Shown here: in pieces, positions 1 to 64,000 of the stretch
How the letters are laid out: the number at the start of each line of letters is the position of its first letter
Numbering within the stretch: position 1 is the first letter of the stretch
Source: Ectocarpus siliculosus
Taxonomy: Eukaryota; Sar; Phaeophyceae; Ectocarpales; Ectocarpaceae
Length of the DNA: 64,000 nt
Assembly (NCBI GenBank): GCA_000310025.1
Contig: FN649728.1
Coordinates: forward strand, 3,564,173-3,628,172
Direction of reading: 5' to 3'
Notes under the pieces: model-generated
What the model was told of the DNA's origin: nothing
The model's database searches: none
Seen by the model: the letters and a program-made list of their open reading frames with translations, nothing else
Program-made: the position numbers and the translations under genes

Positions 1-351
1 GTGCCCCCTGCACATCGACGCTCACTCCTTTCCGCCCCCGTCGCCATTTCACACGCACGTTATAGAGTGCACACACGTCTGTGATATGATCTCAATCAGA
101 GTTCAGTCCTCGTCGGTGTCATGCCTGACGCGGGTAGCTCATTTAGCGTCCGAAATACGACACATTTCACGGCGAAACGACAAATCCGTTAGCGATCCTT
201 TCGACGGCCCAAAATTATCCAAACACTACTTCAGGGGAGAATAAACCCGGTCGCCTAGCAAGAAGCACCACAATCAGTTCACTCGTGTGCTGGCTCATTT
301 GTGAATTTGATATCATATCACAGCACCCAGTTATCAGCGCCCAACACTTAC

Positions 352-3300
352 GAGTTATCGTAGAGGTCCCCCACGCGGTCGATGTATTTCTCGGCGATCA
401 GAACTAGCGGTCGCTCCCCCTTGGCCTCTAGCGCTTGTACCATCAGGTCCACCTGGGGTAAGCTTTGCGAGCGCGAAGAACATTGGAAGAAATAGTAGAT
501 AAGCACCCGTTGACTACAGGCCAACAGCTATGTGAGCAACGCGTACGAAACGCATGGGTTGTACAGGTCCACCACTTTCTGGCAGAGTTTGCCGATGTCA
601 TAAAACCAAAGGGGGCAGTGAACGGCACTCCACCCGACCGACTAAGCGCGCGTATGGTTGTAGATCAAAGTCGCCAATGTTGTCCACACAACGACTGGAA
701 GCGGGTAGTTGATGGTCAACGCAGTTGGCGATGAGACAGCGCACACAAAACGAGAGTTGGAGACAACCACTTGCTAGAAAAACGAGTACTACGTACGTGC
801 ACCCGTCTTATTAGCGGATCAAGTATTTCCCTCACGATCTCAATCGCGAAAAGAGGTACCATCAACGGGAACCCTGGTTCCCGTGGCACTGTGTTCACCT
901 GAAATGAAATGCGCTCCCCTTGTGGTAGGCAACGTTAGCAGAGTCGATCACGGCCGTGTAGGTCTTGCCGTCAGCCTGGTGAACATGCATTTGGGCAGCG
1001 GAAGCAATTGTCATCGACAACATAACATACACACAAAAAATCAGTGCGCCAGAGGTGACGCACATACTATTCTAGTGGGTGAGCGTGACAAGGCATCGTT
1101 GTGGCATTTACATGCGTGCAATAACTGCCAATGCGGTCATGGTTGGGAGCACCAAGGCCGTGAAATGAATCCCATGACATGGAGGATGCGCAAGTTCCGT
1201 CACAACCCTCCGTGGAGGCAAAAGCAACATTGAACTTCCCTCTTAACATGGGGGCAAACCCACGCAACCCGCACGGAGCTTCACTCAAAAACATCGATTG
1301 TGTTGCAACTCTTCCGGATAAATATGCGCATACGTTTGCAAGCCGTTCACTCCAGCCAACAAGAGAAAATTTCACTCCCGGGCGACCGACGGAATGCACT
1401 TCCTGCCGACACCGAACTACGCGCCGAAGGGGGATGGCAGTCTCTCATCCTCCTGCCGAGTACACTTCAGTCGGGCAAAAAAGAAGAACCGACCCGGATG
1501 GCTCGTGACACGTACTCCGAAAAAGCAGCAATTTGGTGCCCGAACTCCGCGGGGTCCTGAAGTCATGCGCCCGCACCCAGACAACCAGTCTGCATTTAGG
1601 CGTCCCCATGGCCCAAGTAAATGGCGTTCGGGTATGGTTGTTGAACGCCACAACAAACAGCGACACCACAGCACTCATCCGGCATCTTCTCGTCGACGCG
1701 TGGAGCACTGGATCGATACAACCTTACCCTTCTCTCATGCGTACTGGCCGATAGTGGTTCCACGCCACCTTCTCGCCCTTGTATGAACGCACAGACCTTG
1801 AAAATATGCTGTGTGACCGGCTAGATTGCCCTCACCCTTTGCGCGTGCAGCCAGTCGACGAAGATCTGCAGCTGTTCCTTCTGGTCCTCGTCCGTGAAGC
1901 TGTAGAAGGGGTTCTCGTTGCCTTGGCGCTGCCGGCTCCTCGCAAGCATCTTCGTGTGCCTGCAACAAGGGTGAATTGGTCAGCGCACGCGAAAGAAACA
2001 AATTTTCCGGAGACTTTTCGTCTCTCTCCGTATGCCACAGAAAGGACGTTGCAATGAATCGGAAAAATCGCGAGGCGTTCACTGATTGTATTGATTAGCC
2101 GCGAACACTTTTCACTGAATAAAACCATTCAATTTTCAACAATCATTTCTTGCCGGTCGCCCCGGTAGGCTAGTTGGTATCCTCGAAAACCAAACAATTT
2201 GTGGACAGGGTCAGGGGTTTGAATCCCGGCGCAAGGGAGCTTTTCTTGCAAAGCGATTTTTTCTCTTGCTTCCGTTCCTGGCCTGGGTGGAAAGCGCTCG
2301 ATTGTGTGTACACAGACCGAAGAGAGTGCTGTACTCTTCTCGCAAAAAAATCGAAGGCAAAGCACCGCAGGAGGGGTGAGTAGGGGCGCAAAAATGTTGT
2401 GAGCGCTGATTTGAAGTGAAGACGAAAAAGAATAAAAAAATACTTGAATAACTCTAGTTGAGAAAGGGTCATGGCTGCACCCACTACCGTGCCGATCGCG
2501 CACCAAACGAAACTACATGTAGAACATGAACGAGGTGTGCGAAAGAAGATCGAGGAGGCTATCTGCGACACGTATCGCTCCGTGCTACTGGCCTGCCGTT
2601 CAGAAACCGTAAACACATTCCCTCCATGTACTCGCGTTCACAACTACTGGGACCTTAGGCGAAATGAAACGAAAAATTTGCTGTTCCGTGTTGCTCCGCG
2701 GACATAACGGTTCCGGAATTAAGCGAATAACCTTCCAGGAGTGCAATTTACACGGGTAACAATCCAAACCGTGCACTGTCGTCGGAAGTGAATCCATCGT
2801 GAATGTCGAAGGGACTATTCCTAACGTTCCTGTCGCGTGCACGCTTTTGGCCATCTCATCACGAAAGCAGATGCGACCATCCACAACAAGAAGTACACTG
2901 CAAACCCAGACGCCATGTATTGCTCAACATCACGGCGGCATTGATGAACCCTAAAGTTTCCAAAAGTTGTTCCGAGAGTCAAGCTGTTGCTTCGAACGAG
3001 GCTACGTGCTTCGCTGGTGAGATTCGTCTCCCAGCGAGATCGACGCAATATTTTGTCTAGATCCGCGAGTTTCACAACGTCGTTCACTGTTATCGCACGG
3101 GATTCTCGCTCTTGCCTGCTTCTCGCGTGCTTCTTGACCTGCAGTCCTGCCAGACCGAACAGCGTTTCCCGGATCCTCGCCCTCTCGCCATCAGTTAGGC
3201 CGACGGCCCGGAGGGCCCCGCCGCAGGCGGGGCAGCTGTGGGGCCGTTCGGCGCGTGTCGGCTTTCTGCTGGACCACTCTCTCGTCCAGCTGTCGTCATC

Positions 3301-6300
3301 GATCTCGTGCCCGCCGGCGACCTAGGCGATACATACACCATTGCCGGCGGAGACAAGAGTTCATCTTGTTGTTTTGCTCCAGTACTTGGCGCTGCTGCTG
3401 CTGTCACCGCCGCCGCTGCTCTTGTTATGGCGTTCCCACAGAATCGTTAGCTCTATCGCATGTCACGATAGTCGATATGATATCGCCGATATCGCTCACT
3501 TCGAGTCTTCGAATTTCCTTGTAGACAAACCTCTCGGGCCGCATGCTGTTACACGCGCAAGCACCACTTCCCATCACCATCCACACAAGCAGCTCATCGC
3601 GGTATCCGACCCCACACAACTGGGAGCAGACGGAGGAATCAACATGATCATTCAGATGTTTCGAGCGATTCGATTGCCTGACATACCTTAACTCTCCGCG
3701 CTAGCGGAACGGACGATTTCACCGCCTCCGTGATAGCGAAGGCATTCGTGTCCCCCACCGCACCGGCATCGCCGTTGATGGGGATTGAAGGCGTCGCCGC
3801 TAGTGGGACCGCGTTGAAGTGCTCTTCCAGCTGTTCTACCTGGCCCATCGTAAGGTTCCTGCGCCAAATCAAGCCGCACGCCAAGATGTGAAATGCGGGG
3901 CAACGTGCAATGTGGAAAAGTCGAACCTCACGCGGGGAGGTAAATCGTGAGAAATCGGGTTGTGAACGGCCACGAGTTGTTGGCCCAATGCCATTAAGCA
4001 CGATTGTGTTCCCCAACATGGGATTGGAAGCCGGGTGATACTGCTGTGGAAGCTAGCGCTCACCTCGGCAGCGCTTGAAACCGTTTGCCTACGATTAAAT
4101 AGAGCTGCAACTGTGGTACCGAAAAGAAAACAGCCATGAAAACGACAAAGCGGAAAAGCGTCAGGTCGAACTAACACCAAAACACCACGAAAAGTATCCC
4201 AGCAGTGTTCTCGCCACCCTGAAAGAAAACAGGGGGTGTCCATGCACAACACGCAACAAGAATGCAGCAGATCATGCCACCAAACCGTTCAATTGTTGAT
4301 AAACAGGCTCAAGAAATCCACACCGCAGCTGGCACTCTCTGCCACCCACCTGGCGTGGTAGGACATCTCCAGCAGCTTCTCGTCCAGCTTTCCGGAGCGT
4401 GCGTTGTCCCACAGCTCGCCGGCAACGCTGAGGCCGCAGAGGTAGTTGACGTATTGCTCCTCGCGCGGAATGACGCCTTGCTGCTCCATGTGCTCCCACA
4501 CCTGGGGTTCATGAAAAAGAACATAAAAATGTGAAAACAACATACCATCGTCGCCCCGCAATCGACTGTGTTGCGTGTGGCTGGAAAACTTCCCAGAACG
4601 CAGGAGCATACGTGGAGGCGTGCAGGTCGTGCACACGATGCCAAGCGACGACACATGCTGGATACACGAGAGAGGGAGGGGGGGGGGGGCGGCCTGCGTG
4701 TTGAAGAATCACTTCCTGATATCTACTAAGAGCTGACAGAGAGGGTGGACCGAAAGACCTCTCAACGCGTACTCAGGCCTAACAGCAACAGACTGAGGTC
4801 TTCGGACCTGATGGAAGGTGCGCGCGAAGACGGTGAGTGATACTTATACGTGCGTAGCAAGGGCCTCAAGACTCAGAGGGATAGTGCTGAAACAGCCAGC
4901 TCCAACACCTGGTCACGTTGTTAGCAAGACACTGCGGTGCAGAGCTGGTGGATGTGTTGCGAAGCCAGTGAATTTCCAGTGCGAAACGAGAGCCTGTTTT
5001 GCGGTGGAGAATCGCCGGAGTTACCTCTCTGGCAGCGTCCATACCCCCCTCGCGGCACATTTCCGCGATGACCGGCTCGTAACACCTGTTGGAACACGCA
5101 TCAGCAAAGACACACCAGATGCGTACCACCACGACGTGTCACCTTGAAATAGTTTCAACATTACTTGGAAGGGCCCGTGTTTCGAGTTGGTGGGCACACG
5201 CAAAAAGAACATTGCACGACTACTGCACGCCATGGAAGTTGGCATAGCAAGTAGGACACAACAATATATCGGTGCATCAACTTCCGACATGCATTTGGGA
5301 TAGAAAACATACCCTTCGAACGTGTAACGACACGTGTCCCCATCCTGCTTATGATCAGGGCTGCATCACTGGTCCGACCGGGTGGTTATTGAACAAAATA
5401 GAGCACCGAAAACACAACCACGCTAGCGTAGATGTTGGGCGCTGTGCCGTTCTTAGAGCCGCCGCACCTCAGCCTGGGCTGCACCCCCTGGTTCACCATG
5501 TCTTTGATGAGATCGAAAGCGTCGTGACAGTTGCCATGGCTCACCATGCCGCGGATAAGCGGCACGTACGTGTTCTCCTCGATCACCATGCCCCTCTCTG
5601 CCATCACAAGCGAAGGAAACAAAGTTTCAGAGATCGCGCAAATATTGCACAACGATTGCAGAAACAAGACAGAAATGGCGCTTTGTGCATTCACGCAAGG
5701 AAGGAGCACCAACCATGAGCATGCCTCAGCCAAAACGCCCAAGTCCGCACAAAACAAACGTAGAAATCAATCCATCACGGGGCACAGAGTGTGCGTCATG
5801 GACGGCATGTGGAATGCGGCTGTTCGGCAATTTGTCACCACCTACACGTGACGCACGATATTGTCAAGCCGACCTACATGTTGTCACAAATGACAAGACG
5901 CACAACCTGCTTTGAAATTTCGATGGCAACATGACCGCGTAGATGAGACAGCAGGTTCTCCGTGGTTAACGCCAAAACCCCGCTCTCACACCCTGCCTCA
6001 GCAAGTGCTACAACTTTGCATCAAAGCACATGAAGAGCCTATGTACCACGTCACACGCTTCATCCCACGAGTTGAAACCAAAACATGAAACATAGGACAG
6101 GCCACAAGGGAGCTTAATACTGCAGAATCGAAGGGTACGGGAAGGGTTAGTCACGCGTGAGCGACAAACCCAAACGTCTAATGATGACGCACGCCGCCGT
6201 ACAGGGCATAGTCCAACTCGTTCGACTCTGAAAACGATCTGGCCTGTTCATACATTGTGCAGTAGATCCGGGTCCCACCGACCGCAATACCCCCCGGCTG

Positions 6301-7571
6301 CGAGACCACCAGGGATGCAGCAACTTCAGGAAGAAGCAGCCAAGTCCAAACGGAGAGTGCCCCACCTTTCATCTCCATGACGACCCTCATGCAGTCGTCC
6401 ATCAGGCCGGCCTTGGCGCACTGGTTCAGGACACCCCGGAGCAGGTTGGCCCTAAGCGCAACTCCCATCTCCATGGCCGTATTGAACGACCGAAGCGTCT
6501 CCTCGGCGGAGTCGGCCTTCAGCGCTCTGACAATCGCCACCACCGCCACACAACAACAACAACAACAACGACAACGACCACAGGCGCGTGGTTGGATTAT
6601 TTAGTGCAATTCAAGAAGTCACTGGGCGGAGGCGACAGCGGCCGTCGCTTTGTCGATAACATACCCTGCACACGCCAACCATATTCATGCACACCGTTGT
6701 CTAAGCGCCGAGTGAAATGCTGTTGGCGTTGTAATCCGAAACCGAAGACCTCTACCCGGTATTGTGTGGTTTTATAACGGGACCGCTCCTGCTACTATTC
6801 ACAACTACAACAACAACAACCACCAACATCATGAATAACGACACGCGACGACGGTAACACGATCGAGCGACTCACAGAGCGACCTCGTTCTGCAATTGCT
6901 TCTCTTCCGGCGTCTCCCTCTTCCTTTCCCTCGCCCTCCGCTTTCTGAGAGACAATCTGGCACAGCAGCCGGAGCAGCAACAACAGCAGCAGTGGTCGAC
7001 TGACGCTTCACGTACGGAAGCAGGTCGTACGTAGCGCTAGCCGGCGGAGCAAGACCGCATCAGACCACACACGCACAACCAACCGTACTCATTGTAAACC
7101 ACACGCTTCCCTGCACACGAAAGGGGTGTCGGTTAGTTCGAATACCCATGCTATTGCACGCCACAATAGAGACTTTGTATCATCTCGGCGGTTTCAGGGC
7201 CCCAGCAGGACTGGCTCGTCGAGAACAAAGATCGAGGCGAAATTATTCTATTCTGCGGAAGAACAGAACGGGCACTCGCAGCTGGTTGTCGACGTCCGGT
7301 ATAATAATCGTCAGACCAACAAGTACGGGCCGCAGCAGGACCAGCAGTGGCACCACCATCACCACAATCACCACCATAACACACTACAACAGCATCGTCA
7401 TAGAGATGCGCGGCATGTCCTGCCCCAGGGGGGGAGTCGCGACGACGATCGTTCCGATCTCACCAGGGGCTGTCAACGAGCAAAAGAACTACTGTTCCCA
7501 GGCTTGTGAAACCCAGCGCTACTGCTGTGCTGCATCGAGAGTTCTGCGGTCCGTGAAGTTCTGATCACATG

Positions 7572-7609
<38 letters not shown>

Positions 7610-9598
7610 CGACATTCGGCAGCAACCTCTGAGACAAGACTTCTCATGCCGCCACACTCACTTGTTGGGGTTCCCCTTGGACTGCTCCTCACCCACGATG
7701 TCCCCACCTTCCACAACCCCCGGGTCACGGGCTGCATTTGCCACCCCCGCTCTCCCGCCCGGGAACCCATTCCGGCCGTCGTCGTAGCCTGGTTCCTGAT
7801 CATCGCCCACCCACCCCGGCTCCTCAGTGTTTCGCGAACGAAGACCTGCCGCCGCGGCGTCGCCCCTGCCGCGTTGATCAAAGCTGCTGTCTCTCCAGAC
7901 CTGTTGCTGCTGTTGGTCGCTAGGATTGTTGCCATTGCTTCTGGCGGAGGAGGTCTGGCTCTGGCCGCTCTCTAGCGTTGACGCGATAGATTCTATGGAG
8001 ATGGGTGCCGCTGATTGCGTTCGCGGCGCTACCGCCGCGCCCACGCTTCTTCCACCTGAAGAAGGGGATACGCCCTGAGGGGGCTGCGGTTGTCTTCTTT
8101 GTTGTTTTTGCTGCTGTTGCTGCTGTTGCGTTGGGGGCTCTCGCTGTTGCTGTAGCTGCCGCTGTTGCTCGTGCTGTTGTGTTGTTCGCCGACGGGTGGT
8201 GTTGGGACTATCTGCTCAAATTGTCGGGCGGTGTGATTGGTCAGAGAGCCAAACTCGACAACTTTCGAAGAGAGAAAACGGAAACAAGGCACACCCGTGC
8301 GGCTTCACAGCTGAGGCGTCTTTCCGGGGGAGCTTCGAGAGGCGAGTCAAGGGACGCGTGTCAACCAAATCGCCGCGCATGCACAGCGTCTACGGTTACG
8401 GCACACACGAATTACACTGCTGTGGCATGACGACTCAGTCAACATTTGACAGCAGGCTCATGCGACACTCTCAAGGCAAGGCGGAAATGCGCCTCGGCTC
8501 GACACTTTAAAGGATCACAGCAGCCTGGAAGACCCTGCCGATATCACGGTAAAGTCGTGGGCCTTCAACAGGGCGGCTACGTGATAAGTCTGATTCCCCC
8601 GGCCTTTAGCGGGCACCCGCGCCGTTCGAGGTGAAGAACAGCTTGATCGGTTCCATCGGTGATAAGAGATTCCACGAACAGTATGCCGGCCACCCGCCCA
8701 ATAGGGGGGCCCGTGATTGCACTCCTGTCCCATTGGCTCACGCCTCACCCCTAATGGTTTCTGACAGCAGACATTTCGGGTGGCACAAATAGCCCAGGCT
8801 ATTGTTGGTTCGACGATCACCAAGATCGTGTCTGAACCAAATCAGGCCTATGTAGATCATAGACAAGAGTGCTACCGCTGTTGGTTTGTTGGTGATGCGG
8901 GTCCGTCGTTTACTGCCGCCTCTCGCACCCAATAACCGACCGCATGCGACATGAACCAGACGAGCCACCAACCCGCAGCGAGTCTACGGAGAAATACCTC
9001 CCCGTAATTACCGGTTCGGCGGCAACACGGGTCACTGTACTTGGCCATAGGGCACAAACAACGCTGCTTATGCATCCTTCCAAAGCATGTCGGGGGTGAA
9101 CACGAGCCCGGGGTCTGTAGATACTCCTGTGCAGTTGAGGTATGAGATATGGGATGAGTCAATGAGCTGTTTCCTGAGCTCAAAGGCGTTTCTCTGTTCC
9201 CTGCCACGGCCGAGTGTACGATTTTCGTGCGGCAATACACCGATATTTGAACCAACCATTATTTTCTATTTGCGGTGTACTGTACTGCTGCACACGCAAA
9301 TACCAGCTTCGAATCAGCGGCAAACACAATATCGGCTGTTCTGGGGCAACCCACCACTTTCTTCGGCGACGGCCTGCAGTCTTCGGCTGCGCCCCGAGTC
9401 CGAACGTGACCTGTCTACGCCGCAGCCAGTACACCGGTGCCACTCGCGCCCGTGCTGCTGTGAAGATGGCATCGAAACGCCATGTCGACTAGGGGCCCAA
9501 CATGAACGTGTTGCAACAGCACTCAAGCCGGCTGTGAAGCCAGAACAAATCTCGGGCGACAGCACCAGCAGCAGCAGCAGCAGAAGCAGCGGCGGCAT
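352..9598 (-). CDS. PRORP: Protein-only RNase P (PRORP), probably plastid-targeted; 3' end missing
   Basis: Cleaves the 5' leader from precursor tRNAs without an RNA subunit. Twelve exons join in phase: 9598-9355, 8211-7662, 6956-6876, 6526-6366, 5597-5468, 5085-5025, 4501-4350, 3858-3687, 3321-3139, 1949-1836, 975-899, 462-352; the next donor is at 351, so the C-terminus lies off the window. Seen in order: a Leu-rich signal peptide ending ICSG-FTAG (Phe at the predicted +1, as in plastid presequences of secondary algae); a Gln/Ser-rich linker; PPR helices (KERGMVIEENTYVPLIRG, GVQPRLRCYEPVIAEMCREG); the zinc-binding CPACGG; and the start of the NYN metallonuclease with its first catalytic Asp in AVIDSANVAY, followed by RPLVLIAEKY. 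The later Asp residues (DDW region) are not present here. The start at 9598 gives an ideal signal peptide; an upstream in-frame Met would add about 45 residues before it. The acceptor at 1949 could instead be 1959. Plastid rather than mitochondrial location is inferred only from the leader. Confidence 0.88.
2155..2245 (+). repeat. tRNA-derived SINE-like head in a PRORP intron
   Basis: Contains an A-box-like element at 2166-2177 (TAGGCTAGTTGG) and a B-box-like element at 2216-2226 (GGTTTGAATCC), 50 bp apart as in a tRNA promoter. The T-arm stem is imperfect and no clean acceptor stem forms, so it is not a functional tRNA. The tail to about 2400 is unique sequence with an A-run near 2344. It lies in the intron between PRORP exons 1949-1836 and 3321-3139. 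A single copy cannot prove a SINE family. Confidence 0.4.
7572..7610 (+). repeat. (AAC)13 microsatellite; GTT on the sense strand of PRORP
   Basis: Thirteen perfect AAC units. In PRORP's orientation this is a GTT run starting about 50 nt inside the intron that follows exon 8211-7662. Confidence 0.95.
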
Positions 9599-9985
9599 CA
9601 CCGACCTTCCGCCTTCTCTCGCCGACTGCTGCAGAGCAGCATGGAGAGCTCCGCGCCTTCCTCGGTGCTTCCGTTCGCGAATTGCCGTCACGGCTTGGCA
9701 GCCAGAGACACCCAGCTGGAGCCTCTGCTTCATGGGTTGTCCTCTCGAGCACGTAGCGTGTGTGTTGTGCCTGGCAGATGTTGCGCTGCTGCCTGCTCAT
9801 CAGCTCATGAAGAGGACGGGGGCAACCACACCAATTGACGTTGAACCAACGTCTGCACGTGCATACCCTACTTTTTCACTTGCTCCAGTGCGGAGCCCCT
9901 ACGCAGCACAGATGGCAATGATGGCTTCCTTCCTGCCTATCTGCTAAGCGCAACAGAACACGAGAGAGGTGGGCGGGCATCAACC
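9599..9985. promoter_or_regulatory. Shared 387-bp region between divergent PRORP and OPA3 starts
   Basis: The PRORP start codon (9598, minus) and the OPA3 start codon (9986, plus) face away from each other with 387 bp between them. This space must hold both 5' UTRs and both promoters. I see no clear TATA box. The plus strand has short CAG-rich stretches near 9620-9650. Calling it a bidirectional promoter is an inference from geometry. Confidence 0.5.
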
Positions 9986-12900
9986 ATGGTGTCGTTCCCG
10001 GTGCTGAAGCTCTTTTCCATGACGGTGAAGACCTTAGCAAAGCCAATGGCCAAGAAGATCAAAACGGGTGAGTTTGAGAAATGCATTTCGCGAGTAAGAG
10101 GTAAGACACCTGTACGTGCCGCAGTCGCGGTTGTGCCCGCGGTGTAGGATTCCCTCCATAGACTGCCAGCACTATCGTCGACATGTGTTCGTACTGCAGC
10201 CGTGAAATGCATGGCACATGGCACACGTGTACGAGCGGTCTCGGCATCGGACTTCTGCTAGTTTTGGTCGTTTTTTGCCAACAAAGGATCATTGCGCCGC
10301 TCCCAAGGCGGGGTTCTGTACCAGTAACACGCATGTCTAGACTACATGTCTACACGTCGTACCTGATGTGGCACCTCAATACAAAGCTCATTGATGCTGC
10401 GGCCATGTACTTGTTTGTAACTATTCGTAGGCATCTAGCTCTGTAGTGCAATACTGTCGTCGGCGAACGCAAGGTAGGCAAGACCCGACCATCCGACCTG
10501 TGGAACTTGCGAATGACCGACTCGTTTCCAGCCCTTCCAGGTCCGTGCATGCATGCAGGCCGCGTCCGTGTCACTCTTCGCGTGCCTCCTGTGCATAGTC
10601 CAATTATATTCCAGGCACCACGCGTTTGCGTTGATTTTTGTGAACTTGGTTTGCGTTGTAAAGTTCGACGTCGTTTCACATGTGTGTGTGATAGTACTAT
10701 TTTTTCTCCGACTTTCAACATGGAGACTTCAATTCAAGTACGCATCAGGACAACCAGCCGCAGTCTCAAGATGTGCATTTTTTAATTGGCATCTTGTTTG
10801 CGATGTAAGAACACGCGCATAGGGTGTGCGTTTCGATATGGCTGGCTCCAACGGCTTCAACACTACTCTGTTTGTTTCCTTTCCCACTCAGAGGCCCAAA
10901 AGCATCCTAGATTCCGAAGCGTGCTCAACAGCATGGGTCAAGCCACCAACAGAATTTCCGCCAGAATATCCATCCGAATGGCGGGCCACACCACAACCAA
11001 GGTCAGCAGAACCAATTCCTTTTCCCATGACTTGCATCAGCGATAACCATGTGTTCGAGTATGAATACAACTGTGAAAGCAGTGCGTCGCACTAGCTGCT
11101 TTGACCTGGCTCAAGAAACGTTTTTTATTCATTGTTCAAGGTGCGCTATGCTGGTTTCAGAGGCTCTCCTAGTTTTGAGTAGGAATTGAAAAGTCAGAGA
11201 GGCGTGTACTGTTTCTTGTAGAACAATCGGCCTTCTAATTATGTCCTGATAAAAAATGTCCCGATTCCGAAGAGGTGCGTATTTCAACTCTCTGAAACCC
11301 AGGTTCCATTCTATTGTCATGGAGTAGAGTCTAGTAGCCTGATTTACCTTAACGCATTCGCCTTGGTGTTGTACACTTTAGATCAAGCCTTTAGAGGAGA
11401 ACAGAGCAATTGCGGACGGTGGAGACTTGCTGGCTGAGGGCTTCATCTACGGGCTTGGCACTTCCTTGAGTGAGTCAAGAATATTTTGCCTGCGTGTGCG
11501 GGAGCCACAAGCTTTCCTTCAACGTGTTCACCGACGGGCATATTGTTCAGGCTGCATTTTTCGTGGGTATGGCGCGTCTCTCATGATCTACGCTTGCTCC
11601 TGAGTCGACGGAAGATAATACGCTCCTCGAGTGATTTCCCACCAAATCTACCTTTCCCACTAAGGAAGGAATCGTTGGTGGATTCGACAAGTTTTCATGT
11701 TTCACCATGTCTATTAATACGTGCTCTTATGTTGCTGGGAGCCTGTTAAAGTCCGCGCATGTCACGGATGTACTGGTATGGATGAACTGTGGATTCAGTG
11801 GCAATCCTGGAGAGTCAGCCGATGTTCTTCACTAAATTGCTTGTCATGGTTGGCCATTCACAAACGAACTGCAAGCCTCAGGTGAACCGGAGGGGTGACT
11901 CAATTCATAGATGTGTGCCACTGTTTTATTCGCTTCATCTGTTTTATCCGCCGTCGCTACTGTTGTATTTGAAAACACCTACTTTCTGCACTCTCACACT
12001 GCATCACATGTCAACTCTCAATCGGCGATCGGGATGGGAACTTCGACGTGACCGCCGCCGCCGACATCGCCAGTGGTGTTCGAGTACATGTCTAGCGCCA
12101 ACGAGAAGGAGAAGAAGGAAGCTAAATCCAAGCTCAACAAGGAAGAGGAGAAGCGAGAGATGGCCCAAGCTCTAGAGGTTTAGGCTTGATTCCAGCTGAC
12201 ATCCGGGCTTGCGAGTTTTGATGATTTTGCGGGTGCCGTGTTCTCTTTTGCGTGTGGATGGCAACAATGCCAACGACACCAGCCTTGCTGCTGCAACGTT
12301 CGGGTCTCTGCGAGAAACCTGTATCTTGGGTGTGCAAAGTGATGACCTTTGGGTGAAGGTCAACAGAAAAGAGATGGAAGCTATCATTATCTGACGAAAA
12401 GCGCCGCGCGTTTAGATGACCAGATTTGCTGCACACCCGGAGTGCTCTGGGAATCGTTTGTAACTCACGGTTCCTTTATTTGTGGCTGGTGACATTGACG
12501 CTTTTCGTTGCTGCTCCTGATCGCTGGTGCCTCGCCTCCGTCTGAACAGGATATCAACCAACGACTCGCCCAGCTAGAGGCTTTGGACCGAACACACAAT
12601 AAAACGCACGAAGAAGAGGATGGTGCAGACCAAAGAAAGCCGTCCCCTGGGAGCGGCAAAAGACCGTTGGGGCTTTCTATTCAAGCACCGTCGCGAAAAA
12701 CCTGTGTGGGTGACGACTCAACGCCCGGAGAAAGTGGACACCCTGCTGACCGAGGTAGAGGGAATGCTTCCACAATAGGGGGCGGGGCTGGCAGCAGGGA
12801 TGAGCATCAAGGTTCCGGGAGTGGCGGTAGCAGCATGCGTGGCAGCAGGGGCGACACTGATGAGGCAAACGGAGAGGATGACTCCCTATGGCGGCAAGAG

Positions 12901-12990
12901 GACGAGGATAATGGCGAGGGTGAACGAGGATCTCGCGGTGTTAGCCCTTGGGAGATATTGCCGCTGACGCTGTGGATATCCACGGCGTGA
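9986..12990 (+). CDS. OPA3: OPA3-like mitochondrial membrane protein
   Basis: OPA3 family proteins are mitochondrial membrane proteins needed for normal mitochondrial morphology; their biochemical activity is not settled. Five exons join in phase: 9986-10067, 10892-11001, 11382-11469, 12074-12177, 12550-12990, giving about 274 aa. Family signatures: N-terminal MVSFPVLKLFSMTVKTLAKP then KKIKTEAQKHPRFRSV; GQATNRISARISIRM; IKPLEENRAIADGGDLLAEG leading into a hydrophobic GFIYGLGTSLMVFEYM; then a charged coiled coil (KEKKEAKSKLNKEEEKRE) and DINQRLAQLEAL. The start has a good context (CAACCATGG). The C-terminal exon adds a Gly/Ser/Asp/Glu-rich tail of about 130 residues, longer than I expect for the family. 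The donor after 12177 is a weak GTTTAG; if unspliced, a TAG at 12181-12183 ends the protein one codon later. The coiled-coil continuation favours splicing. Confidence 0.85.
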
Positions 12991-14758
12991 AGTCGGTGCC
13001 GATGGAATAACCGACGCCTTTGCTATTCTGACGAGAGTAATATTGTTCTTGCCTATTTCAGCGCTGCTTTCCCCACTCTTCCAAGGGCATGTGTTTTGAA
13101 CTCATTCACAGCCAGTCGTCGCTGCTGCGAGCGCACCCGTGTATTTCTCAATGATTTCAATGCGTGGGCTTAGAAAAACAGTTGCCGGCCGGATGCATGC
13201 TCTGCCCTTCCGAGGACTCACACCGATGTTCGAATCACACGGGGAGCATCCGTAACGAAGGGAAGACGCGGATTGATATTTAACGCTTTGTGAGGTTCGC
13301 ATCTTCAAGAGAGTGACCATCATTTTTTCGTATAATGAACGCGACACTTCTTGCACCAAAATACCAAGCCCGCCGGAAGATTTGCGGCGCGAACTTGTAG
13401 AGTGTGGTGTCCGTTGTAGAAGTGCCCGCCCTCTCAAAAAACACCCCCCTTGCGCGGGGGGACATTCCCAACCTGCGTTCATCATTTATGTTTTATTCAC
13501 CACAGCTTGACCGTGTTGCTTGACGACCCGGTCGCCGAGTGCTGTCCGACCAGCACCAAAAGACACATCGAAATTCCACCCAACAAGTGCCAACGAAAGT
13601 TTCAAAATACCATCCAACAAGCCCGTGGCTGCGCAATGGCAAGCTCTTCTTCACATGTGGACCCTACTCCCTCACCTTTAAAAAAGTGCCGTGCAGATGC
13701 CGCTGTAAGAACACCCGCCTCTCCCGTCTACACGCGTCTATCAATTCATACGGGCGAGAGATCATCACCTTCAACCCTTACGGTCTACCCAGGTACAGCT
13801 CCCTTGTGGAAGGTCTGCTTCTTCCTATCAAAGTTATCCCCCTCCTTCGTCAAACTTGCAGATGGGCTAGCTTATTTTCCAATAATGCTGGAACACCCCG
13901 TCCCAGCTCTCTACTTGCTCTACTTCCTTTTTGTCCTCGGCGTTTTATTTGGAAACCCACGCAATACCATGCGGGACTGAACATTAAGCTACGGATCCGA
14001 AAAAACACGGACCCCACTTCCAAAGCCTCGGCGACTTCCACTGCAAAACTTTGAGATTTGAGATAGGTTTGCTTGCGCGGGGGAGGCACGTACGCACCGC
14101 CATCAGAGCCTTGGCAGACGCACTGTGCGAACACCTTGAGCGGGTGGCAACACCCGTCCGCCAGGAAAAAAAGCAAAAACACAACACCAACTGCCGGAAT
14201 TCAGCCCGATGAAACGTGCACGCGCCGCTTCTCCCCGCCTCCCTCAATCGAATAAAAATGGAAACCACCAAAGCCAAACTCTGAACTATTCGAAAGTCAA
14301 CGAGTACGCTGGCATCAATTTCGGCTTTAGTCTACGGCATGTCTAATGAACACCTCAAGAGTCTATGGTACATTTGGACCTAAATCACCGTGGGCAAGCC
14401 AAACAAAAAAAATGACCAAAAAAAACGTGAAAACAGCCAGAACACAACCAGGAACAAACACGCCTCTATGTATCAAATTTGACCGGACGTCCCAACATAG
14501 TATCACGGCGAGGCAAACTGCAACATAAGATTTTACGCTCTTTGGTGTCTTCTTCATACCCCACCGATATCAACCCGCTGCTCCTGCGCGCATTGGAAAG
14601 AAGCTCTACAACTGGACCATCCGGCAATACCCTTTACCCGTCAAGTGCACGGTCACTTCTAGAAATAGACGCTGTAACTATAGCCCCCACAACGAACTCC
14701 AAAAACCGATTCTGAATAACATCTAGGAGTCTTTGAACGATGTCAGCATCAGTCAAAA
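12991..14758. other. Convergent intergenic region with unassigned overlapping ORFs
   Basis: Lies between the 3' ends of OPA3 (plus) and the 17-exon gene (minus). From about 13.5 to 14.7 kb the plus strand is visibly richer in C than G and in A than T. It carries overlapping plus-strand ORFs at 13450-13980, 13539-14054 and 14479-14715 in different frames with no domain I recognise. It could be a decayed retroelement or 3' UTR sequence. I cannot support a gene here. Confidence 0.4.
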
Positions 14759-17700
14759 TCAACTCTTGGCCTCGGCCTTAGCCTGCGTCGACTTCAGCCG
14801 TTTCGACTTGGACTTCTCGAGTGATGACATTCCAGAAGCCCCGCGAGCAGAACCGCTACCCGAGCCCTGTTAAACCGGAGGGAGAGTTTCGAAGATCTTG
14901 GATGTCGAATGCGGTGGAAAGCATCATCCGCGATACTGGGTGTTGACCAGCAGTGAGTTAATCCATGTAAGTCGCAGGGCACACTAACGGAAAAAAAATT
15001 GCGTTGGGGAAGCGCATTCACTTCCTTTCGAGACGGAAGGGAGGTGGCTTCGGGAGGGAGTTGAGCGGCCTCTGTATAATCGGCATTACAACCGCCTAGG
15101 TCGGCAACCTCTCGCGCACATGGACAAAAACAGGATTCCATCGATCGCTTCCGGGCGGGAAATCGAAAGTTTGATTACGCGAGGTGTGGGTACGCATATG
15201 TTGTGTGGGCGTACATGTAGGCCGGCGGCGGGGTGGGCGGGAGGAAGGGAACGGGGAGGACGGGATATATCGACTTTTCAAACGTTGAACATGCGACCTC
15301 TGCTCTCTTGCTCTACGTGAGGCCTTGTCAACATAGCGAGGGCGCAGCAGCAGTAAAGACAGCGCTCCCCCCGTCTTATTTCTCATCACGTTTTCCAAAC
15401 GCGTACGAAAAAATGAGAGGGAAACAACCAAACACACGCGTATTTCATGTCCATGTACTCTCTCTCTGTTTTTTTTTTTCTCTTTTCTTATTTCTTTCTT
15501 TGCCTTTCGTTCTTTCATCCATTTCACCGGCCGGGGTCGTCGATCGTCTTTATCCCGATTATCGTTTTCCTTACTGTTGATCTTTTTTCGGTTGCATCAC
15601 AAATCGCGTCTTGGAGGAATTTTCTGGTGTCCATTTTTATTTCTTTATTTTTTAGAAAGGTGTACTCCCTCCCCTATATTGGGGGCAGTTGGCTTGTGAC
15701 CACGGAAGGCGTCGTCCGCGTCAGTTGGACCAGTACGGACATTAGAAGGTACTGAGGGGAGACCGGAACGGTTTTCAATGTGAAGACAACAACAACAACA
15801 ATGTATCACAAGACAAGAGAATCCTGGGGAAACATCGATTACCTTGTTCTTAGATTTTGAGGACGGTTTAGAGTGCCCCGCTGGACGCTCGCTGGCAGCA
15901 GGAGTTGAAGCACCATTCGAACTCCCATTAGGAGCGTGTCCGTTGGGGTTGCCGTTCGTGGTGTTGCTCGAGTCTCCGCTGTAGATCCACATGGGCACCG
16001 TGAACCCGGCGGCACCCTGCAACCGCAAAACAGCAAACAAAAATGGTAAAAGGCACACAAAGGAATAGACACGGTTCGGACTGTGCGTGCACCACCAGCG
16101 CCGTCTCGGTTCTGCGGACACAGGGAGAGAGCCGCCTACTGCCACCACTCCTACCGCAAAAAAAAAAAAAAGGACCATGTACAAGCGAGAAAGCCGGATA
16201 CCAAGGAAGTGGCCAACAGCGACCACGTGCACAGGACGCAGCAACAGCCGGGCCTCGCGTTTCGACTCACAGAAAAGATGTTTCCCCCCGTGAGCGTTCC
16301 GAATGTGCACTCTTCACTTTCCCCTCACCTCTGGAGGCGGAATGTCTCCGGACTCGACAAGGCTGAGGAAGTCCTCGACCGAGGTGTTTCTCGGCATGAA
16401 GGGCGAAGGTGCGGCGGCTGAGGATGGCGATGGCGATGATGATGACGTCATGGTGCTAGTGCCGCTGCCACCGCTAGAATTGCCTCCTCCTGCACGGTGG
16501 AGAGGTTGAGGGTTGACGCGCGAAACGTGGAGAAGCGCGAATCACATCGCTGGCGAAACGGCGATAGAAATTGGGGCGCACTTGGCGGCAAGATTTTGCA
16601 GCCGCAGGCGTTGCCGAATAGAGGCATGGGGCTAGAAAGCACTTTCTCGTGCCACAGACGACATGGCGTGGGGCCCTGACCATCTTGATGACGCTGTTCC
16701 GCGTCGAAGCAGACAACCTCGTCAAGCTTGCCAGCAACCACGAACGAGAGAGAGACCGAAACCGATGCTACAACTCTCTTTGTGACCGTCCTTCCCACCA
16801 CCACCACAACCACCGCCGCCGCCACCACCCCCACCACCTCCTCCTCCTCCTCCTTTTCTTCTCCCTCCCTCTCCGTGCAACGGTCAACTGTTGGCAACAC
16901 GGCATGAACGAAAAAGATTTGATAGCATGGCACTATAACTCACACGCTCTGGTCTACCACAAAAAGGTTAGGAGCTGCCGCTTTCCACAAGGCTCATACT
17001 CTGGTGCCGCCAGCCACACGCCTTCGCGCGACAACTTCATACCACAAGCCTAACAAAGCCTAACAAAACGGCAGCAGCAACCATCGTAAGAGCACGCCCC
17101 TGCAGCCGACGAAGACCAAGTGCGCGAAATCGACGTCGCCAACTTACCTAGTCCAGATGCGGAATGGCTGTTGCTGCTGCTACTGCTCGCGATGTTGCTG
17201 CTCACACTGCCTGCTCCGTTGCCGTTTGTCGTCGGATACAGGGGAGCCCCTTCATCGAGGCTCTGGGTGAAGGTGGGTTTGGGGAAGCGGGTCAATGGAA
17301 AAAAAGAATAGGAGACATGAAAATCCCAGCAGCGGACAAGTGGCGAACTTAAGCGTGACCCGGTCATGCAAGGGTCGCGGCTTGTCCGAACAAACGAAAG
17401 GGGGAAGACGAGAGTGGGTGGGGGGGGATTATATTCACGGCAAGTGCTCCGTTCACTACTCGTTCCTTGGCAAGGCATCGCGGTGTGTGTGCGTCGAAAA
17501 CTTCAGCTGCAACGTAGTACAACACACTCAACAAAACATGTAGCGTGAGGAACACGCAATTCCTCTACGCTCTCTGTTACACTTCACCTACGTGTCTTGG
17601 CACTCCGAGCAGGCGTCCGTCAGAGTGTACGTGCATCTGCCGTGCCCCAAGCTGCAAGCTTAGACTTGCTTTCAAGGAGCAAGCTGCTACATCTCTACCC

Positions 17701-20700
17701 ACAAAGAGTAGGTGAACGTCTTCTTGATCGACACAAGGCTGAGGGTGTTGTGACTATCGCCCAGCACGGTGGTGAATGTGCTCGTTTCTTCACTTTCGTG
17801 GCGATTTCTAGGAACATTTGCGTAGGTTACATGCCCATGTTCCACCGAGGCTTACATAATCTCGGCACATCTTCACAAGCTGGTCCGACGTTCATGCTGT
17901 TCGTTCCCTACTTTGTTTGTACTCTTCCATGGTTGGGTTTCCCTTCGGTACGCACACAACACATTCTCCACTACTGGTGACTGTTCACAACAATGTTGTA
18001 CATGACGAAAGTTTTCACGGCCAGGCGGGGATATATGTTTTTGAGCACCAGCTCACCTCGGCCCCCAGCAGGCGTTCGGACAACAAGGAGGCTGCTGCTC
18101 ACTACCGTTTCGTCGACTTCGCCGACGCTGCTAGCACCGTAGTACTCTTTCTAGCAGGATTGTACCCTGTACAAACCAAACACACAACAGGGATCCTATA
18201 CGGAAAATTCCAGTTTCACATCCACGTCCGGGAACTTAACACGGAATCCGATCGCGCGAGCCATCGAGGCCATGTCCCCTCTTCACTTTAGCGTGGAGAC
18301 GACTGCTACACCCCTACAATTAGCCCGTCCAAAGCGGTCATGACGGGCGCAAGAGTCACTGCACAACTGAATCCATAGGTCGCACCATCGTGAAATGACA
18401 GCCATGGCCAATATACACCCGCCGCACAACCGAGCTGATTCCTTTCACACGCGTTTTTCATTCGTCAAATGGCGCCGCGTTAGTCGCTCGCGCGCGCGCG
18501 CGCGCTTGCCCGTGAGTCACCTGCAGGTGTTCGTACGAGCTGATCCTCGCCCATGAAGGCGTTCTCTTCAAACCGCCGTTCATCGCCTGGCCAACCGAAT
18601 CAACCCGAACCCAACCCACAACCCACACACGCCCCCGGCACGGATTTTTCTTTGAAACGAAAAACAAGGTGCGCCGTGAAAAAACAGAAGAAAGACATGT
18701 TCTGGTTTGTACTCCGGGTGTCTTTTTCTCCTGAATGCAAGCGCGCGTAAAGCGCGCGCTTGGGAAGGCAGTGGGTGCACCGCGCTCGACAAGCCTGTCG
18801 TCGATTCTTCTAGTTGGTGAAACTTCACCCCCATATCCGGCACAAAAAACGGGGAAGCACCACCTTGAGTGCCGAAGAAACACAAAACAAAACTTTATCC
18901 ACGGTTTATTGTGGTATAGAACGCGAGTCCAAGACCTAAGTGTTGGGCCAAGGCTCCTTGCCCGGGTAGCCGAAATGAGAGGGACGATTAGACTGGCCAG
19001 GGCACAAGAAAACTCGTCGAAGGACGAAGGAAAACAAAAAAAAAGCGCAAAAAACAACACATTTCGCCGGAAAGTTTGATCCAAGCCCATTTTGCACCCT
19101 CGGCAACGCAAAACAACCTCACAAAAAAAAAGAACACCGATACATACCGGGCACGCAAACACACCTTGAGAGGAGTCCCAGTCGTTGTCCCTGTCGAAGA
19201 TCCCGAAGGGGGAAAGGCGCCAGGCCACAGCCCCAGCACAGCAAGGTTGGTCATACCTTGGATGTGTGGCAGCTCCAGCAGCGAGAGGGCCTCGAGAGAT
19301 GTGGTCCGGTCGATGCCTGGATTTGTTATGTAAAAAAAAAAAAAAAAAACGATACTTAAACCAGATATGTTGAGTAGAGAGAAGAGCAGTTGAGCAACGC
19401 AACGAGGGAGGAAGAGCAAGCATCGAAAAGACAAAACAGAAAACCAACAGTTCACCCAGAGAAGACCAAACACCCAAGAGCGTGGTCTGTTAAGAGTAAG
19501 CGCACAGCGTAAAGCGTGTAAGCTGTCCATGCTCTCAAATCGAGAACCACATTTTTGCCGTCCACACGACAGCACCCTCTCCACGTTCCGTGTTGCCCAT
19601 CACAAGCTTGAAGGTACACGCACGACAGAGGATGAGGTTGGGAGAACTTCGCATGGCATTAAGGGCAACATGTGCCGATTCACGAGGCAGGACGTGGTGT
19701 TTGCACACAACGAAAACAAACAGCAACACGGTACCCCCGTGGAGGAGGAAAAGGAAGGGGGTGGCTACTCACGTAAACGAAGCCTAGTCGTTGGGCTATT
19801 GACCTCACATCCCCAAAATGCCGAGACGAAGCGACGAAGCGACATGCCCGGTTTTCGCCGGCCCAGGCGACGTTTCAAAATGAACCAGAAGCGAGTTATC
19901 ATCCTTAGCGCTTGCTGTGCCAACCCAGATACATTTACAAGGGAATATTTGCAGGCGCATCAGGCAAGTGACATCGACCGCGCTATTGTATCACACTCCC
20001 AACACCAAGACCTACCGCTTCCACCCAGGCCGGAGCTGGTGTTGAAGCCGTTGCTTGCCCCCGACCTCGATGTGCGGACACCCAAGCCTGTCCCACTGGC
20101 CGTGAGTTCCTGCGCCGCAACAAAGGGTACAGGCGGCAAGTGAGTCTTGCTCATCTCATCAACGACGGCCGGCCGACCGCATTTGACGGCGGACACCAGA
20201 CCACAACATAGTCGACCACAAGCACGCACCTGCTTGGGAACAACTGCAGCGGTACTTCCGGGGATCGCGGAAGCTACCCTCCCGTCCCCAGTCCCGGGCA
20301 ACGACGGCAGCGCGCCTCCCGCGTCTAGGAACGACGCCGGCGTGGCCGCAGCCGCACTGGTCGATGCAGGCGCACCTGGTGGGTTACGAGTGTGTCGAAA
20401 CGGTCGACCTCAGCATATGCATAGGAGCCTACATTTTCGAGCGAACAATTTCGGTTCCAACGCTCGCCATGTTGTTGCAGATCACCATCACTAGAATCAG
20501 AAGCAGTGTTGGCAGATACTACGTCAAACCGCGTTCGTAGCAGACTGTTGCAGCAATTTTCCCCTGTGTATCGAACGGAGGAGCGCGCGGTGTCGCAGCA
20601 ACGCAGCCAATGGCGACGGTACCCAGCCTCTCCTGAGGCACACACGACGCCGTGACATTTCAGCACTCTTTTAACAACCGCGACCAGCAGCAGCAAACCG

Positions 20701-23700
20701 AGGTCGAGGACCGGGACGCAGCTACAAGGTAGCGCCGCCGCCCTGCACGAAAGTGCAACACGCATCTCCACCGACACACACCATTAGCCCTTGTCGCAGC
20801 AGCCGATACACCGGACCCTGACGAAGCAGGCGGTGTTGCTGCCACTGCTGACGCCGCTGACGTTGTTGCTGCCAGGTGGTTGCCGTTAGCGATACCCGCG
20901 GCCGACCCCGCCTTGACCCCAACATCGTTTATCTCAGCTGGGGTAGCCGGGGCAGGGGCCAGAGCAGTGGTGCTCGTACCTTGAGCATTCGGTTGCTGCT
21001 GCGACGTGAGGGGCCTGTGTTGAGACTCCTGCGTTGTATTGTATAGAGCGGCGTGGAGTGCGGTATCGGACACGAATAAAAAAACACGAACACGGTAAGC
21101 ACGTCGACCATAAAACGTTCAACGATGGCTTTCCGTACCACCACTACTGTAGTGGCATTATTGCCACTATATCGAATAGTGGCATTGCCCAGATTAGTGG
21201 CATGTCCTTCTCTTGCCACTACATGGTCTTGTGCGCCTTGTGAAAGCGTAACAACGACACGTTACAGCAGCTTGACGTTTCAGGTGCAACACTGTGGACC
21301 GAATGGCTCGAAATTCAATCGAGAAGGGCTTGCAGGGTATGCCTACGAGCCACCTGAATAAGATGCCGAGCCCCCCCACTGCTTCGCGGCTTGGCGTTAC
21401 GATCTATGCTACCGCTACAACAACAACAACAACAACAACCGACGACACCAAACCTAATCATCAACAACCTTGTTACTGTCTTCAAATCAGAAACCGCTCC
21501 TGTTCAGTAACTCTCCCAAGAAAAAAAGCAGCACATAGAATACGAACCTTTTCGGGTGGGCCACCAAGCACCAGCCCGTTCGGTGCTTTCGCGACTCCCC
21601 CTGGCCCGGCATGGCTCGCGCCCAAAACGGAACTAGACGGCAACGCTGCTGATGACGGCGATGGCGCTACCTCCGCCGACCCTGGTGCTGTTGCTGCTGC
21701 CGATGATGGTGGTCGAGGTGGCGGTGTGGTGCTATTTCGCTGGTGCCCTGCCGCCTCCGCTGCTACCGCTGTTGTCTCAGCGAGCACGCCCCCTACAAAC
21801 AGCCCAGCAACGTCCGTGGCGATGACAAAAAAGTGAAGGGAGGTGGTGTTGTACTTTTCGGATGACGTGTTGCGTGATGAGTTTCGTGTCTCATTTTGGA
21901 AAAAAAAAAACAGCGGTGTGGTGCGAGTTGTGGATCAAGTGCTTGGTGGCTTCCGGCAACAGCGCGAGGATCGCCATGGGCAGACCGACCGGTAAGAACA
22001 TGTTCCAAGTTAACGCAGCTCGCCGGTATCTGTTTCGTTTAGATATAAGAGTCAAGGGCAGGTAATTCTCCGATGCTGCGCACGATTTTCCGTCCTCTGC
22101 ACCAGCAGTCCCATTGTCCCAAGCGTTCGGCATGCCATTGTGTCTTCTTGGGGTGTCTCGACTGCGGTTCGCAAGTCGGCAAAAAAACAACACAGAATCC
22201 GGCAAAAAAACAACACAGGCACACCATCGTCGACGACGGCAAAACTTGACATTTGTACTGGTGGTTGAGAGTAGCATCGTTCCATCGACAGCAGCAATTT
22301 CTTCATCCACATCTACCACCACCACCACCTAGTCGCTAACGCTGCCGTCCATCCAAAACAACCCCGCAACACCCCACGGAAAAAACTAAACCCAGCCACC
22401 GCCGTCGCGAAAAACGCCAGGAACGGACGGTAGTAGGAAGCAACTCAACCAAGAGGGAGAGAGAGCCGTACCCCTGCTGCTGCGGCTTCGCCTGATACCA
22501 AGGAGGCAAAAAAAGCAGAGCAGGTACACGGTCAAAGCAGCGAAAACCCCCGCACCTGTGGCTTCATCTGCAGGAGCCCCCGCCACGTTCGCCCTCTGCG
22601 TCGCCGCCGCGGGCGACAGCGTCCCCGCGAGAGTAACCGCAGGGGGCGACGGCGGCAGCATCCACGGCTGGGTAGCCGGAGGTGGCTGGGACGCAGCAAC
22701 GTCAGAAGGCAACGAGGAGAGGCATACAACGATTCGGTGTCGTGTGCAATAGACTGGAGATTGCTGGTGCTGTATACTTGCTTGGACGACGTGTCAGGCG
22801 TCGAACATCCGGGGAGTTTGATGAAGTTTTCATGGATTCCACGACAACAAACACGAGCGTTCGTTGTTGCAGATCTTTGCTATCAGGTAGGGCAATGCCT
22901 GTCGGCATGTAGTTGTCGGAGGGGTGTTCCACACCAAATGAATGCCACCACCGGCGGGGGGTGGATAACGGGGCGCATCCACGGGCGGCCGGTCGGTGAG
23001 ATGAACCCAGCACACACAGGCAGCCTCACTCCCATCCTCACCAGGAGACCTTGGTTGTAAAACTAGACCGGGTATATCCACTGCCGCATCCTGCCTGGGC
23101 AACCCCGAGGAACCTGAGCCGTGGGCCGCCAAGGAACCTCGAGAAAAGCTCGAAGAAAAAAAAAAAAAAATCCGGGCGACCGTACATTTACAATTTCCCA
23201 TGTTCCACCAGACGTTTACGACGCTCAAGTAGCCTACTTTTGCAGACCATTTACGGAAACAACGAGAAACACAGAGAAACACAGGACAATGACAACACGA
23301 CCAAATCACCTGATTCGGGCGCAGGAGGTCGAAGCTGCTGCCGCCTTCTTTCGAGCCTGCACAAAAAAAAAAGAACAGGCCCCCGGGGCGGGTGGCGAAG
23401 GTTTAGAGATCGAGCGACAGGGTACAGGGGAAGCATGTCCGACGGAAAAACATTGAAAGCCACAAGTAGGGGGACGCGAAACTGGGAACTCCCCTGTTGC
23501 AGCGTGCGCTGCTTCGCAGGTTGTAATTGCGGCAACAGCTGTATACCATAAAACACTAAACCACCAGCAGTTGGGACTCGTGTCCTGCAGCTATTATAGC
23601 GGGATCATGAAAGCGCGCGGGGCCGGAGGGGCCACATGCGTACAGCACAAACGTGTGCGGTGAGGGTGATGCAACTACTCTTTGCGACACGTCACCTATC

Positions 23701-24318
23701 TCCCCGCCGGTCTTGCATCGGTTCGTCATGGCTACCCGCTCCAAGAACCTCCTCTCTAGATCTGCAAGCTGAGAGCGGCTCCTCTCGATGTCGGCGGGCT
23801 GTAACCGGTCCATGTCGGCCTGCCTCCTGCGGAACACCTGGCCAAGCAACGGCGGATGTAACCCAACAGAGGCGAAGCTGTTAGAAACGACACCGAACAG
23901 ACGGACCAACACCAACACCAACAAATCAACTCACCCCCTTCGGCAGCGGAGAGTATTATCTCAAACGGGTAGTTTGTCGTTGATGATGTGTCAATCTTCT
24001 AAAAAACTGGCACCCAAAGAATAGAACAACGCCCGAAACAAAACTGACAAGATTGGGCCAACACACCAACACACAGCAGCAACGCGGAAACCAACGAAAA
24101 CGAAAAGAAATAACAAAACACAAAAAAACAAAGCGGAAAGGTTACCTGCTTCCCGATGCAGTTGCTACCCACGAACTTCTTGGAGATGCGCATGGGGTCG
24201 CAGTTGAGCAGCTTGCTCAGGAACGTTCTGAGCGTCGTTCCGTCCGTCAGCGGCAACAACCCGCTCTTGAACTCCTGGATAAGGCGGTTCGCGTAGTCCT
24301 CCTCCTACAGGAGGGTCG

Positions 24319-24356
<38 letters not shown>

Positions 24357-27300
24357 TCCAACGGCAACACATTCACAACCGCATTGTTGCTAAAATATAT
24401 CCACACGTCCATGCACGTTTGGAGTGTCACGCCCAAGTAGATTGCCACAACCGGCAAAGCGTGCCCCCGCGATTGCAACATGTACTGCACTTGTACCGGT
24501 AGCTCCGGTCGTGCACTCAAGCCAGCCCTCGCTCGCTGCCGACTGCGAAAACTTCTGACACCTCCCGCCTAAATCGAGCCAGCGAAAATCTAGAAGACGG
24601 GCCTGCATTCACCTTCCCACGTCCCGATTTTAAGACTGACGCATCATCGTTGGTCAGCCGGGCACACGGCCGCCATCGATCCCAACTCAAGACACGCACA
24701 CATGAATACCTCAGCCCCCCGTTAACACACACTGACATACTCTCTCTCGTCGGTCAATCAGATGGATAGCGTGGTCGGTACAAACGAGGGGGAAACACAA
24801 GCCCACACGTCCACTGCAGCACAAACAACACTATCGTACCTCGGACGTCCACTTCCCTCTCCTCAACCCGTTCGGCTTCTTCGCTTTCGCCTGCACCGCC
24901 GCCGCCGCCGCCGCTGCCGCTGCCGCCGCTGCCGCCGCCGCCCCCATCGCGCTAGCGCCCCCCTGCAGCCCCAGGAACCCACTGCCCCCGCCCTGCTGAA
25001 ACTGCTGCAAGTGATGGTGGTGATGGTGACCCCCCGCCGCCGCCGCCGCCGCCGCTGCCCCCATCGCCCCAAAAGCGGCCGCGTGCTGCTGCTGCTGCTG
25101 CCGCTGGGCCGCGTTGTAGATGTGGCCGTTGCTGTGGCCCGGGGCCACCACGGTGGGCCGGGCGGCGACGACGACACCGGGGTGCTGCTGTTGCCGATGC
25201 GTCGCCGGCGACGCACCGGCAGCCGAGGGGGCGGCCGCGGCTGCCGCCGCTGCTGCTGCTGCTGCGGCGGCGGCGGCGTTGCTTGTGTACGAAGTGGCGA
25301 TCGCGTTCGATCTCGCTACCCTCGCCGCCGCCGCCGCCGCCGTCGCGGCGGCGTGGGCCCGCTGTTGCTGCTGCGCCGTCGCCACCGCTTTCGCGTAGGC
25401 GGCGGCCTGGGCCGGGGTCGGAGCCGCCGCTACCGGCACGGGGGCCTTGGTGGCTGCGCGCTGCAGCTGCGGTTGTTGTTGAGAGACTGCTGTACCGCAA
25501 CATAGTTCAGGGGGGCGTGGAAAAAAAAAAAAAAATGTGTGTGAGAAGTTCAGCGGTACTCCAAAACACAACACAAAATGCCACCGGAAAAAAACAGGTC
25601 TCCGCGTGTACGACGAACACCTTACGCAGTGCGAAGGACATGACGATGCCAGCTGACGTGTTGGTCTTCACAGCCCTGTCATACTCAAGGTTGCGGAATA
25701 TACCACACCCCCTGGGCCGATCGATTATAGGACGAATAGTATGTCACACACCCTGGACCGATTTCCAAAGCTCCACTGCTCCACAGCAGAAGAAGTGGCG
25801 ATGGCGGAAATGGTGGCGGCATTGGAACTGCCTCGTCGAAAGTTTCCGAAAATCATTATTTTGATTTCGGCATCGTCTTCGTCGTGGAACAACAGAGGTT
25901 TGAAATTCGGCCCGGGGTGTGTGGTATCTACGGTACGGTACGGTACTCCAAGATGAAGAGGATGCATACGTCAAGTTATACGTGTTCCCAACACAGCCAT
26001 TTCCGGCACCTTATGCTCCCCTACGGCATGGTTCAGCGCCACCCAAGCAAGCGAAATACTCATCAGACGTCCCAGGTACACTTTCGCATCGTTGTGCTCG
26101 GGGAAGGCCTTCCAATCAGCAAAATACCAAAACTGGGGGGGGGGGGGGGGCAGCATTGATACAAAAGTCTCGCCCTAGCGCCACAGGCGGCGAGGACAGC
26201 CATCCCTGAGAATGTGACAAGACGGCCGAACCATCTGGGAGAACGACCTCTGTTTGTTTCCATTCAGCACGCGTTGTTCTGCCTTTCCTCGTCTACTCTG
26301 GAAGGCTACATCGCTCTCTTCGGATAGAAAGATTGGAAACCAGAACCGAGATACCATCTCGAGCAACCTTTGGTTTGCCCTTTTCCCGTCTACTCTGGAC
26401 GGCTGGATCACTCTCTTGAACCGAAAGATCCGAAGCAAAATTCCAGAAGTTCACGTAGGGTCTTCACGGTACCACAGCCCACAACAACAACAAAAACGAT
26501 ACCACAACAGCTGTCATTACCACACCCAGGCAACAATGATAACACCCACACCAACCTAAATATCAACAACTAGAGCATCAACGACAGCAGACGCCGCAGC
26601 TGCAACAACAGCAGCAGCAGCAGCCCTAGCAACACGACCGGCATCACCAGACCAACCCTCGACACCAACAGCAAACAACAGCAAACAGCCTGCAACCCCA
26701 GCCGCCCTCAACAGCGAGCGCCACCAACACCTAACATGCCAAGACTCCCAAGCAAAACCGTGCGCTGACCTGGCCTCGCAATCACCCCATCAGCAACCGC
26801 AGCCGCTCTGCCAGCCGCCTCGATCGCAATCGTACCGCTAGTGCTCCTGCACGTCTCTCTCCCCCCCCCCCCTCCCGCCACCGTCGCCACCGCCACTCCC
26901 GGCGTAACTCTGGGGGAAATCCCTGCCGCGAAACGGTCGGTGTGCAAGAGTTTTATTATTCAAAATGGAAATGCTTGACGAACACGTCAGGAAAGTGTTC
27001 CTCACGACGTAGGTATCGCCAGGCTGCATGGTGTGTTATGGCTCATACCGTGCGTCGCTAGTGCCGTTCGTCGGCTTTGCCTGACCACCTGACTGATGCC
27101 AGGTGAGCACCTGTGGGAACGGAAAGGTCGCTAGCTTGGGGTGCTGTTGCTATTCGAGATTGTAAATGTCGTGAAAATGCCCCCGAGAAACGCTGGTTTC
27201 GATCAAAAAACATTTTCGAGGAGAATAGTCCATGGATATCTGCTCACGACCCCTCCTCACGCCCTCGAACGTTTGACGCCAAAAACACATGGTCGTGGTC

Positions 27301-27744
27301 GGCGGCCCGGTTTCAAATGAAGGCTCTTCAGGGACAACAGCAGCGCCAGCTAGGGGAAAGACTCACCTCCCGTCACCACCGGCGCCCCCGCTGCTGCTGC
27401 CGTGACCACTAGCCCCGCTCCAGGGCTTGGCGCCGCGGCAGCGGCAGCGCCAGTTGCCTCTGGCGGAACCCGCGCTGCCACCGCCACCGCCACCGCCGTC
27501 GCCGCCGCCGCTGTTGCTGCTGCCAGTGCCGGTTGCAGCCTTGCGGCATCAGCTACCCCGGAGATTGTACCGCAGGCAGGAACAGCGGCTGACACTGGTC
27601 GTGCCGTTGCTGCTGCTGCTGCTACTGTTGGTTGGGCCGCCTTTGTTGCCGACGCTGCTACTGCTGCTCTCGCGATGGAAGGGGCAGAGGAGTTGGTGGG
27701 GGCGGCGGCGGCGGTATTGGTAGAAGATGCCATGACCACCGACG

Positions 27745-27793
<49 letters not shown>

Positions 27794-27997
27794 ACCAGGT
27801 GCTGCTGGTGGCGGTGCGGGTGCCATCGCGGGTGTCGTGGCCGCTACCGCTGCCGCTGCCGCTGTCGGTGGCGGTGCTCGAGATGGTGGTGCTCCTGCCG
27901 GTACCGCCGCTGCTGTCACTGCAGGTACTACTGTTGGCACCGCTACTGCTCTCGCGGCTGTTGTCGGGGCTGCTGTGGCGCTCCCGTTGGAGGCCAT
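14759..27997 (-). CDS. 17-exon conserved protein with GKWT...CDPMRISKKF domain; probable nuclear regulator
   Basis: Exons joining in phase: 27997-27367, 26922-26770, 25489-24840, 24304-24146, 23837-23736, 22685-22556, 21792-21548, 21028-20782, 20375-20230, 20109-20016, 19316-19165, 18150-18057, 17787-17699, 17262-17148, 16489-16329, 16016-15843, 14866-14759 (stop TGA at 14759-14761); about 1149 aa. Exon 1 is Ala/Pro/Ser-rich with a Ser run; exon 3 has Ala and Gln runs, HHHHHH and ends KKPNGLRRGKWTSE. Exons 4-5 hold the conserved core: EEDYANRLIQEFKSG, TTLRTFLSKLLN, CDPMRISKKFVGSNCIGKQ and the helical VFRRRQADMDRLQPADIERS. The rest is low-complexity except MPRNTSVEDFLSLVESGDIP near the C-terminus and a Lys-rich end (EKSKSKRLKSTQAKAEAKS). 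I recall this core from uncharacterised diatom and oomycete proteins; that is memory, not a search. The GKWT-E-E start is loosely Myb-like and the flanks resemble activation domains, so a transcriptional role is an inference. Exons 12-13 are the least certain. Confidence 0.75.
21148..21223. repeat. Inverted repeat cluster (TGTAGTGGCA / TGCCACTACA)
   Basis: TGTAGTGGCA at 21148-21157 is the exact reverse complement of TGCCACTACA at 21214-21223. Between them AGTGGCAT recurs twice and TTGCCACTAT once, so several alternative hairpins can form. It sits in the intron between exons 21792-21548 and 21028-20782 of the minus-strand gene. Confidence 0.7.
24322..24351 (+). repeat. (CAG)10 microsatellite beside an exon acceptor
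   Basis: Ten CAG units in the intron just upstream, in transcription sense, of the acceptor for exon 24304-24146. The sense strand is CTG, so it may double as part of the polypyrimidine tract. Confidence 0.95.
26260..26450. repeat. 97-bp imperfect tandem duplication
   Basis: GTCTACTCTGG at 26291 recurs at 26388, and the surroundings (TGCCTTTCCTC...GCTCTCTTCGGATAGAAAGAT against TGCCCTTTTCC...ACTCTCTTGAACCGAAAGAT) align at a 97-bp offset with scattered differences. It lies in an intron of the 17-exon gene. Outer limits are approximate. Confidence 0.65.
27747..27791 (+). repeat. (CTG)15 run coding poly-Ser
   Basis: Fifteen CTG units inside exon 1 of the minus-strand 17-exon gene, read as AGC codons giving a run of about 16 Ser. 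A coding microsatellite likely to vary in length between individuals. Confidence 0.9.
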
Positions 27998-30900
27998 GCC
28001 TAACAGGAGAACGGAAAACAAAACCGGGTGGGTATGGGTGGGAAAAAACATTTTGGGAGGGAACACATGAGGCAGTGCTCGGCCAGGTATCGGGAGCCAA
28101 TGGGGGTGATGGTAGCGGCGTGCCTCGGGGCAAGAAAGGAGATAAATAAACAGGGGGGTTGATTTGTAGACGGCATCCCTTCCGGCGAAGAGAGCGTAGC
28201 AAACGAGGGAGAGAGTGTGAGAACGCAACTTCACTTGGCTTCGCACAAATATTTGCTACTTCAATTATACAGCAATCCGTGCTTACTAACCGTCAGCGAA
28301 ACGGATGGAGCGGGCCTGGTCAATCTGAAGCCACCTACCCGGGCGGTTTCGGTGTTGGGTATCCCGCTGGGAGCGTAAACAACAGAAGAAAAACTGTTCG
28401 TTGTCTTGTAATTTCATCACCATGCGTCTTTACCCGGTACGGACGGTCTTAAACCTCGCTTTCCTTGTCCAACTCTTACAAACCATGGCGACTATTTGTC
28501 GCTCGCGGTGGGAATATCGAAGGTAGGTTTTTGCAAACTGAGGAGCTACGGATAGGGAGCCCAACGGAAAACATCGCGTGGAGTGCCTCTGCGGGTGACG
28601 TCCATATACCGCAACGTGTGCCTAAAGCGCGTCGTGAAAGAGCAGCGGGAACTCAACCCACGGGCTTCGACCATCCAACCGCTTCGAGGTTATTATTTAT
28701 TTTTTACGTGGAAGAACAATGTGTGTATGTCGTATGAACCAGAAGTTGCAAGTCACCGAGGTTACCACGTTCCAGTAGTATAAAAAATGCAAATCATAAA
28801 CACAACAAACATTTTCTCTGGGATAGATAAGCCCTGAATCTCATCCAAATTGATGTACACGTCGTGCATGCCGTTGCCTGCATCCTTAAACATGCCACAA
28901 TTCTGGCCGAACGCAAAACTAAGGAGACGGAGACGGTACTGTTCCTGTGTAAGCCGTAATTTTTGCTTGGCAACGCCGCGCCGGAAGCAAAGGTTCTGAG
29001 GTTGGGGGATGGCTTTGCGGAGCTGCCTGAGACAGGCATCGAGCAGCAGCGATACTATTAAAAGCTGCGTACCATACATGGTACACATGCGCAGAGTCAT
29101 AGGCACGCCATGCACGTCGAAGCCGCCGCCGAGGCCAAAATCCGTTGTTATTGCCGTGGAACGGGAATCAGTTCCTTCCCACATGGTGGATAGTACACTA
29201 AAGCTGCGCCAAGTACTAGAGCAGCTAGGTACAGACCTAAATGTGAAAGTGTGTAATAACGGGGAATACATGTTCCAGCAGGTTTGGTTGTGCAATACGC
29301 CGCCGTCCCATTTTTGTGGGAATCTTGCTAATAATTTTGAAAAGAGTGTCGATAATCTGTGACCGCTGCTGCCTGCCGCCTGCTGCTGCTGTCGGTTGCA
29401 ACGACGGCACCGTATGTTCATGTCCCAACCGAGAACGACGTGTCAAATCCAAGCCTCGCACCCATGGCCAGGCACGCCACCCTCTTGCTGGCTTTGTGGA
29501 CAGAGGTGTGCACAGCTCAAGTAGGTTTTAACTTGGGGGCGGGAAAATTGTACCGAGTACAAAGTAGCACCGGGGTAAACTACATTTGAGCGCGCGCAGC
29601 AGGGCCGAGGATTCGAACATGTACGACCCGACGACGGCGAGAGACACTTTTGGGGCGCACCAATGCCTGGTGGTACATTGGCGCAAAACGCACCGCCGAA
29701 AGCCCGAGAGCTCGCACACAGCACAAATCTTACTGCCTCTGTCCAAGATTTCCTTCCATCTCTGTCTCTAAATGCCGTCGGCGACAAAACGTCAACCTAC
29801 TGTACAAAGAGGCTCCCTCAAGCTCAACACAGAGCACACACTGTTTTAGACCCCTCTTTGGATTCCATATATATGTCGGGGTGTTATTAGAGCACAGGAC
29901 GGTAGTCGAATAGGGCCCTCGCTTGGCATCACATCGACGGTCCCCGCCTTAAGCCCCACTCCCAAGCCCTCACCTCCCGCTTATTGCTCGTGTCCGTGCC
30001 TGGCTCCCAGCTGGCTATCTTGTTTCTGCCTCTTTCTCCTCCCTGTCAGGACGACAGCTGACGGGGGGTCCCGCGGACAACACCCAAAAGATGAAGGGGG
30101 GGGTGGAAGAGTGATAGGGGGCATGTGTGCCGTTTCACGTACTTGTATCGCGGGACAATTATTTATTATCGCCGACATTCCGACATTGCACATCGTGGTC
30201 GCGACGAGCGGCGAAGAGAAGCGACGGGCGCCCGGCTGGCAAATGGGATTGCACCCTTCAAAACGAACGCCAAGAAACGTGGCATGCAGGTGCCATGAAA
30301 TACAAACGGCGGGAACTTTCGGTGACCACGTGCTTCAGCGGAGGAGGAACACATTCGCATGCATACTTGAACACGCCGCGAACAAGGGGCCGACGGGGGC
30401 GGTGACGACTACGGTGGTACAGCAGTAACGACCAACAGTGAGAGGAGAGCAGCTGCAAGTCATAAAAGTCAAGGAGCGTGGTGAGGTTTCATCTAAAAGG
30501 GGCGCTGCTGCGCACACATGATACTGGTGGAGGTGGCGGCCGCCTGTGTTGGGGCGATTATCTACACGGGCTTGGGACTCTTCGGAGTCTCTCGAATGTG
30601 GGCAAGGTGCGTGCGTATGAATGGACACTGAACTGGAACAACAGCAGTATGTAAGCGACGCACTCTCAGCACAAAGAGCATATCTGCCGCTCCCGTGGGA
30701 TAGACTTGAGTCTACAATGTAGTCACTTGCTTTTTGCATCTCTGCCAACGCGTAAGCTGCACGCAATGCATCACATCGGAGAGTGATTTCGGAACAACGT
30801 TTCGTTTCGCCGACACAAAAGCACAAAATTGCAAAATTGCCCACATTCTGTCTCCGAAACACGTATGCTAGGCATCTACAAGTTCCGAACGCGGCTCGGA

Positions 30901-31798
30901 TTTGTTTTGGGCATGATGTGGCAACTGCCCCCCGCTGATTTTCCGAAAGACTCGCGCGCGCTGTTCCCATGCGGCTACCTGCCCTTGTCTACACAAGAAC
31001 GAAATTAGGCTCTACTGGGCTATCGACATATGTGGACTACAGTAGTACGTATTTATGTCGATGGTGCACGAATATCGAGCGGTGGAGTTTTCATCTAATA
31101 TAAGGGAAACCCGAAAGGCTTCTTGCAACCACACTCTCAGCCGCTCCAAACTTCTTGTTTCAATCGAGCGAGAGAGACGGGGATTCAGCTGCAGCTAGCT
31201 GTAGCACAGCGGCAGCAGCAGCGGCGGCAGCGGCAGCGGCAGCGGCAACGGCAGCAGCAGCTTCAACCTACAGTAGCAGAATCGCCGCACGCAGCAATTT
31301 TTCAAAGCAGCATTCCAAACCGAAACAATAGCTGTCTAGAGGAGGTGGCGCCGATAGAGGGTAACACAAGGCATTTTTTGGGCCAGCTCCCAGTGGTTCG
31401 AACGACCTGCAGGTGCTGGTCTGGGTGTTCTCCTGAATTGGTTGTAGGCCAGAAGATGTGCTCTATTCTGATGGCTGGTGAACCTTGTCTCATCCCACCC
31501 GTCCTCGTCGGTTCCATAACGAGCCCTGTTCTGATATTTTACATGTAGACACACCCACATCGGAGGAGCGGGTCTGTCCAGTAAGTGCCCGGTCAAGTGG
31601 TGACGACATGACTCTCGAACGAGACTGTACGCTGCGTTCTCTCTTACTCTGTACTAGTCTGTTTCCGCTGAGAATCTGAGGCAGCTGAACAGCAACCCAT
31701 GCCTCGGATATTTTGAAGTGGTGTGTGTATATGAGCGGCGGGCGGAAAATGGGGCAGTCTCAGACAACAAGAAACGCCATCTGCTAAATATAGGGTAT

Positions 31799-32675
31799 CC
31801 ACTATGGATTGACGCGGAATTTTGACCTTTGAGGATTGACGCCAACATCAAGTAACGGTTGAGGGTTTTGACGGGAAAAAATTCGCACCGCGTGTGCCCG
31901 TTGGCACGTGGGAGGAAAAAAAAAATGGTGGAGTAGAGTTGACGCGTTAACGCCGGTCATGTTCACGACCCCGGGTTGGTTCGGGCTGCCACCCAGGGTC
32001 GACATGCTGAAGCGAAGACTCACACTTCCAGGCTCCCAGGAGACTAGGTGTACCCCTCCGCCTCATCCCGCCGACCTTCTCTCTTTCGCCGCGGCGACTT
32101 CCCAGGCGTCAAACTACCGTTGCTGATGAGTGAGGCAGCTGCTCGCTGTACTGCTGTGTACCGATGTCACTGCGGCAGCAGAGCACCGAAATGCACCTAC
32201 TGACTGGCCAAGTCCGTGTACCCTCCCTTAATCCTCTATATGTGCTCCCTCCGAGGGCGGGACTCCCCCGAGTACTGCCTATGCCCCTTTTTGCTGCTGA
32301 AAGCCCGTGCGCAATCGCGATGGCTCATCTACCGAACGCGCGCGCCGAACACGCGAGTCCGGCCACTGGGCCGCCGTGAGAACTGCCGAGACGTGTGTGT
32401 GCAGGACCGCTAGGAGCAATCAGTAGGCATGGCCAATGTGTTCGCTGCTGACCGCGCTCCTTTCGTGATTTGGTGATGGTAACAGAGCACAGAGCAAGCG
32501 TGTGTGAGCCACAGTCTGGCGATATTTGAAGTGTCAATCTTTTCGCGTCGGTTTAAGTTTTGACGCTTTTTCACAAAAATTTCGCCGTCAGAGTTTGCCT
32601 CCAAAAAAGCGGCGTAACCTCGTCACGTCAAAACTTCCTGAAATGTCAATATTTCACGTCATTTCAACAACACGT
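31799..32675. repeat. Two clusters of TTGACG motifs in opposite orientation
   Basis: At 31799-31960 the plus strand repeats TTGACGC, TTTTGACC, ATTGACGCC, TTTTGACGGG and GTTGACGCG. At 32525-32675 the same kind of motif appears mostly on the opposite strand (TGTCAATC, GTCAAAAC, TGTCAATA, CGTCATT). They could be subterminal repeats of a DNA transposon of about 880 bp, but I found no terminal inverted repeat or target duplication. Confidence 0.3.
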
Positions 32676-34045
32676 GGATTCCCTCTAATATTAAAAAAAA
32701 AACTGACCCCCGGATTGTCTGGGCCATTGTCGGTTCCGAAATTCTCAATGATCTCACCGCTTGAAAATATTCAAGAGGGGTGTTGCAAGAGGGAGACTAT
32801 TGCTGCTGCTGTACTGCTATTGCTGTGCTTGTGGAATGTAGTCTATGTACAGCAGTAGGTGACTGCCGGCGTGAAACAGTAATTCGAGAAATAGAGGCTC
32901 AAATGAATAAATTGAAATAATGCTATCATATAGTGCTCAGAAACACACCTCGGCGGTGGATCCTAGGATAGACCAAGATAGTCTACCGTAACACTTCAAG
33001 TATTGTGTCCAATTTCTGTGCTTGACGGGACCAGCGAGATATGAAATGAGCCGAATAGTACTCTGAACCATGCGAGCCCGCCCGCGTTTTTCTTTCTGAA
33101 ATAGAGTACGAAGCACTGTAGTCTTGGCTGGTACTAGGTGTTACTGTGAAAAATATTAAGACATGTGCAGTGGGACGTTACAAAGGATACACCATACTTG
33201 GAGCAAATCCACTGAGTCTATGGTATTTGGTACCAGTAGAAAGTGGAAATTTAGTCTGGAACCTCGAAACGGCATGCTAAAAACTGCAACATGGAAATGC
33301 CAAAGCGCGCGATTGATCTTACTGAGATGTAGAAGAAACTGACTATGAACAGGCAACACGTTTATGAGCCGAATCCGAATTCCACGCCTCCCCCCTTTCG
33401 AGCAAAGTGGGCGTCGTGTGGAACTAAATGCCTTTGGCGGGGAGTGATTTGCTGTCGTAATGGTTTCTATATCTGTCCTGCGGCAAGCCTGTTGTGGGTA
33501 GGTAGCCAGCAACCATAGGTTGTCCGCTGTTGACAAGAACGGATGTTCGAAGATGCTGAGTAGAGACCGGATTGACACTTTTGGAGAAGTCAACATATTG
33601 TAACAACAACGACAACAACAGTATCACCCGGGTGACCACACACCCGTTTCGCGGGGGTCAGCCGACAAAGGCGCCACGCAACGAGCAATATAGTTGATTC
33701 CAGTGTTAGAGACCTTAAAGGTGGCCTCCACAACTGGCGATCATATATTTGAAAGGGCCAGCAATCAAGCCATGCTGCGTTTCGGTTCGGGGGGAAGAGA
33801 ACCCAAGTGCACCCCTTCGGACAAGCTGTACTCGCACAGCCTTGTCTACGATACTGAATCCTACCCACCCTTGCCGGGTTTTGCATGTTTGTGCTGATAC
33901 TGCAGTCGCTTCTCGGTGAAAACGAAACAGCGCTCGCCATACCTCGCGGTATTGTCGGGGACCATGAACGTCGCCTGGGTGGCAACGGTTCTTGCACAGG
34001 TGACGCGATCGTTGTGGTTGCTAATGTCTTGTATTTGGTGGTGAC

Positions 34046-34046
<1 letters not shown>

Positions 34047-34103
<57 letters not shown>
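34047..34103 (+). repeat. (CTG)19 microsatellite with impure CTG/ATG tail
   Basis: Nineteen perfect CTG units followed by mixed CTG, ATG and TTG triplets to about 34145. It is upstream of the first candidate exon of the RGS gene and is not in a supported coding frame. Confidence 0.95.
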
Positions 34104-34889
34104 ATGCTGATGCTGCTGATGCTGATGCTGATGTTGATGTTGTTACTGTTGGCTGCTTTAGGATATCAGAATGAAAGTCTTGACCAAGAACGGGCAGGGC
34201 GTGAACGTGGCCACCGCTGAGCCGACAGGTCGTTGCATTTGGTGTTCTGACATTTCTCACACGTTGGTGCGCGCTTTAATTACACAGTTCGTGCGCCTCA
34301 CCCGAATGTCGGTGTTGCTACTTGTCAGATGGCCACGCGGAGCGCGGGGAGAGCTTTCCCGTGCGGAATCACGGTGACCCTTTCACATTTGTACGTGCTG
34401 CTCTGCGTACTCCCCTTGATTCTGCGGGAAACCGGCGACTCAGCTATATATGCTACAAGGATTTCACGTGAGAAACGTTTCGGGAAGATGACCGATTCAC
34501 GTCTGGTAGTATTCATGTCCCCCCTGCGCATGTATCCTTACAGTCCACGTACTCACATCCCACAACAGTGTTCTTGTAGTCGTACCTGCTCTTGAAAGTT
34601 GTACCATTGCATCTTCAAACTTGCCCAGCGCGAGAACGAAATTTTCCATTGGTGATGCAACGCTGCTGCCGCCTTGTTCATAGGTGCAAAATCAATTTGG
34701 ATCCCTCCGAGTTCCGTTGGTCTTTCCACCAACGGGTTTCCAAGTGTGAGACGTCCTACCTGACTCTGCAGTATTGTCGACCGCTCATTCTTCACCGAAT
34801 CGATACAACCGGTAGAGAGAACGCAACGAGTATTGAGATCATTCTCCACCCTCTCCTCTCTAACAAAAAACCTCGCAGCAAGCATTGCC

Positions 34890-35199
34890 AAATGGCCACT
34901 GGTAGTAACCGGAGGAAGGAGGTACCCGAACAGTCAGTACACCGCGACGGCGCGCATCAGTACGTACTCTTCGACGTTCGAACCAAGTACTGAGGAAAAC
35001 AGCGGAGAAGCAGACAGCAGCTCTGATGACGAAAGACCTTCTGCTCAGCGTGCACTGCGAGCCAAATTCGCGGCCGTTGCGCTGGTTGTCGTGATAGGAG
35101 CCGTCACGGCGATCTTAATCGGGGAGACCGGCGGCAGCTGGTCCATCCGGGGGTGAGAAAAGGCAAAAGGGAATGAGAGGGGCCGTCGGGTGGGGGGGT

Positions 35200-35274
<75 letters not shown>

Positions 35275-35636
35275 AAGCCCGGTAAACCTAGCCTCGCTGG
35301 TCTATACCGGAAGCCGCGAACTAACATCTCTCGCGTGCGCGAATCTACCAGCGTGCAAGAACGAGTCATTAGCTACAGGCTCAGGTTCTCGGGTCTCTGT
35401 AGGCGAATATCATGTCGACGCCAATTCTTTTGACGACAATCGAAATTTTCGCGTAGAGCACAGCCCCGTTGGCTGTTCCGGGCAACCAACCTTCACACGA
35501 CGCCTCCTGCAGTACGCCCAGTGGTCTCTTGGCTGTCAACGACTTACCACGGTGCATTCGTTTTAGTCGTGAGAGCGTTTTCAGTCACGGTATGCTAGGG
35601 AGAGAAGGGAGGTACTCTCCTCATTGGGTTCTTCGG
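34890..35636 (+). CDS. Candidate 5' exons of the RGS gene: membrane anchor and extracellular start
   Basis: Two exons join in phase. The first ends at 35152 (donor GTGAGA) and encodes an acidic Ser-rich stretch (STEENSGEADSSSDDERPS) followed by a transmembrane helix (FAAVALVVVIGAVTAILIG). Its 5' border is uncertain; an acceptor near 34880 fits and there is no in-frame ATG, so the start codon should be further upstream. The second is 35513-35636 with a strong GTAAGG donor, encoding TPSGLLAVNDLPRCIRFSRE and beyond. A further phase-0 candidate begins about 36079 (SWHVLASWAACVMIDACAYA). They point the same way as the 7TM/RGS gene downstream and are most simply its N-terminus, but continuity across 35.6-37.3 kb is not shown. 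Confidence 0.4.
35202..35272 (+). repeat. (GA)35 dinucleotide microsatellite
   Basis: About 71 bp of uninterrupted GA, directly after a G-rich stretch (35190-35201). It lies in the intron between candidate exons ending at 35152 and starting at 35513. Confidence 0.98.
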
Positions 35637-37283
35637 GTAAGGAGCAGTTTCGGAAATGGTTCAAACAAGTTCGCGGCTTTTTTCTCGAGAGAGCTTCAAA
35701 TCGCTTCTAGGGATACAGGAATGAACATTGACTTCCGGGAGGCAGCAGTAAGGGCGCCGAACGCCCCGCACGCCTGGAGCTCTTGTCCTTGTTCGTTCCA
35801 ACAGCGCGGAACACCCAAACCTTGCGAACTATTCTCAATAGTATGTTGAGTAGGGCTGGCGGTTCTTTTCCAAACAAAGTCCGACCCCTACAAGAATAGT
35901 ACCAAGTAGATGAAACAGCATGTGGTACTTGCCCTAAAACTGGAAGATAACACCAAAAAAGCTCTTGCACTTGACCCCCCCCTGTGCACCTCAGAACAAC
36001 AGAGACAACCTTCCTCCTCCCGCCTCATCCCCTCTCTCCCCAGAAGAGTCAGGGATGGGGCTTGTCTCCCCTTGGAGAGCTGGCACGTGTTGGCGTCGTG
36101 GGCGGCCTGTGTGATGATTGATGCCTGTGCATACGCCACCACAGTGGAACCGGAAAAAATAGACCCGCGGACAGGGAAGCCGTGGCGTAAGAGGAGGGCA
36201 CGACAACGAGGGGTTAGCTTGGCGGACGGGGCAACAGGGACGACGCCAAGACATGCGGTGACCCTGCATGTGCGGTAACTTCCATGCAAGATTTGTTTAC
36301 TATACCCCCTTTCCGGAGGGTGAAGGCAGGACGTCCTGACTAAGTTCTCAACTGTACCGTCGAAACCCATGGGTAGTTTCCTCTCAAGGTTTACTTGTCA
36401 GTCCCAAGAACCTCCTCTTGTTTTCCGAGTCTTCCCCTGAGAATTGCTCAATTATCCAATGTTAGTTGATTTGATGGGCGGGCTGGGTCCACCTTACAGT
36501 AGTATGTTTTCGAGCGTGCGAAGCTTATCTTCCGTGCAAAGGAGAACTGCCATGAGAGGCGAGGACGAAATGAGTGGCAGTGGAGCATGCACCACCGCGC
36601 CTCAAACGTGGATCCGGTAACTGGGATTGGAAGCTACCGTGGTCAGTGTGGTCATGTGGACCATGTGTTAGGCCTCGCAAACGAGGGATCTCGATTTCAT
36701 GCAGGAGGTTATGAGTGCCGGAAGTCCCACCCATATTTCTGTGGGTTTCGGATCATGATGTGCATACAATCGTGAACAATCAGAACCGGCACACGAGTTC
36801 CTGGGTACAAAAGTTTATCCTCTTTTGCGCTACGCTTCTGCACCGATTGTTTGTTGTCACAATCGTTCCAATGCTTGTTCTTAAGAATTGTCTTCCATTT
36901 CGATTGCTCCCCCATGAAGCTGGAAAACGTACGAGCAACAACGCCAGCAAGACCCTTGAACGCCGTTCCGTGTGAACTAGTCTAGTGTGCACAGCTGTCC
37001 ACATGTTCACAAACGGCCTACAAGGGGCAGAATGGGGTGTTTCTTGACCAATAAACTCTGTTCCTGGAGCACCCTAACGCGAGTGTTTTCGCCCCTCTTT
37101 TCGGCTAAAGGTGTTGCGTTTGTGGCCCTGCCGAAGGCGACGACAGTCATGTTTCCTGAGGGGGGAGAAGCTGCTCACAGTAATGGTTTCGTCGTCTTTC
37201 GGTGGTGAGATGTTGGCGTGGTAACGTCGGCTGTCCCCTTGTGTCCTATGGGCTGGGGTTCAACTCTCTCACTTCCGCCGCAG

Positions 37284-40200
37284 AATGACCTAACCTGTTG
37301 TTTGTACTGCAATGAGTACGACCAGCATTCCTGGGGTGACTTGAACACGAAGACAGCGATGTCGTGGGTGAGCCTGGTAGATTTTGGTGTCTTCTTCCCC
37401 AGCGTCAGTTGACATCGTTTTTTTTTTGTAAACGGTTGTCGGCAGGGTCAGGGCTGTTGGTGTTCTTTTTCTCTGGGGAGAAACTCGAGTAATCTCGACA
37501 TAAAAACGGCATTCGTTCTTGAACCAAAACCGAGGAAGGCGCTTGCCCTTGACAACATGTCGAAAAATGAATCGATACCATTCACTTGCTCTTTACCGTC
37601 CCGCAAAAGTCGGGGGTCGTGGAGGAGGAAAATATCTTAAAACCATCCCTGCGTTCATTCGTGATCGCCGGTCTTACATATATGTGCGTGAGCAACCGCC
37701 CCGCCATTGCTCAGCACGGAAACGTTCCACAAGTCGAGGCACCCCATGCCCACACAAGAGGCCTCACCGAATGAATTCCAATACCTAAATTAAATGATTC
37801 GGGTATGAGACAAATAACACCATTTTCAGGAACTGTCGAAGCGGTACTCGAGCTGGCATGCTTTTGTGGTGATCAAGCTTGGGCCACATAAGCGTTGCAT
37901 TTTTCAGGAATCGATTTTTCGACATGCTGAGGCTCCCACGTTTCAAGCTCAATAAAACACCCACTTTTGTGAAGACCAGTCAAGAACCCCAGCTCCGCCT
38001 ATTGAAAACCCATATGCAGCCGATTGGCCCGAGCTTTGGGCTAAAGAGGGCGTTGTAGAGCGGTTGCATGGTGGGGTGTATCTTCTCTGATTAGTCATAT
38101 TCTGTCACGCTGCCCCCTTCGGCTGGTGATTTGGTGTCGTTCCAACGACTTTCCTGCTGCTGCTTCTGACGACGACGGTCAGTCGTGTTGTTCGGAGAGC
38201 AAACGAAACAATAGATTTTCCAGATCCTTGAGGTTTTCGCGATCGGCCGCGTTTTTGGCTTGTGCACCGCCTGTATGAAGATCGGAACCGTCCTGCAGTT
38301 CCTGTTGCCATGTCGGTGGTGTTCGGCGTTTGGTGGCATCACCGTATCACTCTTCGTTGCGTTACTGTCCATTTGCTACCATATGGGTTTGAAGCCTGTT
38401 TGGTGCGACGCGGGACACGCTGCCTCACGCAATTCAAGCGACACTCGGGCCAGCAGGCATGAAGTCAGTTGCGCTATGTCGGATACGCACACAAGTCAAG
38501 AGCACCGACAAAACGAAATGTTTGGGTCCCCGTATCTACCATTCGTGCCTTTCTCGACAGGTGTTTATTTCGCGTTGCTGTGGAGGAAGTCGAATTTGAC
38601 CGTGGGGCAGGAGGAAAAGCTATTATTGCTGCTCGTCGTCATGAGCGCTTCCCTGCTCTTGAGCACGTCAGTATATATGTGTCGTCATGGCGTGCCCAGC
38701 CCAACATGTGTTGTCGTCTCTGCCTTTGGTAGCGCAATGCTGCAGCTTAACCTAGTCTCATATCCCCTTGATTTCTCCGGCAACTGTCTTCGAATCGTGA
38801 GCAGTAGTTGGTCCAGCTCCTTCGATGTGCTCAAAGGAGTCCGTGATCGTTGTACACATGTTTATTGCTTTGCCTCAGGTCAGATGGTCTACCTTGCTCG
38901 GTTCAGGAACGGTGCTCCTGGCGAAGCTCTCCTCAAACCGATTCCTACACAGTTTCCTGACTCTGCTGCTTCCTTTAATCTATCGGAGAGCTGAACCTCG
39001 AAGCAAAGAACGTGCAAGCCCTCCGTACGACGAACCATTTCCTCGACAGGCCCACGCGCTGCTTGACGTGCCTATGGCAAAATCAGATTCTGAACAGATA
39101 CCCATCTCGTTTCCTTTCGGCCTGCTCGTGTGTACGTCTACGCCGAATTACTCGAAATTTGAACCCTCAACATATTTTTTCGGCTAAAATCATTTGCAGA
39201 TTCTGGCTGAGCACGCGAGATTGGATGAGCAGAAGAAATCCCATCGGCGTCGCGGATTTCGCCAAGGTATTGTTGTTGTTGTTGTTGTTGTTGTTCATGT
39301 CATTGTAGTCGACGTAGTCGTCGTAATATATTGGACTTTGATAGCGCTCCCACCAGGGCCAGATCGTTAAACTCTGGTGCAGCTTCCAAATGTTTTAGAG
39401 AAAAAGGACTGTTCTGAACTAATGGAACTTGGAAGCTTGGAAGCTTGTAATTGGCGAAGCAAGGGTCGCCACGGTTTCAACCGCCTTGAGCACACCGCGG
39501 GGTTCCAAGCGTGTAGTTGATATGATAACAGCTTTAGCGAAGAAGCCAACACGACCCGTTCGGGTTTTGTTTGAGGGGCTAAAACAAAGCTGCGGCAAAG
39601 ACCGAAAAGCGAAATAGAGAAACCGCGAAAGACAGCGCCAGAGCCTAAAGCTTTGAAAACATCATGTGTTTCACCTTTGTTGGCTCGCCGCCGCCGGTGA
39701 TTCCCCACGCTTTTAGTCTAGCTACTGGAACCACCAGGGCTGCCAAAATGCACTCGACTCTAGTGGCGGTGGAAATTTCTCCATGACGATAGTGGGCCGT
39801 CCAGGGCAACTGTGACGAATACCCCAACAAGTATCGTACAGTAACCTCAGGGAGAAGGACGGTTGCCCCGGAAGGTTGAACATATGGTGTAGCCTACTTG
39901 GAGTAGGTTGGAAAAAATGCTTTTCTGGCGCCGTTGACAAATACAAAGTCAGACAATGTTTGAAATGAGTTTGATCAAGGGCGCCTCCGCTCCATCAATT
40001 TTGACCGAGGAGGTTCGAGTGCGACTTCGTGATTGATCCCAAGTAAAGTGCTCGCGTCTCAAAAGGGTCTAAACTACATTGGAAATCGCTCCTACCTTCG
40101 TCGGTCGACCCTAAAGTCTTGGCACAGCCTCACCCTAACGACACGACGGCAACTCCCCTCCCAATGACCGAACAGCTGCAGAGGAAGTGGGGCAGTACCA

Positions 40201-43200
40201 AAAACATCATGCGCAACGCCAACATGGCGGCGATGCTCCGCGATGCCGCCAAGGCACACTTCTGCGAGGAGCTGTACAAGGTACTCACTGAGGCACACTT
40301 GTATGAGACGCTTGTGTGAGACGCTCATTTGCATTTGCTAGTAGTCTAATGCCCATAGGTAGAGTACATAGATATTTCAAGACTCGGATCAAATCCCGGC
40401 GTGCACCCGGAGCACGGAGTGCAGGGTCTCGTGCATCCCGCTCCTCTTCTGCACTACAGTAGTTATCCTGAAGAGTCGTGACGCTGGCCATAATCACACT
40501 CCGACCCACAGTTTGTCTACCCCCTTCTGCCTGGCATCCGGGAGTATTTGCAAAACACCTTGGACATGAATTCCGGTGAGGTAACTACCGTGACATCTCG
40601 ATTACGATATGGGGTACCATTCCTGACCATCACCTTCGCGAATACGTGTGGTTTTCCCTTTCCGGTTCCCTTGCCGTGGCTTTTGCGTCCACTTGGTGAT
40701 GACAACAATCACTCCGCAGTTTTTGGCAGCTTTTCAGCAGTTCGAAAGCATGAACATTGATGAGGCTGGAGATTGTGGCGCCGGAAGCAGCGGTGATCCC
40801 CCAGCTAGCTCTAGCTCGGTACACTCTCATGTAAATTCACGACGCTTTCGACCAAGCATTTTTTCACTTCGAGCGGAGCAACCATCGCAGCAACTGCAAG
40901 CGGTTGAACAGCACCGTGCCTACCAGGTACGGGGACCTCCGTGTCTTTAGACCGTGCAGCCTCTTGGTCGAACCTCGTTCAAAAGCAGGCGTCGAGAATC
41001 GCACGCAACACCATTCAGCGGCGAGAGACAGGACCACCCAAAGGTCGACATAAGTTGCCAATCAACGTTGAAACGTGTCATATGTATGCCAAAAATAAGA
41101 ACTGTTTTACGTGGGTGCCTGCGCCGATCGAACCCGTAGCGCGGAGAACAGGGCAATATTTCCTGAAGAAGCAGCTTCTAGGTTTTTAGGTGCGCCTTCA
41201 GCACAATCTAAACGAAAATACACATGCGACAAGGTCGGGAATGTCTCCCCGATCGTGGGCTCGAGGGCACTCATTCTGATCCCAAACCCAACGGAGGAAT
41301 TGGTGCGAAGGGCAACGCTCATGTACGTGTATCGCCCGAACCCCTTCACCAGAAGATTCAGGCTGCACGACTGGCCAAGAATGGGGGCGATTAAAACGGG
41401 CGGTCCAATCCTTCACTACTCTCTCCCTGTTCTTCTCAACAGTCCACACCATGCTGGGAGAAACGACGCACCTTGGTGGAAGACACCAGTCGCGTCGGGG
41501 ACTTCTCGGGGCGAAAAATCGTTCATTTCCAGCGTGCGATCGATCGCGTGAAACACGTTGCGTTGGGTTTCTAACGTCTACAGTACCTGCTTGACTGCTG
41601 ATACGCTGCGTACATAGGTTCCGCGGTACTCCGAGTACTTGGGCATTCTCGGAGAGTTTTTCACCCCGGGCTGCCGGCACGAGGTCAACGTCAGCAGCGA
41701 GACAAGATGCCAGGTCGCCAAGGCACGTATCAGTGTGTGTTTAACGTTTCTGGCTCGACGCGGGCGGGAACACGCCCCCCGTCTGATCAACAATCGGACG
41801 CGGAACGACCCGCCTTTGAAATTCATGGCCTGGTGCGAACGCGTATAACGCATTCCGCTACTTGCTCCGCTCGCGAATATCCTCGAACCTCGGATAGCAC
41901 TGTGCGCCCGCCACAAACGGTTCAATAGGTCCCGCCCGCGGTAAAACTGCTGTATGGCGCGCTGAAGTGCGCGGCAAAATCACACCGAACATCTTCTCGT
42001 ACTATCACTAATCCAGATAGACAATACGCAAATGTTCTTACTCCCTCACCTCGGTGATTGGGCGCATTTTACGCGTGCCCGAATGCTGCAGCTCCGGCGT
42101 TTTTGTGACTGGGTGGCTAGCTCCGAAAACGACAAGCGCAACCTCTTTACGAAGGCGGTACATGAGGTGAGCTGAAACTTTGTTGCAGTTGATGCTGCTG
42201 CTGTCGTTGTTGTTGTTGTTGTTGGTACCCCCGTCATCGCGGTTGGTTGCCGTAGCAAGAACCTTCTGGTGTTCTTCATATAGGAGGATCGTATGTCGTT
42301 CGTCAATCCTGCAACTTGTCATAAGCTAGAGAGTTCGTCGTCGCCCATGCTCATGTGTTTCGCTTGAAATACAAGCCATAATCGGTTAGAGCGATCCGGG
42401 TTTCATACCCTGTTCTCTATGCAATCGGACATTTGGCAAGCGTACTCGGCCGTTCTTCATTGAGCAACGACCCCTCTCGTCTGCGTTGTGGTTCGGTATT
42501 TTGTGGCAGTACACACTCCTCACACACGTCCATTGAACTGTGTTCATCGCCGTTCCTGGAGGAAGAAAAACTGATGTTGGAAATTCCGGTCGCCGAGAAA
42601 CCCGAACAGCACATGATCTTCTCGTCGCTCGCATGCGATGCCCACCAGAGAAACGTATGCACTTGCTCAAACCGAACATGAATTTAGCGTCACACAGAAT
42701 GGATCCTTATCACAGAACCGGCCTCAAAGTTTTCTGTTTGAGAGCTTGTTCGGAACGTGCGGTGATTCACGAGTTTTGCTCAAAAGGGCCCACTTGTGCC
42801 CAATACCCCTCCGAGCACTAAGAAAGGCTCTCACGCTGTGCTTGACACATGCCGGGCCCCTTCGCTTCACCAGGTGCGCATGATGCTGGACCAGAACATC
42901 ATGGGGTCGTTTATTCACTCCCCGTCTTTCGCCGGCGTGGCTCGAGAGCTCATGAAGGTCAAATCCGCACAGGACGAGATTGCTGCCGAAGAAGAGGAAA
43001 AGGTTTGCATGCTCGCACACCAGCCTCAACTACAGCAACTGCTTTCAGGCTGTGATCTACTCGTCGTACTCAACAAAGAGCTCGTTCTATGAGGAGCAGG
43101 GGGGTATTCTCCACACAAACGAGCCCATTCCAACTGAGGGACGACGATAATTCTTTCGTGCGTCATGTTCAACGTCACAAAACCGGCTAAAACATTTTTG

Positions 43201-46007
43201 GGAGGGTTATCGCCGAAACGTGTAGGTATATTGCTGCTGTATCCCGGTGTGTGTTCCTCGAAAATGGAGCACTCTCAGAAGCTTGGCATTTTTTTGGAGA
43301 TGCAACTCCCCCCCGCACCAGCACCTGCCTATTTAACACCTTTGTACTGTCGATATTGTACGAATGCTTGGAGCCGTTTCATGTTGTACACACCAGCCTC
43401 GATGGTTGTTGAAAAAAAAAAACGCCGCTCACTGTTATCATTCTTTTGTGCGCGCGCCCCCTTGATCACGGTAACCTCAACATTCTCACTGCGGATTGGT
43501 TCCGTGGGGCGACCTAGCGATTGGCTGCGAGGAAGAGAATGAAGACCGGAATCCAGGCCATCACATTAGCCAACAGCGTGAGGAGGACATGGGTGTCGGC
43601 GGTATCTGAACGAAGCGACGTGGACGAAGGTGACGTCTTCTCGAATAGGGCCAACGTGCATGCACACCACAGGTGCAACCGACAGTACCGTCCTTGCAAG
43701 CACCACATCCTTCTCCGGGGAATCTTGGCTATAGCTATATATCTCGCCCATCGATATGCGAGGACGGTAGTGGTGGTGTATGGGCGTTCACATCGTCCGT
43801 GCTCCGAAAGGTACAAAGTTTTCCGAACGAGTGCTCCGCGTTAGAGAGAAGAAAAACCAGGGAGAAACCTCACCCCATCATGAAACATGCAGGCGTTGAA
43901 CCTTGGCGTGGCCGGCAACGGCGTGCGAAGGCAGCTGAAAGCTACACCTCGACATTAAAAATCTAAATTATTTTTCTAAATACTGGCGACGTTCAGATGC
44001 AATGTAGTACTTCGATGTACATGGATTCTGCTTGTCTTCGACTTTGTGTTGTTGGTTTTGGATTCTGTTTTGGTGTTCCTCTGATATCTGACAGCTTCTA
44101 TCAAGCGTCTACTCCTTTCTGCTCAGCATTGAACGCCAGCCAACGGCAGAACCATACCATCCCCGGCTCTCCCGACCAAGTAGGGTTTTTCAGGATCGAG
44201 GACTGTAGAGACAGTAGTTTCTTCGCTAAAATCTAGAAAAGTGCCTTCAGAAATTGGTGCATGCGACATGGAACTGCGTGGGCCAAACACGGTGATGCTA
44301 CTGCATGGTGAGGGTGGTGTACGTTGATTAAATTCTTGGAAGAACATAAGACCTGCTGAAAGTGCAGCTGCAGAAATGCAACGGCGGCATGCACATGTCA
44401 TGACACCGAACACAGAAGCTTTCCCGCAGCGACTGCCTTCGCGTTTCCAAGACTGGGGGGGCGAGGAGAAGATAGCGGAACATAAGCATTTCTCGCCAGA
44501 TATAGCGCTTCGGAGAGTCGCAACACATGAGGAACTTTTCAAAGCACCGTCTTCACCTGCTGTGTATTCACTTTGCAAAGTATCTTCCCGCCTGAATTTT
44601 CCTTTTCGTACCCCAGTAGGAGCGAGGGGCGGAGGTGCCGACGCCCAGGACAACCCATCCACTTCAACCTCTGGTGCTGGTAGTGCACCGATAATACCGC
44701 TTCGCCTACGGACAATCACGATTGGAGCTCTTGCAGCGGGACGTCTTACCACGGCTGGAGGTAACTGTTAGGTTTAGGCCGATTGCTAGTCCACTAAGAA
44801 TGGCTCGAATTATATTCTTGGCGTGGAAATAATTCTATGTAGTGTTTCCTGCCTTGTTGTTCGCCTTCGTTTGAAGTCTCCGAGAGCTGACGAGCGGTGA
44901 ACAACGATGACGGCTGTGCACGCAGCAACGAACTTCAGGCAACCGGGACTGAATGATACGGGTATACCGTACAACTCTCGCAATAAGCGAATCACGGCTG
45001 GGGTGGGAGCGATAGGAAAGATAAGATCTTTGATGGGGAATAAGGCATTGCACTTGGACGACCGCTCTTGGATGTCATCAAGTAACGCTGATGCATGCGC
45101 TTCTCTGACTGGAATCCGCGATGGTTTCGAGCGTTGCGTACGTGGGATATTTTCGCCACCTTTCGAGGCAACAGAGCTGGGGCGTTTCGCGGTTTTTAGC
45201 GTTACTGCCGAAAAATAAGGAAAGCAGAGAACGTAGACGATTCTCTGTGCCGGGAGGCAGCACCAGGGGGGGGTGAGGGAAAAGGTTTTCCCCTCAAGGT
45301 AATCTGCAACTCAGGCGCAATGCATCAACTTTCGAGCCGTTTAGCGTGAGAGAAAGAGCAACGTTGAACAATGCCGTGCGTGTTGGGTCTCCTTTCGCAG
45401 AGGTGTCTACTAGCTCATCCCTTCGTGTGATCTGCGTGGATATGCAATATCATTTCCCGCTGCTCAAACTATTTCTGGATCCATTCGTCCGCCCTGGCAC
45501 AATTGAAGCCGAAGACAGCTTTATCACTTGGCTTCCAACACCGCATTAGTTTATTTGTTCAAACAACCAAATCGTCTGGACTTTTTTTTGTGTCCTACAT
45601 GTACGTCTGTATTGCGATTTAAGCACACGCATGTGCAGAAACGCACAACCATTGTACATAAGCATACCACAGATGATGTGTGTTTTTCGTATCTCAAGAA
45701 ATTATCGTACGACCATGTTCACCGTGTTCACGCCACTCTTCAAACAGAAACAGCAGAGAACGGAGGGTCACTCCAAGGCTCCACACAGCCGCTGGAGGCG
45801 GCCCTCGTTGTTTCAACAGCGCCACTGTCGACTCTAGCACCATCCCGAGGTTCTTCACCAAGAACAGAACCCCGGAGACCACTCAGCTTTCGCTCTGCGG
45901 CGGGTGGCACGCTGGGTACGACAACGCGAAGCCCATCGGCTCGTGTCGCCGGCAGCCGACCCTCATCACCCGTTGAACCAGAACGTGGAGATGAACCAGC
46001 TGATTGA
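37284..46007 (+). CDS. Multi-pass membrane protein with C-terminal RGS domain (receptor-like G-protein regulator)
   Basis: RGS domains speed GTP hydrolysis by G-alpha subunits. Phase-consistent exons: 37284-37367, 37610-37687, 38299-38386, 38561-38728, (about 38881-38957), 39200-39266, 40128-40280, 40720-40926, 41618-41713, 42092-42166, 42874-43002, 44343-44760, 45748-46007. RGS segments in order: NANMAAMLRDAAKAHFCEEL; FLAAFQQFESM; a Ser-rich insertion of about 55 residues; YSEYLGILGEFFTPG then CRHEVNVSSETRCQ (matching the EVNIS-type core); FCDWVASSENDKRNLFTKA; VRMMLDQNIMGSFIHSPSFA. The N-terminal exons give hydrophobic segments (FGGITVSLFVALLSICYHM; KLLLLLVVMSASLLLSTSVY; CVVVSAFG) after a Cys-rich piece (NDLTCCLYCNEYDQHSWGD). 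I find only about four to five membrane helices, so a full 7TM is not proven. The RGS exons are strong; the N-terminal and last two exons are weaker. If the GTTTGC donor at 43003 is not used, the protein stops at 43092. Confidence 0.7.
39270..39294 (+). repeat. (TTG)8 run directly after a splice donor
   Basis: The TTG run begins three bases into the intron after exon 39200-39266 of the RGS gene. Confidence 0.9.
42206..42223 (+). repeat. (GTT)6 run 40 nt after a splice donor
   Basis: Six GTT units, preceded by CTG triplets, in the intron that follows RGS exon 42092-42166. Confidence 0.9.
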
Positions 46008-46464
46008 AAATACACACCTTTGTGCAGGATCCGGAAGAGAGAAACTGATTAGAGCTGAAAGAAGAACGGGTTTTCAGCGGGAGGCTTCCCACTTGAGGAA
46101 GGGCTTAGAGTGAGGAAAAGTCTCAGCAAAAGATTCTTCAAGGAGTAACAAAAAATAAACCGTACTGTAAAATAATTCCGTACTTCGCACCGTTCATGCG
46201 CAGACGTGATGAGGAAGGGTGATTGACACGGGGGTATGGTTGTTCGGGTGGGGCGGCACGTAATCCCGCATGCGTGCCCCCTCGATGTACAGCATGGCAG
46301 CACTTTTTGATGTCGTGTTGAAGGTCGGTGGACATACTGTTGTAAACACTCTTTGTCATGATCATTGACACGCAAAATGGACGCGAACTGAACAGTCCAT
46401 GACCCCGTTAAATAACGTTAGAGTGCATGCCTCGTATACACAGGTGTGTCTCATCAATAGGTGC

Positions 46465-46560
46465 GGTAAATTATGGTATGTTGGCTGCCGAGGTGTCCTC
46501 CACCGCGTGCACGGCAAATGATGGTCTATTGACTGCCGAGGTGTCAACACCGCGTGCACC
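46465..46560. repeat. 48-bp tandem duplication
   Basis: GGTAAATTATGGT...CTGCCGAGGTGTC...CCGCGTGCAC at 46465 is followed at 46513 by a near copy starting GGCAAATGATGGT, a 48-bp period with a few substitutions. Confidence 0.85.
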
Positions 46561-48029
46561 TTGCTCGGCTCTTCCTAGCTAGGTGGCGACGTAGATTGGC
46601 TCGTGAAGAGGTTCGGTCATTTAAGCTTGATGTCGTTGTTTCGTTCGAAGAAATATCACTCGGTATTCTGTGTGCAGAATATGTGAATCCCGTACCCTTC
46701 TTGTTGTGTCGCAGTGGTGTCTGGCGAGCTCTTGTACTCCCGTCGCGGCGAAGACTTGCCTTAGCCTCAATGAACCCACCAAGAATCCAAGCCAAACAAC
46801 TTAAAATAGCTCCGTGTGCACCAACATAACCCCCACGACGATGTGGTCAACTTTCGGCGGACGTTAAGCATAATTAGGGCTTGCTATCGCCGAACGCTGG
46901 AGTTGAAGACGTGCGGGCGAGTCCGCATACGTCCGTAGAGAGCAGCGGGCACCTTTTCTCTTCGTCACAGATGATGTCCTCTCGTTGCCGTGCGCTGTCG
47001 TTCGTTGTGTCCACACAAGATCTCCATGGACTCGTCGTTGCGCGCGCGCAGGCAATCCCACTACACGTATCGCATTTTGAGGTTCGAAGGAATCCAGCTA
47101 TGACCGCCTTCGATTATAGGTATTTCGCCCCCAAAAGCAATGTGTTCCGACCTACACACATATCAATTTTTAGATGAGCCGATTCCATGTATTTGGAAAA
47201 GTTTGTTCGTACAGTGTAGACCGAAAAACTTGCGTTTGGCATATTACACAACGAGAGACCACGGATCTACTTGAGGTAGATTTTGGCGTCTTAGAGGTTT
47301 GTTGGTTGGATGCTTCGGTTCTCCGGGGTCTCAAAGAGAAAGGGTATTCAAAGGCGTTTTCATTCTGCTGCACGTCGGGAGCGTAAGAATTCGATAGACG
47401 GGTGTCCACTTGGATCCAAGCTCGATGTAGCACGCTGCCCGCATTTTATGAGTAACGCGGAACAGAGGTCAGGAGCTAGCTACGAAGCTCGGACTAAGTT
47501 GGTGAACCGCATCGCAGTGTTCGAACTGGGCTACAGTAACAGGAGAAGGCTGGGTGATGGAGCGCGCGTCGCTGGAGCGCCCGGTTGAGGAACTGCAGGG
47601 TGTTAGGTTGCCGCATATGGTGTAGATAGGACTCGATCTTTCTTCGCCCGCGCCGTTATTGGCTCATGGCAACCCCTTTCGTTCAGATTCACGTGCCATT
47701 CTAAAATAGGTGTGGCGTCGTTTCCGACCACCTTCGACTCATACCCGAGATTCAGGATCAAGTTTGCGCGGCGTCTGCCAACATGGTACTTTGCGACATG
47801 TTCCTCGTGGTACTTGCTCACTACAATCGGTCACAAACAATTCGGCTCGCCCACAACTCAGCCGAGATACTTGCCCAGCATCTCCGTCCTCGCTCGCCGT
47901 TCTTCGCCGATGCTTGCTTCACCACGATCACGGGATTACAGTCTCGGTCGCATCCCCCCTCCTGACGAACACGACCACTAGATTCACTGTATTACCACGC
48001 GAGGAAAAGAATGAATCCTACGGCACCAC

Positions 48030-48385
48030 TGTGGTTGGCCGTCATAACTCAATATCCGGAGGAAAAATGGAGCGAATACCGCAACACTGAATATGAAATC
48101 TGGAGTCGAAGACGCCAAGCAATACAATCGTCGACGACCCTTCTTCATGACATCCTCCATTGTGGCACTGAATTCGACTAACATGCCGTCACTACTGGCC
48201 TAAGGTTAGCCATCATTACGTCATACGAGTACCAAAAAATTGAGGGAATGCTATCCAGTACAACATGGAGATGAAACCCCGGGTCAAACGCGGAAATGAC
48301 AATCATAGTCGCGGCCCTCTTCATGGGATCCTGCATAGAGACACTGAATTCTGAATTCGGTCATTTTTCCGTCACTATTGGCCAT
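48030..48385. repeat. Degenerate tandem repeat of about 180 bp
   Basis: Landmarks recur at a 180-185 bp offset: GGCCGTCATAACTC near 48038 against ATTACGTCATACGAG near 48215; CCCTTCTTCATGACATCCT against CCTCTTCATGGGATCCT; GCCGTCACTACTGGCC near 48185 against CCGTCACTATTGGCC near 48370. Two diverged copies, possibly satellite-like. Confidence 0.6.
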
Positions 48386-49507
48386 GTCGGTAGATGCTGA
48401 AATCTCACCGTTTGACTAGCCAGCGCGTTCTACATACATGCTGGGTTTCAAACCTAGAGCTACCTTAATACAAGTATGCCAGAATCACACTAAAAAGTTT
48501 GATTTCGGCTGTTATGCCATGCTGCTACGATGGAACGCGTGAAGCACTGGAATGAACGCACGTCGAATGCACTCAATTCTCACAAATATATTTTGTGAAA
48601 TTCAAAGGATTCTTTGTCCACCCGACCACAGTATGGGTTCTCTAGGGGGATTGAATGCTACGTGCAGCCCCTGAAGAAAAAAAATGGTCAGAAATCGTCC
48701 GAAGAATATAGTGGTGAGATCGTGTGCGGTTTCTACCAGCGCGAAACCATATGCCAAGGGCGACCAGCGCAGAAGATGATTTTAGCAGGCAGCTCTGACG
48801 AGACACTGCGACAACGTCTGTCGTCGCAGGAGTACATACGTGAGAGGGATATTCTGAATATGTTCTTGCCTCCACAAGGCCTCCACGAAGTTGACTTCCC
48901 CCGCGGTAGTCGACGGTATTCGCAAACCGGGAGAGGCGAGTTGGTCGCTGAGTTCAAGAAATCGTGTACGGTGAATATTCACACGCATGAACAGGGACTG
49001 CCCGCACTCGAAGGCAGGGTGGCAATTATCGAATGATTGGTTTCGATGATGAGCATTATTCTGTCCCCAGTTGGCTTGAACCTTGGTCATATGGTGAAGA
49101 AAGTTTTGCTTTGGAAGCATGTGTAAGCGAGAAAGAGTGATTTCAACAGTTTAGTTTGCGTGCGTTCCATGCTGATTGAGAGTCGAGTTCAAAGTGTCTC
49201 TTGCAACCGCTCCAATCCGAATTTCCAAGCATCCAAGGCGGGGCGCCTCAGACTTCCATGTGAGGTCAACACAGCGATGTCAAAGTCCGCCCCTCCGAAG
49301 CGAAGAGTTATATACCACAAAGGTTCACAACAAACGCTGAACTACATACCTACACTCAAGCTCGCACAAATTCGAACCCGGCTTTCGTGTCGACGAGTAA
49401 GTCGGCCGATCATCGTGAACCCCCAAACGTCGACACTCGTGAGAGGGAAGTTTCCCACTCGATATCTCGACATCCGAGGCTCGTGCCGACATAAAATCCT
49501 TACGTAC

Positions 49508-52500
49508 CACGTCGGCGACGTCTTCCGGATGGCCCCGTATCCGACAATCGACACGCTCGCCGTTGTGTAGGTCTCCGGAGAGGAAGTCAAGTACACTTTC
49601 GGTAATCCATACACGAGGCCACACGCACAGTTTCTCGGTAGCAAGCTCGGCAAGGTAGAAGTTGAAGTTGCTAGGAACGCTCCACGCCCAACGGGGATTG
49701 TTGAGAGCAGCTTTCTGCCGTCTGCAGTTGCTGGCTCGAAAGACGTGCATGGGCGCTTTTGAAAACAACAACCCTCCAGTACATCAAGCCGTTGCTCTTC
49801 AAGGGGTTGAACAACCTATCCTCTACAGTATTACTCAATGTCAACACTCTACCACCGGTCATCTTCTCCCCCCCCCCGCCCCTTTCCTCCACGTGCGTTG
49901 TCATGAACGTATACCACATTTTTTTTGCGCCTTTCGGGGCGATCTCGGCGCGGCACGCTAGACTGCACATTGGGATAGACCATTCAACGTATCAAGCCTT
50001 CCCTTGACGTCCGAGTACCCTTAGAGGATACTTCGGCTGAACCTGTCGAAAACCACCATGTGCAACAAGAAATTGGTTGAAAGGAGAGAGGAAGGGGTAA
50101 ACGAGGAACGGGTGGGAGAAAGTGTCGAAGAGGAAGGCGATAGAGACAGACACCGTGAGACGGATGCAGCATTGCCACCAACTGCACGTCGAAATCGTAC
50201 AGAAACTCATCTAAGGCGTGACCGGTAAGGTAAACGACACGCGTTCCCAACGGTGCTCGACGGGCGAACAGGTCCGTTTGCTCGTGAGGTGCGGTGGGCA
50301 CGGGAATCGCCGGGACATTGGGGCAAAACTTGCCTGAGAATTTTCTCCGCTGCACGAACAAGCAGAAACTACAAGGTCATGAAAGTATGGTGGTCGGTGA
50401 GAGCACAAAGTAGGGGAAAGGGAAAGGGTACCGCACAGGACAGTTTCACGACGCTCCCTCGGACATGTGACGCATGCAAAGAGGTAGACATTGTACAACA
50501 GACACACCGGACGTTACCGATGGGCCATAGCCTTGGCATCCTGTGGGCCTTCTCACCTGGGGTTGGTGCCGTGCCGGCCATGCGAGGAAGCTGTAATCTT
50601 CGGTTGGTGCGGTCGATAGCTGCTTTGGAGACCGTCGGCCAAAGATGTTGTTTCTGCAAATGAGATTCACACGAGAGGTTATCGAGAGTGTTAAACGGCC
50701 TGAGTGCCGCGAGCCATGATCCTGAGGTACTGTGATGTACGTTTTTTGCTACGAAACCCAATACATGGGCAAAAAGAAATGTTGCTGTCTCAGGTGAGCA
50801 CTGTTGGGAGCAAACTTGGAACGGAACCGAGACTTTATCGTTCATTATTGTTGGGCTACCAATGACGAGTCTAGTCACTTCCATCGCCACACAAGAGAGA
50901 GAAGCAGACGTGGTCGACGTGTACACAAACGAAATGGGTTGCACGAACGAGCGTATTGCGTTTCTCGATGCCCTAGCAACCCGCTGTCCTATTAGCATGA
51001 TGCCGCGTGGGCCCGTTCCCCGGTTGAACCGCCATAATTGTTTTGTTGCAACATTGTTCTTCCTGAGGTTTTCCTACCGCCTGCGTAACTGCGGGTGAAC
51101 CTCACGACCAAATAGAGCCCGGCCCTCACCCGCAGCTCTTCGAAGGCGGACATCAGACGCCGCAGCAGCGACGCTATCTTCGTGGCTAGATCATCGTCGT
51201 TTACTAGCCTCCGCAGCTTCTTCGTGCGGGATCTGGCTTTTTTCGGGGCAGCACCGTCACCGCATCCCGCCAAGGAGGAGGACGAGGAAGAGCACCCGAC
51301 TGCTGAGCCTCGGACGTACGTGTAGAGCTTTCCTACCGTGTCGCAGCCGTCGTCGCGCAAACGCTTGGCCGCTTCTTTCCCGCCGCACACTGCTCTCCAC
51401 CAAGCCTGCACGAGAACGTTCAAAAGGGGGAGCAATGGGTTGGACAACGTGTCGGGGCGGGAGGGCATGCACACCAGAGGAATCGCCAGCCTCGTGTTTT
51501 TCAACCGAGGTTTCACTTAAGTCGGATGATATCATGGTGGCATTTTGGACGTGAACACCACTCGGTGCGAGGGGTTAGGCGTCGTCAATCAAGCCGGGAC
51601 GTCCTGTACGTGACGCTGCGCTGACAATGTCGTCAGGGCAGTGTCCCATGTTTCGACACAGGTAGGAAGGGACGCACGGTGCATGCCGAACGAGATGCAC
51701 TTCACCGGAACCACGGGCCTGCAATTTCTCACAACAGTGTTCTCAAGTGTTTCGCGAGAAACGTTTTGACCCATTCCTGCAAATCAAATAAATCGTAGAT
51801 GCTGGAGAGTACTGTATTGGGAGGACGATTTTTTTAGCAAGGCGTTGGTTCCCCATCATTGCTGTTGCCCTTGACCCACCTGTTCGGTATCTCCACCGTT
51901 CCACCAACCAAGGCCCCCGCCGAGGCCGGCAGCGACCATTGCATTGCTTAGGGGGCCCGGGTGCAGCACGCATGCATAGGCGGCGTGGACGATGAACAAG
52001 TCCAGGGACTCTTTCACCTGTTTCGTCGTGGCGAAGTGCAATTGTCATAAGCAGGGTGGAAAGGAGGTTAGCGCGGAAGTACGTTGGAGGGTCTCGTCCT
52101 GTAGGGGTGTTTTCCTGCCAGCAGCCGTTGCGTGTAAACAAGTGCCGCCGGTGGAAACGAAGTTACTGTCCAGAAATTATCCCTCCTCTTAGTCGCGGGC
52201 GGACGAGGAAACGTGGAGCAGCGCGAACAGGTTGTCATCACTCGGGGTGGTACTGGGAGCATGCGCAAGGAATATACACCGCATGGCGAGCCGCAGCTAA
52301 GCGACTGGCTTCCACGAAAACGAAATGGTGTTTTCGACGGCAGCGAACCTGGCTGAACTGCTGCCAGGGGACAGGATCCGCGGTATCGTCACCGCCTCGC
52401 TTCGAAATCTCGTGGGAAAACCCTCGTACGTGTGTCCTGCCACACCTCTGGCACTTCGAGCCCCCGGCAGCGCTGGCACCGGTTCGCAGGGCCCAGCAAG

Positions 52501-53191
52501 TCTCGCACAGGGTCTTGTGCGCCGAAAACCATTTGGGCACCGACGTTGCTTGACCTTGCCCCCCCTGATGGATAGGTCCTGTAGCGTAGAGGCGGGCGCT
52601 GGGTTGGTGGTGTTGACCGTGTTGTTCTGTTGCCACCGGTCCTTGTTGATGATACTGGGCGGCAGGGGCATCCTCTTCCAACCTAGCCGCATTTTCTGCC
52701 CGTTTTCGTCGCACCGGAGCGAGGAAAAAACTGGCCTGTTTTGATATCATGCCAAGCACCTTGATGCTGCTGGCGGGCCCGTTGATGCTGCTGTTCCGAG
52801 GCAGCGCGGGAAGAGTACAGGGAAGGCCAACGTGCCCCTTGGACACGAGGTGGTGCGCAAATCCCAGAAGAAGAAGCCACTCCCCCGCCTCCGCCTGCCG
52901 TTTCAATGGGCGTTCAATAGGCCGGGTCTGTTTGCGCTAGCTCGATAGCCGCGGTTCGGCTGCTGTGTAGCTACCGGACACCATCACCCACACAGTGCCC
53001 TTCTAATGAGCTGGATTCCTCATCTTGTCGTTGTGTCTACTGTAGGGCGGGATAACACGGGCACGCTGCCTGTCATCCAAGACTCCACAATATCTACCGG
53101 TTTCTACTGCACGTGTTCGGGCTCAGCCGGAAATCGGGGCAAGATGAACAACAAGTACCATCGACATCAACGACATTAGTCGAGGAAAAAT

Positions 53192-53223
<32 letters not shown>

Positions 53224-56200
53224 CGCACCGCTAGCGTGGCCGCCTCGATCTTGGCCGCAACTACAAGCGAGACGGCGTCCGACACGCCTTCCAGCAACCT
53301 CCAGTAACGCCTCGTCAGCTGCGTCTCCGCAAGCGCCTCCACCTTCCTAGTGTCATCCATGCGGAAGCCAACCCTTGCACCAACGTTTGGCATGATTTTC
53401 AAGTAGCGTGCGACGAAAACCACGGCAAGAAAGACCGGGAGCACGGGGTAGACGTGGGAGAATGGGCCGTTAGAATGAAGCGGGCACGACGCAAAAGGAA
53501 TTTCTTGTGCTGCACTCGAAACGCGCTACCGTTTCGTCAAGCATGGAAGGTACGAAGCGGAGCAAATACGATTTCGCGTCACATTGCGGCATGAAGGTGA
53601 CGGCGGACAGCTGAAATCAACTCCACACGTCGCAGCACGTAATACCCCGGTCAGGAAGCTAGAAGCTCCCACGGAATCTACACACTGCCATCGCTGCTTT
53701 TCACGGAGACCAACTCTGAAGCACCCAACCCTTACCTGTGCTTGTGCGGCACGGACGGCACAAACTGGACCGCAGACCTCGCCAGCAGGGTGACGATCCA
53801 GGGATGCAAGCACCGTAGGATCCGCCCATCCACAATTTCCGTCAGACCCACCCTACGCCTAGACTCGGCTGTCAATCTGGCCCTACGACTGTCGTGCCGA
53901 CTTCCCGCTATATTTTCCCTGATGGCGGGGTGGCCGGGCGACCCTCCTGCTTTTCTTCCCGATTCCTCCGCCGAAGATGCTCCCCGAGCTACCCGGAAGC
54001 TGCCGTCAGCCCACGTGTCGGGCGACCCTCCCTGTCTGCTGCTGGTGTGTCTGGAAGACGTTCTTTGGTGGGTGTTGTGGGAGGAACCAACTCGGGCCCT
54101 CGGGAAGCGGTGGGGTGAGGCCGTCGACGTTCTCGCCGCTGATTCTCCCGACATAAGAGGCATTTCGGCGAGGAGCGAGTGGGGAAAGACAGAGCCCACC
54201 CCCATGGGAAAGGGGGGGGGGTTGTTGGCATAGAATGAAAATTCTCAAGTCCAAGGAACCAGCGCAATCCTGAAAACCCTCTCAGAAGCTCATGGCGTGA
54301 TTCCGCCAATAGCGAAGTATCCGCAAAGAAAACATTATTGTTGAAGGCGTAACATTGAGTCTATTTTCGTTTGTTTGTTGCACTCAGGCGCGGTACGATG
54401 ATCGTTGGGGTTACAGACGTTGTGCGCCGGGAGTTTGGAGGCACGCCGAAATTTTCATGATAGTAGCAACGGTCATGGTTTCATTACAGCGGCTCTCACG
54501 CAAGCGCTACCAGCCATGCGACGACAAAGCGTCGCACTTCAACGTCGAGCCCATTCACGCTTGGCGTCTACTCGCACCGACTCACAGTGAGTTGTTCGGC
54601 CTTGCCCAGACGCACCGCGCGTTTCCAGAGCGACTTGCTCCGAAAGCAGGCCAACCGCTTGTTCCCGCTGAGACACGGCGGTTTCAAGTATTTGGTTGAG
54701 GTCGAGCAGCAGGCGCTCCCACGTTCCGGTCCTCGAGAGGAAGCGTAGGTGAGCACCGACGATCTCCGCGGGAGCGCGGGCTTTTATTTCGCAAACCAGA
54801 GAGCGCTTCTCCTTAGCGAGAACAGTAGCCCATGCTTGGAGCCTGCATACGGGGGGGACACGCCGGACGAATCTTGGGGGAGTAAAGGTGCAATTTGAAA
54901 GAGAGAGAGAGACGTCGTCGATGTCGGGAGCAGCACGCGTATTTTCTGGTTTGTTCGCGCTTGTTTGACTACGGAATTAATTCGATGCAACTTCTCACTG
55001 TCTTGGCCATTCGGAGTTTCACCCTCGCTCTTGGAGACACAAACGGGTGTCCCGGCCAACGAGAAAATAAATCGCTGTGGAGAGTGTGAATCGAGGCTGA
55101 TGAAAACTTTCCAAACTACATGTAGCTGGCCACGCTTGGGGAGTTTTCGTCATGTGTATTCTTCCACCTATATCCCGTTCTGCGGTGAATTCACCGGACG
55201 GCTAGGCCATGGGACTGCAATGCTGCTCACTGGGCTACCCTGGTTGTGTGTGCGTGTGTGTTGCCCCTCGCTAACCTCTTGGCCATCCGGGCCGTCACGC
55301 GTTCCCGGAGAGCAGCTTTTCGGCTCCGGCGGTGAGCGAGAAAACGAACCAAGCGACCGAAGTAGTACCTCTGCCGGAGACCCCCTCGCCACGAGCCCAC
55401 GTTGTACGCCACGGCCAAGCTCCAACTTGCGCTTGCGTAAGGCGCATCCTGCCCCCAAGGAAACAGAACGCGGCATGTTTTCACCTCAACCTCAAATTGC
55501 TAAAGACCTAAATATTGCCGAATCTGCACGATGCGAGTGCCTATGCGGACCCTGGAACGCTTCGGGATATTTTCGGCCCTCCCAGCAGGTCCGTACCCCG
55601 GTCCCGTAACCTCAATGTGTGGCACATACACAGAAGGCAGCAGGTGTATTCACAGTAGGACGCGGACGTCGTCAGGGGTCACTTTGAGCTGTGCCTCAAG
55701 AACCCCATACCATTTCCTTCTTTCTCGCAGGCCTGCCGTCTCGATGAAATCTTCATGGAGGTGTTGTCGTTGTCACAGCTATCTCAAAAACAAAATAGTC
55801 GAATCCAGATGAAGTTCATTTTTTCCCTTCCCTTCAAGCCAGTAGTTTTTTGCGACAAATAGTTCGGCCGTCATTTCCCCCGTCCCTTCCCCTCGTCAAG
55901 GAAAGTTTTTGTCACAGCCATGTTTCTCCGAGAACAAACAGAATCTTCGGGTTGATAGACATGTTCCTGCATAAAGACTAATTTGCTCATGGACGCGGTG
56001 CCTGGAAACTCTCCGCTGGCCAAGACTATCTGCCGATCAACACTCGGTTGAACGGAATCGTGAGGGGTGTTTTCCCATGTACTTTCAGGGATGACACTCA
56101 ACGCCAACTCAATATCACGTACGATATTAAAGCTAACTTGAGGACGGACTCGCCTTTCCAGTGAGCTCAGCGAACACTGCGCGGCGCGCTACGCCGTCAT

Positions 56201-57969
56201 CGTCTTCGTTGGAGCTTCGACTTACCACCCGCGCTACGAGTCCGGCGACATCTCCAAGTTGCTTCATTTTGTTTGGCGGGTGCTCGAATTTCAATCGGGA
56301 CATCGAAGACTTCCACCTTCGTACAAATTCGGGTAGTTGGGAAATGAGATGAGGGGGTGTTTCTCGTCATTGCTCACGGTGGCGTACAACCACAGGTCCC
56401 GGGCAGCCCTACCGAGGCGAGACCTGGCACGTTGGTGGATTCAAACAAGCGCGAATAGAGCAGGGTGGAACCGAACGGTTTGCGCCACCCATGCATACCC
56501 TAAAAATTTAACCCTTTACGGCCCCAGCAACACTCTGGCGAGCCGAGCAATACGAAACGTTTCTCAGCACCCAGAGGCAGCGACTTCGTGAACATCGGGT
56601 CAGGGGCAAGAGTGGAATGATAGTGGTAGTCGCCACGTGCCACCGCCAACGCGCACCTGTCTGCCCTCTCCTGCCGCTCTCTGGCCGTTTTGGCTTTCCA
56701 CTCGGATTGATGCGCTTCCTGTTGCGCCTGGCCCCGTTCGAATATCCGCCTTGTCCTACGGGCACGGAAAAGGCGCTGCCCAGGTGATGGTGACGAAGCG
56801 GGATGGGAGCATGGGTGGGGCTAGATGGGGAAGTTGATTGGGCATGGACCGGCGTTCGTTCGTGCCGGGGATATGAGGTGGAGGGCTTAGGACGGATTGC
56901 GCTCTCGAGGAATTTCAGCCCCTCCAAATGGACCGTATGCTCGCTCGGTGTCGACATAGTGCCACCCTCGAGTCGGTTTGGGAGGGGGGTTCCGGCCGAG
57001 AGTGGAAGGACAGAGTTGCGGCAAGTTTGGGGTTAGTCCTAGGGCAGGCTCGGTTTCGGGGCTTTCGGCAAGCATCTGTCTCGTCTTTCGAGTACAGGAC
57101 TCGAACAAGAAGGGCTTATGTGGCCGATGTTGTGCCGATTCTTTCTTGCACCAATGCTCACTCGAGTAGGATAGTGGATGTTTTGTTGTAACATTGGAGA
57201 GACCAAATTGGGGAGGGGCTGTTGGGATTGAACATGACAAACGTGTTGGTGGGGCAACACGATGACAGAAACGCGGTGAGTGTCGCCACTTTTCAAAGGT
57301 TGAACGGAGATGTATTAGTGCGTTACCGCAGGTTGAAGACGTTGTTCTGGGCATATCGAAAGGCTCAATACTTCTCCTCGAGACGGAAAACCTCATCATG
57401 AGAGGAATGCTCCAGGCCCCAATTGTTTGAAAAAGCGATGGTAGCCTGAAACGATAGCCTGGAGTGTTAATCCTGGGTGTCGGCCCTGTTCCTACACGGC
57501 TAGGGCATAGAACCTCACGAGCGACGGAAGATTAACATATCTGGTTGGTATGGGTAGTACCGTGGTTTTTCTCCGAAATGAAATCAACGAAAAGGAACGA
57601 CGGACGCTGGGGTACGACACCTCATCACGGAAGGGCAACCGACCTGTTGTAGGTGCCGGGCCCTTCGGATGACGGGTAGGCAAAGCGGGGGCGGAAAGCA
57701 TGTTTCATTCGATGCTATCCCTCGACACCAACTCCGGCTCTACCACCGTCGGATGGAAGTTGTAGTTTTTCGTGGGTATTCAATAGAGGTTCGAGAGATA
57801 GAACAAGCACAATCCGCTTGAATGCAAGGACGGGTCGCCCTGTGGCTCATTCACCTGCATCCTGATTATCTCCGGCAGCACGAAATTACCCTGGCACTCT
57901 AAGTTCGCCAAGCCCCTCAGGGTCACGCCCAAGCGAGATTTGTTCCTTCGCAAATGCGCTTCGTTTTCC
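49508..57969 (-). CDS. Large helix-rich protein, family unknown; both ends missing
   Basis: Minus-strand exons agreeing in phase: 57969-57855 (ENEAHLRRNKSRLGVTL, VLPEIIRMQ), 57346-57327 (20-nt exon, tentative), 56755-56657 (FERGQAQQEAHQSEWKAKT), a tentative exon about 56170-56110, 55732-55654 (LRERRKWYGVLEAQLKVTPD), 55448-55369, 54780-54586 (TGTWERLLLDLNQILETAVS), 54138-53778 (Ser/Arg-rich, then LTEIVDGRILRCLHPWIVTL), 53373-53229 (RMDDTRKVEALAETQLTRRY), 52017-51880 (VKESLDLFIVHAAYACVLHP), 51405-51130 (Lys/Arg-rich linker and DDDLATKIASLLRRLMSAFE), 50653-50557, 50333 to 50188 or 50179, and 49714-49508 (FNFYLAELATEKLCVWPRVW). The content is helical and partly coiled-coil with one hydrophobic Gly-rich piece in 52017-51880. 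I do not recognise the family. The right end may join the exons at 60-61.5 kb; the left end continues below 49508. Confidence 0.55.
53192..53224 (+). repeat. (AAC)11; GTT run directly after a splice donor
   Basis: Eleven AAC units; in the sense of the minus-strand gene it is a GTT run beginning about five bases into the intron after exon 53373-53229. Confidence 0.95.
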
Positions 57970-58599
57970 CTGTTTTCAGCATGAGGAACGTTGTAAATAC
58001 CAAACCAAACACCATGGGCACTTGAACAAACGCGCAAAGCACTAGAGGCAATAGCGAGAGTCACAACTTCAGCGCGAAGGCCACAGAGTGAGGTCCATCA
58101 CTTTCGGCATTTTGTCGTCATGACAAAGGATCATTTTCACAGTTCATTCGACTGGTCGGCTACTGACACGAATGGTGCTATCTAAACCTTCCCATCTATG
58201 ATGCTTGTAATGTTCGAAACTCCAATGACAAGAACTACTTCTACCTCCACGGTTTCTCACCGCTCCTAAGGCTAACACGTTTCCCTGCTACGTTGCTCTC
58301 ATATTCAAACGTTGGCACTCACAGTTTCCTTCGAAACTGAGATTGTGCAGGAGCATGCTAAATCATTGCTTTGGCCATGAAATCTTTCAGCCGCGACGTT
58401 GTCCTCCTGTAACCGCTCCGACTTTCTCACGTCTCACGCCGCCCTCGTCGAAATCATACGTTAGGTAGAGGCCGGCAGTACACAGGGATTGCCCTCGACG
58501 CGAAGTGCGTCCAACAAAATCCATACTGTTGCTGGTGCAACCGAACGTCCACACCTCCAGGACAGAGTAGTGTTTGGCCTGGCGGAGGCGGATGGCGTC

Positions 58600-59793
58600 T
58601 CACCGTTTCTTGCGCTCCTCAGACGGCAATATAGGCCATCGTACAGCCCTGCCAGTCGTCCGTCTCGCATTTGTCCACGCGTTTTTCTCGTCAGGTGGCT
58701 CGCCTTCTCCCCTCTCTTCCTCCCAGGTCCAGGCCAGTTCCGGCGCAGGGTCACCTGTGCTGTCGCCTTGCGTTCTTGTTCTGGCGGACTGCTGGAAGCT
58801 CCATGGGGTCGAAACGGCCGAGCCAGCGGTGTGGGGAGACCGGCTCGTGGTCGGCGACACCAAAACCGAATAGGTTTCCGGACTTTCGCCACATGCACTG
58901 TCCTTCGTTCTTCTCGTCGCGGAACTGCTCCCTGTTGTTCCTGCTGTCGTGGTTCTCCCGGTGTATCCGCCGGAGGCTGGTGTCCCTGCAGCAGTCGTCG
59001 TTCTTGGGGTCGCCGGAGAGCTCCGTGCGCTCGAAACCGTCGAACAAGCGGTGTGGTTAGACCGGTTCGGGGTCGGGGACGACGACGCCCAAGAGTCGTC
59101 CGCACTTCTGCTTTTGTTTTCCCCCATCGTTGTCCCTGTCACGGAGCTTCTTCTTGTGTCTGCCGTCATGGTTTTCCCGGTGGATCCGCCGGTGGCTGAT
59201 GGTGTCCCTGCCATCGTCGTTCTTCCGGTCGTCCCCCTCGCGGAGGAGGAGGAGAAGGAGGCAGAGGGGGGGGCTATCGGCGACACCCCGGCAGCAATCG
59301 CCCACGGGAGTCCTCCTGCCACTTCCGGCTGGTAAACCACGCCCGTCCCTGTGGGGGATTCAACGCCAACCGTAGACTTCGAACGCCCTTCATCCCCGTG
59401 TTCTTCTGGTTCCCGCTGCCTCTGCCCAGTCCCCACCAGCAGCCAGCGTTTTCTGCGAGCGAAACACCGCATCTCTTCCTGCACTACACGAGCTGCGGCA
59501 TCCCTCAACGCCCACAGCACAATCGTCGCCTCCCTCTCGGCAGCTTGTGCAGCCTCGCTACTGTTGTTGCCCCGTCTTGCATCTTGTGCTCCTCCCTTCG
59601 GCGTGCGGCCGGGTGTACATTTCCCGCTGTTTGGTGCTTCCGCTGAAGCTGCATCTTCCCCCTCCCTGGAATCTGGTCCCTGGTCAGGCCGCTCGGTATC
59701 GTCACTGACGATAGCCCTCTGAACCACAACCTCTGTTTTGGCGGCTGGATGAGATGACGAAGGCAAAGCGACGACGCCATCGGTCGACGTCAT
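58600..59793 (-). CDS. Low-complexity protein with Ala/Glu helix and internal repeats; unknown function
   Basis: The ATG at 59793 has a good context (GCCGCCATGA) and opens a frame of 397 codons without introns. The N-terminal half looks coding: an acidic linker (DDTERPDQGPDSREGEDAAS) and a helix (SEAAQAAEREATIVLWALRD then ARVVQEEMRCFARRKRWLL). The C-terminal half is Ser/Thr/Gly-rich and comes from a DNA repeat of about 220 bp that keeps several frames open, so the true frame there is uncertain; alternative minus-strand frames at 59057-59305 and 58751-59047 give a charged peptide (RRIHRENHDGRHKKK and RRIHRENHDSRNNRE). A splice inside the repeat is possible. The same frame stays open upstream to 60291, so this may be one exon of a larger gene. 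No family recognised. Confidence 0.45.
   Translation of the reverse strand: MTSTDGVVALPSSSHPAAKTEVVVQRAIVSDDTERPDQGPDSREGEDAASAEAPNSGKCTPGRTPKGGAQDARRGNNSSEAAQAAEREATIVLWALRDAAARVVQEEMRCFARRKRWLLVGTGQRQREPEEHGDEGRSKSTVGVESPTGTGVVYQPEVAGGLPWAIAAGVSPIAPPSASFSSSSARGTTGRTTMAGTPSATGGSTGKTMTADTRRSSVTGTTMGENKSRSADDSWASSSPTPNRSNHTACSTVSSARSSPATPRTTTAAGTPASGGYTGRTTTAGTTGSSSATRRTKDSACGESPETYSVLVSPTTSRSPHTAGSAVSTPWSFQQSARTRTQGDSTGDPAPELAWTWEEERGEGEPPDEKNAWTNARRTTGRAVRWPILPSEERKKR
58790..59260. repeat. Imperfect direct repeat, period about 219-222 bp
   Basis: GCGGTGTGG at 58826 recurs at 59048 (222 bp), flanked by CGAAACGGCCGAGCCA against CGAAACCGTCGAACAA. GGTTCTCCCGGTG at 58951 recurs as GGTTTTCCCGGTG at 59170 (219 bp). 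Both offsets are multiples of three, as expected for a repeat kept in frame. A little under two copies are visible. Confidence 0.7.
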
Positions 59794-60490
59794 GGCGGCA
59801 TCACTGCCGAAAAGTGGCGGGCTTGCTGCGGCACGGTTTCGTCGACGGTGCTTTCTGCTGCGGCAGGTCAAGTTTGATAGAGTGGGCACTAAACCCCTGA
59901 GGCCATTGTACGCGTCCAGAATGGCCATTAAGCGGGACAAGAGGATCGCCCGGCGATCTCCAATGCCGAAAGGAGATCTGGTATCGTTTAGCGAGGGGGG
60001 GGTGGCTATGAGTGTAACCGAGCATAGAGGCGTAGGTTGAAAATATGAGACGAAATTGATACTTGCAAGGTCGTTGGATTTTGTTGCTTGGCCCGCGTTC
60101 TTCTTTCCTGGCAAATGTGCGCAGAAATCAATTCCTAGACGGTACAGGAATGCGTGCAGCTCATTCCGCTTTGGCGACACCTTGTAATCAATGTCAACTA
60201 ACAGACGACACTTGCAGCATCCCGGCAGAGACAAGAAATGGCCCACGTCGCCGCAAGAGAGGGTATCCCTGACAGAAGAAGCCCAGAGCACCTGTCCATT
60301 CTATTCTAAGGGTCAATCTCTCACCCGACACCCAACCCCGCAAGCAGAAGTATTGTGTAGACCCGGTGCAAGCGTTATGGAAAAAAGGAATCGATGGCAG
60401 AACCTCTTGGCAAACGTCCAGTGAGCCTGACAACGAAAAACATCGAATTGTTTTACAACAGCTTCAAGGATACCTCGCTGGACCCCTCAC

Positions 60491-61511
60491 ATCTGTGGCG
60501 GCCCTTGCGCGACATAGATGTGCAGCGCCGGCCGCACAAGCTCTCGAAACACCCGCCTTTGAGGACGTCCCCTCGCGTGTCTCTGGAGGCACACGGCCGC
60601 CATCCTTCTGAGGTACCTCTCTCTCGGCGATTTTATCTCAGGGTCCTCATCACGGCAACACCGACGACCAACAGCAGCCTAAGCCGCCGCAACACACGCA
60701 TCGAGCAAACCCAGGGTCGACATCAACCAGATTCGTTGCGTGCGACGGAGCCAATGGGTCATCATCTTACTTGGCCCTGCGGATAAGTGCTTAGCAGTAC
60801 GATCACACGGGAAAATCGGCTTCGCGGTTTGTCCCTCCGCAAACGAGCCGGACACACGGACCCCGTACGCTGCCCTTTGTGTCTCCGTCGTTCGATAGCA
60901 AGCCCATCAAAACCTGCCGAAACTCTATTCGAACGAGGGAGGAACCTACGCAACACCAACGAAGGGAATTCGATCAAATGCAAGGCGGTTGATCTCGTTT
61001 GCGTTTTCAACTCCATGCCAAACTTGGCGGTGAAGTGCTCGTGTCTGAGCTCTAACCTTTTGTCCCATACTCACGCGACTTTCGTTCTGTCTCGAACGAA
61101 TTGCGCACGACGCGTTGGCTAAGCTGTGGGATTGATTGGTGCCTCGATTGTAAATTTTCATGCGATCCTTGTCCGTACCTTTAGACCTCATTGCCAACAG
61201 ATCGCAATCCCCTGTCTCTAAAGGAGTGCGTTATACCCACCTTCCTCTCTCCGCCGTTCTCCATCCCCTCTGGCGTTTCAGGACCACTGGCTTCTCTTGC
61301 ATTATCCATTAGTCCCCCGGCTATGGCCTGCCCCTTGCCTGTCTCCTGATCGTAATCTAGGGCCGCAGCAGCTCTCTTCTGACCTTGGGCTTTGATGGCC
61401 GCTCGGAGTTCACTACGAACGCGCGCCATGTATAACGTGTGCCCCATTTGCCCGATGACAGCTCGCACTTCGTCTACATGTGCGGTTATTTGCTGTCGGT
61501 CTTCCGTATCA
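60491..61511 (-). CDS. Candidate exons of an unrecognised minus-strand gene
   Basis: Three exons join in phase 0: 61511-61241 (helical: HVDEVRAVIGQMGHTLYMAR then VRSELRAAIKAQGQKRAAAA), 60913-60869 (VLMGLLSNDGDTKGS) and 60607-60491 (KDGGRVPPETREGTSSKAGV). The first needs two bases from an upstream exon and so is not the start. A further phase-0 piece may lie near 59912-59820 (GFSAHSIKLDLPQQKAP), whose two-base carry would fit the exon starting at 57969; in that case this is the 5' part of the helix-rich gene and the 58600-59793 frame would be intronic. I cannot decide between these arrangements. Confidence 0.4.
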
Positions 61512-61706
61512 CTACCGAAATACCAAACGAAAGGGCGTGAACGGACGGAGGTCGAAGCACAGGTTAACGGCAGCTACAAGTGTGGAGTGGAGGAAACATT
61601 TCTGAGATATTACCTCATCCATTCAAATGGAATCTGGTGTCCGAGTGTTCCCAATAGAAAGATAGGAAACCAGCGACAACATAGAACGTGTTCAAATAAA
61701 CCGCAT

Positions 61707-63163
61707 CTTGGACAATAGACCACGTCTACTGCCATTGTATTAAATAGGATTATATCTAATAGACGTGTCTATTGGCGTCGGTGATAGCTGTCGAAGGTTA
61801 ATTTCTCACACTACTGTCACAGACCGAGCCTATATACAGACATGTGTGTTGTCTATTGCGACCTGCGATGTCTATCGATCAGCATTCTGCTCAAGTCTGT
61901 TGTAGCCATCAACGTCCATCGATAAGCAGTTTGACAATACATTGCGACCAACAATGGCTGTGAACGTGTGGTGTGCGAAATCTGTTGTGGCTCGCAATGT
62001 CCACCGAAAGACAGATAGGAAATCTATGGTTGCTAGTAATGTCTATCGATAGACAATCGGCGATTCTCTGGAATGCCGTTCGACAGTTAGTCGGCGATTC
62101 TATTGTGGCCGGCAATGCCCTTTGATAGACAGTTTGTGCTGATCGACTGAGGGCAACAATGCTCTTTGGCCGCAGAAAATCGGAACAGTGGTCGTCCTAG
62201 GGCCGGGCGTCAGTTGCCATTGCTATACTATTTCAGATGTCAAATGAGTGATGATTACCCTGTGTACAAGTAATGTGTTTGTACCCTGGACAATAGAAAA
62301 GAAATAGAACATTGTGGCTACAGCATCTCTAAAAGAGTAGTTGTTAATAGACATTGCTGGCTGTGGTAGAATTCGCAGGCTGTCGTTCAATAGATGCTTT
62401 TGGCAGCAATAGACGTCGCAGGTTGTCTTCCGATAGACATTGTTGACTGCCAAGACTTTGCAGACTTTCTTTCGGCATCTCTTGTAGACAGCAAGAGATG
62501 CTGCCGGCTGTGGTCCGATAGACATTGGTGGCTGCAACATACTCATCCTCCACTCTTTCGATATATGTTGTTGGCAACAATAGATGTCGCAGACCATCAG
62601 CCGATAAAGATGGTGGACAACAATAGATTGGTACCCGGTCTTCCAATAGACATTGTTGGCAACAAATGATTTCGAAAGCTTTCTTTCGGTAGACATTGTT
62701 GGGAGTTCTATTAACTGGAAGCCTTGAAAACATTTTTCGTGATGGAAGGAAGTGGATATTGGTACAAACTAAAGGATATTTGACCTTATTGCCGTTGAAA
62801 TGTCTATCGGTGCTGTCTTTCGAAACCTATCGCTATCGACAATGTCTTTCGATAGAACGCTAAAAACCTATTGTAGTCAACAATGCATATTGATATTTCT
62901 TGAGAAAACCCCTTGCCTTTGACAATGGATATCGATAGAACCTTTGAGAGTTTATTGTCACCTACAAAAGACATCGATAGACACCTTCGCAAATCTATTG
63001 CGGTTGACAATGGATGTCGACAGAGCATTTGGAAATCTATCGTTATTGACAATGGATATCGATAGAAACCGTTCCAAACTATTGTTTCTGGCAAGGGATA
63101 TCGATAGTTTTTTTTAGTGGTCCATTTGTAGCAACAATAGACCGTATTTCCTCTATTGTCCAG
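61707..63163. mobile_element. Foldback-like element of inverted 42-bp minisatellite arrays
   Basis: Three arrays share a unit of 41-45 bp built on CAATGTCTATCGATAGACA. Array A (61867-62130) and array C (62797-63107) have it on the plus strand; array B (62341-62702) has it on the minus strand. In C the motif starts at 62840, 62881, 62923, 62965, 63008, 63050 and 63092. CTGGACAATAGA at 62286-62297 is the exact reverse complement of TCTATTGTCCAG at 63152-63163, and a near copy (TTGGACAATAGA) lies at 61708-61719. Arrays B and C would thus form the arms of an 878-bp foldback structure around a centre near 62710-62790. No transposase and no target-site duplication were found; open frames inside merely read through the repeats. 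Confidence 0.6.
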
Positions 63164-64000
63164 TGTGTGGTGCAAATGACATAGAAACAACAAACAGTCA
63201 CTGCAAAGATATATTTCTCGGATCGTACGGAGTACGGGGTAGTTGGTGGGTTGGAATTTGGTGAGAAATAATTGTGAGGTTGATGCCTTCAGAACGAAGT
63301 TATTAGGACCTCAGCCCAGTACCTCCTCTCCCATCCTCTTCCAGTGGAGAGAGGTATCGTCATCTTGGTCAAAGGCGGAACCAAGTAAGGCATATTGAAC
63401 GAGGGTAGAAAAGACGCATAGAGGCTTCCGTCATGTATGGCCCTAAACCCCACGTTCTGGCAAACAACAACCTCGGAGTTCAACCTCGGAGTTCAACTCT
63501 TTCATTGTCTGCATATGTAGAACAGAGGCTGGCACAAACAGGGTTGGTATTCAGACAGACCAACCCTTTGCATGAAACACAGCAATGGTACAGGGCCAAC
63601 GCATAGACTACCTATCGCCCACCCCTTTGTTGCCTTCTGCGTTAGCAGTGGCGCATCAGTACGCGAATATTTGTGTGTGTGTGTGCCATCTTCTGTGTGT
63701 CGATTCCAGCTACTGCTGTCCCGGGCGTTTTCCTCCATACGGGCGGTGCGCGCACACGTCGACACTCGACACAACAACACCAAGCCGCAGGGATCCAAGA
63801 AACCTCAGTCAGAAACGCACACAGAAGCAAGTGAAGGCAGTGGCTGCTACATACGAAAAGAACCAAATCCCTTCTACACACGTTATTCCTCGAGTGGCAG
63901 TCATTCGTTTTGACCGTCAATAGCCCCCCCCCCCCCCCCGAAAGATTCCTATATTGCCGTACACACGCTTTAGAGGAGCTGTCGTTGCTGGATAGAGACG
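63164..64000. other. Right edge, no gene identified
   Basis: Overlapping frames at 63572-63923 on both strands have no recognisable content. A C homopolymer of about 15 bp lies at 63926-63940 and a short TG run near 63673. Nothing else is supported. Confidence 0.4.

What the first reader, a model, noticed from the sequence alone, without database searches (positions are those of the whole stretch)
14759..27997. Conserved GKWT...CDPMRISKKF domain in a long low-complexity protein
The 17-exon model holds phase across all 16 junctions, which random ORFs would not do. The two exons 24304-24146 and 23837-23736 look strongly conserved while the flanks are Ala, Ser, Pro and Gln runs. I associate the core with uncharacterised diatom and oomycete proteins, so this may be a stramenopile-specific regulator with no assigned function.
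Basis: partly seen in the sequence, partly recalled or inferred. Interest (0 to 1): 0.7.

Follow-up and report, generated by a model that had tools for sequence, protein, structure and literature searches.

The report
Algal protein with half-Myb-like conserved core
The window holds a real gene for a repeat-rich protein with a small conserved core found at four other places in the same alga-like genome; the core starts like a Myb DNA-binding domain but then departs from the family libraries searched, so it is probably an undescribed gene regulator, while the proposed 17-exon structure is largely unproven.

Summary
The core is real. Exon 24304-24146 (minus strand) is open, GT-AG bounded, codon-biased, and has four relatives in this genome: three intact-looking, one degenerate. 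Exon 23837-23736 continues it but is only weakly conserved. The domain reads GKW-x-x-EEE...F..G.L...DGTTLR.FL...L.C.PMRISKKF.G...IGK, then a helical LxxLE stretch. Pfam and NCBIfam do not recognise the window core; scans of viral, phage and prokaryote collections confirmed no relative. Its first 19-20 residues match the first helix of this genome's own Myb repeats well above shuffles (0 of 200; 0 of 100); the rest matches nothing, and Myb's further tryptophans are missing. Best reading: a nuclear, probably DNA-binding regulator with a Myb/SANT-like first helix and a distinct second half, in a low-complexity protein. The phase argument is worthless: Markov sequences of the same dinucleotide make-up allow in-phase chains of 85-88 exons. 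Outside the core and its upstream exon the model is unproven. Stramenopile restriction was untestable, as no other eukaryote was searchable. The AlphaFold model was of low confidence, without a structural match.

The parts
24840..25466 (-). Exon carrying Ala/Gln/Gly/His runs and ending in KAKKPNGLRRGKWTSE (basic stretch plus first part of the conserved core); 5' border uncertain
   Evidence: open frame; codon log-odds +58.4 bits in this frame, but +22.5 and +13.8 in two plus-strand frames; donor GTCCGAG|GTACG; KxKPxGLRRGKWTxEEE conserved in the contig C7 copy
24146..24304 (-). Core exon, EEDYANRLIQEFKSGLLPLTDGTTLRTFLSKLLNCDPMRISKKFVGSNCIGKQ
   Evidence: four relatives elsewhere in the genome
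23696..23837 (-).
   Evidence: weakly conserved, no match on its own
24305..24839 (-). Intron 1 of the core (535 nt, phase 0); L002 has a phase-0 intron two codons earlier, L005 an acceptor at that same earlier point (its upstream exon was not found)
23838..24145 (-). Intron 2 of the core (308 nt, phase 0)
27365..27997 (-).
   Evidence: -73.5 bits
16329..16417 (-). Possible 3' exon with the peptide NTSVEDFLSLVESGDIPPPE; attribution to this gene unproven
   Evidence: own-genome search with this and the next peptide found only the window; Pfam none; +5.1 bits, but a plus-strand frame scores +7.8
15923..16016 (-). Possible next 3' exon, GAAGFTVPMWIYSGDSSNTTNGNPNGHAPNG; attribution unproven
   Evidence: +7.9 bits

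Best explanation
A gene for a nuclear, probably DNA-binding regulatory protein. Its core is about 65-95 residues. It opens with a basic stretch and a Myb/SANT-type first helix (GLRRGKWTSEEEDYANRLIQEF). A conserved loop (SGLLPLTDGTT) leads into a second helix (LRTFLSKLL) and a basic segment PMRISKKF.G...IGKQVFRRR, which I take to be the recognition element. An amphipathic helix (LADLERRFLE) could pair or recruit partners, and the surrounding Ala/Gln/Gly/His runs would be disordered effector regions. Shown: the core exons, their splice joins, a family of five loci, the Myb-like first helix by profile comparison. Inferred: nuclear location, the HTH-like arrangement of the second half, DNA binding, transcriptional role.
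For: Family of five loci whose exons join in frame into the same domain. Fourteen invariant columns, among them F, G, GT, C, P, R and KK. Profile comparison with 19 Myb repeats of the same genome: 93% probability over 19 columns for the N-terminal part, 0 of 100 shuffles; 0 of 200 for the whole core. The only PDB hit of profile A3 is SNAPC4, at stretches that I recognise as starts of its Myb repeats, but at E 1.2, i.e. not significant. Third-position excess of differences between window and L002 (19/12/28 by codon position in 53 codons). AlphaFold, low confidence: helices EDYANRLIQEFK and LRTFLSKL, a three-residue one at PMR.
Confidence: 0.5

Rival explanations
1. A SANT-like domain that binds proteins or histones rather than DNA: the first helix is Myb/SANT-like, but the rest serves chromatin-complex assembly.
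For: Only the first helix resembles Myb; the following LxxLE helix suggests protein contacts.
Against: The MRISKKF...IGK(Q/R) segment is basic and holds several of the 14 invariant columns, which fits nucleic acid better.
Confidence: 0.22
2. An RNA-binding or other nucleic-acid-linked protein whose GKWTxEEE start resembles Myb by convergence.
For: Pfam detects no domain in the window core and the second half does not match Myb; basic core.
Against: Helix 1 similarity to own-genome Myb repeats is far above shuffles.
Confidence: 0.12
3. A domain of mobile-element or viral origin, spread by transposition.
For: Five dispersed loci, one degenerate; dispersed repeats lie nearby.
Against: Beyond dispersed repeats the copies share little but the domain, have introns in or beside it and are diverged (40-49% identity for the three intact-looking ones); nothing confirmed in 3 viral-contig scans or the phage search.
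Confidence: 0.05
4. A separate question, compatible with the readings above: the 17-exon model joins two or more genes, and the core belongs to a shorter gene.
For: In-phase joining is uninformative; a simple dynamic-programming model joins nearly the whole window into one chain; most exons beyond the core and its upstream exon score weakly.
Against: The next gene recognised on the strand, a PRORP-like protein, begins only near 6944, so there is room for one long gene; 6.9-14.8 kb was not searched for other genes by homology.
Confidence: 0.45

Closest known systems
Myb/SANT DNA-binding repeat (Pfam PF00249)
   Same: Basic lead-in and GKWTxEEE first helix; 93% profile probability over 19 columns
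   Different: Only one of three spaced tryptophans; second half unlike Myb (58 of 100 shuffles as good); not among the 56 sites that PF00249 marks in this genome
SNAPC4 (SNAP190) Myb repeats, PDB 7xur
   Same: Only PDB hit of the window protein and of profile A3, at repeat starts (my reading of the alignment)
   Different: E 2.3 and 1.2, not significant; match ends after the first helix
Brown algal 1R-MYB family (THAQKY type; PMC8854648, abstract and passages seen)
   Same: A single Myb-like unit in a protein with low-complexity flanks
   Different: No THAQKY-like third helix, no second tryptophan; that survey started from PF00249, which does not mark this core

Membership tests
Myb/SANT (PF00249) | Detected by the family profile | tested here: not met
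   Pfam scan 0 families for the window core; own-genome PF00249 search lists 56 sites, none at the five family loci
Myb/SANT (PF00249) | First helix with W followed by acidic run (WTxEE) | tested here: met
   0 of 200 and 0 of 100 shuffles reach the score
Myb/SANT (PF00249) | Three regularly spaced Trp in 50-53 residues | tested here: not met
   Only the W of GKW is Trp in the window core; definition from passages of PMC8854648, which also notes that the third W is often replaced
Myb/SANT (PF00249) | Helix 2-turn-helix 3 similarity | tested here: not met
   Part after SGLLP: 58 of 100 shuffles as good
Myb/SANT (PF00249) | Three-helix fold | tested here: inconclusive
Myb/SANT (PF00249) | DNA binding | not testable with these tools
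   needs a binding assay
   Only this one eukaryotic genome could be searched; scans of prokaryote and viral collections confirmed no relative

The most novel reading that the evidence does not exclude
A lineage-restricted class of DNA-binding domain in which a Myb/SANT first helix is fused to a different second half (DGTTLRxFL...CxPMRISKKFxGxxxIGK), making a small family of transcription regulators that counts built on Pfam profiles would miss, since Pfam does not detect the window core.
Probability: 0.4. Interest if true: 0.6.

Novelty: new variant of a known kind. Interest (0 to 1): 0.4.

Why it matters
An inventory that starts from the Myb profile PF00249, as the brown algal MYB survey did (passage), would not see this family, although it holds five loci here. 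If it binds DNA, it adds a regulator class to a lineage (a brown alga by inference) that evolved multicellularity on its own, and the core is small enough for direct binding tests.

Tried and rejected
Phase consistency as evidence: rejected. Viral or prokaryotic origin: 3 viral-contig scans (15, 68 and 7 pattern stretches, none confirmed), 2 genome-contig scans (12 and 19, none confirmed), phage tblastn (no match). A sixth family member at C18:335151 (E 6.37): its translation does not hold the motif, rejected. The 3' peptide SVEDFLSLVESGDIPPPE as a second shared domain: found only in the window, Pfam none; a recalled resemblance to other stramenopile proteins could not be tested. Motif strings in papers: CDPMRISKKF, MRITKKF and MRISKKF in no paper; of six shorter strings only 'mriskk' occurs, in 7 cardiology papers judged from titles and abstract starts to be chance (MRI, risk). 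Topic searches (22, 2, 0 and 4 papers listed) show no paper naming this family in titles or abstract starts; that is not proof of absence. PF20859 at E 0.036 for one of four members and aminotransferase 3ceb at E 0.96: treated as chance. Chou-Fasman/moment scan: not decisive.

Limits of controls: the codon model was trained on 41 of 51 fetched kinase and AAA exons, 10 dropped for stops, N or length (a first try kept 23). 20 Myb repeats were fetched and 1 (L072, with a stop) dropped. One hhalign run failed with a format error, so one shuffle value there is probably a stale read-out. The Markov sequences keep dinucleotide make-up but not triplet repeats, so they are an easy null; the reversed sequence keeps the repeats. 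Splice weights were set by hand.

Full report
Setting. The window is C3:3564173-3628172 of an unnamed 189-Mb genome in 492 contigs. Intron-rich genes, window GC of 53%, and Myb repeats ending in THAQKY, THGQKY and THHQKY, motifs described for brown algae in PMC8854648 (abstract and passages seen; that paper also reports THAQKY in a slime mould), fit a brown alga; that is an inference, not a label.

The core exists. On the minus strand an exon ending at 24840 closes with KAKKPNGLRRGKWTSE. The exon 24304-24146 gives EEDYANRLIQEFKSGLLPLTDGTTLRTFLSKLLNCDPMRISKKFVGSNCIGKQ, and the next, from 23837, gives VFRRRQADMDRLQPADIERSRSQLADLERRFLER. The borders are GT-AG and phase 0. A codon model trained on 41 kinase and AAA exons of the same genome scores these exons at +58.4, +33.4 and +14.2 bits in the stated frame; no other of the six frames of the last two exceeds +2.5 bits, while the repeat-rich first one also scores +22.5 and +13.8 bits in plus-strand frames.

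The core is conserved within the genome. Searching with it gave six matches: the window's two exons and four other loci, on C3 (6664781, +), C7 (2070426, +), C6 (1270361, -) and C21 (1318842, +). The C3 relative as query found all five loci, C21 only at E 0.09. The C6 relative as query missed C21 and gave one more match, on C18 at E 6.37, which is chance; the C21 relative as query missed C6. Exon ends join the domain in frame: GKWT|SEEEALTAR on C3, PMR|VTKKLHG on C6, NCSPS|RLSKKLK on C21, the last two through split codons. The C21 copy lacks four residues after LSKKLK, and no GKW exon was found near the C6 copy. The C7 copy has its own GLRRGKWTPEEEKYANR exon but a stop and disturbed residues in the second, beside runs of N; it is a pseudogene or poorly assembled. 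Fourteen alignment columns are invariant in five sequences. Codon positions differ 19/12/28 between window and C3 copy in 53 codons, 10/7/18 against C7 in 43, 17/12/21 against C6 in 39: an excess at third positions, as expected of constrained protein, from few codons and without a formal test.

How far conservation reaches. Among window ORFs of 25 or more codons between 12 and 30 kb, tblastn at E 0.01 against the paralogue regions finds the core exon (also in overlapping and antisense frames), dispersed repeats near 15.7 and 25.8 kb, and one unexplained match of 28% at 27.2 kb, E 0.008. The third core exon gives no match there on its own; it aligns only as part of the joined core (45% over residues 2-87). 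At DNA level there are also matches of triplet-rich stretches of the upstream exon, one of 51 bases at 19.8 kb, and the GKWT exon in C7.

The long gene model is not shown. Under GT-AG, phase, stop and loose length rules alone, the region allows in-phase chains of 85 exons; the opposite strand allows 81, and 10 of 10 Markov sequences allow 85-88. With codon and splice scores the real strand gives 21 exons at 141 bits, the reversed sequence 23 exons at 136 bits, the plus strand 16 exons at 63 bits, four other stretches and strands of the window 7-14 exons at 16-43 bits, and 20 Markov sequences at most 7 exons and 11.6 bits. In-phase joining is therefore no evidence, and much of the score seems to come from triplet repeats, which reversal keeps. 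Exons near 16.4 and 16.0 kb (NTSVEDFLSLVESGDIPPPE; VPMWIYSGD) may be the 3' end, unproven; the first scores less (+5.1) than a plus-strand frame (+7.8). The next gene recognised on the strand, a PRORP-like protein (PF17177, E 2.5e-21), begins near 6944, so one gene could fill the space.

Distribution. Nothing was confirmed in three scans of viral contigs, two of prokaryote genomes or the phage set. Other eukaryotes could not be searched, so stramenopile restriction is untested; my own memory of similar diatom and oomycete proteins is only a lead. Motif searches in 5.39 million open papers found no mention of the family, nor did the topic searches among listed titles and abstract starts.

Mechanism. 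I think it most likely that the protein is nuclear and binds DNA through a Myb/SANT-like first helix packed against a lineage-specific pair of helices, with PMRISKKF.G...IGKQVFRRR as the basic contact surface, LADLERRFLE as a partner helix, and low-complexity arms as effector regions. Only the first-helix similarity, the family and the splice structure of the core are shown; everything else is inference. A protein-binding SANT-like role is the main rival. It is not filed as a Myb protein, because two tested features (spaced tryptophans, similarity over helices 2-3) and the family profile were not met.

Noticed in passing
window 25700-25929: Short inverted-repeat element (arms 25745-25784 / 25884-25923 at 78%, and 25700-25720 / 25907-25927 at 90%) with 71-74% related copies near the C21 and C3 paralogues: looks like a MITE lying upstream of the core.
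   Followed up: partly
   Followed up: partly
window about 350-6944 (-): PRORP-like protein (PF17177 PPR_long 2.5e-21; place), probably an organellar protein-only RNase P, downstream on the same strand.
   Followed up: partly
window 24322-24353 and 27745-27793: Perfect triplet repeats (10.7 copies of CAG in the intron just before the core exon's acceptor; 16.3 copies of TGC inside the putative first exon), possibly length-variable.
   Followed up: no
L013 7452-8568 (contig C7): Closest paralogue of the core; carries a stop and disturbed residues beside homopolymer runs and N: pseudogene or assembly trouble.
   Followed up: partly
window 16329-16388 (-): Peptide NTSVEDFLSLVESGDIPPPE, helix-like motif without a Pfam match, not found elsewhere in the genome; may be the C-terminal end of this gene.
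   Followed up: partly
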